Assembly (NCBI RefSeq): GCF_007559025.1
Contig: NZ_CP041765.1
Coordinates: forward strand, 678,679-742,678
Direction of reading: 5' to 3'
Length of the DNA stretch: 64,000 bases
Origin: Tomitella fengzijianii
Lineage (GTDB): Bacteria > Actinomycetota > Actinomycetes > Mycobacteriales > Mycobacteriaceae
Shown piece after piece: positions 1 through 64,000 of the stretch. The notes beneath the pieces were generated by a model that searched no databases, was not told the origin of the DNA, and saw nothing but the letters and a program-made list of their open reading frames with translations. The translations under genes were made by a program, and so were the position numbers. The first letter of the stretch is position 1; each line of letters opens with the position of its first letter.

Positions 1-512
1 GCGGGTCGTTCGAGTTCGTCTCGCCGGGCGGCCAGACGGAGATCTTCTACGACCCGCCCTCCTCGCGCGGCACGATCGGCGACATCTCCGGGGCGTCGCT
101 CATGGAAGACGGGGCCACCGTCGGCGTGGACGACTACGCGGGCGAGGTGGTCGTGCTCAACGTGTGGGGCCAGTGGTGCGGTCCGTGCCGCGCGGAGGTC
201 CCCGCGCTGGAGTCCGTCTTCGAGGCGACGCGCGACCAGGGCGTGCAGTTCCTGGGCATCGACGTGCGCGACTACAACAAAGGCAAGGCCCAGCACTTCT
301 TCCGCACTTATGACGTGAGCTACCCGTCGATCTACGATCCGCCCATGCGCACGCTGGGCGCGCTCGGGAACTTCCCCGCCAATGTCGTGCCCTCCACGCT
401 GGTCCTCGACCGCGAGCACCGGGTGGCGGCGGTGTTCCTGAAGGCGCTCACAGAGGAGGAGTTGCAGCCGGTGGTCGAGCGGATCGCCGCAGAACCGCAG
501 GAGGCGCCATGA
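1..512 (+). CDS. TlpA/ResA-like membrane thioredoxin, 5' partial
   Basis: The reading frame is open from base 3, so the N-terminus (signal or lipoprotein anchor) lies outside the window; the ATG at 102 is internal. The visible part carries a WCGPC redox motif (bases about 172-188) in a thioredoxin fold preceded by a short beta extension, as in TlpA/ResA proteins. The family works outside the membrane and reduces the apocytochrome c CxxCH cysteines before haem attachment. It overlaps ccdA by ATGA and heads the same order as Mtb Rv0526-Rv0529, which supports a system II cytochrome c maturation role. It could also serve as a general extracytoplasmic thiol reductant. Confidence 0.88.
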   Translation, partial: GSFEFVSPGGQTEIFYDPPSSRGTIGDISGASLMEDGATVGVDDYAGEVVVLNVWGQWCGPCRAEVPALESVFEATRDQGVQFLGIDVRDYNKGKAQHFFRTYDVSYPSIYDPPMRTLGALGNFPANVVPSTLVLDREHRVAAVFLKALTEEELQPVVERIAAEPQEAP

Positions 513-1333
513 CCGGTCAAATGCTCATCGCGGCCGGCGTGGAGGACAACGCCTTCTACGCCGCGGCGACCAGTGGTCCGCTCCTGTTGGCCCTGGCCGC
601 CTGCGTCCTGGCGGGGCTGGTGTCGTTCGCGTCGCCGTGCGTGGTGCCGCTGGTGCCCGGATACCTGTCCTACCTGGCGGGCGTGGCAGGGGCGGAGGCG
701 CCGGTGGTGTCGGTGTCCGAGGCCCGTTCGGGTGCGCGCAGGTCCGGCCGGTTGCGCGTCGCGGGCGCTGCGGCCATGTTCGTCACGGGGTTCACCGTGG
801 TGTTCGTGCTGCTCACCGCCACCGTCTTCGGCGCGATCACCGTCCTCGGCGAGAATCGGCAGCTGATCGAGCGCATCGGTGGCGTCGTCACCATCGCGAT
901 GGGGCTGGTGTTCATCGGGTTCTTCCCGCTGCTGCAGCGGGATACGCGGCGCGTGCCGACGCGGCTGACGTCGCTCGTGGGCGCCCCTCTGCTGGGCGCG
1001 GTCTTCGCGCTCGGCTGGACGCCGTGCCTGGGTCCCACGCTCACCGGGGTGATCTCGGTGGCGGCCGGCACGGAGGGCACCACCGCGGCACGCGGCGTCG
1101 TGCTCATCGTCGCCTACTGCATCGGTTTGGGGTTGCCGTTCATCGTGTTGGCGTTCGGTTCCGAGGCGGCATTGCGGGGAGTGGGTTTCCTGCGCCGCCA
1201 CGCCCGTGCCATCCAGGTCTTCGGCGGCATCATGATGATCGCCGTCGGCGTCGCGCTGGTGACGGGCCTGTGGGGCGAGTTCGTCGGGTGGATCCAGGCG
1301 GCCTTCATCACCGACACGGTACTGCCGATCTGA
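509..1333 (+). CDS. ccdA: CcdA cytochrome c biogenesis transmembrane electron carrier
   Basis: 274 aa polytopic protein of the CcdA/DsbD-beta family, which passes electrons from cytoplasmic thioredoxin across the membrane to the TlpA/ResA partner. The two redox cysteines sit in the typical proline-flanked contexts SPCVVPLVPGY (helix 1) and GWTPCLGPTL (helix 4), and about six hydrophobic helices are visible. The start ATG overlaps the stop of the thioredoxin gene (ATGA, 509-512), so the two are translationally coupled. The 80-bp gap to resB shows no terminator, so one operon is likely. Confidence 0.93.
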   Translation: MTGQMLIAAGVEDNAFYAAATSGPLLLALAACVLAGLVSFASPCVVPLVPGYLSYLAGVAGAEAPVVSVSEARSGARRSGRLRVAGAAAMFVTGFTVVFVLLTATVFGAITVLGENRQLIERIGGVVTIAMGLVFIGFFPLLQRDTRRVPTRLTSLVGAPLLGAVFALGWTPCLGPTLTGVISVAAGTEGTTAARGVVLIVAYCIGLGLPFIVLAFGSEAALRGVGFLRRHARAIQVFGGIMMIAVGVALVTGLWGEFVGWIQAAFITDTVLPI

Positions 1334-1413
1334 GGGGTGCGGGTGCAACGGAAACGGACGGGCCCGGGCGGGACGCACAGGTGTGAAGGAGTATCAGCGG
1401 TGAGGGAGTCGCA

Positions 1414-3156
1414 GTGAGCACGTCGGCACGGCCGCAGCCGCCGAGCCCGCCGCCCGCGCAGGAGCAGCGCCCCGGTGGTCCGCGGCGGAGGACGCCGCTG
1501 CGGCGGGCGTTCGCGACCGTGCGCAATCTGTGGCGGTCGCTGACCAGCATGCGCACCGCGCTGGTGCTGCTGTTCCTGCTTGCCCTGGCCGCGATTCCCG
1601 GGGCGCTGGTTCCGCAGCGCAGCCTGAACGCGCAGAAGGTCGACGAGTACATCGCCGACCACGAGTTCATCGGGCCGCTGTTCGACAAACTCGAGGTCTA
1701 CAACGTCTTCGGCAGCTTCTGGTTCACCGCCATCTACGTGCTGCTGTTCATCTCGCTGGTCGGCTGCATCACCCCCCGCGTCGGCGTCCATGCGAAGGCG
1801 CTGCGCACGCCCCCCGTCCGCGCCCCGCGCCGGTTGTCCCGTCTGCCGCATCACGCGTCCGGCACGTTGGCGGGCGATGTGGACGAGGCCACGGCCTCGG
1901 TCCGCGGGATGCTGCGCGGCTGGCGCACTGAGACCCGCGAGGAGACACGGGGCGGCGTCCGTTCCGTGACGGTGTCCGCGGAGCGCGGCTACCTCCGCGA
2001 GGTCGGCAACCTGGTGTTCCACATCTCCCTGGTCGGCCTGCTCGTCGCCATCGCGATGGGCAAGATCTACAACTACGAGGGCAACCGGATCGTCATCGCC
2101 GACGGCGGCCAGTACGGCTTCTGCAACACCACCCCCGCCGCCTACGACTCGTTCCGGGCGGGACTCGACATCGACGGCACCGAACTGGCCGGGTTCTGCA
2201 TGCGGGTCGACGACTTCACCGCCGACTTCCTCCCCAACGGCCAGGCGGAGATGTTCACGTCGAACATCCAGTACCAGACCGAAGACCAGGTGGCGGCCGG
2301 CTCCGACGAGTGGCAGGACTACCGGCTCCAGGTGAACGAGCCGCTGCGCATCGACGGCGACCGCGTCTACCTGCAGGGACACGGATTCGCGCCCACGTTC
2401 ACCGTCACCTTCCCGGGCGGCGAGTCCGATACGCAGACACTGCAGTTCGCGCCGGAGGACGCCACGACGTTCCTCAGCGCCGGAGCGATGACCTTCGCCC
2501 CGCCTGCCGGGATGTATTCGAGCTCCGACGAGGCGAGGCAGAACCAGATCGCGATCCAGGGTCTGTTCGCGCCCACGGCCCGCTTCGAGGGCGAGACCGG
2601 CACGCTGATGACGTCGGTCAACCCGGAGATGCTCAACCCGGCCGTCGCCATCGACGTGTTCAAGGGGGACTCCGGCATCGACAGCGGGCTGTCCACGTCG
2701 ATCTTCCGGCTCAACCAGTCGATGATCGATCAGGGACGTCTGGTGAAGAAGGACCGCGTCAACCTGATGCCGGGCGAGTCGACGACGCTGGAAGACGGGA
2801 CCGTCATCCGCTTCGACGGCGCCGAGGAGTTCATCAACGTTCAGGTGTCGCACGACCCGGCGCAGTCGTGGGTGCTGGTGTTCGCCGTGACGATGATCGG
2901 TGGACTGTTGGTGTCGCTGCTTATCAAGCGGCGACGCGTGTGGGCGCGCATCACGCCCGCACAGGACGCGGCGGCGGCCGGGGATGGACCGGACCCGACG
3001 CTGCGACGTAGTGTAGTAGAGCTTGGTGGTCTGGCCAGGACCGATCACGCAGGCTGGGGTGGCGAGTTCGTCCGCCTGTCCGAACGGCTCTTCTCCGAGC
3101 CCGCGGACGGCAACGGCGGCACGGCGCGCGCAGCAGCGGAAGGGACCCAGGAGTAG
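1414..3156 (+). CDS. resB: ResB-like cytochrome c synthase subunit
   Basis: 580 aa, the usual length for actinobacterial ResB/Ccs1. The N-terminal 45 residues are Pro/Arg-rich and cytoplasmic. Three helices follow within the first 225 residues (near FLLALAAIPGALVPQR, AIYVLLFISLVGC and LVFHISLVGLLVAIAMG), then a large extracytoplasmic domain and a last helix near residue 490. With CcsB it forms the system II haem-cytochrome c ligase. The GTG start at 1414 follows a GAGGGAG ribosome site. The C-terminal tail ends 3 bp before ccsB. Homologous in order to Mtb Rv0528. Confidence 0.92.
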   Translation: MSTSARPQPPSPPPAQEQRPGGPRRRTPLRRAFATVRNLWRSLTSMRTALVLLFLLALAAIPGALVPQRSLNAQKVDEYIADHEFIGPLFDKLEVYNVFGSFWFTAIYVLLFISLVGCITPRVGVHAKALRTPPVRAPRRLSRLPHHASGTLAGDVDEATASVRGMLRGWRTETREETRGGVRSVTVSAERGYLREVGNLVFHISLVGLLVAIAMGKIYNYEGNRIVIADGGQYGFCNTTPAAYDSFRAGLDIDGTELAGFCMRVDDFTADFLPNGQAEMFTSNIQYQTEDQVAAGSDEWQDYRLQVNEPLRIDGDRVYLQGHGFAPTFTVTFPGGESDTQTLQFAPEDATTFLSAGAMTFAPPAGMYSSSDEARQNQIAIQGLFAPTARFEGETGTLMTSVNPEMLNPAVAIDVFKGDSGIDSGLSTSIFRLNQSMIDQGRLVKKDRVNLMPGESTTLEDGTVIRFDGAEEFINVQVSHDPAQSWVLVFAVTMIGGLLVSLLIKRRRVWARITPAQDAAAAGDGPDPTLRRSVVELGGLARTDHAGWGGEFVRLSERLFSEPADGNGGTARAAAEGTQE

Positions 3157-3159
3157 AGG

Positions 3160-4176
3160 ATGCCCGTCAACGAGAATCTCGCGCAGTACAGCGACTTTGC
3201 ATTCAAATCCGCGTTCGTCATATTCGTGCTGGCCGAGTTGCTGATACTCGCCTCGTACGCGTCGATGCGCACCAAGGCGGTCACGGCCAAGGACAGCGCG
3301 CGTGAACTGGTGGGTGTCGCCGCAGGACAGGGCGATGCGGTTCTGCCGGGGGACGCCGCGGGCCCGGGCGCAGACCCCGATGAGGCCTCCGGCGCGCGCG
3401 GCTCGGCCCGCCCGCTGCAGGAACGCCTCGCCAACATGGGCTACTCGCTCGTGGTGCTGGGATTCCTGCTGCACGTGGCCAGCCTGGTACTGCGCGGGTT
3501 CGCCGTCGAGCGCATGCCGCTGGGCAACATGTACGAGTTCGTGTCGACGGCCTGCGCCGTGGGGGTCGGCGTGGGCCTGGTGACCCTGCGTCCGCAGACC
3601 AAGCGGCCGCTGCTCGCCTTCGTCCTGGTCCCCGTCGTCATCCTCATGTTCGTGGCGGGCACGGTGCTGTACGCCACGGCGGCGCCCGTGGTGCCGGCCC
3701 TGCAGTCCTACTGGCTTCCCATCCACGTGACGATCATCTGCATCGGCAGCGGCATCTTCCTGGTGTCCGGCGTGGCGAGCATGCTGTTCCTGTTCCGCAT
3801 CCGGTTCCCCAAGGGGGAGGAGAAGGACACCCGCCTGGGGCGCTTCGCGGCGAAGCTGCCGGACGCGCAGTACCTCGACCGGCTGGCGTACAAGACGGTG
3901 GTCTTCGGGTTCCCGGTGTTCGGCATCGGAGTCATCTGCGGCGCCATCTGGGCCGAGGCGGCCTGGGGCCGGTTCTGGGGCTGGGACCCCAAGGAGACCG
4001 TCTCGTTCATCGCGTGGATCGTCTACGCCGCGTATCTGCACGCGCGCGCCACCGCCGGCTGGCGGGACACGAAGGCCGCGTGGATCAACCTCGCGGGGTT
4101 CGTGGCGATGCTGTTCAACCTGTTCATCATCAACATGGTCGTCTCGGGCCTGCACTCGTATGCCGGGCTGACCTGA
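3160..4176 (+). CDS. ccsB: CcsB/CcsA haem channel-ligase of c-type cytochrome biogenesis
   Basis: 338 aa integral membrane protein with the haem-handling WWD-type motif seen as WGWDPKETVSFIAW (residues about 276-289) and flanking histidines in the helices. With ResB it delivers haem and attaches it to apocytochrome c outside the membrane. The start ATG is 3 bp after resB, with AGTAGAGG as a modest ribosome site. Residues 46-85 form an Ala/Gly-rich insertion after the first helix, common in actinobacterial forms. It is the last gene of the operon and is followed by a long hairpin. Confidence 0.94.
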   Translation: MPVNENLAQYSDFAFKSAFVIFVLAELLILASYASMRTKAVTAKDSARELVGVAAGQGDAVLPGDAAGPGADPDEASGARGSARPLQERLANMGYSLVVLGFLLHVASLVLRGFAVERMPLGNMYEFVSTACAVGVGVGLVTLRPQTKRPLLAFVLVPVVILMFVAGTVLYATAAPVVPALQSYWLPIHVTIICIGSGIFLVSGVASMLFLFRIRFPKGEEKDTRLGRFAAKLPDAQYLDRLAYKTVVFGFPVFGIGVICGAIWAEAAWGRFWGWDPKETVSFIAWIVYAAYLHARATAGWRDTKAAWINLAGFVAMLFNLFIINMVVSGLHSYAGLT

Positions 4177-4191
4177 CCCGGCCGCGCCGCT

Positions 4192-4247
4192 GCACAGTAC
4201 GGGAACGGGGCCACGGCGAATGCCGTGGCCCCGTTCCCGTACTGTGC
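4192..4247. terminator. 26-bp perfect inverted repeat between convergent genes
   Basis: Arms 4192-4217 and 4222-4247 are exact reverse complements around a GAAT loop. It sits 16 bp after ccsB and 11 bp before the end of the minus-strand small gene, so it can serve both directions. There is no U-tract, the usual state for actinobacterial hairpin terminators. Confidence 0.75.
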
Positions 4248-4257
4248 GTCGTCCCCG

Positions 4258-4422
4258 TCAGTCGTCCTTGTCGGACGGGCCGGGGCGGGTGTCCAGGCCG
4301 CGGAGGAACTCGGGGTCGTCGTCCGGGGCGGGGCCGCGGCGCGGTGTGAGGTCGGGGGCGAACGCGCGCCATCCCAGGACCACCAGCGTTGCGAGACCGA
4401 TCGCGGCCAGCACGTAGATCAC
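4258..4422 (-). CDS. small single-pass membrane protein (54 aa)
   Basis: Reading the minus strand from GTG at 4422 gives 54 codons ending in TGA at 4258. The protein has one N-terminal helix (IYVLAAIGLATLVVLGW), then a Pro/Asp-rich acidic tail ending in SDKDD. A strong ribosome site GAGGAGGGAG lies 6 bases upstream of the GTG. The hydrophobic head, charged tail and convergent hairpin at its 3' end all support a real gene. Its function is unknown. Small membrane proteins are often found beside ccsB in this order, so a role near the cytochrome machinery is possible but is only inference. Confidence 0.65.
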   Translation of the reverse strand: MIYVLAAIGLATLVVLGWRAFAPDLTPRRGPAPDDDPEFLRGLDTRPGPSDKDD

Positions 4423-4583
4423 GTCCGACTCCCTCCTCGATGCACCTGTGTCGGCATGACCACGAGCGTATCGGGTGTGTCGGCCCGCCCGCCATAACGG
4501 CCGTCACCGGCCGCCCGAGGACAGGCGTGTGCCGCGGCCGTCACATTCGCCGTCACCGGGGCCGGACGCCCGCATTCGACAGG

Positions 4584-4596
4584 TAGCCTGGTGGTG
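4584..4596 (+). promoter_or_regulatory. -10 element TAGCCT, leaderless start
   Basis: TAGCCT at 4584-4589 is followed by exactly 6 bases and then the GTG start at 4596. That places the predicted transcription start on the first base of the start codon. No convincing -35 is seen. Confidence 0.45.
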
Positions 4597-4943
4597 TGAG
4601 TGACGAAGTGAACCCGGTCGGCGGCACCGGCGAGGCCGTGTCGGCGCAGCCTGAGCCCTCGGCGAAGAAGAGCCTGGCCAAGAACCTCGTGTTCTACACG
4701 CTCGCGCGGCTGGCGCTGTTCGCCTCCCTCGCCGCGATCATCATGGCCATCGGAAGCGTCGCGGTGGACGAGTTCCCGCTGCTGTTGGCGATGGTCCTCG
4801 CGCTGCTCCTGTCGCTGCCTCTGTCGATGGTCCTGTTCAAGTCGATGCGCATGGCGGTCAACAAGGACATCGCCACCGTCGACCAGACTCGCAGGGCCCA
4901 CCGGGAGAACCTGGAGGCGAAGCTCCGCGGCGAGGTCGAATGA
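4596..4943 (+). CDS. DUF4229 domain membrane protein
   Basis: 115 aa with a Ser/Pro/Glu-rich 20-residue head, two hydrophobic helices ([19 protein letters not shown] and [19 protein letters not shown]) and a basic, charged C-terminal helix ending in KLRGEVE. This matches the actinobacterial DUF4229 family, equivalent in position to Mtb Rv0531; the biochemical role is unknown. No ribosome site precedes the GTG, but a -10 element lies 6 bases upstream, so a leaderless message is likely. The stop overlaps the next gene by ATGA, suggesting coupling with the PLP enzyme. Confidence 0.8.
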
Positions 4944-6052
4944 CCGGGGCCGGCACCACCGCGGTCGACGGCTCCTGGTGCGACAACGCCGTCCGGCTCA
5001 TCGGAGCGGACGCGCGCCGCAGCTCCGACACCCACCTGCTGCGCTATCCCCTGGCCGCCTCCTGGGCGGGGGCGACGGCGGAGCGCGGCGGCATCCAGCT
5101 GTACCTCAAGGACGAGTCCACGCACATCACGGGCAGCCTCAAACACCGGTTGGCGCGGTCGTTGTTCCTGCACGCCCTGTGCAACGGGTGGATCGGGCCG
5201 GAGACGACGGTGATCGAGGCCTCGTCGGGTTCCACCGCGGTGAGCGAGGCGTACTTCGCCAAGCTGCTGGGGCTGGACTTCGTGGCGGTCATCCCGCGCA
5301 GCACCAGCACCGCCAAGATCCGCCTGATCGAGAGCGCGGGCGGGCGGTGCCACTTCGTGGGCGACCCGGGCGCGATCTACGACGAGTCGCGGCGCCTTGC
5401 GGCCGAGACCGGCGGCCATTACCTGGACCAGTTCACCAACGCCGAGCGGGCCACGGACTGGCGCGGCAACAACAACATCGCGGAATCGATCTTCGAGCAG
5501 ATGTCCGACGAGGACAACCCGATCCCGGACTGGGTGGTGGTGGGCGCGGGGACCGGCGGAACCAGCGCGACGATCGGGCGGTTCATCCGGTACCGGCGGC
5601 ATGCGACGCGGCTGTGCGTGGTGGACCCGGAGGGGTCGGTGTTCCACGACGCCTGGCGTACCGGAGACCGCGAGGTGACCGCGGCGGGCGGATCGCGGAT
5701 CGAGGGCATAGGCCGGCCGCGGGTGGAGCCGTCGTTCATCCCGTCGGTGGTGGACGAGATGATCCGGGTCCCCGACGCCGGATCGATCGCCGCGGCGCGC
5801 CACGGTTCCGCGGCGATGGGGCGCAGGCTGGGAGGGTCGACCGGAACCAACCTGTGGGGGGCGTTCGAGCTGATCGCCCACATGGTCGACGAGGGCCGCT
5901 CGGGCAGCGTCGTGACCCTGCTGTGCGACGGCGGCGAACGCTACGCCGACACCTACTACGACGACGGCTGGGTCGCCGATCAGGGCATCGGGCTCTCGGA
6001 CGCGGAGGCGGTGCTCGAGGAGTTCTCCGCCACGGGCCGGTGGCGGCGCTGA
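4940..6052 (+). CDS. Cds1-like PLP-dependent L-cysteine desulfhydrase / cysteine synthase family
   Basis: 370 aa fold-type II PLP enzyme. The Schiff-base lysine is in GSLKHR (Lys68), the substrate loop is EASSGSTA (about residue 94), and the phosphate-binding glycine loop is GAGTGGTSA (about residue 200). The [20 protein letters not shown] stretch resembles the Cds1 group (Mtb Rv3684), which releases sulfide from cysteine; a cysteine synthase-type reaction cannot be excluded. It is coupled to the DUF4229 gene by ATGA. Its last 73 bp overlap the 3' end of the convergent acyltransferase gene. Confidence 0.8.
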
Positions 6053-7287
6053 CCGGGGTCGTGTGGGGCTGCGGCTCCGGCGGTGGCCGCGTCGTCGTGC
6101 CGAGGTGAACGGCGCGCGCCGCCCGGCTGCGTGAGACGCGCCAGCAGCCAGGCGAGCGGGATCGTGACCACCGCCGTCGCCTCGGCGAGCACGGAGACGG
6201 ATCCGTGGAACGGGCGGTATCCGAGCGCATCCATCAGCAGCTCCATCACCAGCAGGTGCAGGAGATAGAACTCGTAGGAGATCCCGCCGAGCCACACCAC
6301 CGGCCGCCACGCGAGCGCACGCGCGAACAGCGTGGGACGCGCTCCTCCGCGGGCCAGCGTCAGCGGAGCCAGGACGCCCAGCGAGCACACGGTGTACAGG
6401 AGGTTCTTGGCGATCGACTGCCCGGTGCCCACGGGCATGATCGTGCCCTCGCCGGCGATCGGCGTGCAGGCGACGGCGAACGCGGCCGCGGCGACAGCGA
6501 GGCACGCGGCGGAGAACAGCCGCGGCCGGCGGGGGAGTCCGCGGCGCCGCAGCGCGGGCTCCGCGGCCGCGAGCATCATCCCGGCGACGAACCAGATGAG
6601 GAAACTCGGCAACCACAGCCGCGCGGTGAGATCCACCCGTGCCGCGGCGAGCCCCGGGAGCCGGTAGAACAGATCCGTGTGGGTGGCCCATATCCACAGC
6701 GGTGACAGCGCGGCGACGGCGGCGAGGGTCGGCAGCGCCCGTGCCGTCCCGCCTCTGCTCCGCAGAGCTCGCGCCACGGCCAGGCCGATCAGCGGCAGCA
6801 CGAGGTAGAAGCTCACCTCCACGGCGATGCTCCACAGCTGGGTCAGCGAATCGTGCAGGTGCCCGTAGCCGTAGATCTGGGTGAACGTCATGTTGCGCAG
6901 GAAGCCGTCCCATCCGCGGCCGAACGGGCCGGAATCGCGCAGCAGGTAGACGGCGTACACGAGGACGACGACGGCCCAGTACGCCGGGAGGATCCGCTGT
7001 GCCCGCGCGCGCAGATACCGGGTGGGGGAGGGCCTCGTCGGCGTGGCGGAACCGGCGAGCCCGGCACGCACCCACGGACGGATCAGCAGGTAGCCGGACA
7101 GTGCGAAGAAGAAAGGCACGCTCACCTCGAGCCGCGCGCCGAAGCGGCCGAACGCGTCGTCGGTGTAGTTGCCGGTCCAGAAGAAGGCGTGCGACACGAG
7201 CACCATCAGGCACGCGACGGCGCGCAGCCCGGTCAGCGCCGCCACGCGGTGGCCGTGCTGCGGTGCGGGCGCCGCGGGACCGGTCAC
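5980..7287 (-). CDS. acyltransferase 3 family membrane protein (OafA/YrhL type)
   Basis: 435 aa with about ten hydrophobic helices. The early block [20 protein letters not shown] carries the family R/H pair, and [16 protein letters not shown] follows. Family members O-acylate sugars of cell-surface polysaccharides or glycolipids. The GTG at 7287 overlaps the stop of the upstream gene (GTGA), which fixes the start. The upstream open frame beyond that point is Arg-rich and not coding. The C-terminal 45 residues are a soluble Ala/Pro/His tail that runs into the convergent PLP gene. Likely acts with its upstream partner on a surface glycan. Confidence 0.83.
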
Positions 7288-9194
7288 GGGTTCGGCAGTG
7301 CGCCGTCGTCGCCGGCGGCCGCGCGGGACCCGGCGTCCGAGGACTGCGCGGGGACGACGGAGCCGAACGGGCCGCCGCCGAAGCACAGGTTCAGATCGGG
7401 GGTCACGGCGGAGACGTCCACGGTGGCGCCACCGCCCGTCAGGCGCACGTACGCCGTGCCGAGACCGCTGTGGACCGGCACGGTGACGGGGGGCCCGCCG
7501 GACATGGAGACCTCGATCGTGCCGTCGCGGTTGCTCAGATAGTTGAGCTGCGCCGTCCACACCCAGGGGATCACGGGCTGGGAAAGCGCGATTGCGCCGT
7601 CGACCCCGGGCGCCACGGCCACTGCATCCCCGGTGACGCGCGTGCCGCAGCCGGGAGCCATGCCTTCGGTGAGCGCGCGGACCCAGGACACCTCCGCCGG
7701 CACCAGGTGCCCGTCGTCATCGAGCATTCTCAGGGCGGGGGTGGAATCGGAGAACGCGGGACGGTCGCGCAGCGGGCCGAAGACCTGGCTGGACTGGTTG
7801 TAGGGCGCGGCCACCGGCAACAGCACCCAGATCGACACCGGCTGCGAGAGCAACGGGACGTCCCTGTTCGCGGCCAGTTCGGCCTTGGCGGTCGTAACGT
7901 AGTCCACCGTGGGGTTGTCGCGCCAGCGCTGGTCGAACGTGAAGGTGGACCACAGGCTTCCGGCGAGGAAGGCGACGGCGGCCAGCGCGGTGAACGCCGG
8001 CCGGCTCCGCACGGACAGGAACGGCCGGAACGCCGGGTGCGTGGCGCGGCGCGGCGCCTGATCGATGATGGCGAGCGCGATGGCGACGACCACCGCGGTG
8101 TCGGCGACGTACCGGAGAGTCTGGGCGATCTCGACCGCGGTGGCGTCACCCCCGCGGGTCGTCACCATGGCGAGCTGCGATGCCAGGGCGTACGCGGCCA
8201 CCGACGGCCACACCCACCCGATCCGCCGTCGTCGCAGGTGGTTGCCGACGATGACCGCGACGATGAGGAGCCAGGAGACGACGACCAGTACGACGGGCGG
8301 GGTGGCCCATGGCGGGCTCGGCGGCCAGCGGTCCCAGCTCCACGGGCCGCCGAACAGGGCGGGGAGCAGTCCGAGCGAGGTTCCGTGCTGCAGCAGACCG
8401 GCCGCGTCGTCGATGTTGTCGGTGCGCAGCGGCGACGCGACGTGGGAGAAGTAGACCGCCGCCCAGGCGGCGAGGATCACCAGGGCGGACGCCCAGAGGG
8501 GGGCGCACGCGCGTGCGGTGGAGCGGAGCGGCCGTCGGATGCCCGACGTGTGGGCCAGCAACGCCACCGCGACGAACGCGACGAACGGGATGACCACCGA
8601 CTTTTCGTAGAACGCGAGCGCGATGACGAGAGCGGCGGCGCCCGTCACCGCGTGCCGGACGCGCCCCGTCCGGTACAGCAGGATCGCCTCGGCCGTCACC
8701 AGGGCCAGCCCCGCCTGCAGCGGAAGCTGGTTGAGGCCGTTCGCCCACCATGCGAACGACGGCAGGGTGAGCGGCGAGAACAGGTAGAGCGCCAGCGGGA
8801 TCAGCATCGTGGGCCGACTGCCGAGGATCACGCGGAGCACCCGCAGGACCGCCAACGATGCCAGCGCCTGCAACACGACGAGGCTGATCGCCGGGAGCGC
8901 CCAGTCCAACGGGGCGATCCTGGTGAGGATCCCGGCTACGAGGAAGGCGCCGGGCATGAGGTGGCCGTCGTGGTCGTACAGGAGGAACTCTGCGGAGAGC
9001 AGAGGGTGGTCGCCGGACCGGGCGACGAGTATCAGGTCGTCCCAGTAGAAGTACCCGCGGGCGGCGACGGTCCCGCGGATCAGTAGCTGAACGGCGATGA
9101 GTGCGAACGCGGCCATCATCACGCGGCGGGTGCCCGTGAAGGCTCGGGGCGATCCCGCGCGGCGCGCACGGGATCGTTCGGGCGCGATGGTCAC
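7284..9194 (-). CDS. GT-C-like multispanning membrane protein
   Basis: 636 aa: about ten helices in the first 430 residues, then a soluble C-terminal domain of about 200 residues. The first large loop after helix 1 carries YFYWDDLILVAR, with the acidic pair typical of the metal/donor site in GT-C glycosyltransferases that use polyprenyl-linked sugars. I infer a membrane glycosyltransferase; the donor and acceptor are unknown. The GTG start at 9194 gives an N-terminus of basic residues before helix 1. The frame upstream of it runs through the divergent HTH gene and is not coding. A possible -10 TATCGT (9208-9203) suggests a near-leaderless message. Coupled to the acyltransferase by GTGA. Confidence 0.72.
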   Translation of the reverse strand: MTIAPERSRARRAGSPRAFTGTRRVMMAAFALIAVQLLIRGTVAARGYFYWDDLILVARSGDHPLLSAEFLLYDHDGHLMPGAFLVAGILTRIAPLDWALPAISLVVLQALASLAVLRVLRVILGSRPTMLIPLALYLFSPLTLPSFAWWANGLNQLPLQAGLALVTAEAILLYRTGRVRHAVTGAAALVIALAFYEKSVVIPFVAFVAVALLAHTSGIRRPLRSTARACAPLWASALVILAAWAAVYFSHVASPLRTDNIDDAAGLLQHGTSLGLLPALFGGPWSWDRWPPSPPWATPPVVLVVVSWLLIVAVIVGNHLRRRRIGWVWPSVAAYALASQLAMVTTRGGDATAVEIAQTLRYVADTAVVVAIALAIIDQAPRRATHPAFRPFLSVRSRPAFTALAAVAFLAGSLWSTFTFDQRWRDNPTVDYVTTAKAELAANRDVPLLSQPVSIWVLLPVAAPYNQSSQVFGPLRDRPAFSDSTPALRMLDDDGHLVPAEVSWVRALTEGMAPGCGTRVTGDAVAVAPGVDGAIALSQPVIPWVWTAQLNYLSNRDGTIEVSMSGGPPVTVPVHSGLGTAYVRLTGGGATVDVSAVTPDLNLCFGGGPFGSVVPAQSSDAGSRAAAGDDGALPNP

Positions 9195-9223
9195 GACGCA
9201 CCACGATAGTGGAACGGAACTCA

Positions 9224-9268
9224 TGTCAATAAATGTTGACAGCATTGAGGTGTCAACGTACATTGACG
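9224..9268. promoter_or_regulatory. two TGTCAA-N6-TTGAC(A/G) palindromic operators
   Basis: Palindrome 1 is at 9224-9241 and palindrome 2 at 9251-9268, 27 bp centre to centre. Site 1 contains the -35 of the HTH promoter and site 2 covers its -10. This suggests dimeric repressor sites, probably for the adjacent HTH protein. They also face the divergent GT-C gene. Confidence 0.65.
9236..9264 (+). promoter_or_regulatory. sigma-A type promoter TTGACA-N17-TACATT
   Basis: A perfect -35 TTGACA (9236-9241), 17-bp spacer and TACATT -10 (9259-9264). The start is expected about 7 bases on, at 9271, which is the A of the HTH gene's ATG. The message would be leaderless. Confidence 0.7.
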
Positions 9269-9270
9269 TT

Positions 9271-9573
9271 ATGGATGCGGGATCGAGGATCGACGGAGCC
9301 GCCGGGGAGGCGCCGGATGACGGGGACACGACGGAAGTCGGGGAGGGCGCGGGTTCGGAGGACACCGCCGCGCTCGTCCGGGGCGCCGCCGCGGCGGAAC
9401 CGGCCATCGGGCTCGTGGCCGTGCGCGCGCTGCGGCGCCTCACCGAACGGCTCGAGAGCCTGCAGGTGGATGCGGCCCGCAGGCAGGGCTGGTCCTGGCA
9501 GGCGATAGCCGACCTTCTCCAGGTCAGTCGCCAAGCAGTGCACCAGAAGCACGGCCGGCGCACGCACCGTTGA
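9271..9573 (+). CDS. small HTH regulator paired with Clp-N protein
   Basis: 100 aa. An acidic Gly/Asp-rich head (1-40) is followed by helices and a C-terminal helix-turn-helix near residues 73-95 (GWSWQAIADLLQVSRQAVHQ). ATG 9271 is chosen because it sits 6 bases after the -10 and follows the operators; an upstream in-frame ATG at 9223 would lie inside the operator. There is no ribosome site, which fits a leaderless message. It is followed 82 bp later by the Clp-N protein, a pairing I recall from other actinobacteria. Likely an autoregulator of this two-gene unit. The target signal is unknown. Confidence 0.75.
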   Translation: MDAGSRIDGAAGEAPDDGDTTEVGEGAGSEDTAALVRGAAAAEPAIGLVAVRALRRLTERLESLQVDAARRQGWSWQAIADLLQVSRQAVHQKHGRRTHR

Positions 9574-9655
9574 TGCGGACCGCTCGGGGCGCATCCGGCA
9601 GCGCACAGTACGAAACAGACTGGCGCACAGTTCGAAACAGACTACGGAGGACACG

Positions 9656-10393
9656 ATGTTCGAAAGATTTGCGCGAGACGCGCGCCGCATAGTGATAGTG
9701 GCGCAGGATGAGGCGATCGACCTGGGAAGCGCCCAGGTGGACCCTCGGCACTACCTGCTCGCGATGCTGCTCGCGGCGGAACCGCCCGTGCGGAGAGTGC
9801 TCGAGGACGCGGGATTCACGGTGGAGCAGGTGCGCGACGATATCCGTACCGCCGACGCGACTGTGCACGACGCGGCGCAGGACCGGCCGGGGACGGCGCT
9901 GAACGCCGAGGACGTGGATGCGCTTCGCTCGATCGGAATCGATCTGGACGCGGTGCGTGAAAGCATCGAGGCGCAGTTCGGACCGGAAGCGCTCTCCGAC
10001 GAGGTCGCCGCTGATGATCCGGCGCCCGACGCGGGCTTGCGGGACGAAGAGCGTCCGTCGGAACGCGGACGGGGGAGGCCGGGCGATCGACGGCACCCCG
10101 ACGGCGATTGCGGCCACGGCCACGGCCGCGGCGGGCCGCACGGTCGCCGGGGCAGGGGCCGGCGCGGCGGCGGGCGCTTCGGCAGGGTTCGCTTGGACGC
10201 GGACGCGAAGAGATCTTTGCAATCCGGGTTGGGTCACGCCGTCCGTGAGCGGGCGGGGGAGATCACCGGCGCATACCTGTTGTTGGGGGTGCTGTCCGGC
10301 GCGTCGGGGCCTACCAAGCGGCTCATCGAAACCCGTACGACGACGGAAGCGCTGGCCGACCGAGTGAAGGCCTCGATGGGTTCCGCTGCGTGA
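9656..10393 (+). CDS. Clp N-terminal domain protein without ATPase module
   Basis: 245 aa. Residues 1-80 are a Clp-N repeat (FARDARRIVIVAQDEAIDL and DPRHYLLAMLLA), and residues 182-240 are a second half-repeat (ITGAYLLLGVLSG). They are joined by a Gly/Arg/His-rich linker (about 135-178) that looks disordered. No AAA+ Walker motifs are present, so it cannot be a ClpC/ClpB unfoldase itself. Clp-N domains bind adaptors or aggregated substrates, so it may act as an adaptor, decoy or stress sensor. A good ribosome site (GGAGG) precedes ATG 9656. Probably co-transcribed with the HTH gene. Confidence 0.8.
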   Translation: MFERFARDARRIVIVAQDEAIDLGSAQVDPRHYLLAMLLAAEPPVRRVLEDAGFTVEQVRDDIRTADATVHDAAQDRPGTALNAEDVDALRSIGIDLDAVRESIEAQFGPEALSDEVAADDPAPDAGLRDEERPSERGRGRPGDRRHPDGDCGHGHGRGGPHGRRGRGRRGGGRFGRVRLDADAKRSLQSGLGHAVRERAGEITGAYLLLGVLSGASGPTKRLIETRTTTEALADRVKASMGSAA

Positions 10394-10430
10394 CGGTGGC
10401 GCGCAGCCGCGACGATGGCACGATGGTCTG

Positions 10431-10814
10431 ATGATCAGTTTCGGAGTGCGCCTCGTCAGCAACGCGGTCGCCATCTGGGTGGCGACCTATCTGCTGGCCG
10501 GCATCTCGCTCGACACCGACCAGCACGACACGGCGACGGCCGTCCTGGTGTTCCTCGGGGTCGCCCTGGTGTTCACGGTGGTCAACCTGATCATCAAGCC
10601 GATAGTCATGGTGCTGTCCCTGCCGCTGCTGATCCTGACGCTGGGGATCTTCTACTTCGTGGTGAACGCGTTGATGCTCATGTTCACCGCGTGGCTGTCG
10701 CAGGAGTTCGGCTGGGGCTTCGAAGTCGAGGGATTCGGCACCGCCCTGCTCGGCGCCATCGTGATCTCGATCGTCAACATGATCCTGTCGGTTCTGATCC
10801 CCGATCGTCGCTGA
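10431..10814 (+). CDS. phage-holin-4 family (YvlD-like) four-helix membrane protein
   Basis: 127 aa, almost entirely four hydrophobic helices with short loops, matching the phage_holin_4_2/YvlD family found in many bacterial chromosomes. Despite the name these are not tied to lysis. No phage genes are near. It starts at ATG 10431, six bases after a CACGAT hexamer that could be a weak -10, so a leaderless start is possible; no ribosome site is visible. It lies 37 bp after the Clp-N gene, so it may also be the third gene of that unit. The 3' end faces menA with a hairpin between. Confidence 0.75.
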   Translation: MISFGVRLVSNAVAIWVATYLLAGISLDTDQHDTATAVLVFLGVALVFTVVNLIIKPIVMVLSLPLLILTLGIFYFVVNALMLMFTAWLSQEFGWGFEVEGFGTALLGAIVISIVNMILSVLIPDRR

Positions 10815-10851
10815 TCCCCGATGATCGCCGCCGACGGGCGCAGGACGCCCG

Positions 10852-10873
10852 GGACTCGCGACTATGCGAGTCC
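10852..10873. terminator. hairpin at the menA stop between convergent genes
   Basis: Eight-bp arms 10852-10859 and 10866-10873 around a GACTAT loop. It overlaps the menA stop codon and lies 37 bp after the holin-like gene. No U-tract. Confidence 0.4.
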
Positions 10874-11731
10874 GAGCGCGAGGCCGGTGGCGACCGACCA
10901 GGCGAGCATCGCCAGACCCGTGTCGCGGAGCGCGGGGATGAGCGCCATGCCGTCGGCGCCGGTACGCACCGGTGCGGCGGCGCGGGCGGCGAGGGGCAGG
11001 GCGATCACGGCGAAGAGAGCCCATGGACTGCGGAATGCGAGCGCGACGGTGGCCGCGAAGGGCACCGCCATCAGCACCATGAAGAGCACCCGCGTCCGTG
11101 CGTCACCCAGGGTGACGGCGAGGGTGGTCTTGCCGGTCTCGCCGTCGGAATCGATGTCGCGGAGGTTGTTGGTGACCAGCACGGCGCTCGAGAAACAGCC
11201 GACCGCCACCGCACAGGCGATCCCCGCCCAGTCGACGCGGCCCGCCTGGACGAACTCGGTGCCGAGCACCGCCACCAGACCGAAGAACACGAACACCGCG
11301 ATCTCGCCGAAACCGGCGTACCCGTAAGGCTTGGAGCCGCCGGTGTAGAACCAGGCGCCGAGCACGCACAGGATGCCGACGATGATCAGCCACCACGCGC
11401 TGACGAGCGAGAGGGCGACACCCGCGATCCCGGCGACGCCGAAGCACGCGAACGCGGCGAGCTTCACGGCGCCCGGCCGGGCGGCGCCGGAACCGACGAG
11501 CCGCATGGGACCGACACGCTCGTCGTCCGTGCCGCGGATGCCGTCCGAGTAGTCGTTGGCGAAGTTGACGCCGATGATCAGTGCAACGGCGACGACGAGT
11601 GCCAGCAGCGCCTTCCACCACACGAAGCCGTCGATGGACGCGGCCGCTCCGGTACCGGCGACGACGGGCGCGATGGCGTTGGGAAGTGTCTTGGGGCGTG
11701 CGCCCTCGATCCAGTCGGCGATGGTGGCCAT
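10862..11731 (-). CDS. menA: 1,4-dihydroxy-2-naphthoate polyprenyltransferase
   Basis: 289 aa UbiA-superfamily membrane prenyltransferase with about eight helices. The first Asp-rich site is [14 protein letters not shown] (residues 56-69), which binds the Mg-diphosphate of the polyprenyl donor; a second polar site near residue 180 ([14 protein letters not shown]) completes it. It attaches the polyprenyl chain to DHNA to give demethylmenaquinone. It stands apart from the other men genes, as in Mtb (Rv0534c). No clear promoter seen upstream of ATG 11731. Confidence 0.93.
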
Positions 11732-11785
11732 GGTGTGGAGTCTTTCAGCACGGCCCGACGGGTCTGTCGCCGGTGTGCAACACCC

Positions 11786-12325
11786 TCAACACCGCGGCGG
11801 CATTGCGGGCATCGGCAGCGACTCGACGGCGGGCATCCCGCGTGCTTCAGTGAACAACCGCGAGAAGAAGCTCTCCAGTGCGGGGAGCTCGTCGTCGGTG
11901 ATGTGCCGCGTGAAGTGCCGTCTGATTCCCTCGCGGTGGACGCGTGCGGCGTCGCGGAGCCGATCGCGGCCGGCGCCGGTGAGGGAGACGCGGACCCCGC
12001 GGCGATCGGTGCTCAGTCGCACGCGTTCGACGAGGCCTGCCGATTCGAGCTTGTCGACGACACGGGTGAGACCGCTGGTGGTCACGAGGACGCCCTCGGC
12101 GAGTTCCCCCATGCGCATGGCGCCGTCGGCGCTGTCCCGCAGGCGCAGCAGCACGTCGTATTGCGCCAGGGTCAGGCCGGCTTGCTCCGCCAGTTCTTCG
12201 CCCAGTTCCTGGACGATGATGCTGTGGGCGAACAGCATGTCTCGCCACACGCGCAGCGACCTCGCATCGGAGGTCGTCGGGTCGGCGACCGCGGTCGCGT
12301 TCTGGTCGTGTGGGGAGTCGGGCAC
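11786..12325 (-). CDS. MarR family transcriptional regulator
   Basis: 179 aa winged-helix regulator. The core is ELGEELAEQAGLTLAQYDVLLRL, the recognition segment LAEGVLVTTSGLTRVVDKLE, and the wing RDRRGVRVSLTGAG-like (here STDRRGVRVSLTGAG). The N-terminal 30 residues are variable. The GTG start at 12325 follows GAGGA at about 9 bases. It is divergent from the SARP-like gene, and the 200-bp gap holds a MarR-like palindrome, so it probably controls that promoter and perhaps its own. Ligand unknown. Confidence 0.85.
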   Translation of the reverse strand: MPDSPHDQNATAVADPTTSDARSLRVWRDMLFAHSIIVQELGEELAEQAGLTLAQYDVLLRLRDSADGAMRMGELAEGVLVTTSGLTRVVDKLESAGLVERVRLSTDRRGVRVSLTGAGRDRLRDAARVHREGIRRHFTRHITDDELPALESFFSRLFTEARGMPAVESLPMPAMPPRC

Positions 12326-12455
12326 GGGGATCGGTCCTCATGGATGTTCGGTGGCCGGAATCGGCCGACGGATCGGAATCGTACGGTGGGGCATGTGCGG
12401 GCGGAGGGTCGGGCCGCAGACGCGAGCCGGTCGGGGACGGGGCCTGGGTCTGGTA

Positions 12456-12469
12456 GTTGCTTTTGCAAC
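12456..12469. promoter_or_regulatory. GTTGC-TTTT-GCAAC palindrome (candidate MarR operator)
   Basis: Five-bp arms around TTTT in an AT-rich patch of an otherwise GC-rich gap. TTGC/GCAA half-sites are common for MarR proteins. The right half contains the TTGCAA -35 of the plus-strand promoter. Confidence 0.5.
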
Positions 12470-12492
12470 AATCGTACCCTCGCAATTATCCT
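12464..12492 (+). promoter_or_regulatory. promoter TTGCAA-N17-TATCCT
   Basis: -35 at 12464-12469 and -10 at 12487-12492, predicted start near 12499. It faces the SARP-like gene and is overlapped by the palindrome. Confidence 0.5.
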
Positions 12493-12527
12493 GCTGCCGA
12501 TACCAGTACCGGGCCGCGTGTTGATCG

Positions 12528-15500
12528 ATGAGGGATGCGGTGGCGGGCGCCGGTCCGCATACGATAGGCGCTGACGTGGTGGATGACGGGATTGCACAGG
12601 CGGAGGCGGCGTGGGCCGCGGATGCGGTCGTCGCCGTCCTGGGTCCGGTGTCGGTGCTGCGGGACGGTGGCCTCGTTCCCGTGCCCGGTCGGCGCCCGCG
12701 CACGCTGCTGGCGGCCTTGGCCCTGGATCCCGGCCGATTCACCAGCGCGTCGTCGTTGATCGACGAGGTCTGGGGCGATGCATTGCCCCGGGATCCGATG
12801 AACGCCCTGCACACTCAGCTGTCCCGGCTGCGCGCGCTGCTCCCGGACGATGTGCTGGAACAAGGCCCGGCCGGATACCGGCTGGCACTGGCGCGCAGCG
12901 GGGTTGACCTGTCCGCTGCGGAGGACAGGATCGTCGGCGCGGAGGCGGCGGCCCTGCGTGGCGAAGCGGCCCCGGCGCTGGTGCTGCTCGACCGCATCGG
13001 CGGACTGATGCGCGGCGTTCCCGGCGATGATCTGCCGGACGGCCCTGTGCGCGATGCGCTGCGGGCGTCCGCATCCCGGCTGCGGAAGCGCGCAGAGGTG
13101 GTGTACATCGACGGTGCGATCGCAGCGGGCAGGCACGCGGATGCATTGCCGCTACTGCGTGAACACTGTGAGAGCCGGCCGCTGGATGAGCCGGCGCACG
13201 CGAAGCTGATGCGCGTGCTCGCGGAGACGGGCCGTGGAAACGAGGCGGTCGCGCTGTACGCGAAGCTCCGCTCGAGGCTGGCGGACGGGCTCGGTACCGA
13301 CCCGTCCGAAGAGCTGAGTGCCGTGCACCTGGCGATCCTGCGCGGCGAACTTGGCGGCGTGCCGGACGGCGGCGGTGACGCGCCCACGGAGTCGGCGGCG
13401 CCGTGGTCGATCGGGCTGCGTGCGGAGCCGAACGCGCTCATCGGGCGCGATGCGGACCTGGCCGCGGTGCACGCGCTCCTCGGGTCGTCGCGCGTCGTCA
13501 CCATCGTGGGGCCCGGCGGGACGGGCAAGACCCGGCTGGCCAACAGGGTCGGCACGACCCGGACGGAGCACAGCCGGGTGGCGCTGGTGGAGCTGGTCGG
13601 GGTGCGCAGCGATGAGGACGTGGCGGCCGCCGTCGCGGGGACGCTGGGCCTGGGTGACGCCGACCTCGCCGACAGGCTTTTGACCGACCCGGTGGCGCGC
13701 AGGCAGTCGCGCGCGGCGACAGACCCGAGGGACCGGCTCAGGCAGTCGTTGACATCCACTCCGACGCTGCTGATTCTGGACAACTGCGAACAGGTCGTCG
13801 GCGCATGCGCCGAACTCGTGGCCGACCTCACCGCGTCGTGCCCGCACCTGACCGTTCTCGCCACGAGCCGTATCCCGCTGATGATCTCCGCGGAGTGGAC
13901 GTACCCGCTGGCGCCGTTGCCGGTGGCGCAGGGGGACCCGGGCCGCCGCGACCCGGCGGCCGCGTCTCCGGCCACGGAACTGTTCGCCGCGCGTGCGCGT
14001 GCGGTGCGGCCTTCGGTACGGCTCGACGACGCGGCCGTAGCGCGGCTGTGCACTGCGTTGGACGGGCTTCCGCTGGCGATCGAACTCGCTGCGGCGCGTG
14101 TCCGCACGATGAGTGTGGAACAGATCAACGAGCGCCTGAGCGATCGTTTCGCGCTGCTCAACGGCGGTGATCGGGCGGCACCGCGACGTCATCGCACGTT
14201 GCACGCGGTGATCGACTGGAGCTGGAACCTCCTCGGCCGCCGCGAGCAGGACGCGATGCGGCGGCTCTGCTTCTTCCCCGGAGGCTTCGGAATCGACGCC
14301 GCGCGCCACGTGATCGGCCACGGCGACGAGGGCGCGGATGGCGACGGGGCGGTCTCGGTCGACGACGCGATCACGGCGCTTGTCGAGCAGTCCATGCTGG
14401 AGGTCGCCGAGACGGACGAGCCGTCGGGGCTGAGGTACCACATGCTGGAGACGGTGCGCGAGTTCGGTTTGCGCCGGCTCGAATCCGAGCCCGGCGAACA
14501 CGACGAGGTGGAGTCCCGGTTCTGCGAGTGGGCCGCGGAGCTGTCCACCCGGGCCACGATGCAGATCATCCACGGCGGAACAGCCGAGTCCATGCTGGAG
14601 ATCGAAGTCGAGCACGAGAATCTGGTCTTCGTCCTGCGTGCGGGCCTGGAAGCGGGGCGGACGCCGGTCGTGCTGCCGGTGTTCGCCGTGCTCGCGGCGT
14701 ACTGGTCCATCCGCGGCTCGCACCCGGAGGCGGCACTGTGGGGCGGGCGCGTGCAGGAGCACTGGTCCGAGCTCGAGGCTCGCGACCGGCGCCTGGGGCG
14801 GGAGCGGATGGCGTGGGCACGTGACGAGGCGATCGACACCGATGTGCTGTACGTGGTCCTTCTCATCGTCTTCGGCTACCAGCTCGTCCTCAACGATCGT
14901 CGCGCCATCGCACGGACACGCGGACGCATCCGCACCCTGCTGCGCATGAGGCCGCCTATCGGTGCGGAAGTCGGCTTCCTCGTGCGGATGGCGACGGTGA
15001 CGAAGCCGGTGCAGCTGGGGCGGATGTTCGCGCGTGGCGTGCGGTCCGCCGACCCGGGGGTGCGTGCTATCGCCCATTCCTTCCGCGCCAACACGCACGA
15101 GAATTCCGGCCACTGGGCCGAGGCCCGGCGTGACGCGGTGCTGGCACTGGACCTTGCCCGGCAGCGGGGCGACCGGTGGAGCGAGGGGATGTCCGCCCAG
15201 ATGCTCGGCCAGCTTTCCGGCCAGGCAGGTCGCCACAGCGAGGCCGTGGACTATTACCGGCTCGCCGCGCGGGTCCTGTGGGAGGTGCACGCCTACGAGG
15301 AGAGCATCCAGATCCGCGGCTTCATCGCGGCGGCGCTCGTCGGCGCCGGCAACCCGGAGGCGGGCCGGCGCGAGGCCCTCGCCGCGCGCGGTATCGGCGA
15401 GGTCGTGGGGGCGTCGGCGCCGGGTGGACGGCACCCCGACTCGCAGTACCGGGCGTCGATCGCCGCGGCCTTGGCGGAGGCGGCCCTGGCGGAAGGCGAC

Positions 15501-16034
15501 GTGGACCGCGGCATGCGCCGGTACTGGGAGGCCGTGACGGACGGCATCGGGGTGCACGGCACCGATCAGTCGGCGGCTGTCGATCCGCACATGGGCCTTT
15601 TGATCGCGGCGGCCACCTGTGCGCATGCGGAAGGCGGAGACGCGTCGCGCGCGTGCGAGCTCGCGCGGATACTGGCTCGCGGAGTGGTGCCGAGGCTCAC
15701 CGCGGGCCTCGCGGGATCGAGGGAATCGGTGGTCGATCTGCCCGTCACCGCCGCGATTCTGCTCGCGATGACCGTGGCGGAGTTCGTCGGTCACAGCGCA
15801 GGCGGGGACGCCGAAGCCGCCCTTTTCGCGTGGGAGTTGGCGTTGGCGTCGCGGGCGCACGCGCGGCAGGACTACCCGTCGATGCGGCTGGGCAGGTGGA
15901 CGGACGTCGCCCGGATCGCCGCGGGCGATGCGGAGGTCGAGGCCGCACGTCGTCGAGCAGCGCGCCTGGTGCGGCCCGCGCTGGTCCGGGAGCTGGTGGC
16001 AGCTTTGGGCCGCGACCGGCCCGCACTCGGATGA
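12528..16034 (+). CDS. BTAD/NB-ARC (AfsR/SARP-like) large transcriptional regulator
   Basis: 1168 aa from ATG 12528. An OmpR-like DNA-binding domain (about 33-115) is followed by a bacterial transcriptional activation domain to about 265. Then comes an NB-ARC ATPase with Walker A GPGGTGKT (about 328) and Walker B LLILDNCEQVV (about 415), a winged-helix region, and a long helical TPR-like C-terminus. Such proteins activate promoters in response to an unknown signal sensed by the ATPase/TPR part. No ribosome site precedes 12528. An in-frame GTG at 12576, ten bases after TACGAT, is an alternative start. The neighbouring targets may include the drug-exporter genes that follow convergently. Confidence 0.83.
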   Translation: MRDAVAGAGPHTIGADVVDDGIAQAEAAWAADAVVAVLGPVSVLRDGGLVPVPGRRPRTLLAALALDPGRFTSASSLIDEVWGDALPRDPMNALHTQLSRLRALLPDDVLEQGPAGYRLALARSGVDLSAAEDRIVGAEAAALRGEAAPALVLLDRIGGLMRGVPGDDLPDGPVRDALRASASRLRKRAEVVYIDGAIAAGRHADALPLLREHCESRPLDEPAHAKLMRVLAETGRGNEAVALYAKLRSRLADGLGTDPSEELSAVHLAILRGELGGVPDGGGDAPTESAAPWSIGLRAEPNALIGRDADLAAVHALLGSSRVVTIVGPGGTGKTRLANRVGTTRTEHSRVALVELVGVRSDEDVAAAVAGTLGLGDADLADRLLTDPVARRQSRAATDPRDRLRQSLTSTPTLLILDNCEQVVGACAELVADLTASCPHLTVLATSRIPLMISAEWTYPLAPLPVAQGDPGRRDPAAASPATELFAARARAVRPSVRLDDAAVARLCTALDGLPLAIELAAARVRTMSVEQINERLSDRFALLNGGDRAAPRRHRTLHAVIDWSWNLLGRREQDAMRRLCFFPGGFGIDAARHVIGHGDEGADGDGAVSVDDAITALVEQSMLEVAETDEPSGLRYHMLETVREFGLRRLESEPGEHDEVESRFCEWAAELSTRATMQIIHGGTAESMLEIEVEHENLVFVLRAGLEAGRTPVVLPVFAVLAAYWSIRGSHPEAALWGGRVQEHWSELEARDRRLGRERMAWARDEAIDTDVLYVVLLIVFGYQLVLNDRRAIARTRGRIRTLLRMRPPIGAEVGFLVRMATVTKPVQLGRMFARGVRSADPGVRAIAHSFRANTHENSGHWAEARRDAVLALDLARQRGDRWSEGMSAQMLGQLSGQAGRHSEAVDYYRLAARVLWEVHAYEESIQIRGFIAAALVGAGNPEAGRREALAARGIGEVVGASAPGGRHPDSQYRASIAAALAEAALAEGDVDRGMRRYWEAVTDGIGVHGTDQSAAVDPHMGLLIAAATCAHAEGGDASRACELARILARGVVPRLTAGLAGSRESVVDLPVTAAILLAMTVAEFVGHSAGGDAEAALFAWELALASRAHARQDYPSMRLGRWTDVARIAAGDAEVEAARRRAARLVRPALVRELVAALGRDRPALG

Positions 16035-16043
16035 GCGCGGGCC
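16018..16043. terminator. weak hairpin over the SARP stop codon
   Basis: Seven-bp GC arms 16018-16024 and 16037-16043 span the stop codon in the 42-bp gap between convergent genes. No U-tract; low certainty. Confidence 0.3.
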
Positions 16044-16076
16044 GATCGCGGCCGGGTGGCGGCACCGACGGAAGGC

Positions 16077-16943
16077 TCAGGCTTTGCGCATGTAGGCGCG
16101 CACCGTGATCGGTGCCATCACGGCCACCACGACGGCGGCGGCGGCGAGGGTCCAGACGACCTCCATGCCCACGTGCCCGTTGTTCGCCAGTTCTCGTACG
16201 GCGCTCACCAGGTGCGAGACGGGGTTGATCTTGACGAAGCCCTGAAGCCAGCCCGGCATGGTCTCGACCGGGACGAAGGCGTTGGACATGAAAGTGAGGG
16301 GGAAGAGCACGATCATCGACACGCCCTGCACCGTCGACGCCTTGTTCATCACCACGCCCATGAAGGCGAATATCCAGCTGATCGCCCAGGCGCACACGAT
16401 CACGAGGACGCCGGCCGCGATCACGCCGAGCGCTCCGCCGCCGGGGCGGTAGCCCATGATGAGGCCGACGATGAACGTGATCACGGTGGCCACCCCGTAG
16501 CGGACCACGTCCGCCAGCAGCGCGCCCGACAGCGGCGATATGCGGGCGATCGGCAGCGACTTGAACCTGTCGAACACGCCCTTGTCCATGTCCTCCCGCA
16601 ACTGCGTGCCGGTGACGATGGACGTCACGATCACCGTCTGCACGAGGATGCCGGGGATCACCACCGGCAGATAGTCGTCCACGGCGCCGGAGATCGCGCC
16701 GCCGAAGATGTAGGTGAACATCAACGTGAAGATGATCGGCTGGACCACCACGTCGAACAGCTGCTCGGGGTTGTGCTTGATCTTCAGCAGTCCGCGGTAG
16801 GCCATGGTGCGCGTGTGAGACAGCGTCTGCCGCAGGCCGACGGTGTGAGACGTCGCCGTGACGCGGCGGGGAGTCGGCACCGCATGCGGCGAGCGGTCCG
16901 GATCCGGACGTGCGGGTGCGGCGGTCGTGGTCGTGGTCGTCAT
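16077..16943 (-). CDS. ABC-2 type exporter permease (DrrB-like)
   Basis: 288 aa with six predicted helices. An N-terminal Thr/Pro-rich cytoplasmic tail leads into AYRGLLKIKHNPEQLFD, the DrrB-type first-helix entry, and TSIVTGTQLREDMDKGVFDR is the conserved coupling-loop region. With the ATPase it should form a daunorubicin-resistance-type drug or lipid exporter. ATG 16943 overlaps the ATPase stop (ATGA), which sets the start. The substrate cannot be read from sequence; in this order DrrAB pairs also export complex lipids. Confidence 0.86.
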   Translation of the reverse strand: MTTTTTTAAPARPDPDRSPHAVPTPRRVTATSHTVGLRQTLSHTRTMAYRGLLKIKHNPEQLFDVVVQPIIFTLMFTYIFGGAISGAVDDYLPVVIPGILVQTVIVTSIVTGTQLREDMDKGVFDRFKSLPIARISPLSGALLADVVRYGVATVITFIVGLIMGYRPGGGALGVIAAGVLVIVCAWAISWIFAFMGVVMNKASTVQGVSMIVLFPLTFMSNAFVPVETMPGWLQGFVKINPVSHLVSAVRELANNGHVGMEVVWTLAAAAVVVAVMAPITVRAYMRKA

Positions 16944-17959
16944 TGTGCGCCCCCGTTCTGGGTTCCGGTGTCCCGCGCGTCGGCCGGGGCACCGGTGATG
17001 GTGAGGAACACCTCGTCGAGGCTCGGCTTCTGCACCGTCAGCTCGGCGGCGATGATGCCGTGTTCCCGCAGGTGGATGAGGAGGTCGGGCGTCTGGGCGG
17101 GATCCGCCATCGGTGCGGTCAGCCGGCCCGATTCGGCCGTCATGCCCACCGTTCCCCCCAACGCCTCGGAGATGAGGACGCGTGCGCGTTCGCTCTGCGC
17201 GGGGTCCGCCAGCGTGATCTGCAGCGACGAGCCGCCGATCGACGCCTTGAGGTCGTCCGCGGTGCCGTCGGCCACCACCCGGCCGTGGTCGATGACGGCG
17301 ATGCGGTCCGCGAGCTGATCGGCCTCGTCCAGGTACTGGGTGGTCAGCAGCACCGTGGAGCCGTCGGTGACGAGCCTGCGGATCGTCTCCCACATCTGTG
17401 TGCGCGCGTGCGGGTCCAGGCCGGTGGTCGGCTCGTCCAGGTAGAGCAGCGGCGGCGCCGAGATGAGGCTGGCCGCCAGGTCGAGCCGGCGGCGCATGCC
17501 CCCGGAGAAGTTCTTCAGCGGCCGTGCGGCGGCTTCGGTGAGGTTGAACTCCTCGAGCAGCTCGGCGGCGCGCCGGTTGGCGTCGCGCCGGCCGAGCCCC
17601 AGCAGGCGGGAGAATACGACGAGATTCTCGGTGGCGGTCAGATCCTCGTCGACCGAGGCGTACTGGCCGGTGACGCCGATGAGTGAGCGCACCGCGGTCG
17701 GTTCGCGGCGGACGTCGTGCCCGAAGATCCGGGCTTCGCCCGAGGTGGCCCGCAGCAGTGTCGCGAGCATGCGGATGGTGGTCGTCTTGCCGGCGCCGTT
17801 GGGGCCGAGGACCCCGTACACGGTGCCGGTGGGAACGGTGAGGCTGACGCCGTCGACCGCGCGGAACCCGCCGAACTCCTTGACGAGATCCACCGCCTCG
17901 ATCGCCGGCGGGCTGGTGATGGCGGCCGTGTCAGGGGCCGCCGGTTCAGTGACTGTCAT
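16940..17959 (-). CDS. ABC exporter ATPase (DrrA-like)
   Basis: 339 aa. Walker A is GPNGAGKTTT, the signature is NFSGGMRRRLDLAASL, Walker B is LLYLDEPTTGLDP, and the H-loop follows near LLTTQYLDEADQL. The C-terminal 100 residues match the DrrA-type extension (DUF4162-like). It energises the adjacent permease. ATG 17959 is chosen because the ATPase fold begins about 20 residues later; the open frame upstream runs into the TetR gene antisense to nothing useful. The gap to the TetR gene is 77 bp, and all three may form one self-regulated unit. Confidence 0.9.
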   Translation of the reverse strand: MTVTEPAAPDTAAITSPPAIEAVDLVKEFGGFRAVDGVSLTVPTGTVYGVLGPNGAGKTTTIRMLATLLRATSGEARIFGHDVRREPTAVRSLIGVTGQYASVDEDLTATENLVVFSRLLGLGRRDANRRAAELLEEFNLTEAAARPLKNFSGGMRRRLDLAASLISAPPLLYLDEPTTGLDPHARTQMWETIRRLVTDGSTVLLTTQYLDEADQLADRIAVIDHGRVVADGTADDLKASIGGSSLQITLADPAQSERARVLISEALGGTVGMTAESGRLTAPMADPAQTPDLLIHLREHGIIAAELTVQKPSLDEVFLTITGAPADARDTGTQNGGAQ

Positions 17960-18036
17960 GGACACGATGGTGCGGTGGCCCGCTTGCAGAACGCTTGCAG
18001 CGGCCCTGCACCTGATTGCAGACCGCTGTCGCCGGA

Positions 18037-18696
18037 CTAACCGTGGTCGAGGATGCCGCGAAGCAGCAGGTCGGTCATGCGCTTGGCGGATTGCTCCGCG
18101 TCGTCGGTGTCGCGCAGGCACACGGCGAAGATCGCGGCCCCGGCGATCGCGTCGATGATCGCGTCCGCGTCGAGCCCGGGCCGGGCGGCCCCCGTCGAAG
18201 CGGCCTGATCGAGCAGCCGGCCGAGCGCCTCGCGCAGCGGGTCCAGCTGGTCGATGACCAGGCGCCGGTGCAGCTCCGGATCGGACCGGGTCTCGGCGAT
18301 CAGTCCGGGCACGCCCGCGCGCGCAGCGGGAGCGCCGAACAGTCTGTATGCGCCGGCGACGAGCGTCGAGACCGCGCCGATGAGGTCGTCCGGGGGAAGG
18401 TCGCCGGGCTCGACGGACGGGTAGACGGCGTCGTGGATGAGCTGTGCCTTCGAGTTCCACCGCCGGTAGATGGCAGGGCGGCTGACGCCGGAGCGGGTCG
18501 CGATCGCGTCGATGCTCGTGCGGTTGTATCCGCGCTCCGCCAGCAGTTCACGGGCCGCTTGCAGCGCGGCTGCGTCGATGTCGGGGTTGCGTTGCGGTCC
18601 CAGCCTGTGGTGGGTGCCTCCCGCCCTGGTCCGGGGTCCTTCGGTACGCTCCACGTCCGATCCGTCTCCCTGCCTGTGCTCCGTCGATCTGCCCAT
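18037..18696 (-). CDS. TetR family repressor of the DrrAB-like exporter
   Basis: 219 aa. The N-terminal basic stretch is followed by the TetR HTH (residues about 40-85, with TSIDAIATRSGVSRPAIYRRW). The C-terminal ligand domain is of the TetR_C type. It lies 77 bp upstream of the exporter genes on the same strand, so it is probably first in their operon and their repressor. The divergent 125-bp gap to the phosphotransferase gene holds the control region. Inducer unknown. Confidence 0.85.
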   Translation of the reverse strand: MGRSTEHRQGDGSDVERTEGPRTRAGGTHHRLGPQRNPDIDAAALQAARELLAERGYNRTSIDAIATRSGVSRPAIYRRWNSKAQLIHDAVYPSVEPGDLPPDDLIGAVSTLVAGAYRLFGAPAARAGVPGLIAETRSDPELHRRLVIDQLDPLREALGRLLDQAASTGAARPGLDADAIIDAIAGAAIFAVCLRDTDDAEQSAKRMTDLLLRGILDHG

Positions 18697-18740
18697 GACG
18701 GACGAGCCTGCCTACAGCCGAACAGTCCTATTGTGACCCA

Positions 18741-18769
18741 TTGCACATCGCGAACTATGTCGTTACAGT
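18741..18769 (+). promoter_or_regulatory. promoter TTGCAC-N17-TACAGT
   Basis: -35 at 18741-18746 and -10 at 18764-18769, start expected near 18776, 46 bases before the phosphotransferase ATG. An AGTG-TGT-CACT mini-palindrome (18767-18777) covers the start and could be a repressor site. Confidence 0.5.
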
Positions 18770-18821
18770 GTGTCACTACTTCATGGGGATCGCGATGCGA
18801 TGACGTAATCGAGGGGTGCTG

Positions 18822-20018
18822 ATGCCGGAGGACTCACCGGACATGGGGACGGATTTCACCGAAGTCGCCCGGCCGTCGGATTCCCGGTCGGAGTCCGGCG
18901 ATCTGGCCGACCGCTTCGGACTGTGGCTGACGGGGATCGTCGGCGCCGACGCGCGACCGGAGGTGGGGGAGACGTCGGTCCCCACCGCTGCCGGCATGTC
19001 CAGCGACACCGTGATGGTCGACGCGGCGTGGACGTCGGACGGAACGCGGAACAACCATCGCCTGGTGCTCCGCATGGCGCCGGGCGAGGACGCGATGCCC
19101 GTGTTCCCGTCGTACGACCTGGCCCTGCAGGCGGCCGTGATGCGGGCGGTCCGTGAGCGCACGGCCGTCCCGGTGCCGCGCGTGTACCGGTATGAATCGT
19201 CCGTGGAACCGCTGGGCCGCGAGTTCCTGGTGATGGAGCGGGTGGACGGGGACATCCCGCCGGACGTCATGCCCTACAACTTCGGCTCGTGGGTCTCCGA
19301 GGCCTCCCCGGAACAGCGGCTGCGCCTGCAGGAATCGTCCGTCGAAGTGCTCGCCCAGTTGCATGCGATGGCGGATCCGGAAGAGGTGCTGTGCGCGGCG
19401 GCCGGGCCGGCGGAGGTCGCCGCGCCCGTCGTCCCCGCCGACGCGGGGGGCGCGCTGCGCGAGCATCTGCAGGGACAGCGCCGCTACTACGAGTGGGCCT
19501 CCGACGGCGGTCCGCGGTCGCCGCTGATCGAGCGCGCATTCGACGTGCTCGAATCGACGTCGCCCGCAGTGGCCGGACCACCGGTGCTGTGCTGGGGCGA
19601 TTCGCGCATCGGGAACATCGTCTTCCGCGACTTCCGTCCGGCGGGCGTGCTGGACTGGGAGATGGCGGCGCTGGGGCCCCGGGAGATGGACCTCGGCTGG
19701 ACGATCTTCCTGCACCGGTTCTTCGAGGACCTCGCGGCCCAGGCCGGCCTGCCGGGACTTCCGGAGATGCTCCGCCGCAGCGACGTCGTGGCCCAATACG
19801 AACGGTCCACCGGCCATACGGTGCGGGATCTCGAATGGTTCGTCACCTACGCGGCGCTGCGCCAGGCCGTGATCATGTACCGGATCCAGCGCCGGACCAT
19901 CGCCTTCGGGCAGGCGGAGCAGCCGGGGGATCCCGACTCCATGATCATGCACCGCAAGGGCCTGGAAGAGATGCTGGACGGGGTCTACTGGCCCGCGCTC
20001 GCGGAGGCCGGGCTGTGA
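18822..20018 (+). CDS. aminoglycoside/ACAD10-type phosphotransferase family protein
   Basis: 398 aa kinase-like fold. The nucleotide-handling N-lobe ends in REFLVMERVDGD. The Brenner-type catalytic loop is CWGDSRIGN (Trp where HGD is usual, as in the acyl-CoA-metabolism branch), and the metal motif is LDWEMAALGPREMDLGW. The branch is usually tied to lipid or acyl metabolism rather than antibiotic resistance. ATG 18822 has GAGGGG 5 bases upstream; GTG 18816 is in frame as an alternative. Coupled by GTGA to the next gene, so the two products probably act in the same pathway. Confidence 0.8.
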   Translation: MPEDSPDMGTDFTEVARPSDSRSESGDLADRFGLWLTGIVGADARPEVGETSVPTAAGMSSDTVMVDAAWTSDGTRNNHRLVLRMAPGEDAMPVFPSYDLALQAAVMRAVRERTAVPVPRVYRYESSVEPLGREFLVMERVDGDIPPDVMPYNFGSWVSEASPEQRLRLQESSVEVLAQLHAMADPEEVLCAAAGPAEVAAPVVPADAGGALREHLQGQRRYYEWASDGGPRSPLIERAFDVLESTSPAVAGPPVLCWGDSRIGNIVFRDFRPAGVLDWEMAALGPREMDLGWTIFLHRFFEDLAAQAGLPGLPEMLRRSDVVAQYERSTGHTVRDLEWFVTYAALRQAVIMYRIQRRTIAFGQAEQPGDPDSMIMHRKGLEEMLDGVYWPALAEAGL

Positions 20019-21238
20019 CCCGCCGGGAGGGCGTTCCGGTCGGCGGCGCGGCACAGGGTACCGCGCTGAGCCCCATGGACGACTATCCGGTGCACCAGAT
20101 CTCCGAGGTGGTCCGGCACGTCGGGACCTCCGACCGGAACTTCTACGACCGCTACTACTTCAACTGCGCCCCGCGGTTCGACGGGCAGGGGCAGAGCGGT
20201 GTGGACGGGCCGTTCGCCCTGATCATCGGCCTCGGTCAGTATCCGAATCTCGGCGTGGCGGATGCTTTCGCCGTCCTGCGCCGCGGCGACGACCACCTGG
20301 TGGTGCGTGCGTCGAAGGCGCTCGGCGAGGACCGGATGGACACCAGCGTGGGCCCGTTCCGCCTCGAGGTGATCGAGGGGCTCCGGCGGTTGCGGGTGGT
20401 GCTCGAGGCGTCACCCGACAATCCCGACCTGTCGTTCGACCTCACCTTCACCGCTGATTCGCCGGCACACCTGGAGGCCCGTCACTTCGACCGGAGCCTG
20501 GAGCGCGTCACCTTCGACACGCAGCGGTTCGTGCAATCCGGCACGTGGTCGGGATCCGTCACAGTGGAACAGGTGCGGACGCCGGTGGAGGATCACCAGT
20601 GGTCCGGCAACCGCGACAGGTCGTGGGGCGTGCGGCCCGTCGGCGAGCCCGAACCGCCTGGCCGCCGCGCCGACCCGGCCGAAACGGAGCGCAGCTGTTT
20701 CTTCTGGATCTACGCGGTGCTGCGGTTCTCCGAGTTCGTCATCATCACGATCCTGCAGGAGGACGCCGACGGCGCACGGATCGTCGAGGACGCGGTGCGG
20801 CTGTGGCGTGATCCGGAGCGTGCGCCTGAGACGCTGGCGCTGCCGGAGCACACTCTGCGGTTCGCGCCGGGCGGGCGCGAGGTGACCCATGCGGAGCTCG
20901 TCTTCCAGCGCCGGGACCCGTCCGGCGGCCTCGCCGATCCGCTCCGGGTCGAGTGCACGCCGGCGGTGGCCTGCTACATCGGCGTGGGCACCGGGTACGG
21001 GCTGGAGCAGGACTGGCGGCACGGCATGTGGCAGGGGCCGCTCACGGTCCAGCAACTACGCCGTGCGGTTCCGGAGATCGCCCCGTGGGAGCGGATGCTG
21101 TGCCCGGTGGACAACCTCGTCCGGTGCACGCTGAGCGAGGACGGGGGCATCGAGGAGGGCGAGGGTCTGTTCGAGTGCGCGGTGATCGGCACCTATCCCC
21201 GCTACGGCTTCCACGGTCTGGGCGACGTCGCCGAGTAG
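20015..21238 (+). CDS. conserved protein, CrtC/AttH lipocalin-like features, function unknown
   Basis: 407 aa from GTG 20015, which overlaps the previous stop (GTGA); ATG 20075 is a possible shorter start. It is soluble, rich in beta strands and aromatic residues, without a signal peptide. The HQWSGNRDRSWGVRPVG segment (about residue 190) recalls the central motif of the hydroxyneurosporene synthase/AttH-like lipocalin group. These bind or hydrate hydrophobic ligands. The coupling to a phosphotransferase suggests a shared lipid-like substrate. I do not recognise a defined function. Confidence 0.6.
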   Translation: MTRREGVPVGGAAQGTALSPMDDYPVHQISEVVRHVGTSDRNFYDRYYFNCAPRFDGQGQSGVDGPFALIIGLGQYPNLGVADAFAVLRRGDDHLVVRASKALGEDRMDTSVGPFRLEVIEGLRRLRVVLEASPDNPDLSFDLTFTADSPAHLEARHFDRSLERVTFDTQRFVQSGTWSGSVTVEQVRTPVEDHQWSGNRDRSWGVRPVGEPEPPGRRADPAETERSCFFWIYAVLRFSEFVIITILQEDADGARIVEDAVRLWRDPERAPETLALPEHTLRFAPGGREVTHAELVFQRRDPSGGLADPLRVECTPAVACYIGVGTGYGLEQDWRHGMWQGPLTVQQLRRAVPEIAPWERMLCPVDNLVRCTLSEDGGIEEGEGLFECAVIGTYPRYGFHGLGDVAE

Positions 21239-21276
21239 CGGCGACTCCGCATCGGTGCCGTGCGCCTGCCGGTCCG

Positions 21277-22473
21277 TCACCCGCCTTCGAGGCGGGCGCG
21301 CAGGGTCCGGCGGTCCACCTTGCCGGGGCCGCGCAGGGGGAGCTCGTCGACGATGAACATCGCGCGCGGTGCGGCCTTGGCCCCGAGGCGGTCGGCGACA
21401 GCCGATCGCAGGGACTCCAGCGTCGGCGCAGGACCGGCGCCGGACACGACCGCGACAACCACGCGTTCCCCGAGCCGGTCGTCGGGCAACCCGACCACCG
21501 CGCATTCCCGCACGCCGGGGACCCGGTTCAGAACCGCCTCGACGACCTGGGGCACCACGGTCAGGCCGCCGCTGGTGATGGCTTCGTCCAGACGTCCGGT
21601 GATCGTCAGCACGCCGTCGTCGACGGTGCCCGCGTCGTCCGTCCGAAACCATCCCGGATCGGCGAACGCCGGGTGGTCCGGCGCGTCCAGGTAGCCGGCC
21701 GCCAGGACCGGGCCGCCCAGCAGCACCCGGCCCGTCCCTTCTTGTCCGGGCACCGGTTCCAGCCGCACGCGCACGCCGTCCAACGGGACTCCGTCGTACA
21801 CGCAGCCGCCGCATGTCTCGCTCATGCCGTAGGTCCGCACCAGCGTCAGCCCGGCGTCCGCGGCATGCTCGCACAACGTCGCCGGTGTCGCCGCGCCGCC
21901 GACGAGGATGGCGTCGAACCCGCGCAGCGCGTCGGTCGCCGCCGGATCGTCGAGCGCTTTGACGAGCTGGGTGGGCACCAGCGAGGTGTAGGCGCGGCCG
22001 GCGGGCATGCGCCGCGCGGCGTCGACCAGTGCCTCCGGGCGGAAGCCGCGCGCGACGTCGACGATCACCGGCTCGGTGCCCGCCACGACCGACCGCACCA
22101 GGACCTGCATCCCCGCGATGTGGTGCGGGGGCAGCGGCAGCAGCCACGTTCCGGGGCCGCCGAGCCTGCTGTGCGTGGCGCGCGCACCCGCCGCAAGCGC
22201 GGATCCTGTGAGGAGGGCGCCCTTCGGGGTGCCGGTGGTCCCGGAGGTGGCGACGACCATGGCGACGCCGCCGCCGACAGGGGAGCCGGGCGGGAGCGCG
22301 CCGGTCAGGCGGGCGGTCTCCCGTTCGTCGCCGGCCGGGACGGGAAGGAGCGCGTCGCCGTCTCCGTCGATGGCCGCGGCGATGCGGGGCAGGAGCGCCA
22401 CCGCGCGGGGGGAGGAGGGCACGGGGAGGGCGGCGAGCCTGCGGCCTGCCCGGGCGGATGACGGGACGGTCAT
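21277..22473 (-). CDS. menE: o-succinylbenzoate-CoA ligase
   Basis: 398 aa short acyl-adenylating enzyme. The P-loop is ATSGTTGTPKGALL (about residue 77), the core is RTYGMSETCGG, the hinge aspartate is in ITGRLDE, and the C-terminal lysine is in GPGKVDR. It activates o-succinylbenzoate for MenB. At 398 residues it matches mycobacterial MenE rather than longer firmicute forms. ATG 22473 is chosen at the first natural N-terminus; it lies 7 bp after the DUF3349 stop, so they are co-transcribed. Same order as Mtb Rv0542c. Confidence 0.92.
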   Translation of the reverse strand: MTVPSSARAGRRLAALPVPSSPRAVALLPRIAAAIDGDGDALLPVPAGDERETARLTGALPPGSPVGGGVAMVVATSGTTGTPKGALLTGSALAAGARATHSRLGGPGTWLLPLPPHHIAGMQVLVRSVVAGTEPVIVDVARGFRPEALVDAARRMPAGRAYTSLVPTQLVKALDDPAATDALRGFDAILVGGAATPATLCEHAADAGLTLVRTYGMSETCGGCVYDGVPLDGVRVRLEPVPGQEGTGRVLLGGPVLAAGYLDAPDHPAFADPGWFRTDDAGTVDDGVLTITGRLDEAITSGGLTVVPQVVEAVLNRVPGVRECAVVGLPDDRLGERVVVAVVSGAGPAPTLESLRSAVADRLGAKAAPRAMFIVDELPLRGPGKVDRRTLRARLEGG

Positions 22474-22480
22474 CTGCGGG

Positions 22481-22822
22481 TCAGCGGCGCCGATCGTGCG
22501 AGGCCGAGTGCTGATCGTGCGGCGAGTGATGCATGTGCGCCAACGGCCAGCCGCCCTCGACGAGGTGCGCGCGTACGCGGTTGACGTCGCGTTCCGCGGG
22601 CATCTCGTTGGTGATCTTGGTGATGAGCACCTGGATGTCGGCCTTGGTGATGGGCAGGTCGCCGCGCGCGACCAGCTCGTCCGCGAGCATCTGCACCTCG
22701 TCGTGGGTGAGGCGGCGTTCCAGCAATGCGAGCAGCGGGATGTAGTCCTGCTCCGGAACGCCCTCGGGGTAGCCGGCCCGCAGCCAGTCGACCACTGCAC
22801 CGACGATCGGCGGAAAACTCAT
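22481..22822 (-). CDS. DUF3349 family protein, copy 2
   Basis: 113 aa small helical protein. The head VVDWLRAGYPEGVPEQDYIPLLALLERRL is family-typical, followed by DELVARGDLP and a VNRVRAHLVEGGWPL tail. Its role is unknown. ATG 22822 overlaps the stop of the upstream copy (ATGA). The His/Asp-rich C-terminus (MHHSPHDQHSASHD) is specific to this copy. Between menE and pitA, as for Mtb Rv0543c. Confidence 0.82.
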   Translation of the reverse strand: MSFPPIVGAVVDWLRAGYPEGVPEQDYIPLLALLERRLTHDEVQMLADELVARGDLPITKADIQVLITKITNEMPAERDVNRVRAHLVEGGWPLAHMHHSPHDQHSASHDRRR

Positions 22823-23205
22823 GCGCTCTCCTCCTGTTCGGGTTCGGCCTCCTGCGGGGACTCGGCCTCCTGCGCGGCGCCCGTGTTCCGGAGCCAGTCG
22901 GGGTTGTCGTCGATGCTCTCCGGGTCCGCCAGCGGCCACCCGCCCGCGGCCAGCCGCACGGCGACCCGGCGGACATCGTCCTCGAGCGGGTTCTCGCTGG
23001 TCAGTCGGGCAATGGTGTCCTCGATCTCGCCGACTTCGATCGGGGTATCGGCGTCCGCGATGAGTGCGTCGACGACTTCGCGGATCTCCTCGTCGGTGAG
23101 CTTGCGCTGCAACACCGCGAGCAGGGGGAAGTAGTCCTTCGGCGGCACGCCTTCCGGATAGCCGGCGCGGAGCCAACCGGTCACTGCGGCGATCAACGGG
23201 TGCAC
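22819..23205 (-). CDS. DUF3349 family protein, copy 1
   Basis: 128 aa paralogue of the next gene, sharing WLRAGYPEGVP, the DYxPLLAxLxRKLT block and an AGGWPL end. Its C-terminal 25 residues are Glu/Gln-rich and acidic, unlike the His-rich tail of copy 2. GTG 23205 has a near-perfect ribosome site GAAGGAGGT. Tandem duplication with ATGA coupling keeps the two at a fixed ratio, which may mean a heteromer; function unknown. Confidence 0.82.
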   Translation of the reverse strand: MHPLIAAVTGWLRAGYPEGVPPKDYFPLLAVLQRKLTDEEIREVVDALIADADTPIEVGEIEDTIARLTSENPLEDDVRRVAVRLAAGGWPLADPESIDDNPDWLRNTGAAQEAESPQEAEPEQEESA

Positions 23206-23227
23206 GCGCCCACCTCCTTCGGGAGCA

Positions 23228-23485
23228 TCAGTGCCCGCCGGTGAGGACGATGGCCGCGATTCCCGCTGCCACCGCCGCGATGACCAGGGCGAAGCACGCG
23301 TACGCCGCGACCCGGCGGGCGGGCGAGGGCGCGGCGGTGGTGGTCTCACCGTGCTCGTCGACGCCCAACGCACCACCATAGAGGAGCTTCAGGCTGACGG
23401 CGAATACGGCGGGGATGCCGGCCCCCAGCACGAGACCCACGGCGATGACCTGCCAGAGCGAGTTGAGGGTGCCGGTGACGCTCAT
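23228..23485 (-). CDS. small two-helix membrane protein after pitA
   Basis: 85 aa with helices at about 10-33 (WQVIAVGLVLGAGIPAVFAV) and 58-82 (VAAYACFALVIAAVAAGIAAI). ATG 23485 overlaps the pitA stop by ATGA, so it is made with the transporter. Matches in place and size the small membrane protein next to Mtb pitA (Rv0544c). A stabilising or regulatory subunit for PitA is a reasonable guess, unproven. Confidence 0.78.
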   Translation of the reverse strand: MSVTGTLNSLWQVIAVGLVLGAGIPAVFAVSLKLLYGGALGVDEHGETTTAAPSPARRVAAYACFALVIAAVAAGIAAIVLTGGH

Positions 23486-24735
23486 CGTGCCGCTCCCTTG
23501 AAACGGTGCGGTCGGTCGCCCAGCGCGGCGTGCGAGTCGAGCGGCGGCAGGCCCTCCGGGGTGTCCGGTGCCGTGGGGGAGGCGTCGGGCGAACCGGCCG
23601 GCGCCGAATCGGCGGCCCAATCGGCGTTGACGTTCTCTGCGTTGACGGCCTGGCGGCGCGAGCGGTTCCACATCCACCCGGCCATGGCCAGCAGGATGGC
23701 GAACACCACGACGACACCCGTGGCGCCCCCGATGTAGTGGGCGAGGGCCCAGCACGCGGCGCCGACGAGGCCGGCCGCCGGCAGCGTGATCACCCACGCG
23801 ATGGCCATGCGCCCGGCGACGGCCCAACGCACTTCGGCGCCCTTGCGGCCGAGCCCGGTGCCCATGATCGAACCCGTGGCCACGTGGGTGGTCGACAACG
23901 GGAGCCCCAGGTGGCTCGAGGTCAGGATGATGGCGGCCGACGAGGAGTCCGCCGCCATGCCCTGCGGGGAATCGATCTCCACCAGTCCCTTGCCGAGGGT
24001 GCGGATGACGCGCCAGCCGCCGAAGTACGTGCCGGCGGCGATGGCGATGGCGCACGCGGCCTTCACCCAGAACGGCATCGGATCGTCCGCGTTGATCGCG
24101 CCGTGGGCCACGAGCGCCAGGAAGATGACGCCCATCGTCTTCTGGGCGTCGTTGGTGCCGTGTGCCAGGGAGATCATCGACGCCGAGCCGATCTGGCCCC
24201 AGCGGAATCCACGGCCGCGCTTCTCGGCGGGGACGCCCGAGGTGATCTTGTAGATGAGGCGGGTCCCGACGGTGGACACCAGGCCGGCCACGACGGGCGC
24301 CAGCAGCGCGGGGAGGACGACGCGGCCGAGGACGCCGCCCCACTCGACCCCGGACGTGCCGAGTGCGGCGAGCGCCGCGCCGATCAGACCGCCGAACAGT
24401 GCGTGCGACGAACTCGACGGCAGGCCGAAGAGCCAGGTGGACAGGTTCCAGATGATGCCGCCGACCAGGCCGGCGAACACGATGAACAGCAGCGCTTCGC
24501 CCTGGACCGCGTCGAGGGAGACGATGCCCTTGGCGACGGTGGCGGCCACGGCGACGGACAGGAACGCGCCGAGCAGATTCAGGGTGGCGGAGAGCGCGAC
24601 GGCGACCTTGGGCCGGAGCGCACCGGTGGCGATGGAGGGAGCCATCGCATTGCCGGTGTCATGGAAGCCGTTCGTGAAGTCGAACGCCAGCGCGGTGACG
24701 ATCACGATCGTGAGTACGAGCAACTCTGCAGTCAC
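23482..24735 (-). CDS. pitA: low-affinity inorganic phosphate transporter PiT
   Basis: 417 aa with about ten helices and the duplicated PiT signature: FDFTNGFHDTGNAMA in the first half and SLAHGTNDAQKTMG in the second. It imports metal-phosphate with protons. Residues 345-417 are a hydrophilic Ala/Pro/Asp tail after the last helix. GTG start at 24735 lies inside an inverted repeat. First gene of the run pitA-small membrane protein-DUF3349x2-menE. Confidence 0.92.
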   Translation of the reverse strand: MTAELLVLTIVIVTALAFDFTNGFHDTGNAMAPSIATGALRPKVAVALSATLNLLGAFLSVAVAATVAKGIVSLDAVQGEALLFIVFAGLVGGIIWNLSTWLFGLPSSSSHALFGGLIGAALAALGTSGVEWGGVLGRVVLPALLAPVVAGLVSTVGTRLIYKITSGVPAEKRGRGFRWGQIGSASMISLAHGTNDAQKTMGVIFLALVAHGAINADDPMPFWVKAACAIAIAAGTYFGGWRVIRTLGKGLVEIDSPQGMAADSSSAAIILTSSHLGLPLSTTHVATGSIMGTGLGRKGAEVRWAVAGRMAIAWVITLPAAGLVGAACWALAHYIGGATGVVVVFAILLAMAGWMWNRSRRQAVNAENVNADWAADSAPAGSPDASPTAPDTPEGLPPLDSHAALGDRPHRFKGAAR

Positions 24736-24752
24736 ACGCCCGAGTGTGTGAC
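24731..24752. promoter_or_regulatory. inverted repeat GTCACAC-N8-GTGTGAC over the pitA start codon
   Basis: Seven-bp arms 24731-24737 and 24746-24752; the pitA GTG occupies 24735-24733. It could be an operator or a hairpin limiting initiation. The 149-bp gap to 24884 holds nothing else I can name. Confidence 0.4.
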
Positions 24753-24884
24753 TCTCCGGCGAAAATGTCTAACGTGCGGAAGTCGCTGACCTGCAAGTTG
24801 TGGATCGGGTAGGCCAAAGTTCACCCAGAGTTCACCTGAACGGCCCCTCCGTGTCGTGTTGGCGGCCCGCTGGTGTCTGCGCCG

Positions 24885-25901
24885 TCACATCCGTGCAGGC
24901 CGCGGTGCGTTTCCGGCGTCCTCCGCCTCGCCGCCGTCGCCGCCGTCCGCGGCAACGCCGCGACCCGCGTACCGGAGGGCGGCGCGGATGAGGCCGGTGA
25001 GCTCGCTGAGGGGGACCGTGGAGATGCGGCCCTCGGACCTGTCGCTCTGGCCGCGGAGCACGAGCGTGCGCGGCCCCGTCTCCACCTCCGTCAGCCGCAG
25101 GTTCCACGGAAGCTCGGGCACGGTCAGCGTGCGCACCCGCAAACCGGGGATCTGGCGCGTCTTGCCCCGGACACGGGGGCGGCTGCTCAGCGCCATCCGC
25201 GACACCCGCAGCTCGGTGGGCGCGAACTGCAGGTCGCCGTCGTGCACCCTGGGGGCCACGATCACGTGGCCGAGGCGTTGTGCGCGGCTCCAGGACGCCC
25301 GCATGACGCCGTCGGCGTCGATGTCGACGGTCAGGTCCGGCAGCTGCGTCCGTACCAGCCGGCGCAGCTCGTGCGCGGACAGCCGCAGTTCCACTTCGAT
25401 GGTGCCGAACTCCAGCGCCGGCGAGTAGGCGGTGCGCAGCTGGATGTCGCGGCAGTCCACCTCGGCGTGTTCGACGTGGACCTGCAGGCCTGGCCTGGGT
25501 GCCTGGCCTGCGGGCGGTTCCGCGGGGTTCCCCACCCAGTGCAGGCCCGCGGCCGTCGCGCGGATGCGTGCGAATTGGCCGCGCGCCAGGCCGAGGGAGT
25601 CGACCTCGGTGTCCAGCTCGGTGGGCGTGAGTGTGAGCGTGCCGTTGCCGGCCTGCATGCGCACGCGCTTGTGCAGGAACTGGTCGGCGACGGTGCGCAT
25701 CGCGTTCTGCAGGAACTGTGCGGGCGTGAGTGGAACGCCGCCGCTGCCGCCCATCGGGTTGATGAGCGCTGAGCCGATGTCGGAGCCGAACAGCGACCTG
25801 CTCACGCCCAGCCCCATGCCGACGCCGGTGTCGATGACGCGCTCGACGTCGCGCAGGCGCCGCTGCCAGCCGATGTTGAACGGGTCGAACGGGTCGATCA
25901 T
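24885..25901 (-). CDS. DUF2993 (LmeA-like) family protein
   Basis: 338 aa. The body from about residue 60 has the DUF2993 layout of a lipid-binding SMP/LmeA-like fold: repeated strands with LTLTPTELDTEVDSLGLARGQ-type text and a middle CRDIQLRTAYSP. LmeA of mycobacteria is a periplasmic phospholipase tied to mannan maturation. This form has no obvious signal peptide, starting MIDPFDPFNIGWQRR, so it may be cytoplasmic or peripheral. Single gene on the minus strand; function inferred only at family level. Confidence 0.68.
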   Translation of the reverse strand: MIDPFDPFNIGWQRRLRDVERVIDTGVGMGLGVSRSLFGSDIGSALINPMGGSGGVPLTPAQFLQNAMRTVADQFLHKRVRMQAGNGTLTLTPTELDTEVDSLGLARGQFARIRATAAGLHWVGNPAEPPAGQAPRPGLQVHVEHAEVDCRDIQLRTAYSPALEFGTIEVELRLSAHELRRLVRTQLPDLTVDIDADGVMRASWSRAQRLGHVIVAPRVHDGDLQFAPTELRVSRMALSSRPRVRGKTRQIPGLRVRTLTVPELPWNLRLTEVETGPRTLVLRGQSDRSEGRISTVPLSELTGLIRAALRYAGRGVAADGGDGGEAEDAGNAPRPARM

Positions 25902-26098
25902 CGGACTCGGCCGTCCGGGGGGTTCGTGCCGTTCATGGTGGTCTCCGTGGTTCGGGCGCGCCTGCGGCGCCGCATGGGTCTTCTCAGGCTAGTCGCCGTC
26001 CGGGCCGTCGGCGCCGTTCCGTTGCCCGGGCGGGCGACGGGCGGCGAAAGTAGACTGGGCATGAGGAGTTCGAGGGTGCCGAACCGGGAGGTGCCGTT

Positions 26099-26197
26099 GT
26101 GAACACGTATATGCTGCTGGGAATTGCCACCGCCGCGTATTGGATCAGCGGATGGGACAACCTGAGCCGGACGATCGCGCACTTCGTCACCGGGTGA
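26099..26197 (+). CDS. predicted 32-aa hydrophobic small protein
   Basis: GTG 26099 to TGA 26197 encodes 32 residues with a hydrophobic core MLLGIATAAYWISGW and a short polar end. A strong ribosome site GGGAGGTG (26086-26093) lies 5 bases upstream, which is the main support. A TAGACT hexamer at 26051 could be its -10. Between the divergent DUF2993 gene and convergent menB, so not a leader of a larger gene. Could be a membrane-active small protein; unverified. Confidence 0.45.
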   Translation: MNTYMLLGIATAAYWISGWDNLSRTIAHFVTG

Positions 26198-26277
26198 GCC
26201 TCCAGGGGGCGGCCCGGTGGGACCGCCCCCGTCCGATGACGCTCGCGCGGTGATGCCGGCCTCTGCGGCGACGGGAC

Positions 26278-27168
<891 letters not shown>

Positions 27169-27174
27169 GCCATG

Positions 27175-27213
27175 AGGATAGGCCGCGGCCGCGGGCGCCC
27201 GTCCGGTTAGCGT
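27175..27213. promoter_or_regulatory. divergent leaderless promoter pair for menB and the thioesterase
   Basis: Minus-strand TATCCT (27180-27175) sits 6 bases before menB GTG, and plus-strand TAGCGT (27208-27213) sits 6 bases before the thioesterase ATG. Neither gene has a ribosome site. The 51-bp gap leaves little room for other control. Confidence 0.5.
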
Positions 27214-27219
27214 GCAGGC

Positions 27220-27879
27220 ATGGAAGAGATGACGCGCGCCACCGGCGCCGACGACGCCGTGCGGGACGACGGCGGAAAGCGGCGGGGCGGTTTCCCCATG
27301 TTCAGTGCGGCCTCCGAGGACGGCGGGCCGCACTTCGGCCGGTTCGTCTCCGCGATGCGCGACCTCCAGGACCTCGCCGTATCCGCGGCCCCGGACCCGG
27401 AGGTGTTCGGCGCGGCGGCGGACAAGGCGGAGGAGCTCGCGGCGATGCTGCGCCCGTACGCGGCGGAGGAAGGGAGGTCGCCGGCCAACAGGTCGATCGG
27501 GCTGCCGGGCCGCGGAAGCCTGTTGATGCTGCCGTGGATGCTCACCGGGCTCGAACCCGGGCGAGTCACGGCGGCGGGCGTGTTCCGCCGCTACCACCTC
27601 GGCGGCAACGGCGCGGCGCACGGCGGGGTGCTGCCGCTCCTGTTCGACGACATCTTCGGCATGGTCACCCACGCGCAGGGCCAACCGGTCTCGCGCACCG
27701 CTTATCTGACCGTGAACTACCGGAACGTCACGCCGCTGGAGAAGGAGCTCACGGTGGAGGCGACGGTGGACTCGGCCGACGGCCGCAAGACGTATGTGTC
27801 CGGCCGGCTGTGGGACGGCGGAACGCTGCTGGCCGACGCCGACGCGCTGATGGTGCGCCTGCAGCCGTGGCAGCCGTGA
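27220..27879 (+). CDS. PaaI-like hotdog thioesterase
   Basis: 219 aa. An N-terminal helical region (30-115) precedes a hotdog domain with YHLGGNGAAHGGVLPLLFDD (the HGG helix) and SRTAYLTVNYRNVTPL. Family members cleave acyl- or aroyl-CoA thioesters. The place between menB and menC makes DHNA-CoA hydrolysis attractive, since a separate DHNA-CoA thioesterase is needed in menaquinone synthesis, but general acyl-CoA hydrolysis is equally possible. Leaderless start inferred; menC follows 10 bp after the stop. Confidence 0.78.
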   Translation: MEEMTRATGADDAVRDDGGKRRGGFPMFSAASEDGGPHFGRFVSAMRDLQDLAVSAAPDPEVFGAAADKAEELAAMLRPYAAEEGRSPANRSIGLPGRGSLLMLPWMLTGLEPGRVTAAGVFRRYHLGGNGAAHGGVLPLLFDDIFGMVTHAQGQPVSRTAYLTVNYRNVTPLEKELTVEATVDSADGRKTYVSGRLWDGGTLLADADALMVRLQPWQP

Positions 27880-27889
27880 GGAGCCCGCG

Positions 27890-28903
27890 GTGGGCGGACC
27901 GGTGAGCGTGCTGCCGACCCTGGACGCGCTCCGCGACGGCGCGGCGGTGGTGTCGCTGCCGATGACGGTGCGTTTCCGCGGCATCACCGACCGCGAAGTG
28001 ATGCTGATCCGCGGGCCGCACGGCTGGGGCGAGTTCGGCCCGTTCCCCGAGTACGCGGACGGGGAGGCGTCGGCGTGGCTGGCGTCCGCCATCGAGTCCG
28101 CCTGGCAGCCGTGGCCGCGGCCGCTGCGCGCGGTGGTGCCGGTCAACGCGACGGTCCCGGCGGTGCCCGCGGCGCGGGTGCCCGAGGTGCTGGCGGCGTT
28201 CCCGGGCGCGCGCACGGCGAAGGTGAAGGTGGCCGAGCGGGGCCAGACGCCGGCCGACGACGTGGCACGGGTGGCGGCGGTGCGCGAGCAGGTCCCGGTG
28301 GTGCGCGTGGACGCCAACGGCGGCTGGTCGGTGGGAGAAGCGGAGCGCGCGCTGCGTGCGCTGAGCGCGGACGGGCCCCTCGAGTACGCGGAGCAGCCGT
28401 GCGGCACGGTCGGCGAGCTGGTGGAGCTGCGCGCCCGCGGTACGGGCGTGCCCATCGCCGCCGACGAATCGATACGCAAGGCCGACGACCCGCTGCGCGT
28501 GGTGCGTGCCGGCGGAGCGGACATCGCCGTGGTGAAGGCGGCGCCGCTCGGCGGCGTCCGTCGCCTGCTGGCCGTCGCGCAGCAGGTGGGGGTGCCGGTG
28601 GTGGTCTCCAGCGCCATCGACTCCGCCGTGGGGATCGGCACCGGATTGGCGGCGGCCGCGGCGCTGCCGGATCTCGTGCACGCCTGCGGGCTCGGCACGG
28701 GCGGGCTGCTGGCGGAGGATGTGGCACCGCCCCGGTCCTGGGTGCCGGACGGTGCCGGCGGACTCGGGCTCGCCGTGGGCAGGGCCGAGCCCGACACCGA
28801 TCGTCTCCACGCTCTGGCGGCGCCGCCTGAACGGCGCCGTTGGTGGTTGGACCGGCTCGCGCGCTGTCACGCGCTACTGGCGGCCGCCCGGTCCGCGGGG
28901 TGA
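27890..28903 (+). CDS. menC: o-succinylbenzoate synthase
   Basis: 337 aa enolase-superfamily enzyme. The catalytic KxK is in TAKVKVAERG; the metal ligands are in VRVDANGGWS, LEYAEQP and IAADESI; and the second catalytic lysine is in AVVKAAPLGG. It dehydrates SHCHC to o-succinylbenzoate. GTG 27890 follows GAGGAGC-like bases closely; GTG 27902 is an in-frame alternative. Co-transcribed with the thioesterase (10-bp gap). The next men gene (menD) is displaced 3.7 kb downstream. Confidence 0.92.
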   Translation: MGGPVSVLPTLDALRDGAAVVSLPMTVRFRGITDREVMLIRGPHGWGEFGPFPEYADGEASAWLASAIESAWQPWPRPLRAVVPVNATVPAVPAARVPEVLAAFPGARTAKVKVAERGQTPADDVARVAAVREQVPVVRVDANGGWSVGEAERALRALSADGPLEYAEQPCGTVGELVELRARGTGVPIAADESIRKADDPLRVVRAGGADIAVVKAAPLGGVRRLLAVAQQVGVPVVVSSAIDSAVGIGTGLAAAAALPDLVHACGLGTGGLLAEDVAPPRSWVPDGAGGLGLAVGRAEPDTDRLHALAAPPERRRWWLDRLARCHALLAAARSAG

Positions 28904-28962
28904 CGGCCGGCCCTCGAAGGGCGGGCCCGGACGGCGACGACCGCCTGTATGCACTGTTTCAC

Positions 28963-28991
28963 TTGACACTGTAAACGTGATGCACAAGACT
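28963..28991 (+). promoter_or_regulatory. candidate lipase promoter TTGACA-N17-AAGACT
   Basis: Perfect -35 at 28963-28968 but a weak -10 at 28986-28991. Repeats of ACTGT flank the -35 (28953 and 28968), possibly a regulator site. It fits a 50-60-base leader before GTG 29053. Confidence 0.35.
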
Positions 28992-29052
28992 TACTCGCCG
29001 GTAATGTTGCCGGCACCCGTCGGCGCGGACAGCCGAAAAGGGAGGGCATCGC

Positions 29053-30666
29053 GTGATCTTCGACAGCACCGGGACGGGCGGGAATCGAGGGCCGGCGCGT
29101 CGGAGATGGTGCCGGTCGGTGCTCTGCCTCGCCGCGGCGGCGATCGTGCCCGCCGCGGCGGCGCCCGCGATAGCGGGTGCGCAGCCCGCGGGCCCCGCGC
29201 GGTCGGTGGGCGACGCCGGAGTGGCGGCGCTGCAGGATCTGTCCCGGTTCCAGGAGCGCACGGGCTCGTCCGATTTCAGTGCGATCGAGGGGATCTCGGG
29301 GTCCACCGCATTGCCCGGCGTCGAGGGGTCGCTGGGCACTGCGGGATCGATGGACCTGTACGGATCGGCCAACACCGCGGACACGCCCGTGCTCGGCGTG
29401 GGGTCCACGGATCCGGCGACGGCCCCGACAGGGTCGACGCTGTCCGATTCGCCCGCCGGCCGGGACATCGAAGCGTTCTACCGTCCGCCAGCGGAACTGC
29501 CCGATGCGCCGGGGCGGATCATCCGCTCGGAGCCTTCGCACCTGGCGTGGTCGGTCCCGGGCACCGGCGGGCCGTATCCGGGCGAAGCGACGCGGATCAT
29601 GTACTCGTCCGAGGACACCCACGGTGCCCCGAACGCCGTCACCGGCACCTTCTTCGCGGCCGAGGCCCCCTGGACGGGGCCCGGGGAGCGGCCGCTGATC
29701 GTCATCGCCCCGGGCACGCAGGGGCAGGGCGACGCGTGCGCGCCGTCCAAGTTGATCAATTCCCTGACCTCGGGCTCGGCGCAATCGGGTCCGTTGCTGG
29801 AGTACGAGATGATCCCGGCGTCGATCTGGCTGGCCAAGGGTGCGAACGTGGTGATGACCGACTACGAGGGGCTGGGCACCCCGGGCATGCACACCTACGT
29901 CAACCGGGTCTCGGAGGCGCACGCCGTCATCGACGCGGCCCGGGCCGCCGGTGATCTGGCGGGGTCCGGCGTCACCGCCGCCACCCCGATCGGGTTCTAC
30001 GGATATTCGCAGGGCGGCGGCGCTGCCGCGGCCGCGGCCGAGCTGCTGGGAACCTACGGCGGCGACATCGCTCCCCGGGTGGCGGGCGTGGTCGCGGGGG
30101 CCCCGCCCGCCGACCTGTCCGCCACGCTCGACGCGGTCGACGGCACCTCGTTGGCCGGTGTCATCGGCTACGCGCTCAATTCGATGCGCACGGCCTATCC
30201 GGACGTCGTCCAACCGGTGCTCGACGCCGAGATCAACGATCGGGGCCGCCGGATGCTCGACGCGGTGTCCCTGCAGTGCGTCGGCGAGACCGCCGCGCAG
30301 TTCGGCTTCGCGGACACGACCGCGTTCACCCGCACGGGTGAGTCGGTCTCGCAGATCGTCGCCCGCTACCCGAAGGTGGCCGAGGTGATGGAGGAGAACC
30401 GCATCGGCAGGATCAAGCCGGACGCGCCGGTGCTGGTGCTCAGCGGGACCAATGACGACGTCGTCCCGTACGGTCAGGCGGAGCAGCTCGCGTCGGACTG
30501 GTGCTCACTGGGCGGGGACGTGCGCTTCGACACCTTCGTGGCACCGTCGATCCTCGACGGGGCGGCCCTGGGACACGTGATGCCGATGCTCGGCGGGACG
30601 ACCACCTTCGTCGACTGGCTCGACGCGCGTTTCGCCGGCGAACCCGTGCAGAGCACCTGCGGCTGA
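29053..30666 (+). CDS. secreted LIP-family (secretory) lipase/esterase
   Basis: 537 aa. The signal peptide has an Arg-rich n-region (RGPARRRWCR), a hydrophobic stretch and an AIAGAQ cleavage site near residue 42. The mature enzyme has nucleophile elbow GYSQG (GFYGYSQGGG), acid region NDDVVPYGQ and His in LGHVMPM, the layout of PF03583 lipases. It likely hydrolyses extracellular acylglycerols or wax-like esters. GTG 29053 follows GGGAGGGC. Residues 45-135 before the lipase core are low-complexity and specific to this protein. It sits between menC and menD, where Mtb has bpoC. Confidence 0.83.
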   Translation: MIFDSTGTGGNRGPARRRWCRSVLCLAAAAIVPAAAAPAIAGAQPAGPARSVGDAGVAALQDLSRFQERTGSSDFSAIEGISGSTALPGVEGSLGTAGSMDLYGSANTADTPVLGVGSTDPATAPTGSTLSDSPAGRDIEAFYRPPAELPDAPGRIIRSEPSHLAWSVPGTGGPYPGEATRIMYSSEDTHGAPNAVTGTFFAAEAPWTGPGERPLIVIAPGTQGQGDACAPSKLINSLTSGSAQSGPLLEYEMIPASIWLAKGANVVMTDYEGLGTPGMHTYVNRVSEAHAVIDAARAAGDLAGSGVTAATPIGFYGYSQGGGAAAAAAELLGTYGGDIAPRVAGVVAGAPPADLSATLDAVDGTSLAGVIGYALNSMRTAYPDVVQPVLDAEINDRGRRMLDAVSLQCVGETAAQFGFADTTAFTRTGESVSQIVARYPKVAEVMEENRIGRIKPDAPVLVLSGTNDDVVPYGQAEQLASDWCSLGGDVRFDTFVAPSILDGAALGHVMPMLGGTTTFVDWLDARFAGEPVQSTCG

Positions 30667-30709
30667 CGGGCGTCGGCACCGCGATTTCCCACGGGATCCG
30701 GACTGACCG

Positions 30710-30740
30710 CTAGAACGAGTGAACCTGTTCTAGTTATGAT
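30710..30740 (+). promoter_or_regulatory. CTAGAAC-N10-GTTCTAG repeat overlapping a TATGAT -10
   Basis: Arms 30710-30716 and 30727-30733, directly before TATGAT (30735-30740). The inner AACctGTTctA (30722-30732) resembles the KstR-type TetR consensus, matching all but its first T. The promoter would give a 130-base leader before fprB. Confidence 0.45.
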
Positions 30741-30876
30741 GGGGTCGACGCCGCGGCGCGAAGGCTTGCAACTCTCGCCGAGGCGCGCCGGAACATACTG
30801 TGCCGAGCGGGCGGTGATCCGGCTGCGCGGCGCGCGCGGCGGTCGCTGCGCAGGGAACGCGAACGTGAGGACAGTC

Positions 30877-32571
30877 ATGACCTATGTGATCACTCAAGCG
30901 TGTTGCAACGACACGGCGTGCGTCGACGTCTGCCCCGTCGACTGCATCCGGCCCACGGCCGACGACGAGCTGTTCGCCACCACCGAGCAGCTCTACATCG
31001 AGCCCGCCACGTGCATCGACTGCGGCGCGTGCGTGGACGCCTGCCCGGTGGATGCGATCTTCCCGGAGGATCAGCTCAGCGAGGAGAACGCCAAGTACAC
31101 GCAGATCAATGCGGAGTACTTCGACAAGCATCCGCTGGTGGTGGATTGGGATTCCTTCGTCCCGCCGTCGCCGATCGTCGTCCCCAAGGATCAGGCGCCG
31201 CTGCGGGTCGCGGTGGTGGGGGCCGGGCCCGCCGCCACGTATGCGGCCGAGGCCGTGGTCACCCAGGGCGGGCGGTCGGTGGAGGTCGACATCTTCGACC
31301 GCCTGCCCTCGCCCTGGGGCCTGGCGCGCGCCGGCGTGGCGCCGGACCATCAGGGCACGCGCATCATCACCGACACTTTCGAGACGATCGTGCGCAAGCC
31401 GACGATCGCCGCCCATCTCAACGTGGAGGTGGGCACTCACATCAGCCACGAGGAGCTGCTGGCCCACCACCACGCGGTGATCTACGCGGTGGGCGCCTCC
31501 ACCGACCGGCATCTGGGCGTCGAGGGCGAGGATCTGCCCGGCAGCGTCTCCGCGACCGGCTTCGTGGCCTGGTACAACGGCCACCCGGACCATGCCGACG
31601 ACGTCTACGACCTGTCCGGCGAGCGCGCGGTGGTGATCGGCAACGGCAACGTGGCCCTCGACGTGGCGCGGGTGCTGGTGACCGATCCCGACGAGCTGGG
31701 CGGGACCGACATCGCGGACCACGCCCTGGCCGCGCTGCGGGAGAGCAACATCCGCGAGGTCGTCGTGCTGGGGCGGCGCGGCCCGGTGCAGGCGGCGTTC
31801 ACCAGCAAGGAGCTGATGGGGCTCGACGACGTGCCCGGAGTGGACATCGTGGTGGACCCGGCCGACCTGGAACTGGACGAGCACAGTGCCGCGTTCCTCG
31901 CATCGGATGAGTGCCCGTTCCCCGTTCCCCGCAAGATCGAGTGGCTGCGCGAGTACGCCTCCCGCACGCCCGACCCGTCGCGCAAGCGCATCGTGTTGCA
32001 GTTCCTCGGCTCGCCGGCCTCGATCGAGGGCGACGGGCGCGTGGAGCGCGTCGACGTGGTGCGCAACGAGCTGGTCGCCGACGAATCCGGCAGGCTCCGT
32101 GCGCAGTCCACCGGCGCGACCTCCACGCTGGAGACCGGTCTGGTGCTGCGGTCCATCGGGTACCGGGGCACGCCCGTGGCGGGACTGCCGTTCGACGAAC
32201 GCCGTGGCGTGATCCCCAACGAGGCCGGACGGGTGGTCGACCCGGACGGCGGCGGGCCGGTCCAGGGGGTCTACGTGACCGGCTGGATCAAGCGCGGACC
32301 CACCGGCACGCTCGGCACCAACAAGAAGTGCGCCGGGGAGACGGTCGAAAAGCTGGCCGAGGACGTCAAGGCCGGTCTGGCGGGACGGCCAGTGGAGAGC
32401 CGCGAGGCGCTGGACAAGCTGCTCGCCGGGCGGCGCCCGGACGCCGTCGGGTTCGATGAATGGCGGTTGCTGGACCAGGCGGAGAAGGCGGCGGGCAAGG
32501 AGGCCGGACGGCCCCGCGTGAAGGTGACCGACCTGCAGGCGATGGTCGACATCGAGAAGGGGCGCAGCTGA
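30877..32571 (+). CDS. fprB: FprB-type ferredoxin--NADP reductase with N-terminal ferredoxin domain
   Basis: 564 aa fusion. Residues 1-100 are a 7Fe/8Fe ferredoxin with cysteine clusters [15 protein letters not shown] and [12 protein letters not shown]. The rest is an adrenodoxin-reductase-like flavoenzyme with an FAD site [15 protein letters not shown] site [11 protein letters not shown] and terminal [16 protein letters not shown]. It moves electrons between NADPH and ferredoxin/P450-type partners. ATG 30877 is right at the ferredoxin start. Equivalent to Mtb Rv0886, but placed here inside the men region. Confidence 0.92.
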
Positions 32572-32657
32572 CCCGCGCCGCGGCCGTCCGTGATCCGCGA
32601 GATACGCCGGGGGCTCCGGGCGCGTCCGCCCGCCGGCCTCGTGGGACCCTGGAACAT

Positions 32658-34355
32658 GTGAATCCGTCCACGGCGCAGGCTGCCGTCATCGTCGATGAGC
32701 TGGTGCGCGGCGGGGTGAGCGACATCGTGCTCTGCCCCGGCTCCCGCAACGCGCCGCTGTCGTTCGCGCTGTACAAGGCGGCGACGGCGGGTCGGGTGCG
32801 GTTGCACGTCCGCATCGACGAGCGCACGGCCGGGTTCCTGGCCGTGGGGTTGGCCGTGGCATCGGGGCGCCCCGCGGTCGTCGTGATGACCTCGGGGACC
32901 GCCGTCGCGAACCTGGGCCCCGCGGTTCTGGAGGCGAACTACGCGCGCGTGCCGCTGGTGGTGCTCAGCGCCAACCGCCCGTACGAGCTGCTGGGCAGCG
33001 GCGCCAATCAGACGGTGGAACAGTTCGGGCTGTTCGGCACGCAGGTGCGCGCGGCCATCAGCATCGGCCTCGCCGAGCCGGAGTCGCCGGGTGCGGACTC
33101 GTCCCGGCAGAACGCCGCGTGGCGCACGGTGGTGTGCCGGGTGCTGGCGGAAGCCTCGGGAACGCGGTCGCGGTTGGCCGGCCCCGTGCAGTTCGACGTC
33201 CCGCTGCGCGAGCCCTTGGTGCCGGAGGCCGACTGGACGGACGGGCAGGAAGACCAGGATGCATTCGGCGGGGGCACGGTCGGCGGGGACGCGCTCGCGG
33301 CCGCACATCCCGGCCGGGCGGACGGTGCGCCGTGGACCCGGGTCCCGCAGGCGGCGACCGAGGTGCGGGTGCCGCTGGACCTCACCGCGGACACCGTCGT
33401 CATCGCGGGCCACGGCGCGGGGCACCATCCCGAACTGGACGGACTGCCCACCATCGCCGAGCCCACGTCGCGGCAGCGGGGAGTCCCCACGCATCCGTGG
33501 GCGCTGCTGTCCGTCCGGCCGCGGCAGGCGGTGATCCTGGGCCGGCCCACGCTGCACCGGCCGGTGTCGGCGCTGCTGGCGCGGCCGGACGTCGACGTCA
33601 TCGCCTTGACGACGGGCCCGCGCTGGCCGGACGTGTCGGGCAATGTGGTGCTCACGGGCACGACTCCGGACGTCGCCGGCGCCCCGTCCGAGGAGTGGCT
33701 GCGGGCGTGCGCGGAGGCGGATCGGCGTGCGCGCGCCGCCATCGACGACGGCCTCGACGAGCATGTCCCGGCGACCGGGCTGCACGTGGCACGCGCGGTG
33801 CTGCGGGGACTGCGCGCCGGCGATCAACTGGTGCTGGGCGCGTCCAATCCGGTGCGCGACGTGTCGCTGGCCGGACGCATCCCGGACGGGGTCGCGGTGC
33901 GTTCCAACCGGGGCGTCGCGGGAATCGACGGGACGGTGTCGACGGCGGTGGGCGCGGCCTTGGCGCACCCGGGGCGCACGGTGGCGCTGCTGGGCGACCT
34001 CACGTTCCTGCACGACGCGAGTGGTCTGCTCATAGGTCGTTCCGAGCCGCGGCCGGACGAACTCACGATCGTGGTGGCCAACGACGAGGGCGGCGGGATC
34101 TTCGCGCTGCTCGAGCAGGGGGAACCGCGCTACTCGGACGCTTTCGAGCGGGTGTTCGGCACGCCCCACGACGCGAATCTGGCCGCGTTGTGCGCCGCGT
34201 ACGGCGTGACGCACCGCAAGGCCGACCCCCCGGAGCTGGCCGGGATCCTCGCGGAAACCGGTCGGCGGCCCGGCGGCATCGAGGTGATCGAGGTGACCAC
34301 GCACCGCGAGGGCCTACGCGGACTGCACGAGGCCCTGCGCGGCCGGGTGTCGTGA
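32658..34355 (+). CDS. menD: SEPHCHC synthase (MenD)
   Basis: 565 aa thiamine-diphosphate enzyme joining isochorismate and 2-oxoglutarate. The N-terminal [20 protein letters not shown] plus [11 protein letters not shown] is diagnostic. The conserved ERTAGF and TSGTAVANL follow, and the ThDP/Mg site is near [14 protein letters not shown] and [13 protein letters not shown] 32658 is the family start; 86 bp separate it from fprB. The stop overlaps the next gene (GTGA), which begins the menD-DUF3592-menG unit. Confidence 0.93.
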
Positions 34356-34828
34356 CGGGGCCCGCCGCACCGGCGATGCGCTGGCCGAAGATCACGCGGC
34401 GAGCAGGCCGCCGGATCGTCATCGGCGTCGCGGTCGTGGTGACGGTGCTCGGGATCGTGCTCCTGCTGGCCTGCTGGCGCACCGACAGGGCCATCGAATC
34501 GGACATGGGAACAGCCTCGGCCGAGGTCCTCTCCGCCGGGCATCTGCGTTCGTCGATCAGCTTCGCCACCCCCGACGGGGTCACGCACAACCCGCCGACC
34601 GGGGTGCTGTATCCCACGGGGCTGACGCAGGGACAGTTCATCGAAGTGGAGTACGACAGGGGAGATCCCGACATGGTGCGGGTCAAGGGGCGCGATGCCG
34701 CCGTCGCCGTGGTGCCGGTGGGATCGGTGGTCCTCTGCACGTGGCTCGCGGCCGGAGCGACGCTGCTGGTGCTGCGGCTGCGGTCGCGGCGGCAGGCCGA
34801 GCGGCGCCAGGTAGCGTCACACGGGTGA
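34352..34828 (+). CDS. DUF3592-type membrane protein
   Basis: 158 aa: helix 1 near residues 20-45 ([20 protein letters not shown]), an extracytoplasmic beta domain with [18 protein letters not shown], and helix 2 near 120-145. Coupled by GTGA at both ends, between menD and menG, as in Mtb (Rv0556). No function is known for the family; its fixed place suggests a link to quinone synthesis at the membrane. Confidence 0.78.
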
Positions 34829-35514
34829 ACAGGGCATCACTGCAGAAGGATCCGCGCGAGGTCGCGTCGATGTTCGACGGGGTGGCCCGCCGATACGACC
34901 TGACCAACACCGTGTTGTCGTTCGGTCTGGACAGGTCGTGGCGCCAGGCCACCCGGCGTGCTCTGGGCCTGCGGCCGGGGGAGAGGGTGCTCGACCTCGC
35001 CGCCGGCACCGCGGTGTCGACGGTCGAACTGGCCCGGTCCGGCGCATGGTGCGTGGCCACGGACTTCTCGCAGGGGATGCTGACCGCCGGGCGCGGGCGC
35101 GCGGTGCCGAAGGTGGCCGGTGATGCGCTGCACCTGCCGTACGCCGACGCGTCGTTCGATGCGGTGACGATCTCCTTCGGGCTCCGCAACGTCGCCGACA
35201 CCGACGCCGCCCTCGCGGAGATGGCGCGCGTGACCCGTCCCGGCGGGCGACTGGTGGTGTGCGAATTCTCCACCCCGGTGTTCGGCCCGTTCCGCACGGT
35301 CTACATGGAGTACTTGATGAAGGCGCTTCCGCAGGTGGCCGAAGCCGTCTCGTCCAATCCCGACGCCTACGTGTACCTGGCGGAGTCGATCCGCGCCTGG
35401 CCCGATCAGCGCGGGCTCGCGCAGCGGATCGACGCGACCGGATGGTCGGGTACGGAGTGGCGGAACCTGACAGGGGGCATCACCGCACTGCATCGGGCCG
35501 TGCGCCGGGGGTGA
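34825..35514 (+). CDS. menG: demethylmenaquinone methyltransferase
   Basis: 229 aa class I SAM methyltransferase of the UbiE family. [18 protein letters not shown] opens the fold, the SAM loop is [10 protein letters not shown], and SFGLRNVAD plus the [10 protein letters not shown] strand are family hallmarks. It makes the final C-methylation to menaquinone. GTG 34825 overlaps the previous stop (GTGA), so translation is coupled to menD. Only 6 bp separate its stop from the convergent menJ stop. Confidence 0.94.
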
Positions 35515-35520
35515 CGCGCG

Positions 35521-36831
35521 TCAACCGGCGAAGGGCGCGCGCTGATCCGTACGCGCTGATGCACGCCCCGCGCCGCGCCACGCGCGGGCGATCACGTCGG
35601 CGTCCTCGTCGGTCACGAGGTTGCCCATCACGCGTACCGCCACCTCCATCAAGCGCCGCGAGCGCATCGCCACCGGCCCGCCGGCGGGGAGCACGCGGGG
35701 CACCGTCAGCAGTCCCGCGAGGCGGCGGGCGATCGAGAACGCGTCGCCGTAGTGGGCGGTGAGCAACGCCGGCCAGGCGCGGGTGAGCCCGCCGCCGGAA
35801 TCCCCGCCGCCCAGGAGGTCCACCATCAGCCGGCCGCCCTCGAGGCCGTAGTCGATGCCCTCGCCGTTGAGGGGGTTCACGCAGGCGGCCGCGTCGCCGA
35901 CCAGGGCCCAATTGGGGCCCGCCACGCCGGAGACCGCCCCGCCCATCGGCAACAGTGCCGATGCCGGCGCGGCGGGATCCCCGTGCAGGTCCCAGTCTTC
36001 GCGCCGGCACCGCACATAGTGGTCCAGCAGCGGACGGAGCGCGCCCTGCGCCGGGCGGGCGGCGGTGGCGAGCGTTCCGACGCCGATGTTGACGCGCCCG
36101 TCGCCGAGCGGGAACAGCCACCCGTAGCCGGAGAGCAGGGAGCCGTCCGGATCGCGCAGTTCGAGGTGCGAGGAGATCCACGGATCGTCGTGCCGGCCGG
36201 AGTCGATGTAGGCGCGCGCGGCGACGCCGTACGCGGTGTCGCGATGCCAGCGGCGCCCCAGCATCCTGCCGACCGGCGAGCGCACGCCGTCGGCGACGAT
36301 CAGCGTGCGGCAGCGCACGTCGAACTCGGAGGTCCGCGGGCCGCCGGGCGGGGCGGACTCCCGCACCCGGACCGACCGGACGCGGCCGTCCGTCGCGCGG
36401 TCGACCCCGATGACCCGCGCGCCGTCGAGCATCCTGGCGCCGGCGTCGACCGCGCCCGCGCGGATCCGGTCGTCGAGGACGGAGCGTGGGACCGCGCTGC
36501 CTTCGGAGGGGAATGCGCCACCGGGCCAAGGCATCTCGAGCTGACGACCGAAGCCCTTCAACCGCAGGCCCTTGTTGACGGCCTGCGCGCGGGCCCAGCC
36601 GCCGAGCCCGAGCCGGTCGAGCTCGCCGAGCGCCCGGGGGGTGAGGCCGTCGCCGCAGGTCTTGTCACGCGGGAACCGCGCGGCGTCGAGCAGCAGTACG
36701 TCGTATCCGGCACGCGCGGCCCACGTGGCCGCCGCCGAACCCGCGGGGCCCGCGCCGACGACGAGCACCTCGGCCTCGGCGGAGGCGCTGGGGGTCGGGT
36801 GCCGGCTGTCCCGGCTGGCAGAGGTGTGCAC
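35521..36831 (-). CDS. menJ: MenJ-like geranylgeranyl reductase family flavoprotein
   Basis: 436 aa. FAD-binding GAGPAGSAAATWAARAGYD near residue 27, FPRDKTCGDGLTPRAL, and the second motif NWALVGDAAACVNPLNGEGI. In Mtb the orthologue by position (Rv0561c) saturates one isoprene unit of menaquinone-9 to MK-9(II-H2). GTG 36831 lies six bases after CAAGAT, possibly another leaderless start; an Arg-rich upstream frame is not coding. Divergent from the prenyl synthase. Confidence 0.88.
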   Translation of the reverse strand: MHTSASRDSRHPTPSASAEAEVLVVGAGPAGSAAATWAARAGYDVLLLDAARFPRDKTCGDGLTPRALGELDRLGLGGWARAQAVNKGLRLKGFGRQLEMPWPGGAFPSEGSAVPRSVLDDRIRAGAVDAGARMLDGARVIGVDRATDGRVRSVRVRESAPPGGPRTSEFDVRCRTLIVADGVRSPVGRMLGRRWHRDTAYGVAARAYIDSGRHDDPWISSHLELRDPDGSLLSGYGWLFPLGDGRVNIGVGTLATAARPAQGALRPLLDHYVRCRREDWDLHGDPAAPASALLPMGGAVSGVAGPNWALVGDAAACVNPLNGEGIDYGLEGGRLMVDLLGGGDSGGGLTRAWPALLTAHYGDAFSIARRLAGLLTVPRVLPAGGPVAMRSRRLMEVAVRVMGNLVTDEDADVIARAWRGAGRASARTDQRAPFAG

Positions 36832-37088
36832 ACGACCATCTTGGCAGCCGCGTCCGGCCCGGCGCCGACCGCGCGGAGCGCGGCCACGGCCCGGCGGGTG
36901 TGCGAGGCTACTATGCAACGGCGCTCCCGCGCCGGGCGTCGCGGCTCCGTCGGACCGCGCGACGCGGCGGGGAGTGCGCCGCCGGCCTGGCAAGTGCACT
37001 GCGTAAGGGGCCGGACGGGGCGTACCGGGTACGGTCACCTGGGGTGGTCGGCGCCCGACGACATCGAGACAGGACAGGTATCAGGATC

Positions 37089-38102
37089 GTGAGCACGGAT
37101 GCGTCCACGGACACCATCGTCGCCGGCGTGGATCTGGCTGATCCGGACTTCGCCGCGCGGATCCGCGCCCGGATGGCGGAGTCGGAGCGGCTTCTGGTGG
37201 GCGAGCTCTCCGTCGGCGAGGACTTCCTCACCGAGCCCGTGCTGCACCTCGCGGCGGCGGGCGGCAAGCGGTTCCGGCCGCTTTTCACGCTGTTGAGCAG
37301 CGAGTTCGGTCCCGATCCGGACAACGCGGACGTCGTCACGTCGGCGGTGGTGCTCGAGATGGTCCACCTGGCCACGCTCTATCACGACGACGTCATGGAC
37401 GAGGCGGCGATGCGTCGCGGCGCGGAGAGCGCGAACTCCAAGTGGTCCAACTCGGTCGCGATCCTGTCCGGCGATTACCTGTTCGCGCAGGCTTCGCGCC
37501 TGGTGTCCACCCTGGGGCCGTCGGCGGTGGAGATGATCGCGCGCACTTTCGCCGCCCTGGTGACCGGGCAGATGCGCGAGACCGTCGGCGCCCGCCGCTC
37601 CGACCCCGTCCGCCATTACCTCGACGTCATCGGTGAGAAGACCGGCTCGCTGATCGCCGCGGCCGGCACCTTCGGGGGGCGATTCTCGAATGCGGACGAG
37701 GACCGGTGCGCGACGCTGCACCGGCTGGGGGCGGCCGTCGGAATGGCATTCCAGATCTCCGACGACATCATCGACATCACCTCGGCGTCCGACCAGTCCG
37801 GAAAGACGCCGGGCACGGATCTGCGCGAGGGCGTGCACACCCTCCCGGTGCTGTACGCGCTGGCCGGTGACGGTCCGGATGCCGCGCGCCTGCGCGTGCT
37901 CCTCGACAGGCCCGTCGCCGACGATGCGACGCTGTCGGAGGCGCTCGAGCTCCTCTCCGGATCGGACGGCATGGCCCGGGCGAAGGCGACACTCGCCGAC
38001 TACGCCCGGCATGCCCGCGCGGAGCTCGCGACGCTGCCGGACGGGCCCGCCAACCGGGCGCTGTCGTCGCTGGTCGACTACACCACGGCGCGGGTCGGCT
38101 AG
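37089..38102 (+). CDS. grcC1: long-chain trans-polyprenyl diphosphate synthase
   Basis: 337 aa. First aspartate-rich motif DDVMD (in [15 protein letters not shown]) and second DDIID (in [10 protein letters not shown]), with GGKRFRP near residue 58, as in E-type isoprenyl synthases. It probably makes the C40-C45 side chain used by MenA. GTG 37089 follows AGGACAGG. Same position as Mtb Rv0562. The small residues before the first motif favour a long chain, but chain length cannot be fixed from sequence alone. Confidence 0.9.
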
Positions 38103-38184
38103 GTCGCGCATCTCACCGAGGCCGCAGGGAACCGTCGCGGCGCGGGATGCGTTGAACGGGTGTAAGGCTGCGAAAGGGCAGAAC

Positions 38185-39051
38185 GTGCACTCTCACTCGA
38201 ACGGTCTCAAGACCGCGCTGCTGCTGGGCGGGATGTCCGCGCTGATCGTGGTGATCGGCGGGGTGTTCGGCAGGACCGCGTTGATCATCGCGATCGTGCT
38301 CGCGGTGGGGATGAATGCCTACGTGTACTTCAACAGCGCCAAGCTCGCGCTGCGTTCGATGCACGCCTACCCGGTCACCGAGGTGGAGCAGCCGGAGATG
38401 TACCGGATCGTGCGGGAGCTCGCCACCCGCGCGCACAAGCCCATGCCGCGGTTGTACGTCAGTCCCACCAACGCGCCGAACGCCTTCGCCACAGGCCGCA
38501 ATCCGCAGAACGCCGCGGTGTGCTGCACGCAGGGGATCCTGCGACTGCTCGACGAGCGGGAGCTGCGCGGGGTGCTGGGGCACGAGCTGTCGCACGTGTA
38601 CAACCGGGACATCCTGATCTCCTCGGTCGCGGGCGCGCTCGCCGCGGTGGTGACCGGGCTGGCGAACATGGCGATGTTCGCCGGGATGTTCGGCGGCGGC
38701 CGCGAGGAGCGGTCGAACCCGCTGGCGCTACTGCTGGTGGCCATGCTGGGCCCCATTGCGGCCGGTCTGATCAAGATGGCGGTGTCCCGTTCCCGCGAGT
38801 ACCAGGCCGACGAGTCCGGCGCCGAGCTCTCCGGCGACCCGCTCGCGCTCGCGTCCGCGTTGCGCAAACTGGAGTCCGGAACGCAGGCCGCGCCGCTGCC
38901 GCCCGACCCCAAGCTGGCGGCCCAGTCGCACATGATGATCGCGAACCCGTTCCGGGCCGGGGACCGCATGCAGCACATGTTCTCGACGCACCCGCCCATG
39001 GCGGACCGCATCCGTCGTCTCGAGTCGATGGCAGGCGGGCCGGGAGCCTGA
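38185..39051 (+). CDS. htpX: HtpX family zinc membrane metalloprotease
   Basis: 288 aa. Two N-terminal helices, then zinc motif HELSH (in [13 protein letters not shown]) and third ligand region [10 protein letters not shown], with two more hydrophobic segments between. HtpX degrades misfolded membrane proteins in the cytoplasmic membrane. GTG 38185 has AAAGGG upstream. Gap of 82 bp from grcC1; same order as Mtb Rv0562-Rv0563. C-terminus with [10 protein letters not shown] is family-typical. Confidence 0.94.
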
Positions 39052-39134
39052 AACCCGCGGCCCCGCTGCTTCTACGGCAGGGCTTTTCACCAGTGTCTAT
39101 TCCGATGCGACCTGAATAAGGCTGCGCACGCTCT

Positions 39135-39147
39135 TACGATGCGGGCA
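39135..39147 (+). promoter_or_regulatory. -10 element TACGAT, leaderless start
   Basis: TACGAT at 39135-39140, six bases, then ATG 39147. No ribosome site precedes the gene. No clear -35. Confidence 0.5.
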
Positions 39148-39716
39148 TGCCCTCATCGGACGTGTCACAGCCCGTGCGTGCGCCGGCGGATCCGGTCGAT
39201 ACCCGACTGATGCTCGCCGGCGGTTGCGAGGAAGCGGCGGCGGTGCTGGGCGTCGCCGTGTCCACCGGCGCCACCCTGCCATTCAGCGTGGTGCGGCTGC
39301 TTGCACGGTTGCAGAACGACCTTTATGACATCTCCGCTGTCGTGCGGGCCGGAGTGCGCGGCGACGAGCCGCCGGTGGAGCTGCGCGATGTCTACGTCGA
39401 GCGTGTCGACCGTGCCGTCGAGCACTACGAGGCGATGCTCGAGCCCGCCGTCGTCGCGGCGCTGCCGGGCGGCACGCACACGGGCGCGTCGTTGCACCAT
39501 GCCCGCACCGTCGTCTTCCGCGCCGAGCGCGCCGCCAGGGCCGTCGGTGCGGATCCGATGATCATCCGCTATCTCGTCGCGCTGGAAGTCCTCGTCGTGG
39601 TGCTCGCCCGGCTGGCGAACGCCGAGCACGGTGACACCGACTGGCAGCCCGGACTGTCCGGGCGTCTCGACCGGATCGAACTCTGGGAGCCGCTTCCCGA
39701 AGGCTGGGGGCCCTGA
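39147..39716 (+). CDS. degenerate PduO-type cobalamin adenosyltransferase-like protein
   Basis: 189 aa helical-bundle protein. The middle and end follow PduO-type ATP:cob(I)alamin adenosyltransferases: LARLQNDLYDISA, GASLHHARTVVFRAERAA, IRYLVALEVLVVVLARLAN. The N-terminal TRTGDxGxT-like ATP loop of true enzymes is missing; the sequence there reads DTRLMLAGGCEEAAA. The arginine normally doubled in RRAER is FRAER. I infer a non-catalytic or altered-function homologue. It stands alone, with a leaderless start, 95 bp after htpX. Confidence 0.68.
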   Translation: MPSSDVSQPVRAPADPVDTRLMLAGGCEEAAAVLGVAVSTGATLPFSVVRLLARLQNDLYDISAVVRAGVRGDEPPVELRDVYVERVDRAVEHYEAMLEPAVVAALPGGTHTGASLHHARTVVFRAERAARAVGADPMIIRYLVALEVLVVVLARLANAEHGDTDWQPGLSGRLDRIELWEPLPEGWGP

Positions 39717-39772
39717 CCGGCCCTGCACCACAGCGGGAATCCACCCGAACCGGCGAAGCCTGAGAGGGGATC

Positions 39773-41584
39773 ATGAGTTCAAGCGACGACGACGGCGCCG
39801 TGGCGGGAAAGCCCGCGCAGGGCGAGGAGCCCCGCAACCCGTTCAGTACCAAAGGCCCCAAGGCCATCGATCCCGTCGTGTTCTGGATCGCCCTGGGCCT
39901 GATCCTCGTCTTCGTCGTCCTCGGCGCCGTCTTCCCCGACGGGACGGGCCGCGTGGCAGGCACGGCACTCGACTGGGTGATCTCGAATTTCGGATGGGCG
40001 TTCATCCTGTCGGTGGCGGGTTTCGTCGCCTTCACCTTGTGGCTGGCGATCAGCCGGTACGGCCGCATCCCGCTCGGCCAGGCGGGGGACAAGCCGCAGT
40101 TCTCCACGGTCTCGTGGATCGCGCTGATGTTCGCGGCCGGAATGGGCGTGGGCCTGGTGTTCTGGGGCGTCGGCGAGCCGATCACCCACATGATGGAACC
40201 CCCGCCTGACTCCGGTGTGCAGGCCGGCACCCGCGAATCCGCGCGCGTGGCGATGCAGTACTCGTTCTTCCACTGGGGAATCCAGCCGTGGGCGATCTAC
40301 GGCGTAGTCGGGTTGGCGCTGGCCTACTCCACCTACCGCAAGGGCCGGGGCAACCTGCTCTCCGCGCCGTTCACCCCGCTGATCGGCGACCCGGAGAACG
40401 CAGTCGGCAGGGTGATCAACATCTTCGCGATCGTCGTCACCAAGTTCGGCTCGGCGACGTCGCTGGGCCTCGCCGGCCTGGAGATCGCGGCGGGGCTGTC
40501 GTACGTGTTCGGCCTCGACGCGGACAACAACGTCGCCGTCATTTCGATCCTCATCCTCACTGTGGTCTTCGTCATCACAGCGGTGTCCGGCGTCGAGAAG
40601 GGCATGAAGCACGCCAGCAACATCAACCTCGTTCTGGCCTTCGCGTTGATGCTGTTCGTCCTGATCGCCGGCCCCACGGTGTTCATCTTCGACATCTTCG
40701 GGCGATCGTTCGGCGACTACCTGTGGAACTACATCCCCATGACCTTCCACACCGCGGGGTTCGGCAGCGAAGCACTCAACGGCTGGCTGTCGAGCTGGAC
40801 GATCTTCTACTGGGCATGGTGGGTGTCCTGGGCGCTGCACGTGGGGACGTTCCTGGCGCGCGTGTCCAAGGGACGCACCATCCGGGAGTTCGTCGCCGGC
40901 GTCGTGATCGTCCCCGCGCTCGGCGGCATGGTGTGGTTCGCCGTGTTCGGAGGGGCCGGACTGAAATCCCAGCTCACCGAGAAGAACGACTTGTGGCGGG
41001 TGATGCAGGAGACCAATGCGGACGGCGGATCCGGGCCCGCGGCGGCGCTGTTCTCGCTGTTGCAGGAGTACCCGTGGTTCTCCGTCATCGGCACACTGGC
41101 GATCCTCCTGGTCGCGATCTTCTTCATCACCGCGGCGGACACCGGGGCGATGGTGCTCGGCATGCTGTCCTCCCGCGGGATCACCGAACCCCGCCATGTG
41201 ATCAGCGTCATCTGGGGTGCGATGAGCGCCGCGGTCGCCATCGTCCTGCTCTACGTGGGCGGCCTCGACGCCATCGAGACGTTCGTGATCCTCGCGGCCA
41301 CCCCGTTCATGCTGCTGATGATCGGCATGGCGGTGAGCTTCTATCTGGACCTGCGGCACGATCCGCTGCGTACGCAGATCGCCGCGCCGGTGCGCAAGCA
41401 CGCCCCCGATCCCATCGACACGTCGATCGAAGCGCGCCGACGAGAACGAGCGGAGGCGAAGAGGCTGCGCCGTTCGGGCGGCTCCATCGCGCCGGATCCG
41501 GATGTGGAGAAGATCGCGGGCGGGGCCTTGCTCGGAGAGACGGATCCGGTGGCGGAACCGCCCGACGATGAGGGGGAGAAATGA
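39773..41584 (+). CDS. BCCT family betaine/carnitine/choline transporter
   Basis: 603 aa with twelve helices. Family motifs: GMGVGLVFWGVGEP in helix 3 and the Trp-rich WAWWVSWALHVGTFLARVSKGRT in helix 8, with the aromatic box residues present. The N-terminal 35 residues and the C-terminal 70 (Arg/Glu-rich then Asp/Glu-rich) are cytoplasmic and may sense ionic strength as in BetP. It imports a quaternary-ammonium osmolyte; sodium or proton coupling is not decided by sequence. ATG 39773 has GAGAGGGGA. Followed by a hairpin. Confidence 0.92.
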   Translation: MSSSDDDGAVAGKPAQGEEPRNPFSTKGPKAIDPVVFWIALGLILVFVVLGAVFPDGTGRVAGTALDWVISNFGWAFILSVAGFVAFTLWLAISRYGRIPLGQAGDKPQFSTVSWIALMFAAGMGVGLVFWGVGEPITHMMEPPPDSGVQAGTRESARVAMQYSFFHWGIQPWAIYGVVGLALAYSTYRKGRGNLLSAPFTPLIGDPENAVGRVINIFAIVVTKFGSATSLGLAGLEIAAGLSYVFGLDADNNVAVISILILTVVFVITAVSGVEKGMKHASNINLVLAFALMLFVLIAGPTVFIFDIFGRSFGDYLWNYIPMTFHTAGFGSEALNGWLSSWTIFYWAWWVSWALHVGTFLARVSKGRTIREFVAGVVIVPALGGMVWFAVFGGAGLKSQLTEKNDLWRVMQETNADGGSGPAAALFSLLQEYPWFSVIGTLAILLVAIFFITAADTGAMVLGMLSSRGITEPRHVISVIWGAMSAAVAIVLLYVGGLDAIETFVILAATPFMLLMIGMAVSFYLDLRHDPLRTQIAAPVRKHAPDPIDTSIEARRRERAEAKRLRRSGGSIAPDPDVEKIAGGALLGETDPVAEPPDDEGEK

Positions 41585-41610
41585 CCGGCGCCCGCCTGCG
41601 CGGGCGCCGG
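41585..41610. terminator. 10-bp GC hairpin between BCCT gene and yajQ
   Basis: Arms 41585-41594 and 41601-41610 around CCTGCG, starting at the base after the BCCT stop and ending 7 bp before the yajQ stop. Serves both convergent genes. Confidence 0.6.
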
Positions 41611-41617
41611 CCGGAGA

Positions 41618-42109
41618 TCACCGGTAGTTGACGAACTGCAGCGCGATGTCGAAGTCGCTCGCCTTGAGCAGCGCGATCGTCGCCTGCAGATCGTCCCGCT
41701 TCTTGGCGGACACCCGCAGTTCGTCGCCCTGGATCTGGGCCTTGACCCCCTTGGGGCCCTCGTCCCGGATCTTCTTGGAGATCTTCTTGGCCTTGTCCTG
41801 GTCGATGCCCTGCACCAGAGAGCCTGTGATCTTGAACGCCTTGCCGGAGGCCTGCGGTTCGCCCGCGTCGAAGGCCTTCAGTGAGATGTCGCGCCGGATC
41901 AGCTTCTCCTTGAACACGTCGAGAGCGGCCTTGACCCGCTCCTCGGCCTCGGCGGACAGGACGATCGCCTCCTCGCCCGACCATTCGATGCGGGCGCCGG
42001 TGCCGCGGAAGTCGTAGCGGTTGGCCAGCTCCTTCGCCGCCTGGTTCAGGGCGTTGTCCACCTCCTGGCGGTCGACCTTGCTCACGACGTCGAATGACGA
42101 ATCTGCCAC
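41618..42109 (-). CDS. yajQ: YajQ family nucleotide-binding protein
   Basis: 163 aa, full family length. [30 protein letters not shown] and the C-terminal ALQFVNYR are diagnostic (two ferredoxin-like domains). Some YajQ proteins bind c-di-GMP or tRNA/GTP; the role in actinobacteria is unsettled. GTG 42109 has GAGGAG 8 bases upstream. Position equals Mtb Rv0566c. Divergent from tRNA-Tyr. Confidence 0.9.
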
Positions 42110-42204
42110 CGGTTCTACTCCTCAGGATCGGTTGAAGCGCCGGGCGCGTTCCACGCCGGCTCCCGGCCGACGCTATCGCCGGGGACTGCTCGTGGCCAGC
42201 CGAT

Positions 42205-42235
42205 TTGCGCGACCCCGGATCTGTGCGTGTAGTGT
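42205..42235 (+). promoter_or_regulatory. tRNA-Tyr promoter TTGCGC-N19-TAGTGT
   Basis: -35 at 42205-42210 and -10 at 42230-42235, 39 bp before the mature tRNA 5' end. The spacing is long but the same as for the tRNA-Trp promoter below. Confidence 0.4.
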
Positions 42236-42274
42236 GCCAATCGCGCCAGGCGGTGGTTTCCGCCGGGAGATGCA

Positions 42275-42358
42275 CGGCAGGTTGCCCGAGCGGCCAATGG
42301 GAGCGGACTGTAAATCCGCCGGCTTACGCCTACGTAGGTTCGAATCCTACACCTGCCA
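42275..42358 (+). tRNA. tRNA-Tyr (GTA)
   Basis: 84 nt class II tRNA. Acceptor arm GGCAGGT pairs with ACCTGCC, anticodon GTA at 42310-42312 in stem GCGGA/TCCGC, a long variable arm, T-loop GGTTCGAATCC, discriminator A at 42358. CCA is not encoded. Single-gene unit followed at once by a terminator. Confidence 0.95.
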
Positions 42359-42362
42359 CAAC

Positions 42363-42408
42363 AACGCGAATGCCCCTGTTCCACCGGTGGAACAGGGGCA
42401 TTCGCGTT
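42363..42408. terminator. 23-bp perfect inverted repeat after tRNA-Tyr
   Basis: Arms 42363-42385 and 42386-42408 are exact reverse complements with no spacer (centre ACCGGT), so the real loop forms from the central bases. It begins 5 bp after the tRNA. No U-tract. Confidence 0.8.
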
Positions 42409-42511
42409 CCTGTCCGGCCCTGCCGGCGCCGAGAGGGAGGCGCCGCCCGCCGTGGTCCAGGGCTGTTCGGCGCGCGCCCGCGGGGCGGGTCGAGGCCGCC
42501 GGCGAGCGATT

Positions 42512-42653
42512 TTGCGATGCGGGTCGGCTGTGTGTACTCTCGTGAAGGCTTGACGGCGAGAAGGTGGCCGGTGCACGCATGATGGCGTGCGGCGGTACCG
42601 ATCGGACGGCATCGGGGTGCGCGTTTCAGCGCGCCGGATGGACCGGTTACACT
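42512..42653 (+). promoter_or_regulatory. tandem promoters for thrT-metT-rpmG-hadAB
   Basis: P1: TTGCGA (42512-42517), 17 bp, TACTCT (42535-42540). P2: TTTCAG (42624-42629), 18 bp, TACACT (42648-42653), starting about 12 bp before tRNA-Thr. P1 is the better match. Between them I see no gene. Confidence 0.5.
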
Positions 42654-42671
42654 TTCCCGTGTTGAAGGCAC

Positions 42672-42744
42672 GCCCCCTTAGCTCAGTCGGTAGAGCGTTT
42701 CCATGGTAAGGAAAAGGTCGACGGTTCGATTCCGTCAGGGGGCT
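42672..42744 (+). tRNA. tRNA-Thr (GGT)
   Basis: 73 nt. Acceptor GCCCCCT/AGGGGGC, D-arm GCTCAGTCGGTAGAGC, anticodon stem TTTCC/GGAAA with loop ATGGTAA giving GGT, T-loop GGTTCGATTCC, discriminator T. CCA not encoded. Matches thrT ahead of rpmG in mycobacteria. Confidence 0.95.
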
Positions 42745-42790
42745 CGCACGGGTGAACGCCCTGGCAGAATGGTCAGGGCGTCGTCCAGCA

Positions 42791-42863
42791 AGGCGGTGTA
42801 GCTCAGTCGGTAGAGCAAGCGGCTCATAATCGCTGTGTCGCCGGTTCAAGTCCGGCCACCGCT
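42791..42863 (+). tRNA. tRNA-Met (CAT), elongator type
   Basis: 73 nt. Anticodon CAT in loop CTCATAA, stem AGCGG/TCGCT with a mismatch-tolerant end, D-arm GCTCAGTCGGTAGAGC. The acceptor pairs GGCGGTG with CACCGCT, making the first pair G-U. The A at 42863 is the discriminator. Initiator features (C1-A72, three GC pairs in the anticodon stem) are absent, so this is the elongator. 46 bp after tRNA-Thr, same transcript. Confidence 0.92.
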
Positions 42864-42962
42864 ACCGAAATGGAAAGTCCGCGGCCTCTGGCCGTCGGCG
42901 TATTACCCCTGGGGCGCGGCTGCCAGAGCCCACCCACAGACCGACCCGAAGGAAGGCATCTC

Positions 42963-43127
42963 GTGGCTGCCACCGACGTCCGTCCCAAGATCACGCTGGC
43001 CTGCGAGGTTTGCAAGCACCGCAACTACATCACTCGCAAGAACCGTCGGAATGACCCCGACCGTCTTGAGATGAAGAAGTTCTGCCCCAACTGCGGCAGC
43101 CACCAGGTCCACCGCGAGACCCGCTGA
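42963..43127 (+). CDS. rpmG: 50S ribosomal protein L33, zinc-binding form
   Basis: 54 aa. Zinc ligands in CEVCKHRNY and [28 protein letters not shown] is the L33 core. Cys-containing (C+) paralogue; actinobacteria often have a Cys-less second copy elsewhere for low zinc. GTG 42963 follows AAGGAAGG. Located between tRNA-Met and hadA as in Mtb rpmG2. Confidence 0.95.
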
Positions 43128-43309
43128 GCTTGCTGCCGGTCCGGCCCGGCGATCCAGCGCGGCAGTGACTTCGGTCGCTGCCGCGCATTGCCATGTGCGG
43201 ACCGGCCTTATTCGGGGCGATCACCTGCGCGGCGTTCATCCGCGGAGCACTGCGGCGCACGGCTCCGAAGCCCCCGCGGATGCTCAGCGCGCCGAAGAAG
43301 GGGAGAACG

Positions 43310-43801
43310 ATGGCACTGCCGCCCGGGTTCGAGGACACGCACTATCACATCGACGACATCTATCAGGTCGCGCGTGACAAGGTGCGCGAGTTCGCCCTCG
43401 CCGTCAAAAGCGAGCACCCCGCGCACCACGATGAACAGGTGGCGCGGGATCTCGGATACGAGGGCCTCGTGGCGCCGCCCACGTTCTTCGCGATCTTCGG
43501 CGCACTGGCGCAGCGCCGGCTCCTGGAACTGGGCGGGCTGAATCTTGCCCGGGTCATGCAGACGGACCAGCGCGCGGAGTTCCACAAGCCGCTGGTGGTG
43601 GGTGCGCGTCTGAACTGCGAGGTCTCCGTGGAGTCGGTGCGCGCGATGGCGGGCGCGGACATCATCGTGTCCAAGAACGTCGTCGCCGACGCCGGCGGCG
43701 AGCCCGTGCTGACGACCTACACGACGGTCGTGCACCGGGAAGCCGGCGACGCGGACGAGGGCGTGAACGACGAGATCATGGAGGCGGTTCGAGCGCTATG
43801 A
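43310..43801 (+). CDS. hadA: (3R)-hydroxyacyl-ACP dehydratase subunit HadA
   Basis: 163 aa hotdog subunit. FEDTHYHIDDIYQVARDKVREFA start, YEGLVAPPTFFAIFG and QRAEFHKPLVVGARL are HadA-like. The catalytic Asp/His pair is absent here; this subunit holds the acyl chain while HadB supplies the residues. FAS-II dehydratase for mycolic-acid chain extension. ATG 43310 has GGGGAG upstream. Overlaps hadB by ATGA. Confidence 0.9.
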   Translation: MALPPGFEDTHYHIDDIYQVARDKVREFALAVKSEHPAHHDEQVARDLGYEGLVAPPTFFAIFGALAQRRLLELGGLNLARVMQTDQRAEFHKPLVVGARLNCEVSVESVRAMAGADIIVSKNVVADAGGEPVLTTYTTVVHREAGDADEGVNDEIMEAVRAL

Positions 43802-44292
43802 CCGGATGTGGACGCCCCGATGACGGGCACGACGCGGCAAGCGCGGAGCAGATGACGGTCCGCGTGGGCAGGCGGGAATTCGAATCGGTCGAGGTGGGGG
43901 ATGCGCTGCCACCGCGCGCGGTGCCGGTCGGCAGGGCGGACCTGGTGCGGTATGCGGGGGTGTCCGGCGACCTCAACCCGCTGCATTGGGACGACGCCAT
44001 CGCGGCGCGGCTCGGACTCGACAGCGTCGTCGCCCACGGGATGTTCACGATGGGCGTCGGCGCGGGTTACGTGTGCGATTGGGTGGGCGACCCGGGTGCG
44101 ATGCTCGACGTCAGCGTCCGGTTCACCAGCCCCGTCCTGGTTCCGCCCTTCCCCGGGCAGGCGCAGGTGGAGCTCACCGGGAAGGTGAAGTCGGCCGATC
44201 CGGACACGCGCACCGTGGTCGTCGCGCTGCAGGCCAGATCCGCCGGAAAGAAGGTCTTCGGGCGGGCCACGGCCACCGTCCAACTCGCCTGA
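43798..44292 (+). CDS. hadB: (3R)-hydroxyacyl-ACP dehydratase subunit HadB
   Basis: 164 aa MaoC-like hotdog. The catalytic DxNxLH-type loop reads YAGVSGDLNPLHWDD (Asp and His about 5 apart), and HGMFTMGVGAGYV follows. Catalytic partner of HadA in FAS-II. ATG 43798 is coupled by ATGA; an internal ATG at 43852 matches the shorter mycobacterial N-terminus (MTVRVGRREFESVEVGD), so the true start could be either. No hadC follows; the next gene is tRNA-Trp. Confidence 0.9.
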   Translation: MTGCGRPDDGHDAASAEQMTVRVGRREFESVEVGDALPPRAVPVGRADLVRYAGVSGDLNPLHWDDAIAARLGLDSVVAHGMFTMGVGAGYVCDWVGDPGAMLDVSVRFTSPVLVPPFPGQAQVELTGKVKSADPDTRTVVVALQARSAGKKVFGRATATVQLA

Positions 44293-44305
44293 CCCGATCC
44301 CTCGA

Positions 44306-44336
44306 TTGCGGCCTGGCGGGGTGCATGCAGTACAGT
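44306..44336 (+). promoter_or_regulatory. candidate tRNA-Trp/secE promoter TTGCGG-N19-TACAGT
   Basis: -35 at 44306-44311 and -10 at 44331-44336. Gives a long 5' leader of about 190 bases before the tRNA. The 240-bp gap holds nothing else I can name. Confidence 0.4.
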
Positions 44337-44533
44337 AGAGGCTCTGCGAGGGTATGAAGCCTCACGGTGTTCCCCCCGCGGCCGTTCGTGCTGTTTCCGG
44401 CTGGCCTGTTTTCGGGCGGGCTGCCGGGCCGGTAGGGTCGCGGGTGCCGCATGTGAGTGGTGCGGGCAGGATCATGCGTGAGGCTTGTCCACGCAGCTGG
44501 TCGGCTGAGGAGCAGTGTTTCGGGGCCGGCCAA

Positions 44534-44606
<73 letters not shown>

Positions 44607-44664
44607 CCCACGATCGCCGAACACATCGCCGAACACTTCGGTGCCGGTCTAGGAGAGGAACGCG

Positions 44665-44994
44665 GTGAGCGACGAGCAGGACATGGCTTCCGGCGACGCT
44701 CGGCCTTCCGGGAAACGCGGCCGTGCCGACGCCGTCACCACCGTGCCTCGCCCGAAGGTCCGCAAGAAGCCCTCCTCCGAGGGGGACGCTTCGGGTAAGA
44801 GTCGCAATCCGTTCTCCTTGATGCTCCGGTTCCTGCGCGAAGTCGTGACGGAGCTGAAGAAGGTCATCTGGCCGACCAAACAGGAATGGTTCACCTACAC
44901 GGTCGTCGTCCTGGTGTTCATCGTGGCTCTCATCGGACTCACCACGGGGCTCGATATCGGCTTCGGCAAGGCCGTATCCGTGGTGTTCGGCTGA
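44665..44994 (+). CDS. secE: preprotein translocase subunit SecE
   Basis: 109 aa. A basic N-terminal extension (1-55), the SecE amphipathic signature REVVTELKKVIWPTKQEW (about 70-87), and one C-terminal helix (YTVVVLVFIVALIGLTTGLD). It clamps SecY in the Sec channel. GTG 44665 follows AGGAGAGG. 59 bp after tRNA-Trp. Confidence 0.95.
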   Translation: MSDEQDMASGDARPSGKRGRADAVTTVPRPKVRKKPSSEGDASGKSRNPFSLMLRFLREVVTELKKVIWPTKQEWFTYTVVVLVFIVALIGLTTGLDIGFGKAVSVVFG

Positions 44995-45169
44995 ATCAGT
45001 AGTATTCGACGGTGAGGATCCACCGGTACGGTGGGGCGAGGCGTCCTGGGCGAGGGCGCGGACGTGCCGGCGAAACGGGACAGGTCGCCTACAGCGTCGG
45101 CCGGCCGGAGCGGGGATGTGACCGCCCGCCGGAACGCAGGCGACGAGACTGAAAGAAAGCGAGTGCCCA

Positions 45170-46144
45170 GTGAGCACCCACGAAAGCGATGCCGAGCAGT
45201 CGGACGTCGAACTTCCCGGCGTGCCTGCCGACGATGCAGCGACCGCCGCGGAGGCCGCCGTGCCGGGTGTTCCTGAGGCCGACGACAGCGCGTCCGCGCC
45301 CGGCGAGGGCGCCGCGTTGTTCTCCGACGGCGGCGCCTCTTCGGAGCCGGCCGGGAACGGCGCGGACGACGCCGCGGTGACGGTGGCCGACGCGCCCGTG
45401 AGCGATGACGACGGCGCGGGCGACGATGACGCGGCGGGGGACGGTTCCGGAGCCGCCGAGGACGGCGAGGCCGCCGCCGGGCCGTCGGAGGGGTCGGAGG
45501 CGGAGGACGGCGGCGAGGAGCCGCAGGTCGACCCGGAGCGCGAGCTGCGCAGGGAACTGCGCCGTCTCGAAGGCGACTGGTACGTCATCCACTCCTACGC
45601 GGGGTACGAGAACAAGGTGAAGACCAACCTCGAGACCCGTGTGCAGAACCTCGACGTGGGCGACTACATCTTCCAGGTGGAGGTGCCGACCGAGCAGGTC
45701 ACCGAGATCAAGAACGGCCAGCCCAAGCAGGTCAACCGGAAGATCCTGCCGGGCTACATCCTCGTCCGTATGGACCTCAACGACGAGTCGTGGGGAGCAG
45801 TGCGCAACACCCCCGGCGTCACCGGCTTCGTGGGTGCCACCTCGAAGCCGTCTCCGTTGAGCCTGAAGGACGTTGTCAAGTTCCTGCTGCCCCAGGGCGA
45901 GAAGAAGAAGTCCGGGGCAGGCAAGGTGTCGGCGTCGACCGCCGGCGAGTCGGCCACGAGGCCGGCCGTCGAGGTCGACTTCGAGATCGGCGAGTCCGTG
46001 ACGATCATGGACGGGGCCTTCGCGACGCTGCCCGCCAGCATCAGCGAGGTCAACGTCGAACAGCAGAAGCTGAAGGTCCTGGTGTCCATCTTCGGCCGTG
46101 AAACGCCGGTGGAACTGAACTTCGGGCAGGTCTCGAAGATCTGA
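45170..46144 (+). CDS. nusG: transcription termination/antitermination factor NusG with acidic N-terminal extension
   Basis: 324 aa. The NGN domain starts near residue 136 ([17 protein letters not shown]), and the KOW motif is near the C-terminus ([18 protein letters not shown]). Residues 1-130 are a Glu/Asp/Ala/Gly low-complexity extension with no fold visible, longer than in most NusG (about 180 aa). It links RNA polymerase to Rho or the ribosome. GTG 45170 follows AAAGAAAG. 175 bp from secE; no clear promoter in the gap. Confidence 0.94.
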
Positions 46145-46170
46145 CCGGGTCCTTCATGCATCGATGACAG

Positions 46171-46189
46171 CCCCGGCCGCAAGCCGGGG
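46171..46189 (+). promoter_or_regulatory. CCCCGGC hairpin just upstream of rplK
   Basis: Seven-bp arms 46171-46177 and 46183-46189, ending 20 bases before the rplK ATG. It could be part of an L1/L11 control site or a weak attenuator. Confidence 0.35.
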
Positions 46190-46209
46190 GCAGTGATAGG
46201 AAACGAAAG

Positions 46210-46644
46210 ATGCCCCCCAAGAAGAAGAAGCTCGCTGGGCTCATCAAGCTCCAGATCCAGGCAGGCCAGGCCAACCCGGCCCCGCCCGTCGGTCCGGCGC
46301 TCGGTCAGCACGGCGTCAACATCATGGAGTTCTGCAAGGCCTACAACGCGGCGACGGAATCGCAGCGCGGCAATGTGGTGCCCGTGGAGATCTCCGTCTA
46401 CGAGGACCGGTCCTTCGACTTCAAGTTGAAGACCCCGCCGGCCGCGAAGCTGCTGCTCAAGGCCGCCAACCTGGCCAAGGGCTCCGGCGAGCCGCACAAG
46501 AACAAGGTCGGCTCGGTCACCATGGACCAGGTCAAGGAGATCGCCAAGACCAAGGAGTCCGACCTGAACTCCAACGACATCGATGCCGCCGCGAAGACCA
46601 TCGCCGGCACCGCCCGTTCCATGGGTATCGAGGTGAAGGGCTGA
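46210..46644 (+). CDS. rplK: 50S ribosomal protein L11
   Basis: 144 aa, full length. [22 protein letters not shown] is the family signature and [26 protein letters not shown] and [10 protein letters not shown] close it. Binds the GTPase-centre rRNA and is needed for RelA-type stringent signalling. ATG 46210 with GGAAACGAAAG upstream. Confidence 0.97.
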
Positions 46645-46757
46645 TCGACGCCCGGCGGCCGTAGGCCCCGGGGGATCGTGTTCCCCGCTCGACATCGGAA
46701 CCGTGGGAGGGCCGGCCAGGCCCGTCACCACGACTGACCTCAAAGGACAGATCAATC

Positions 46758-47471
46758 ATGGCAAAGCGCAGCAAGGCGTATCTCGCCGCGGCCGAGAAGA
46801 TCGACCAGGCGAATCTCTACACCCCCCTTCAGGCCGTCAACCTGGCCAAGGAGACCTCTTCGTCCAAGATGGACGCGACCGTCGAGGTCGCTCTGCGGCT
46901 CGGCGTGGACCCCCGCAAGGCAGACCAGATGGTGCGCGGCACCGTCAACCTCCCGCACGGCACGGGCAAGACCGCCCGCGTCATCGTCTTCGCGGCGGGC
47001 GCGAAGGCCACCGAAGCCGAGGAGGCCGGTGCCGACGCGGTCGGCGCCGAGGACCTCATCGAGCGCATCCAGGGCGGCTGGCTCGACTTCGACGCGGCGA
47101 TCGCCACACCCGACCAGATGGCCAAGGTCGGCCGCATCGCGCGTGTCCTGGGCCCGCGCGGCCTCATGCCGAACCCGAAGACCGGCACGGTGACCAACGA
47201 TGTGGCGAAGGCCGTCGCCGACATCAAGGGCGGCAAGATCAACTTCCGCGTGGACAAGCAGGCCAACCTGCACGTGGTGATCGGCAAGGCGTCCTTCGAG
47301 CCGAACAAGCTGGTGGAGAACTACGGTGCTGCGCTCGACGAGGTGCTGAGGGTCAAGCCGTCCTCGGCGAAGGGCCGCTACATCAAGAAGGCGACGATCG
47401 CGACGACCACCGGTCCGGGCATCCCGGTGGATCCGACGCGCACCACGCGACTTCTCGACGACAGCGAGTAG
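46758..47471 (+). CDS. rplA: 50S ribosomal protein L1
   Basis: 237 aa. [17 protein letters not shown] and [13 protein letters not shown] are L1 hallmarks. Forms the L1 stalk and in many bacteria represses its own operon with L11. ATG 46758 has AAAGGA 11 bases upstream. 113 bp after rplK. Terminated by the hairpin at 47522. Confidence 0.97.
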
Positions 47472-47521
47472 CGTCACGCCCGTTGTGCTGATCGGCGGAT
47501 ACGCCGACCATCTGGACGGAG

Positions 47522-47559
47522 CGAAGGCCGGCCGCACCCTCCGGGGCGGCCGGCCTTCG
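47522..47559 (+). terminator. 14-bp hairpin after rplA
   Basis: Arms 47522-47535 and 47546-47559, 10-nt loop, 50 bp after rplA. GC-rich stem, no long U-tract. Separates the L11-L1 unit from L10-L12. Confidence 0.75.
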
Positions 47560-47590
47560 GCGTGCCGGGCGGGGACGGGGCGGGGTCGAT

Positions 47591-47620
47591 TTGGTCGGTG
47601 CAGTGCATGTCAGGTATCGT
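47591..47620 (+). promoter_or_regulatory. rplJL promoter TTGGTC-N18-TATCGT
   Basis: -35 at 47591-47596, -10 at 47615-47620, start near 47627. It sits just after the rplA terminator and drives the L10 leader. Confidence 0.6.
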
Positions 47621-47635
47621 CGTCCTAGAAGTTCG

Positions 47636-47735
47636 ACTCGATCGAAGTTCTACCGAAGACCGTTGGTCACCGCCTGCCACGTGCAGGCGGCCTAAGGTCC
47701 GGGTTCGACCCGGCGGCCCACGCAGGAGAACGAGG
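47636..47735 (+). ncRNA. ribosomal protein L10 leader (autoregulatory)
   Basis: Between the promoter and rplJ the transcript carries ACCGCCTGCC...GGCAGGCGG-like pairings (47668-47690) and GGTCCGGGTT...CCCGGCGGCC (47695-47718). This arrangement is typical of L10 leaders, where L10-L12 binds its own mRNA near a kink-turn. Call made from layout, not from a covariance model. Confidence 0.6.
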
Positions 47736-47746
47736 TAGGGGAAGAC

Positions 47747-47767
47747 GCGGCGGCCCTCGGCCGCCGC
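47747..47767 (+). terminator. attenuator-like hairpin in the L10 leader
   Basis: Nine-bp arms 47747-47755 and 47759-47767 with a CTC loop, followed by CCCTTT (47777-47782). A further CGCCCCG/CGGGGCG pair (47786-47792, 47805-47811) follows. Could stop transcription when L10 is in excess. Confidence 0.5.
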
Positions 47768-47854
47768 AACGCGATTCCCTTTACACGCCCCGTGCGCCCT
47801 GCGCCGGGGCGTCTGTCGTCTCCGGGCACACGAGTGCAAGAAAGGAGGCGAAGC

Positions 47855-48388
47855 ATGGCCAAGCCGGAGAAGGTCACCGCGGTTGCGGAGATCGCCGAAC
47901 GTTTCCGGGAATCGCACGCGGCCGTCGTGACGGAATACCGTGGACTCTCGGTCACCGCACTGATGGAACTGCGTCGCGCACTCGGTTCGGACGTCACCTA
48001 CTCGATCGCCAAGAACACGCTGGTCAAGCGTGCCGCGGCGGAGGCCGGTGTCGAGGGGCTGAACGACCTGTTCGTCGGCCCCACGGCGATTGCCTTCGTC
48101 AGGGGAGAGGCCGTGGACGCGGCCAAGGCGATCAAGAAGTTCTCCAAGGACCACAAGTCGCTGGTCATCAAGGGGGGCTACCTCGACGGCGCCACGCTTT
48201 CCGTGGACGAGGTCGAGACTTTCGCAGATCTTGAATCGCGCGATGTCCTGCTGGCGAAGCTCGCAGGCGCGATGAAGGGCAACCTCACCAAGGCGGCAGG
48301 GCTGTTCAACGCCCCGGCCTCTCAGGTCGCGCGACTGGGCGCGGCCTTGCAGGACAAGAAGGCCGCAGAAGGCGAAGCGGCCGCCTGA
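47855..48388 (+). CDS. rplJ: 50S ribosomal protein L10
   Basis: 177 aa. [34 protein letters not shown] and [13 protein letters not shown] are family-typical. The C-terminal helix binds L7/L12 dimers. ATG 47855 with a perfect AAAGGAGG site 7 bases upstream. The protein presumably binds the leader above. Confidence 0.97.
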
Positions 48389-48493
48389 TCCGCGCAAGCG
48401 AGTCACGCATACACCCATGCGCACACGCGTGCGCACCCCAACTCGTCCGACACGCGGCGGCTGGGGATCAGACTGACAGGAAGGACCGCCACC

Positions 48494-48883
48494 ATGGCGA
48501 AGCTCAGCACTGAAGAACTGCTCGACGCGTTCAAGGAGCTCACCCTCCTCGAGCTCTCCGAGTTCGTGAAGGCCTTCGAGGAGACCTTCGAGGTCACCGC
48601 GGCCGCTCCGGTCGCCGTTGCCGCCGCGGGCGCCGCGCCGGCCGGTGGGGACGACGCCGCCGCCGAGCAGGACGAGTTCGACGTCGTTCTCGAGTCCGCC
48701 GGCGACAAGAAGATCCAGGTCATCAAGGTCGTCCGCGAGATCGTCTCCGGGCTGGGCCTGAAGGAGGCCAAGGACCTCGTCGAGAGCGCTCCGAAGGCGA
48801 TCCTGGAGAAGGTCGACAAGGATGCCGCGGACGCGGCGAAGGCGAAGTTCGAAGAGGCCGGCGCCAAGGTCACCGTCAAGTAA
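48494..48883 (+). CDS. rplL: 50S ribosomal protein L7/L12
   Basis: 129 aa. N-terminal dimer helix ([20 protein letters not shown]), an Ala/Gly/Pro hinge (about 37-55), and the C-terminal factor-binding domain with [24 protein letters not shown] and ending KVTVK. ATG 48494 after GGAAGGA. 105 bp after rplJ. Confidence 0.97.
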
Positions 48884-48908
48884 TCCGGCGGGCCGTACGG
48901 CCGACTAT

Positions 48909-48936
48909 CGATACGAAAGATCACGACTTCGTATCG
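48909..48936. terminator. 9-bp CGATACGAA hairpin after rplL
   Basis: Arms 48909-48917 and 48928-48936, ten bases before the main terminator. Could help processing or stability of the rplL 3' end. Confidence 0.4.
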
Positions 48937-48945
48937 GTTTGCACC

Positions 48946-48989
48946 AGCAAAGGTGGACCACCCTACGGGGTGGTCCACCTTTGCTTTTA
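48946..48989 (+). terminator. intrinsic terminator after rplL
   Basis: 18-bp perfect arms 48946-48963 and 48968-48985, loop TACG (UNCG-type tetraloop), then TTTTA (U-run). The best rho-independent terminator in the window; it ends the ribosomal unit before the mce operon. Confidence 0.9.
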
Positions 48990-49243
48990 GGCCGTGGCCT
49001 GCATCCGTGCCGGGCAGGAGCGGGCGTCTGACACGGGTGGAGAGACCCGGGAAGTGGGCCCACGGCGGTGATGTGTGGTGGAATACATCCTGATCGGACC
49101 ATGGTTCAGCACTCCTCGTGGGCGGTGTCGGGGCACCGACGGGGGCGTGAGGACGCCCGGCGGGCGGCGGAGGCGCGCCGGCGGGTGCCGCAGCTCCGCT
49201 GCGTCGGACATGGTGTGAGACGGAGTGGTCACACGCGCGTCCC
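48990..49243. other. intergenic region between rplL and mkl, no gene seen
   Basis: No frame here has a ribosome site with a protein-like product. In Mtb a TetR gene (Rv0653c) and Rv0654 lie in this place, but I find no trace of them. Only GC-rich spacer before the operator and promoter that follow. Confidence 0.5.
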
Positions 49244-49261
49244 CTACTGACTCGTCAGTAG
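49244..49261. promoter_or_regulatory. CTACTGAC-TC-GTCAGTAG palindrome (candidate TetR operator)
   Basis: 8-bp arms with a 2-bp centre, 5 bp before the predicted -35 of the mkl-mce promoter. Typical size and form of TetR-family operators. No TetR gene is adjacent. Confidence 0.6.
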
Positions 49262-49266
49262 GCCGG

Positions 49267-49295
49267 TGGACAGCGGGTTGGGCCTATGGGATAAG
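49267..49295 (+). promoter_or_regulatory. mkl-mce operon promoter TGGACA-N17-GATAAG
   Basis: -35 at 49267-49272 and -10-like GATAAG at 49290-49295, about 50 bp before the mkl start. Moderate match only. Confidence 0.4.
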
Positions 49296-49346
49296 GTGAC
49301 GCGAACCACATCAGGGATGGTGTGGTGAACATTCGTGGGAGGTGTC

Positions 49347-50477
49347 GTGGGAGTCGAAGTCGCAGTCGAGGGGCTCACCAAGTCTTTCGGTTCGCAGAAC
49401 ATTTGGCAGGACGTGTCGTTGACGCTCCCCGCGGGTGAGGTCAGCGCACTGCTCGGACCGTCGGGCACGGGCAAGTCCGTGTTCCTCAAGTCGCTGATCG
49501 GACTCCTGCGCCCGGAGCAGGGGTCGATCGTCATCGACGGCACGGACATCCTGCAGTGCTCGTCCAAGGAGCTCTACGAGATCCGGCAGATGTTCGGCGT
49601 GCTCTTCCAGGACGGCGCGCTGTTCGGTTCGATGGATCTGTTCGACAACGTGGCGTTCCCCCTGCGGGAGCACACCAAGAAGAGCGAGTCCGAGATCCGC
49701 AAGATCGTCATGGAGAAGCTCGACCTGAACGGGCTCATCGGCGCGGAGAACAAGCTCCCGGGCGAAATCTCCGGCGGCATGCGCAAGCGCGCCGGCCTCG
49801 CGCGCGCTCTGGTCCTGGACCCGCAGATCATCCTGTGCGACGAACCGGACTCCGGCCTGGACCCTGTCCGCACCGCATATCTGAGTCAGCTGATCATCGA
49901 CATCAACGCCCAGATCGATGCCACGGTCCTCATCGTGACGCACAACATCAACCTCGCCCGGACCGTCCCGGACAACCTCGGCATGCTCTTCCGCAAGCAG
50001 CTGGTCATGTTCGGTCCCCGGGAGGTGCTGCTGACCAGCGACGAGCCGGTGGTCGAGCAGTTCCTCAACGGCCGGAAGATCGGCCCCATCGGGATGTCCG
50101 AGGAAAAGGACGACGCCCAGATGGCGGCGGAGCTGGCCGCGCAGGCCGCCGGTCACCACGACGGGTCCCCGGAGGAGGACGTCCGCGGCATCTCACGGCA
50201 AATGGAGGCCAGCCCGGGCATGCCGGAGCGCCAGGCGGTGGCCCGGCGGCAGGCGCGTGTCCGCGAGATCCTGCACACGCTGCCCGCCGACGCGCAGAAG
50301 GGCATCCTGGCCAGCCTGGAGGGCCGGTACGGAGCCGATGGGTTCGGCGACGAATACGGCTATGGATCGGAGCAGGAAGGCGCCCACCGCGCGCCCTCCC
50401 ACAGCGCGTCCGACCCCGATACGGAGGTATTCGCGTCGGCGGACCCGCAGCCGCCCAGCGCTGAAGGCCGATCGTGA
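49347..50477 (+). CDS. mkl: Mkl/MceG-like ABC ATPase of the Mce lipid importer
   Basis: 376 aa. Walker A GPSGTGKS (about 38), signature ISGGMRKRAGLARAL, Walker B LCDEPDSGLDP, followed by a C-terminal helical extension (about 245-376) specific to actinobacterial MceG and ending in a Ser/Asp/Gly-rich tail. It powers the YrbE permeases. GTG 49347 has GGGAGGTG 3-5 bases upstream; GTG 49335 is a less likely start. First gene of the mce operon, overlapping yrbEA by GTGA. In Mtb its homologue (Rv0655) is separate from mce genes. Confidence 0.92.
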   Translation: MGVEVAVEGLTKSFGSQNIWQDVSLTLPAGEVSALLGPSGTGKSVFLKSLIGLLRPEQGSIVIDGTDILQCSSKELYEIRQMFGVLFQDGALFGSMDLFDNVAFPLREHTKKSESEIRKIVMEKLDLNGLIGAENKLPGEISGGMRKRAGLARALVLDPQIILCDEPDSGLDPVRTAYLSQLIIDINAQIDATVLIVTHNINLARTVPDNLGMLFRKQLVMFGPREVLLTSDEPVVEQFLNGRKIGPIGMSEEKDDAQMAAELAAQAAGHHDGSPEEDVRGISRQMEASPGMPERQAVARRQARVREILHTLPADAQKGILASLEGRYGADGFGDEYGYGSEQEGAHRAPSHSASDPDTEVFASADPQPPSAEGRS

Positions 50478-51295
50478 CGGACGCCGCGGTCGGCATGCGG
50501 GAGAACCGCTATGTCGACGCCGTCTTCCGTGGAATCCAGGGCGCCCTGAGCCAGGCCGGCCTGATGTTCCAGCTCTTCGTGGACGTCGGCCGGGCCACGT
50601 TGCAGCGCCCGTTCCAGTTCCGCGAGTTCATTCTGCAAGCCTGGTTCATCGCGTCCGTCACGATCCTGCCGACCGTCCTGGTCGCGATTCCCTTCGGCGC
50701 CACGGTGTCGTTGCAGACGGGGTCGCTGATCAAGCAGCTCGGTGCGGAGTCGTTCACGGGTGCCGCAAGCGTTGTGGCCGTGATCCAGCAGGCGAGCCCC
50801 CTCGTGGTGGCGCTGCTGATCGCCGGCGCCGCCGGCTCCGCAGTGGCCGCGGACCTGGGATCGCGGACCATCCGCGAGGAGATCGACGCGATGCGGGTGC
50901 TCGGAATCGACCCGATCCAGCGGCTGGTGGTGCCGCGGGTGCTGGGAATGGTGCTCGTCGCCGTGCTGCTCAACGGGCTGGTGAGCGTGGTCGGCGTGGC
51001 CGGCGGATACTTCTTCAACGTCGTCGCGCAGGGCGGCACTCCCGGCGCGTATCTCGCGTCCTTCTCGGCCCTGGCGCAGCTTCCGGACCTGTGGATCGGT
51101 GAGATCAAGGCGGCGGTCTTCGGTCTCATCGCCGCGGTGGTGGCGGCGTACAAGGGCCTCAACCCCAAGGGCGGACCCAAGGGCGTCGGCGATGCGGTGA
51201 ACGAAGGCGTCGTCATCACCTTCCTGCTGCTGTTCTTCGCGAACATCATCCTGACCGCCGTGTACCTGTCCCTCGTCCCGCCGAAGGGAGCGTGA
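50474..51295 (+). CDS. yrbEA: YrbE/MlaE-type permease A of the Mce system
   Basis: 273 aa with about six helices. Family text: RPFQFREFILQAWFIASVTILPT and the MlaE box GSAVAADLGSRTIREEIDAM near the middle. One half of the permease pair that passes lipid to the cytoplasm with Mkl energy. GTG 50474 is coupled to mkl by GTGA; 6 bp to yrbEB. Confidence 0.92.
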   Translation: MTDAAVGMRENRYVDAVFRGIQGALSQAGLMFQLFVDVGRATLQRPFQFREFILQAWFIASVTILPTVLVAIPFGATVSLQTGSLIKQLGAESFTGAASVVAVIQQASPLVVALLIAGAAGSAVAADLGSRTIREEIDAMRVLGIDPIQRLVVPRVLGMVLVAVLLNGLVSVVGVAGGYFFNVVAQGGTPGAYLASFSALAQLPDLWIGEIKAAVFGLIAAVVAAYKGLNPKGGPKGVGDAVNEGVVITFLLLFFANIILTAVYLSLVPPKGA

Positions 51296-51301
51296 GCGCT
51301 C

Positions 51302-52159
51302 ATGACGATCGCGCGTGAACGCAGCGTCCTGGGGATGCGGGCCAAACGGGCCGCACGCGTCCCGGTCAATATCCTCGACCGGGCCGGCGACCAGATGTCC
51401 TTCTACGGGCAGGTGCTGGTGTGGATACCGCGGACGCTGACCCGATACCGCCGCGAGGTGGTGCGACTGCTGGCCGAGGTCTCCTTCGGTGCGGGCGGCC
51501 TCGCGGTGATCGCCGGGACCGTCGGCGTCATCTTCATGATGTCCCTGTTCGTGGGCGTCGTGGTGGGCATGGCGGGCTACGCTTCGCTGGATCAGCTCGG
51601 CGCCTCGGTGCTCACCGGGTTCCTGTCGGCCTACGTCAATACGCGCGAACTCGCACCGCTGATCGCCGCGCTCGGTCTGTCCGCCACCGTCGGTTGCGGC
51701 TTCACCGCGCAGCTCGGCGCCATGCGGATCTCCGAGGAGATCGACGCGCTGGAAGTGATGGCCGTGCCCAGCGTGCCGTTCCTGGTGTCCACGCGCGTGA
51801 TCGCGGGGTTCATCGCCGTGATCCCGCTTTACATCGTGGGGCTGCTGGCGTCCTACCTGGCCTCCCGTCAGGTGAACACGTGGATGAACGGCCAATCCCC
51901 CGGGTCGTACGACCACTATTTCAATCTGTTCCTATCGCCGATAGACGTCTTGTGGTCGTTCGGCAAAGTCCTGATATTCGCCTTCGTCCTCATCCTCATC
52001 CACTGCTACTACGGGTACTCCGCGTCAGGCGGGCCCGCCGGGGTGGGCGTCGCCGTGGGACGTGCGGTGCGGACGGCGATCGTGATCATCGCGGTCCTCG
52101 ACTTCTTCCTGAGCCTCGCCATCTGGGGCACCACGACGACGGTCAGAGTGGGGGGCTAG
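51302..52159 (+). CDS. yrbEB: YrbE/MlaE-type permease B of the Mce system
   Basis: 285 aa. The MlaE box GCGFTAQLGAMRISEEIDALEV and helices around it match the family. N-terminal 45 residues are basic and cytoplasmic. Partner of YrbEA in the heterodimeric permease. ATG 51302 lies 6 bp after yrbEA; mceA starts 3 bp after its stop. Confidence 0.92.
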   Translation: MTIARERSVLGMRAKRAARVPVNILDRAGDQMSFYGQVLVWIPRTLTRYRREVVRLLAEVSFGAGGLAVIAGTVGVIFMMSLFVGVVVGMAGYASLDQLGASVLTGFLSAYVNTRELAPLIAALGLSATVGCGFTAQLGAMRISEEIDALEVMAVPSVPFLVSTRVIAGFIAVIPLYIVGLLASYLASRQVNTWMNGQSPGSYDHYFNLFLSPIDVLWSFGKVLIFAFVLILIHCYYGYSASGGPAGVGVAVGRAVRTAIVIIAVLDFFLSLAIWGTTTTVRVGG

Positions 52160-52162
52160 CAC

Positions 52163-53482
52163 ATGGGTTCCCAGGGTTCGACGGTGCGCCGCAGGCTGCT
52201 CGGGGTGATGCTGTTCGCGTTGGTCATCGGGTTCGTGGCGGTGACGGTGTTGCAGTACAACAAGGCGTTCACGACGTATACGAGCATCTATCTGGTGACC
52301 GACAGTGCGGGTAATGCGTTGCCCGAGCGTGCGGATGTGAAGGCGCGGGGGGTGATCATGGGGACGGTCGGTTCGACGCAGGCGCACGGGGACAAGGTGG
52401 TGCTGCGGTTGGATCTGGATCCGGAGCTGGCGCGTGAGGTGCCGCCGGAGACGACGGCGCGGTTGTTGCCGAAGACGTTGTTCGGCGAGCGGTATGTGGC
52501 GTTGCAGGTCCCGAAGGGGTCGTCGGGGCACGTGTCGGAGGGGGACACGATCTATCAGGATGAGTCGGGCAATGCGGTGGAGATCGGGCACATGCTCGAT
52601 ACGGTGTTGCCGATTCTGCAGGCGGTGCCGCCGCAGGATCTGTCGGTGACGTTGACGGCGATCAATCACATGCTCGAGGGGCAGGGGGATGCGATCGGGC
52701 GGGGGATCGAGCAGCTCGATGAGATCACCGATCGGGTGGTGGACCGGTTGCCGGATGTGAAGGCGGATATCCGGGGGATCGCGGATTTCGCGCGGACGTA
52801 TTCGACGGCGGCGCCGGATCTGGTGGATGCGCTCGATAATCTGCGGACCACGAGCAAGACGGTGGTGGATATGCAGGATCGGATCCATGATCTGTTGCTG
52901 GCGGGTGCGGATACGGCGCGGGCGGCCTCGGATCTGATCGATCGGACGCGCGGGGATTTCGTGGCGGTGTCGGCGCAGTCGGTGCGGCCGTTGGAGGTGT
53001 TCGCGGACGCGTCGCCGGCATTCGGCTGCACCTTCGATTCGTTCGCCGAGATCCATGAGCGCGGAAAGAAGATCGTCGGCTACAACGAGCCCAATCCGGG
53101 GATCCGGGTGACGCTCGAGCTGGTGAACCCGCGGGGCCGCTACCTGCCGAACCAGGACGAGCCCCGGCTGTTCGATACGCGCAAGGCGCGTTGCTACCCC
53201 AAGGCGGTGCCCGGGCAGAACTATCCGATCCCGGACGGCACCCTCAATGACGGGTCGTATCAGCCGCCGGTGATCAACACGGGCGGGGCGCCCACGCTGT
53301 ATCCGCCGGATCCGATGTACGCGGCGGAGCCGGCGTCGCAGTACCGGGGTTCGCAGTCCGAGCAGGACGCGTTGGCGCAGGTGTATGCGGCGGCGTCGGG
53401 TGCGGATGCGGCGTCGATTCCGGGGTGGACGACGGTGATCGGTGCGCCGTCGCTGCGTGGCAACGAGGTGGCGTTCAAGTGA
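52163..53482 (+). CDS. mceA: Mce family protein A
   Basis: 439 aa. Uncleaved N-terminal helix (LLGVMLFALVIGFVAVTVLQ), MCE/MlaD domain (about 35-125, with VKARGVIMGTV and LPKTLFGERYVAL), long helical region to about 280, then a C-terminal domain. Part of the Mce hexamer/tube carrying lipids across the periplasm. Residues about 18-290 use GAT, GCG and TTG codons far more than the neighbours (roughly 22 GAT to 5 GAC by hand count), the opposite of mceB. Coupled by GTGA to mceB. Confidence 0.92.
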   Translation: MGSQGSTVRRRLLGVMLFALVIGFVAVTVLQYNKAFTTYTSIYLVTDSAGNALPERADVKARGVIMGTVGSTQAHGDKVVLRLDLDPELAREVPPETTARLLPKTLFGERYVALQVPKGSSGHVSEGDTIYQDESGNAVEIGHMLDTVLPILQAVPPQDLSVTLTAINHMLEGQGDAIGRGIEQLDEITDRVVDRLPDVKADIRGIADFARTYSTAAPDLVDALDNLRTTSKTVVDMQDRIHDLLLAGADTARAASDLIDRTRGDFVAVSAQSVRPLEVFADASPAFGCTFDSFAEIHERGKKIVGYNEPNPGIRVTLELVNPRGRYLPNQDEPRLFDTRKARCYPKAVPGQNYPIPDGTLNDGSYQPPVINTGGAPTLYPPDPMYAAEPASQYRGSQSEQDALAQVYAAASGADAASIPGWTTVIGAPSLRGNEVAFK

Positions 53483-54561
53483 GGCGGCAACTGCGCGGGC
53501 TCACTGCGCCCATCGTCAAGCTGGTCATCTTCGGCGTCATCACGATCCTGATGACCGGGGTGCTCGCCGTGTCCATCGCCAACATCGGCGGCGGGAGCGG
53601 TACGCAGTATTACGCGGAGTTCACGGACGCGACCTCGCTCAACAATGGCGACGACGTCCGGATCGGTGGTGTCAAAGTGGGGCAGGTCTCCAGCATCGAG
53701 GTGATCGACCACAACAAGGCCAAGGTGGGCTTCACGGTCAACAGGGACGGCGGGCTGCCGGCGGACAGCGTGGTGAGCCTGAAGTTCCGCAACCTGATCG
53801 GGCAGCGGTACGTCTCGGTGAGCCAGGGCGACGACCCGGGCGCGGGCAAGCTCGCCGAGGGCGACACGATCCCCGTCGATCAGACGAATCCCGCGCTGAA
53901 CCTCACTCAGCTCTTCAACGGCTTTCGACCGCTGTTTCAGACGCTGCAGCCGGGCGACGTCAACAAGCTCGCCTTCTCGATCATCCAGGTCTTCCAGGGC
54001 GAGGGGCAGACGGTCGCCGACCTGGTCGCGACCACGTCGACCCTGACCAACACGATCGCCGACAAGGACGCGGTCATCGGAAAGGTCATCGACAACCTCA
54101 ACGTGGTGCTCGACACCGTGAACGACCACGCGGAAGGCCTCGACCAGATGGTCGTCAACACGCGGAACCTGGTGGCCGGGCTCGCGGCCGACAGGGACGC
54201 GATCGGCGAGGCCGTCTCGTCGCTGGCCGACCTCACGGATGCGACGACCGACCTGATCGAACCGGCGCGGCCGTCGATCCAGGGGCTGATCTCCGGGACC
54301 AACCAACTGGCGACCGGGTTGAACGCGCAGGAAGCCGACGTGGACAAGGTCCTGCAGACGCTGCCGAAGAAGTACGAGGCGCTCAACCGTACTGCGATGT
54401 ACGGCTCGTGGTTCCAGTTCTATCTGTGCGGCCTCGACATAGTCATGGGACCCGGGCATTCGGACAACCTCGACCTGTCGAGCGTCTCGAACCTGCCGGC
54501 CGTCAACCAGGCGCTGTACACGAACATGGCGCCGCGCTGCCATGCGGGAGGTGACCGGTGA
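53479..54561 (+). CDS. mceB: Mce family protein B
   Basis: 360 aa. N-terminal helix near residues 10-32 (LVIFGVITILMTGVLAVSIA), MCE domain with DDVRIGGVKVGQVSSIEV, KFRNLIGQRYVSV, then a long helical arm. GTG 53479 and the 3' end overlap neighbours by GTGA, so MceA-MceB-MceC are made together. Codon use is the GC-ending type of the chromosome, unlike mceA. Confidence 0.92.
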   Translation: MRRQLRGLTAPIVKLVIFGVITILMTGVLAVSIANIGGGSGTQYYAEFTDATSLNNGDDVRIGGVKVGQVSSIEVIDHNKAKVGFTVNRDGGLPADSVVSLKFRNLIGQRYVSVSQGDDPGAGKLAEGDTIPVDQTNPALNLTQLFNGFRPLFQTLQPGDVNKLAFSIIQVFQGEGQTVADLVATTSTLTNTIADKDAVIGKVIDNLNVVLDTVNDHAEGLDQMVVNTRNLVAGLAADRDAIGEAVSSLADLTDATTDLIEPARPSIQGLISGTNQLATGLNAQEADVDKVLQTLPKKYEALNRTAMYGSWFQFYLCGLDIVMGPGHSDNLDLSSVSNLPAVNQALYTNMAPRCHAGGDR

Positions 54562-55559
54562 CAATCCGACGCAATCCGATACTGACGGGCGTCATCGGCA
54601 TCCTCATGGTGGTGCTGCTGGCCGTGGCGTCGTTCTCGTTCAAGTCGCTGCCCTTCATCGGGGCCGGCCCCGTCTATCACGCGGAGTTCGCTGAGGCCGC
54701 GGGCCTCAAGGAAGGCAACGAGGTGCGTGTGGCAGGGGTCAAGGCCGGCCAGGTGACCGGCGTGGAGCTCGAGGGCGACAAGGTCCTCGTCGCGTTCCGG
54801 GTGACCGACACGTGGGTCGGCGACCAGTCGACGGCGAGCATCCAGATCAAGACCCTGCTCGGCTCGAAGTACCTGGCGCTCGACCCGCGCGGCTCCGAAC
54901 GCGCCGATCCCGACGTCACCATTCCGCTCTCGCGGACCAGCTCCCCGTACGACGTGGTCCAGGCGCTCTCGGACGCGGCGGAGAGCGTGGGGGAGATCGA
55001 CAGCGCCCAGCTGGCGCAGAGTATGCAGGTGCTTTCCGAAGCGTTCGCGAAGACCCCCGAACACGTGCAGAGCGCCCTCGACGGCGTCACGCGGCTCTCG
55101 GAGACCATCGCCTCGCGTGACCAGGAGATCCGGCACCTCTTCGACGCGACGAAGCAGACGAGTCAGATCCTCGCCGATCGCAACCAGGAGTTCGAGCAGA
55201 TCCTGGCGCACTCGGCGGACCTGCTCGCCGAGTTCAACGCGCGACGGGACGCCATCCACCGGCTGCTGGTCCGTACTCAGGACCTGTCCACTCAGCTGAG
55301 GGGCCTGGTGGCGGACAACGAGGAGCAGATCGGACCGGCGCTGACCCAGCTGCAACAGGTTGTGGATCTGCTGCAGAAGAACCAGGACAACATCGACAAG
55401 GCGCTGGTGCAGGCGCCCGTGTTCTACCGGCTGTTCAACAACTCGCTCGGCAACGGGCGCTGGTGGGACACGATCGTCGGAAACGTGGTCCCGCCGGGGC
55501 TCCCCGACGTGCCGTCGCCGCGTGAACCGGTCCGCAAACTCGACGGGGGAGGGAACTGA
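54558..55559 (+). CDS. mceC: Mce family protein C
   Basis: 333 aa. N-terminal helix, MCE domain with NEVRVAGVKAGQVTGVEL and IKTLLGSKYLAL, then repeated helical segments (SQILADRNQEFEQIL). GTG 54558 overlaps mceB by GTGA. Short C-terminus without the Pro-rich tail of some MceC. mceD starts 3 bp after the stop. Confidence 0.92.
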   Translation: MTIRRNPILTGVIGILMVVLLAVASFSFKSLPFIGAGPVYHAEFAEAAGLKEGNEVRVAGVKAGQVTGVELEGDKVLVAFRVTDTWVGDQSTASIQIKTLLGSKYLALDPRGSERADPDVTIPLSRTSSPYDVVQALSDAAESVGEIDSAQLAQSMQVLSEAFAKTPEHVQSALDGVTRLSETIASRDQEIRHLFDATKQTSQILADRNQEFEQILAHSADLLAEFNARRDAIHRLLVRTQDLSTQLRGLVADNEEQIGPALTQLQQVVDLLQKNQDNIDKALVQAPVFYRLFNNSLGNGRWWDTIVGNVVPPGLPDVPSPREPVRKLDGGGN

Positions 55560-55562
55560 CGC

Positions 55563-56795
55563 ATGGCTGTGCTCAATCGTGTTTCGAACAAGCTCGTCGC
55601 GTTCATCGCGCTGTTCCTGGTGCTCCTGGCGGTGGCGGGGACCGCGGTGTGGTTCGTCTTCTTCCGCGCCGAGCCCACCCGCATCACCGCGTACTTCGAT
55701 CGGACGGTCGGCATCTACTCCGGGTCCAAGGTGATGGTCCTCGGCGTGGAGGTCGGAAAGGTCGCTTCGGTCGACCCCGCCGGCGCGGACGTGAAGGTGG
55801 TCATGACCGTCGACGGCGACGTGGACATCCCCGCGGGGGTCACCGCAGTTCAGGTGACGCCCTCCGTGGTTCCCGACCGGTACGTGCAGCTGGCGCCGGC
55901 GTACTCGGGCGGCCCGAAGCTTCCGCAGAACGCCACACTCGACCGCGACCACACCCGCACCCCCGTCGAGATCGACGAGATGTACAAGAGCATCCAGGAG
56001 GTGTCGGAGGCGCTGGGGCCGGACGGCGCGAACAAGAACGGCGCGCTGACCAACCTCGTCAACAGCGCCGCCGCCAATCTGGACGGTAACGGCGATTCGA
56101 TCAACAAGACGATCGAGAAGCTCAGCGATGCCGCTCGGACGCTGTCGGACTCGCGCGGGGACATCTTCGCCACCGTCCGCAACCTGCAGACGTTCGCGAG
56201 CACTCTCGCGGAGCACGATGCGCAAGTGCGGGAGTTCAATTCCCAGATGGCGCAGTTCAATGATTTCCTGGACGGCGAGCGCGGCAACATGGCCGAGTCG
56301 ATCAAACAGTTGTCCTACGCGCTCGGCGACGTGTCCCGGTTCGTCCATGACAACAAGGACCTGCTTGAGAGCAACATCAAGGGACTCGCATCGGTCACCC
56401 AGACGGTCGCGGGCCACCGTGAGGGGCTCAAGGAATCGCTGTCCCTGATGCCGCTGGCCATCGCCAACTTCATCGACGCGTACGACCCCGACTCGGGCAC
56501 CGTCCAGATGCGGCTCGGCTTCCCCATGCTGCAGGACCCGCTGTACGAGATCGGCTGCCAGATGCTGAACATGGGCAAGATGGGTCCGGGCATCCCCGAG
56601 TACGAGGCGCTGGAGAAGAAGATGCGGCCGGTCATGGACCAGTGCAAGGCCATCGCCGACAAGGTCACCGCGGGTGTCAAGACTCCGACGCTGAATCTGC
56701 CGTTCGGCGTCCTCAGTGGCGACAATCTGCAGCGTTCCCCGGTCCCGGGGACGGTGCCGGGCGTCGTTTCGCCGCGGTTCGAGGGGGGCAACTGA
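55563..56795 (+). CDS. mceD: Mce family protein D
   Basis: 410 aa. Helix near residues 9-33, MCE domain with GSKVMVLGVEVGKVASVD and PSVVPDRYVQLAP, long helical arm to about 310, then a C-terminal region ending in PGVVSPRFEGGN. The stop overlaps the mceE start as TGATG (56793-56797). Confidence 0.92.
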   Translation: MAVLNRVSNKLVAFIALFLVLLAVAGTAVWFVFFRAEPTRITAYFDRTVGIYSGSKVMVLGVEVGKVASVDPAGADVKVVMTVDGDVDIPAGVTAVQVTPSVVPDRYVQLAPAYSGGPKLPQNATLDRDHTRTPVEIDEMYKSIQEVSEALGPDGANKNGALTNLVNSAAANLDGNGDSINKTIEKLSDAARTLSDSRGDIFATVRNLQTFASTLAEHDAQVREFNSQMAQFNDFLDGERGNMAESIKQLSYALGDVSRFVHDNKDLLESNIKGLASVTQTVAGHREGLKESLSLMPLAIANFIDAYDPDSGTVQMRLGFPMLQDPLYEIGCQMLNMGKMGPGIPEYEALEKKMRPVMDQCKAIADKVTAGVKTPTLNLPFGVLSGDNLQRSPVPGTVPGVVSPRFEGGN

Positions 56796-58225
56796 TGTGG
56801 TGGCGTAGGAGTGCGGCGCCCGCCTCTGGGGCGCAGGCGTGCCCGGAGGGGGAACCGCGCCAAGGCATGCGCGGCGTAGGGCGCGGCCGGCTGGCGGTAG
56901 GGGCCTGCATGGCCGGTGCCGCGCTGGTGCTGAGCGCGTGCGGGACTAGCGGCGTGTACAGCCTGCCGCTGCCCGGCGGCGCGGACACCGGCGACCATCC
57001 GATGACGATCACCGCGGACTTCGCGGACGTGCTCTCCCTCGTGCCCCAGTCCGCGGTGAAGGTCGGCGGGATCGCCGTCGGCCAGGTCAAGACCATCGAG
57101 CTCGCCCCGGACGGCTGGTCCGCGCGATTGACGCTGGAGATCCGGGGTGACGTGGGCCTGCCCGCCAACACCGCCGCCCGGATCGAGCAGACCAACCTGC
57201 TGGGCGAGAAGTTCGTGGCGCTGAGCCCGCCGACCGCCGTCGCGCCTACGGGCACGCTGGAGAACGGGGCGCAGATCCCGTTGCAACGGACCGGCCGCAG
57301 CACGCAGATCGAAGAGGTCCTCGGCGCGCTGTCTCTGCTCCTCAACGGCGGCGGGGTGGCGCAGGTCCAGCCGATCGTCGAGGAGATGAACAAGGCGATC
57401 GGCGGGCGCGAGTCGCAGACACGGGACCTGCTGGGACAGTTCACGGACCTGGTGGCCGGCGTCAACGAACAGCGGCAGTCGATCAGCGAGGCGCTCGACA
57501 GCCTGCAGACCCTCACCGGCACGGTCAGCAATCAGCGCGAGCAGATCCAGGCCATCCTGGAGGAACTGCCGGAAGGGGTCCGGATCCTCAGCGAACAGCG
57601 TCCCGACTTCGTCGCGCTGCTCAACCAGCTCGACCGCCTGGGCAAGGCGGGCACCGAGGTCATCACGACGACCCGTGAGGACGTGCTGCGGGACCTGCGT
57701 GCGATGCGCCCCACGATCCAGGCGCTGGCCGACAACGTCCCGTCGCTGGTGGGCGCACTGCCCATCCTGCCGACCTTCCCGATCCCCGATGAGATCCTGC
57801 AGGGTATCGAGGGCGGCTACGCGAACGTGTGGGTGTCGGCGGACCTGCGCATCGGTGAGACGCTCGCGAACCTCGGCGTGGGGCGTCCCGATCCGCGATA
57901 TGTCAAGCCGTACGGTGAGCATCAGGTGCCCGTCGACCTCAGCAATCCGTGGATCAACGGCAACGGCCCGCGACGCGGCTGGCCGACGGTGACGCTGCTG
58001 CCCTTGGCGGATGCCGCGCCGCCGTTCCAGCGCAATCCTGCGAGCCTGCCGCTCGGCGTCGTCGACGACGCGACCGACGCGGTACGGCAAGGGGCGGAAG
58101 CGGTACAGGACGGACTGGACCGCGCAGCCGATGCGCTGCCGCAGATCGGCCAGGTGGCCACGCCGCCCGCAGACGGGCAGGCACCCGCGGGCGATCCGGC
58201 AGACGGCCAGGGAGGTGGTGACTGA
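56795..58225 (+). CDS. mceE: Mce family lipoprotein E (LprK-like)
   Basis: 476 aa. A long Arg-rich n-region leads to the lipobox LSAC (Cys49), giving a lipid-anchored protein; MceE proteins are commonly lipoproteins. MCE domain with SAVKVGGIAVGQVKTIEL and EQTNLLGEKFVAL. The C-terminal 60 residues are Ala/Pro/Gly-rich. Overlaps mceD and mceF by TGATG on both sides. The internal ATG at 56864 (MRGVGRGR) could give a shorter signal peptide. Confidence 0.92.
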   Translation: MWWRRSAAPASGAQACPEGEPRQGMRGVGRGRLAVGACMAGAALVLSACGTSGVYSLPLPGGADTGDHPMTITADFADVLSLVPQSAVKVGGIAVGQVKTIELAPDGWSARLTLEIRGDVGLPANTAARIEQTNLLGEKFVALSPPTAVAPTGTLENGAQIPLQRTGRSTQIEEVLGALSLLLNGGGVAQVQPIVEEMNKAIGGRESQTRDLLGQFTDLVAGVNEQRQSISEALDSLQTLTGTVSNQREQIQAILEELPEGVRILSEQRPDFVALLNQLDRLGKAGTEVITTTREDVLRDLRAMRPTIQALADNVPSLVGALPILPTFPIPDEILQGIEGGYANVWVSADLRIGETLANLGVGRPDPRYVKPYGEHQVPVDLSNPWINGNGPRRGWPTVTLLPLADAAPPFQRNPASLPLGVVDDATDAVRQGAEAVQDGLDRAADALPQIGQVATPPADGQAPAGDPADGQGGGD

Positions 58226-59472
58226 TGCTGTCCCGACTGATGAAGATCCAACTGGTCGCGTTCGTCGTCATCGCCGTGCTGGGCATCGTCTACGTGGGCG
58301 GAAAGTACGCCCGCCTGGACGACCTCGTCGGCGTCGGCCGGTACACGGTGCACATGAACCTGAACCACTTCGGCGGGATCTTCCCCAACGCGGAGGTCTC
58401 CTACCGCGGCGTCCCCGTGGGCAGAGTCGGGGAGATGAGGCTGACGCCGGACGGGCTGCAGGTGGACCTGGAGCTCGAGAACGGGGGTCCCCAGATTCCG
58501 GAGTCCACACGCGTCGTCGTGGCCAACCGTTCGGCCATCGGCGAGCAGTACGTGGACTTCCAGCCGGTCAACGAGTCCGGTCCGTTCCTGGATGGCGGCG
58601 ACGTCATCCCGGCGGACCATACGTCCACGCCGATCCCCATCGAGGACCTGTTCCAATCGGTGTCGGGCCTCACGGAGTCGGTGCCGGTGGACGCGCTGAA
58701 GACCACCTTCACCGAGCTGGGCAAGGCGTTCAACGGTCGCGGGGACGACCTGCGCTCGCTGGTGCAGTCCGTGAACTCGTTCACCGACGAGGCGTCGAAG
58801 AACCTGCCGCAGACCCTGGACCTCATCACGGACAGCGTCACAGTGCTGGGCACGCAGTCCGATCAGTCCTCGGCCATCCAGTCCTACAGCGCCGACCTAG
58901 ACCGCATCACCCGGCAGCTCAAGTCGAGCGACCCGGACGTGCGGCGTCTCATCGGGACCGCCAAGGACGCCAGCGACGAGGTCGGCGATTTCGTCGGCAG
59001 GAGCGGCGACGATATCGCCTCTCTGCTCGCGGGGGCCAACGTGATCAGCGGCGTCGCCGATGAAGTCTGGGAAGGGCTGCGGGTCCTGCTGGCCGCGCTG
59101 CCGGCGTTGGGCGCGGCGTCGCCCACCGTCGCCCCGGGGGACGACACGATCCACATGGGCGTCGTGCTGGAGACCAACAACCCGGTCGCGTGCACACGGG
59201 GCTACGAGGGCACGCAGCAGATTCTCGCCGAGATGAAGGCGAAGAATCCGGACTTCGACGACACCACTGACGAGTTCCCGGTGAACCTCGACGCGTCCTG
59301 CGACGTGCCGCTCGGCAACCCGACGGGCGTGCGGAGTTCGGACCGGATCAAGTATGCGGACCCGAACACCGTGCAGCCCTGGGACGACAAGCCGAAGCAG
59401 GACCCGGACAAGCTGTATCTGCGGCCGATCGCGTCGCAGGTGGCGGCGCTGCTGGGCGTGACTCCGCGCTGA
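58225..59472 (+). CDS. mceF: Mce family protein F
   Basis: 415 aa. N-terminal helix near residues 7-28, MCE domain with AEVSYRGVPVGRVGEMRL and NRSAIGEQYVDFQP, then a helical arm and a C-terminal domain with an extended Pro/Asp tail. Last of the six Mce proteins. ATG 58225 overlaps mceE stop (TGATG). 190 bp separate its stop from the first Mce-associated gene. Confidence 0.92.
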   Translation: MLSRLMKIQLVAFVVIAVLGIVYVGGKYARLDDLVGVGRYTVHMNLNHFGGIFPNAEVSYRGVPVGRVGEMRLTPDGLQVDLELENGGPQIPESTRVVVANRSAIGEQYVDFQPVNESGPFLDGGDVIPADHTSTPIPIEDLFQSVSGLTESVPVDALKTTFTELGKAFNGRGDDLRSLVQSVNSFTDEASKNLPQTLDLITDSVTVLGTQSDQSSAIQSYSADLDRITRQLKSSDPDVRRLIGTAKDASDEVGDFVGRSGDDIASLLAGANVISGVADEVWEGLRVLLAALPALGAASPTVAPGDDTIHMGVVLETNNPVACTRGYEGTQQILAEMKAKNPDFDDTTDEFPVNLDASCDVPLGNPTGVRSSDRIKYADPNTVQPWDDKPKQDPDKLYLRPIASQVAALLGVTPR

Positions 59473-59519
59473 CGGCCGGCGCCGGCGATCCGGTACGGGC
59501 GCGGGGCGGTCCCGGCACG

Positions 59520-59639
59520 TAGCCTGCAGTGGTGCCTGGGGGTGAATGCGGGGCGTGCGGAAGACAGGCCGGAGCCCGGTGCCGCCTCACCGCGTGGCCG
59601 GGACGCGCAAGGTGGGCGGTCCGGGAGGCCCCGGGGTAG
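59520..59639 (+). other. possible leaderless small ORF ahead of the Mce-associated genes
   Basis: TAGCCT (59520-59525), 6 bases, GTG 59532, then 35 codons to TAG 59639. The product has three cysteines near its N-terminal half. No -35 is visible. Could be an upstream ORF controlling the downstream gene, or chance. Confidence 0.25.
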
Positions 59640-59662
59640 TCGAAACATCAGATTGGATAACT

Positions 59663-60376
59663 GTGACCGAAGCTGCGTCCCCGACGGACGGCGGAAAGCG
59701 TTCGCGCGACAAGGGCCTGATCGTGACCGTCGCACTGTGTTCAGCCGCGCTCGTGGCGGCGGTGGTGATGGCCGTGCTGTGGACCGTCGCCACCGTCCAG
59801 AGCGATTCGGCGGCGAACGCCGTCGCGTCGGACCGCAACGCGGCGGCGGACGCCGCGGGAGAGGCCGCCGTGGCGCTGACGACGGTGTCGATGGACGACA
59901 TCGACAAGAGCCTCGACGGGATGCACGACGTGACCACGGGTGAGCTCGCGCAGCAGTTCGCGCAGGGCCCGGCCCGCGACGACCTGTCGGCGGCGCTCAA
60001 GGAGACCGGCGTGTCGATGCGGACGGATCTCAACTCGGCGGTGCTGACCTCGTTCGACGACGAGAAGGAGACCGCCTCGGCCCTCGCCTTCGTGGTGCGG
60101 ACGCAGACGCTCCCCGACGGCCAGGATCGGGTGATGCGACAGGGGATCGGAATGTCGCTGGTCAAGCAGGACGGCGCGTGGAAGGTGTCGGACTTCGACA
60201 CGCGCTTCGCCGGCGTGGGGGATGCGGAGGGGAACAACACGGGAGCCGAGGACGTGCCCGCGCAGCCGGCGCCCGCCGACCCGGGCGCCGGCGCACCGGC
60301 ACCCGGCGGTGACGGGACCGGCGATACAGGCGGTCCGGCGCAGGGATCCGGCCAGCAGAACCCGGCAGGGTCGTGA
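59663..60376 (+). CDS. Mce-associated membrane protein 1
   Basis: 237 aa from GTG 59663. One helix near residues 18-45 (VALCSAALVAAVVMAVLWTV), then an extracytoplasmic domain with the Mas-type alpha/beta pattern (DDIDKSLDGMHDVTTGEL; VKQDGAWKVSDFDTRF) and a Pro/Gly/Ala tail. Such proteins sit after mceF and are thought to stabilise Mce complexes. The ATG at 59546 would add 39 residues without a helix. The ribosome site is poor for both. Confidence 0.72.
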   Translation: MTEAASPTDGGKRSRDKGLIVTVALCSAALVAAVVMAVLWTVATVQSDSAANAVASDRNAAADAAGEAAVALTTVSMDDIDKSLDGMHDVTTGELAQQFAQGPARDDLSAALKETGVSMRTDLNSAVLTSFDDEKETASALAFVVRTQTLPDGQDRVMRQGIGMSLVKQDGAWKVSDFDTRFAGVGDAEGNNTGAEDVPAQPAPADPGAGAPAPGGDGTGDTGGPAQGSGQQNPAGS

Positions 60377-60387
60377 GGAGGCTTTCG

Positions 60388-61185
60388 ATGAGGTTCGGTA
60401 AGAAGCCCGGCGACATGTCGGCGGATGCGGACGCGACGGACGCCGCGAAGAAGGCCGAGGACACGACGCAGGCGGACGCCGCCGACGAGTCTTCGGCGTC
60501 GGACACCGCGGCGTCGGACACCGCGGCGTCGGACACCGCGGCGGCGGACACCGCGGCGGCGGATACAGAGTCGGCGGATACAGCGGAAGGGGCTGTCCCC
60601 CTGACGGACGACGAAGCGACGGACACCGGAGCGAATGATCCCGGTGCGAAGGCCGGCGCGCCGCGGGGAGGGCGTCGTCGGCGTCTCGCGATGATCACCG
60701 CCGCTGCGGCGACGGTGGTCTTCACCCTGGCGGCGGCGCTCTCGGGATGGCAGTGGGCCGAGAACAACGGCCCGCATCCGGCGGATGTCAACGCGGCGTT
60801 CGTGGACCAGTCCGGGACGGCGCAGGCCGCGCAGGCCGCGCGCGACATCGTCCAGGGCGTCTTCTCGTACTCGTACCAGGACCTCGACGCCTATCAGGAT
60901 TCGCTCGCGAAGTTCCTCAACCAGGACATGCTGACCAGCTACCAGCAGACCGCCGATCAGAACGTGCAGATCATCACGCAGGCCAAGACCACCATCAAGG
61001 CCACCGTCGGCGAGGGCAATGTCGGGATCGAGAAGCTCGACGGCGACAAGGCCACCGCGGTCGTGATCATGGAACGCTCCGGTACCAACGGCGACTCGCA
61101 GCAGATCTCGGACGCCGCGCCGATGCGCGTGCAGATGGAGAAAGTCGACGGCCAGTGGAAGGCCTCGGACATGCGGCTGCTCTGA
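60388..61185 (+). CDS. Mce-associated membrane protein 2
   Basis: 265 aa from ATG 60388 with GAGGAGG 6 bases upstream, starting 12 bp after the previous stop. Residues 20-97 are a low-complexity Ala/Asp/Ser/Thr head with repeats of ASDTA. One helix near 99-121 follows, then a Mas-type domain (DIVQGVFSYSYQDLDAY, QWKASDMRLL). Partner of Mce-associated protein 1. Last gene of the operon. Confidence 0.78.
   Translation: MRFGKKPGDMSADADATDAAKKAEDTTQADAADESSASDTAASDTAASDTAAADTAAADTESADTAEGAVPLTDDEATDTGANDPGAKAGAPRGGRRRRLAMITAAAATVVFTLAAALSGWQWAENNGPHPADVNAAFVDQSGTAQAAQAARDIVQGVFSYSYQDLDAYQDSLAKFLNQDMLTSYQQTADQNVQIITQAKTTIKATVGEGNVGIEKLDGDKATAVVIMERSGTNGDSQQISDAAPMRVQMEKVDGQWKASDMRLL
60496..60585 (+). 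repeat. six 15-bp in-frame tandem repeats
   Basis: Units begin at 60496, 60511, 60526, 60541, 60556 and 60571. The first three are identical (encoding ASDTA); the others differ by 1-4 bases. They expand the low-complexity head of Mce-associated protein 2, a likely site of length change by slippage. Confidence 0.85.
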
Positions 61186-61689
61186 GGGCGTGATCACGCG
61201 GCGCGACCGCCACCCGCCGGAAGCGCGGTCGACGCCGGTCCGCGGCCGACCGGCGGAGGCGAAACGCCGGGCGGAGTCTTGACGTGGCGGCGCGGAACGG
61301 TCACCCTGATCCCGGACAGAAGGCCGTATCCGATCGCCGCTGGAGGAAGCAGGCGCGGGTCCCGGTGGCGGATGCCCGTCGCGCGCAGGTGGGCGCGACG
61401 GGTCCAGCGGTCATTACGGCGCTCGACATTGTTCGGGGATTGCGCTACTGTTGGACGTTGCGCTGGCTGCCTCCTGTCCACTTACCGTCTCCGGCGGGTC
61501 CTGGCGCCTGGTCCAATTGCGGAACTGCAGTGCGGAAACGCGGTGCGGGGCCCGCGAGTACCGATCAGGCCGCTTGTCACCTGTGGGTGCGGATTTGTCG
61601 GGAGTGCATCCGGCAGAATCCGCAGAACAGGTACAGCGGCGGCCGCCCGATTCGACGGCGGCGCGCGTGAGGTGCTGGAAGGACGCATC
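61186..61689 (+). other. 504-bp region before rpoB: promoter and long leader
   Basis: No protein-coding frame here looks real. It holds the candidate rpoB promoter and about 230 bases of leader. TTGACG at 61279 lacks a matching -10 and is not called. No strong terminator for the mce operon is seen, so read-through into rpoB is possible. Confidence 0.5.
61423..61451 (+). promoter_or_regulatory. candidate rpoB promoter TCGACA-N17-TACTGT
   Basis: -35 at 61423-61428 and -10 at 61446-61451, start near 61458. Good spacing; leader of about 232 bases to the rpoB start. Confidence 0.5.
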
Positions 61690-64000
61690 TTGGCAGTCTC
61701 CCGCCAGACCAGGAAAGAATCAACGATTCCCGGGGCCCCCAGGAGGATCTCTTTCGCAAAGATCCAAGAGCCGATCGAGGTGCCCGGGCTCCTGGACATC
61801 CAGACGGATTCATTCGAGTGGCTGATCGGAGCGGAGGCATGGCGCGACCGTGTCGCCGCCCGTGGTGACACGCAGAGGCGGGGCGGGCTCGAGGAGATCC
61901 TCACCGAGCTCTCGCCCATCGAGGACTTCGCGGGCACCATGTCGCTTTCCTTCAGTGAGCCGCACTTCGAGGACGTCAAGGCGTCCATCGAGGAGTGCAA
62001 AGAGAAGGACATCACCTACGCGGCCCCGTTGTTCGTGACCGCCGAGTTCATCAACAACGAGACCGGCGAGATCAAGAGCCAGACGGTCTTCATGGGCGAC
62101 TTCCCGATGATGACCGACAAGGGCACGTTCATCATCAACGGCACCGAGCGCGTCGTCGTGTCGCAGCTGGTGCGCAGCCCCGGCGTGTACTTCGACGACT
62201 CGATCGACAAGTCCACCGAGAAGGAACTGCACAGCGTCAAGGTCATTCCGGGCCGCGGCGCGTGGCTCGAGTTCGACGTGGACAAGCGCGACACCGTCGG
62301 CGTCCGCATCGACCGCAAGCGGCGTCAGCCGGTGACCGTGCTGCTCAAGGCGCTCGGCTGGACCAGCGAGATGATCACCGAGCGGTTCGGCTTCTCGGAG
62401 ATCATGATGTCCACGCTCGAGAAGGACGCGACGGGCGGCGTCGACGAGGCGCTCCTGGACATCTACCGCAAGCTGCGCCCGGGCGAGCCGCCCACGAAGG
62501 AGAGCGCGCAGGCGCTGCTGGAGAACCTGTTCTTCAAGGAGAAGCGCTACGACCTGGCCCGCGTCGGCCGCTACAAGGTCAACAAGAAGCTGGGCATGAA
62601 CTCCGCCGGCGCGGACGATCCGCTGGTGCTCACCGAGTCCGACATCGTCACGGCGGTCGAGTACCTCGTGCGCCTGCACGCCGGCGAGACCTCGATGGTC
62701 TCCCCGGATGGTGTCGAGGTGCCGGTCGAGGTGGACGATATCGACCACTTCGGCAACCGTCGCCTGCGCACGGTCGGCGAGCTGATCCAGAACCAGATCC
62801 GCGTGGGCCTGTCCCGCATGGAGCGAGTGGTGCGCGAGCGCATGACCACCCAGGACGTCGAGGCGATCACGCCGCAGACGCTGATCAACATCCGGCCGGT
62901 CGTCGCCGCGATCAAGGAGTTCTTCGGGACCTCCCAGCTGTCGCAATTCATGGACCAGAACAACCCGCTGTCGGGGCTCACCCACAAGCGCCGCCTCTCG
63001 GCGCTGGGTCCGGGCGGCCTGTCGCGTGAGCGCGCCAGCCTCGAGGTCCGCGACGTCCACCCGTCGCACTACGGCCGCATGTGCCCGATCGAGACCCCGG
63101 AGGGCCCGAACATCGGCCTCATCGGCTCGCTCTCGGTGTACGCGCGGGTCAACCCGTTCGGGTTCATCGAAACGCCGTACCGCAAGGTCGACAACGGCGT
63201 GATGACCGATCAGGTCGACTACCTCACGGCCGACGAAGAGGATCGTCACGTCGTCGCCCAGGCGAACTCGACGACCGACGCCGCCGGCAACTTCACCGAC
63301 GAACGCGTCCTGGTTCGCAAGCGGGGCGGCGAGGTCGAGTACGTCAGCCCGATGGAGATCGACTACGTCGACGTCTCGCCGCGCCAGATGGTCTCCGCCG
63401 CGACGGCGATGATCCCGTTCCTGGAACACGACGATGCCAACCGTGCGCTGATGGGCGCCAACATGCAGCGTCAGGCCGTCCCGCTGGTCCGCAACGAGTC
63501 CCCTCTGGTGGGCACCGGCATGGAGCTGCGTGCCGCGGTCGATGCCGGCGACGTCATCGTCTCGGCGAAGGCCGGCGTCGTCGAGGAGGTCTCCGCCGAC
63601 TACATCACCGTCATGGCGGACGACGGCAGCCGCACCACCTTCCGGCTGGAGAAGTTCGAGCGGTCCAACCAGGGCACGTGCGCCAACCAGCGCCCTGTCG
63701 TGGACGAGGGCATGCGCGTGGAGGCCGGCCAGGTTCTGGCGGACGGCCCGTGCACCGAGAACGGCGAGATGGCGCTGGGCAAGAACATGCTCGTGGCGAT
63801 CATGCCGTGGGAGGGTCACAACTACGAGGACGCGATCATCCTCTCGCAGCGGATCGTCGAGGAGGACGTCCTCACCTCGATCCACATCGAGGAGTACGAG
63901 GTCGACGCCCGCGACACCAAGCTCGGCGCGGAGGAGATCACGCGGGACATCCCCAACGTCTCGGACGAGGTGCTCGCGGATCTCGACGAGCGCGGCGTGA
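61690..64000 (+). CDS. rpoB: RNA polymerase beta subunit, 3' partial
   Basis: First 770 codons; the rest is outside. TTG 61690 is chosen because GGAAGGA lies 6 bases upstream; in-frame GTG 61672 is possible, as the annotated Mtb start also lies upstream of this TTG. Text includes [34 protein letters not shown] and the rifampicin region [18 protein letters not shown] then [14 protein letters not shown]. Asp516, His526 and Ser531 (E. coli numbers) are wild type, so no rifampicin-resistance change is seen at the common positions. Forms the polymerase active centre with beta'. Confidence 0.97.

What the first reader, a model, noticed from the sequence alone, without database searches (positions are those of the whole stretch)
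9224..10393. HTH + ATPase-less Clp-N pair with operators that contain the promoter
Two TGTCAA-N6-TTGAC(A/G) palindromes, 27 bp apart, cover a perfect TTGACA -35 and the TACATT -10, which ends 6 bp before the ATG of a 100-aa HTH protein. The next gene has two Clp-N half-repeats joined by a Gly/Arg/His-rich linker but no Walker motifs. This looks like a self-contained proteostasis switch: a repressor plus a substrate- or adaptor-binding domain that could feed or block ClpC/ClpB. Palindrome and promoter are seen directly; the regulatory logic is inferred.
Basis: partly seen in the sequence, partly recalled or inferred. Interest (0 to 1): 0.72.

Follow-up and report, generated by a model that had tools for sequence, protein, structure and literature searches.

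The report
Split ClpC2-like antibiotic-sensing switch
Two neighbouring bacterial genes, a likely self-repressing DNA-binding protein and a predicted stand-alone look-alike of the front end of the ClpC1 protein-destroying machine, sit behind two matching DNA palindromes and look like a two-piece version of the known ClpC2 switch, which would sense and soak up molecules (probably natural antibiotics) aimed at ClpC1.

Summary
In detail: two TGTCAA-N6-TTGAC palindromes (9224-9241, 9251-9268) lie over a TTGACA/17 bp/TACATT promoter, 2 nt before the ATG of a 100-aa HTH gene followed by an ATPase-less Clp-N gene; the own genome has no other exact site. The unit is widespread: tandem N6 sites occur in 111 of 394 class genomes. 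Of 70 such loci taken by DNA pattern, 67 have an HTH of this family next and 46 then Clp-N; of the 30 best HTH matches by protein, 29 have the site and 30 have Clp-N. Closest known is mycobacterial ClpC2 (Taylor 2023): HTH-type domain plus Clp-N in one protein, leaderless promoter under such palindromes, self-repression, release by cyclomarin A, sponge for it. The window has a split paralogue with a 1-bp shorter operator; the same genome also has fused ClpC2 with an N7 site. Operators follow the HTH, not Clp-N: related HTH genes precede exporters or beta-lactamase-fold hydrolases. So the HTH probably reads the DNA, in ClpC2 too, whose published N-terminal structure stops just before the second HTH helix. 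Ligand and regulation are untested; this copy lacks two of three cyclomarin-contact residues.

The parts
9224..9241 (.). Distal operator, TGTCAA-N6-TTGACA; its right half is the -35 element
   Evidence: conserved in relatives
9251..9268 (.). Proximal operator, TGTCAA-N6-TTGACG; contains the -10 element and ends 2 nt before the ATG
   Evidence: in 46 HTH+Clp-N loci TA at N6 positions 3-4 (the -10) is in the proximal operator of 40 and the distal of 0
9236..9264 (+). Promoter: TTGACA (9236-9241), 17 bp, TACATT (9259-9264); start of transcription predicted at or near the A of the ATG (leaderless)
   Evidence: transcript start inferred
9271..9573 (+). HTH gene, 100 aa from the ATG at 9271; HTH motif about residues 73-96 (9487-9558); predicted dimeric autorepressor
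   Evidence: start codon chosen, see observation check
9656..10393 (+). Clp-N gene, 245 aa, no AAA+ module; predicted ClpC1 N-domain fold
9899..9994 (+). Insert between the Clp-N repeats (residues 82-113, LNAEDVDALRSIGIDLDAVRESIEAQFGPEAL), the most conserved stretch of the family
   Evidence: 13 of 17 invariant columns of A4 lie in residues 86-109; a pattern for its core (IGIDLDAV-like) is in 49 of 55 split proteins and 0 of 22 fused ClpC2
9998..10180 (+). Gly/Arg/His-rich linker, predicted disordered; length varies between relatives
9646..9650 (+). GGAGG, likely ribosome-binding site of the Clp-N gene
   Evidence: read

Best explanation
This is a likely operon of a probably self-repressing HTH protein and a stand-alone protein with the predicted fold of the ClpC1 N-domain, built like a two-gene counterpart of the ClpC2 switch, in which the HTH dimer is predicted to hold the promoter shut until the Clp-N partner would meet a molecule (probably an antibiotic) aimed at ClpC1 and soak it up. 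Shown here: operators, promoter geometry, gene pair, conservation, link of operator to HTH, HTH similarity to the ClpC2 N-terminal domain, Clp-N fold by model. Inferred: (1) an HTH dimer sits on each palindrome and blocks RNA polymerase, because the two sites contain the -35 and the -10; (2) the Clp-N protein binds the HTH protein in trans, since the two halves are one polypeptide in ClpC2 and the two genes overlap or nearly touch in most relatives, perhaps through the conserved IGIDLDAV insert; (3) ligand on Clp-N loosens the complex from DNA, the operon fires, and more Clp-N is made to titrate the ligand away from ClpC1; (4) the 1-bp difference in operator spacing (N6 here, N7 for ClpC2) keeps the two paralogous switches of one cell apart.
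For: Conservation by DNA pattern: tandem N6 operators in 111 of 394 genomes, reversed control 0 in the rows shown; of 70 loci examined 67 have an HTH of this family next, 46 of 70 then Clp-N. Conservation by protein: the 30 best of 59 HTH matches (window's own included) are all followed by Clp-N; 29 of 30 have an exact N6 site, 21 have two, none has an exact N4, N5, N7 or N8 site in the stretch searched. Promoter inside the operators: -10-like TA in the proximal site 40 of 46, in the distal 0 of 46; the first in-frame start codon lies 2-4 nt after the proximal TTGAC in all 46 HTH+Clp-N loci. Fusion link: tandem N7 operators precede one-ORF ClpC2 in 22 of 30 loci, while none of the 70 N6 loci has a fused ORF. 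Spacing of genes: 43 of 46 HTH/Clp-N gaps are 15 nt or less, 17 overlap as TGATG. HTH profile matches ClpC2 N-terminal domains over 43 columns (probability 96.4, E 1.4e-9 for this one comparison). Own genome has fused ClpC2 with its own, only N7 site. ClpC2 precedent with EMSA, reporter and knockout data: PMC10030653. Related HTH genes with exporter and hydrolase partners.
Confidence: 0.6

Rival explanations
1. The HTH protein is the repressor and also the sensor (or is released by another cell factor); the Clp-N protein is only the effector, a ligand sponge, and does not touch the regulator.
For: Related HTH genes with the same tandem operators are followed by genes other than Clp-N: ABC exporter membrane domains (L051, L052, L053, L058), beta-lactamase-family hydrolases (L077, L078, L079, L095), an FAD-binding monooxygenase-type domain (L115, weak HTH match).
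Against: The fusion in ClpC2 and the tight spacing of the two genes in most relatives argue for joint action; the HTH protein is a bare small helical domain with little room for a ligand pocket (inference).
Confidence: 0.22
2. A proteostasis switch: Clp-N binds unfolded clients or adaptors of ClpC1/ClpB, and their overload derepresses the operon; Clp-N then blocks or buffers ClpC1.
For: ClpC2 mRNA rises about twofold on heat shock, and the authors suggest holdase or substrate competition (PMC10030653). Clp-N domains are docking sites of ClpC.
Against: In ClpC2 the cyclomarin response (263-fold mRNA) far exceeds the heat response. None of the 10 neighbouring proteins of Clp-N-less HTH genes run against Pfam is a chaperone. 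In the window the ClpC1-equivalent E31 and E106, which I recall as phospho-arginine contacts (no call shows it), are R and A.
Confidence: 0.2
3. The Clp-N half, not the HTH half, reads the DNA, as published for ClpC2.
For: R185A/R189A in the ClpC2 Clp-N half weakens DNA binding, and the equivalent change in M. smegmatis raises clpC2 mRNA 2.0-fold (PMC10030653).
Against: Operators are followed by the HTH gene in 67 of 70 loci but by Clp-N in only 46 of 70. The authors report that EMSA with the CTD alone and with the dimer mutant R57A underlines the need for the dimer for high affinity. The solved N-terminal chain 8ada is 72 residues long and its alignment ends at ...SWSDIGKSMGV, before the second HTH helix.
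Confidence: 0.04
4. A toxin-antitoxin-like pair: HTH antitoxin (it resembles RelI) with Clp-N as the harmful partner.
For: Weak sequence hit of the HTH to RelI (9sdc, E 0.036); RelI and ClpC2 share the HTH (PMC13284704).
Against: Clp-N is a binding domain with no known catalytic part; ClpC2 is protective, and a strain with twofold derepressed clpC2 grew normally in rich medium.
Confidence: 0.02

Closest known systems
Mycobacterial ClpC2 (Rv2667 and M. smegmatis homologue), self-repressor and cyclomarin sponge (PMC10030653)
   Same: HTH-bearing N-terminal domain and Clp-N; no ATPase; palindromes with the same GTCAA/TTGAC half-sites, often two, over -35 and -10, last one 1-2 nt before a start codon thought to be leaderless
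   Different: Here two genes, not one; operator spacing N6 (18 bp), not N7 (19 bp); extra conserved IGIDLDAV insert; F80/E89 not kept; ligand and regulation untested; co-exists with a fused ClpC2 in the same genome
RelI antitoxin of RelS-RelI (PMC13284704, PDB 9sdc)
   Same: Related HTH (weak hit)
   Different: Partner is a ribonuclease toxin, not Clp-N
ClpC1 N-terminal domain (PDB 3wdc, 6cn8, 8ibp)
   Different: No AAA+ modules, long insert between repeats
ClpC3 of M. smegmatis, a second small Clp protein (passages of PMC10864484; the primary paper was not seen)
   Same: Small Clp protein said to bind cyclomarin and ecumicin
   Different: Whether it is preceded by an HTH gene was not tested

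Membership tests
ClpC2 | Clp-N domain without AAA+ modules | tested here: met
ClpC2 | HTH-type N-terminal domain of the ClpC2 kind | tested here: met
   profile match over 43 columns, probability 96.4, E 1.4e-9; but on a separate protein
ClpC2 | HTH and Clp-N in one polypeptide | tested here: not met
   two ORFs, stop at 9573, start at 9656; 0 of 70 N6 loci fused
ClpC2 | Operator CGTCAAC-n5-GTTGACG (N7 between GTCAA and TTGAC) | tested here: not met
   same half-sites but N6; 0 of 30 HTH loci have an exact N7 site in the stretch searched
ClpC2 | Operators over the promoter, last one 1-2 nt before the start codon, leaderless | tested here: met
   position; the transcript start itself is not mapped
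ClpC2 | Cyclomarin-contact residues (F2, F80, E89 of ClpC1) | tested here: not met
   window has F, L, Q
ClpC2 | Self-repression relieved by cyclomarin A; sponge function | not testable with these tools
   needs EMSA, reporter and knockout
RelI antitoxins | HTH of the RelI family | tested here: inconclusive
   sequence hit to 9sdc E 0.036 only
RelI antitoxins | RelS toxin gene next to it | tested here: not met
   next gene is Clp-N

The most novel reading that the evidence does not exclude
One actinobacterial HTH family, reading GTCAA/TTGAC palindromes whose 1-bp spacing (N6 or N7) keeps paralogues apart, runs a set of self-repressing 'decoy' switches in which a copied substrate-reception domain of a Clp unfoldase is the sensor and sponge: Clp-N of ClpC1 in one protein (ClpC2) or in two (this operon), and the ClpX zinc finger fused to the HTH (L125, L130, L147, L148). 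Related HTH operons carry exporters and hydrolases instead. The DNA-reading part of ClpC2 is then its HTH, which the truncated crystal structure missed.
Probability: 0.45. Interest if true: 0.75.

Novelty: new variant of a known kind. Interest (0 to 1): 0.6.

Why it matters
ClpC1 is a target of several natural antimycobacterial peptides. A gene pair conserved across Actinomycetes that would sense and titrate ClpC1-directed molecules points to an unmapped response to such compounds and offers a ready reporter to find new ones. The survey also gives a directly testable correction to the ClpC2 model (DNA read by the HTH, not by Clp-N) and a natural case in which 1-bp operator spacing may separate paralogous repressors in one cell.

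Tried and rejected
Chance palindrome: rejected. A wider regulon in the own genome: no further exact N6 site, so the operators look dedicated to this operon; sites with mismatches were not searched genome-wide. Clp-N as the DNA reader: disfavoured because operators follow the HTH. Foldseek and VIA on the HTH model gave only generic HTH folds; 8ada and 9sdc are not in the rows shown, which proves nothing. The genome-contig scan with the single Clp-N protein found one relative only (Conexibacter). The Gly/Arg/His-rich linker was considered as metal- or DNA-binding; protein length varies widely (118-334 aa), so no claim is made. Seven paper searches (listings capped at 10-20 of up to 3,224 papers) listed no paper that I could see describes the HTH/Clp-N pair, the N6/N7 difference or the ClpX-zinc-finger HTH proteins; the library holds open-licence papers only, and the Hoi 2023 paper on ClpC2/ClpC3, cited by others, was not seen.

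Counts and dropped rows: of the places listed I examined 70 (30 given by the tool, 40 fetched); left out were G089, G321, G236, the overlapping second G396 place, the window itself and matches that the tool did not list. The 3 loci without HTH are L060, L076 and L086; in L088, L102 and L115 the HTH match is weak (E 1e-5 to 3e-8). The 30 N7 loci are those the tool gave out of 105 genomes. In one search only the 30 loci given were read; several short Clp-N-like matches had no locus and were not examined. In A1 the rows L024 and L025 begin one or two codons before the likely start. In one search the 52 Clp-N proteins are 46 from N6 loci, the window and 5 relatives; L019, L024 and L025 were added (55); L026, L027 and L029 were not recovered. 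They include incomplete or frame-broken ones (L068, L103, L104). Some of the 6 proteins without the insert pattern carry a near variant of it. first gave 4 of 30 loci without a site because the searched stretch was misplaced; one search repeats it with a corrected stretch (1 of 30, L206, one mismatch). Of 21 HTH loci without Clp-N, the neighbours of 10 were run against Pfam; L054, L055 and L057 look like the same ABC protein by eye, the rest are unassigned. Of 13 loci tried for the zinc-finger HTH protein, 7 were recognised.

Full report
Observation. The two palindromes, the promoter, the HTH gene and the ATPase-less Clp-N gene are where the finding puts them. Both sites are exact TGTCAA-N6-TTGAC, 27 bp apart. 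The -35 TTGACA is the right half of the first site, the -10 TACATT lies in the second, and the ATG at 9271 comes 2 nt after it. Shuffles do not reproduce this (0 of 100). In the own genome of 4.0 Mb the exact site occurs only here. The mechanical ORF starts at 9097; the start at 9271 is preferred because relatives such as L020, L021 and L061 have no open frame further upstream.

Conservation of the unit. Among loci found by the Clp-N protein, 12 of 12 recognised HTH/Clp-N pairs (the window and 11 relatives) have at least one site before the HTH gene. A DNA-only scan of 394 genomes of the class for two N6 sites in tandem found 111 genomes, with none for the reversed pattern in the rows shown. 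Of 70 loci from that scan, 67 have an HTH of this family downstream, 46 with Clp-N next, 21 with something else, and 3 have no such HTH. Starting from the HTH profile instead (118 genomes, 54 with a match; 59 matches), the best 30, the window's own among them, are all followed by Clp-N; 29 of 30 have an exact N6 site, 21 have two, and none has an exact site with spacing 4, 5, 7 or 8 in the stretch searched. The two sets overlap in genomes. The -10-like TA is in the proximal site in 40 of 46 and in the distal site in 0 of 46, so the sites are asymmetric in the way a promoter demands; in the 21 loci without Clp-N the figures are 8 and 3. The first in-frame start codon lies 2-4 nt after the proximal TTGAC in all 46 HTH+Clp-N loci. 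HTH and Clp-N genes are 15 nt apart or less in 43 of 46, overlapping as TGATG in 17; the window's 82-nt gap is a loose exception, with two 21-nt direct repeats in it.

The known relative. Taylor et al. 2023 (PMC10030653; abstract and outline, passages, section 4, part 1 of 3 of section 5, sections 11 and 13 read) show that mycobacterial ClpC2 represses its own promoter through CGTCAAC-n5-GTTGACG sites, in many species two, over the putative -35 and -10 of a gene thought to be leaderless, that cyclomarin A releases it, and that ClpC2 then soaks up the drug. The window copies this architecture with two differences: the protein is split in two, and the operator is one base pair shorter. The same genome also has a fused ClpC2 (L013, 241 aa) with a single N7 site, the only one in the genome. 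In 394 genomes tandem N7 sites occur in 105; of 30 loci examined 22 lead into a fused ClpC2, 7 have another protein with a ClpC2-like HTH nearby, 1 has none found. No N6 locus of 70 had a fused gene. Counted by eye from the two tables, 40 genomes have both kinds of tandem site. So spacing and architecture go together, although many of these genomes are relatives and the counts are not independent.

Who reads the DNA. In the N6 family the sites go with the HTH gene, also where no Clp-N is next: Pfam finds ABC transporter membrane domains (L051, L052, L053, L058), beta-lactamase-family proteins (L077, L078, L079, L095), a pyridoxamine-oxidase-like protein (L050) and an FAD-binding domain (L115, weak HTH match) in the 10 of 21 next genes tested. 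The HTH profile aligns with the ClpC2 N-terminal domains over 43 columns. The published N-terminal structure 8ada is a 72-residue chain whose alignment ends at SMGV, the turn of the HTH; the second helix (TKQAAQKRF in the own ClpC2) is absent. The published assignment of DNA binding to the Clp-N half therefore looks incomplete. The authors' statements that the dimer is needed for high affinity, and that R57A in the N-terminal domain raises clpC2 mRNA more (4.6-fold) than R188A/R192A in the Clp-N half (2.0-fold) in M. smegmatis, agree with this, while R185A/R189A weakening DNA binding speaks for a part of the Clp-N half. The RelI paper (PMC13284704, section 22 and passages) already notes an HTH region in ClpC2.

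How it most likely works. HTH dimers on the two sites close the promoter (inferred from geometry and the ClpC2 precedent). The Clp-N protein, the second half of a ClpC2, is predicted to act on the HTH in trans and to carry the ligand site. A ligand of ClpC1-type N-domains would free the promoter and be titrated by the new Clp-N. The ligand is open: F2, F80 and E89 (ClpC1 numbering) are kept in 47, 42 and 37 of 52 family members but are F, L, Q in the window, so this copy has drifted from the cyclomarin pocket. For ClpC2 of M. tuberculosis, ecumicin and ilamycin compounds bind but do not induce (PMC12913811, passages), so binding alone does not predict induction.

A second decoy kind. Tandem N7 sites also precede a 128-aa frame made of a ClpX-type zinc finger and the HTH (L125, L130). 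Similar proteins were found by protein search: L148 has one exact N7 site, L147 has two with mixed GTCAG/TTGAC halves, and L150, L151 and L153 have GTCAG-N7-CTGAC, these last four read by eye from the printed DNA. This suggests that the reception domain of a Clp unfoldase was put onto this HTH more than once. The zinc-finger name rests on 52-58% identity over residues 15-69 to frames of ClpX-like length and on the cysteine motif as I recall it.

Verdict. Real, conserved, and a new variant of a known kind: a split ClpC2-like switch. The regulator, its sites and the gene pair are well supported by sequence; the sensing and sponge steps are inference from ClpC2.

Noticed in passing
L125:1539-1922, L130:557-940, L147, L148, L150, L151, L153: Small ClpX-zinc-finger/HTH fusion genes behind GTCAA-N7-TTGAC, mixed, or GTCAG-N7-CTGAC palindromes: a second unfoldase reception domain on a related HTH.
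   Followed up: partly
L051, L052, L053, L058, L077, L078, L079, L095, L115: N6 tandem operators and a related HTH gene followed by ABC exporters, beta-lactamase-family proteins or an FAD-binding domain instead of Clp-N.
   Followed up: partly
L076 about 1422-1940: Tandem N6 operators placed directly before an alpha/beta-hydrolase-like gene (by eye) with no HTH of the family found.
   Followed up: no
L118-L122: N7 tandem operators near an HTH fused to a conserved domain of unknown kind (GPVTAFDE...CRAFPWIYLVRD).
   Followed up: no
L014:1056-1613: A third ATPase-less Clp-N protein (186-aa frame) in the own genome; by eye it lacks the conserved insert of the split family.
   Followed up: no
window 9601-9643: Two 21-nt direct repeats (GCGCACAGTWCGAAACAGACT) between the HTH and Clp-N genes.
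   Followed up: no
window 10431-10814: Next gene downstream encodes a 127-aa protein that looks membrane-bound by eye; its conservation with the pair was not tested.
   Followed up: no
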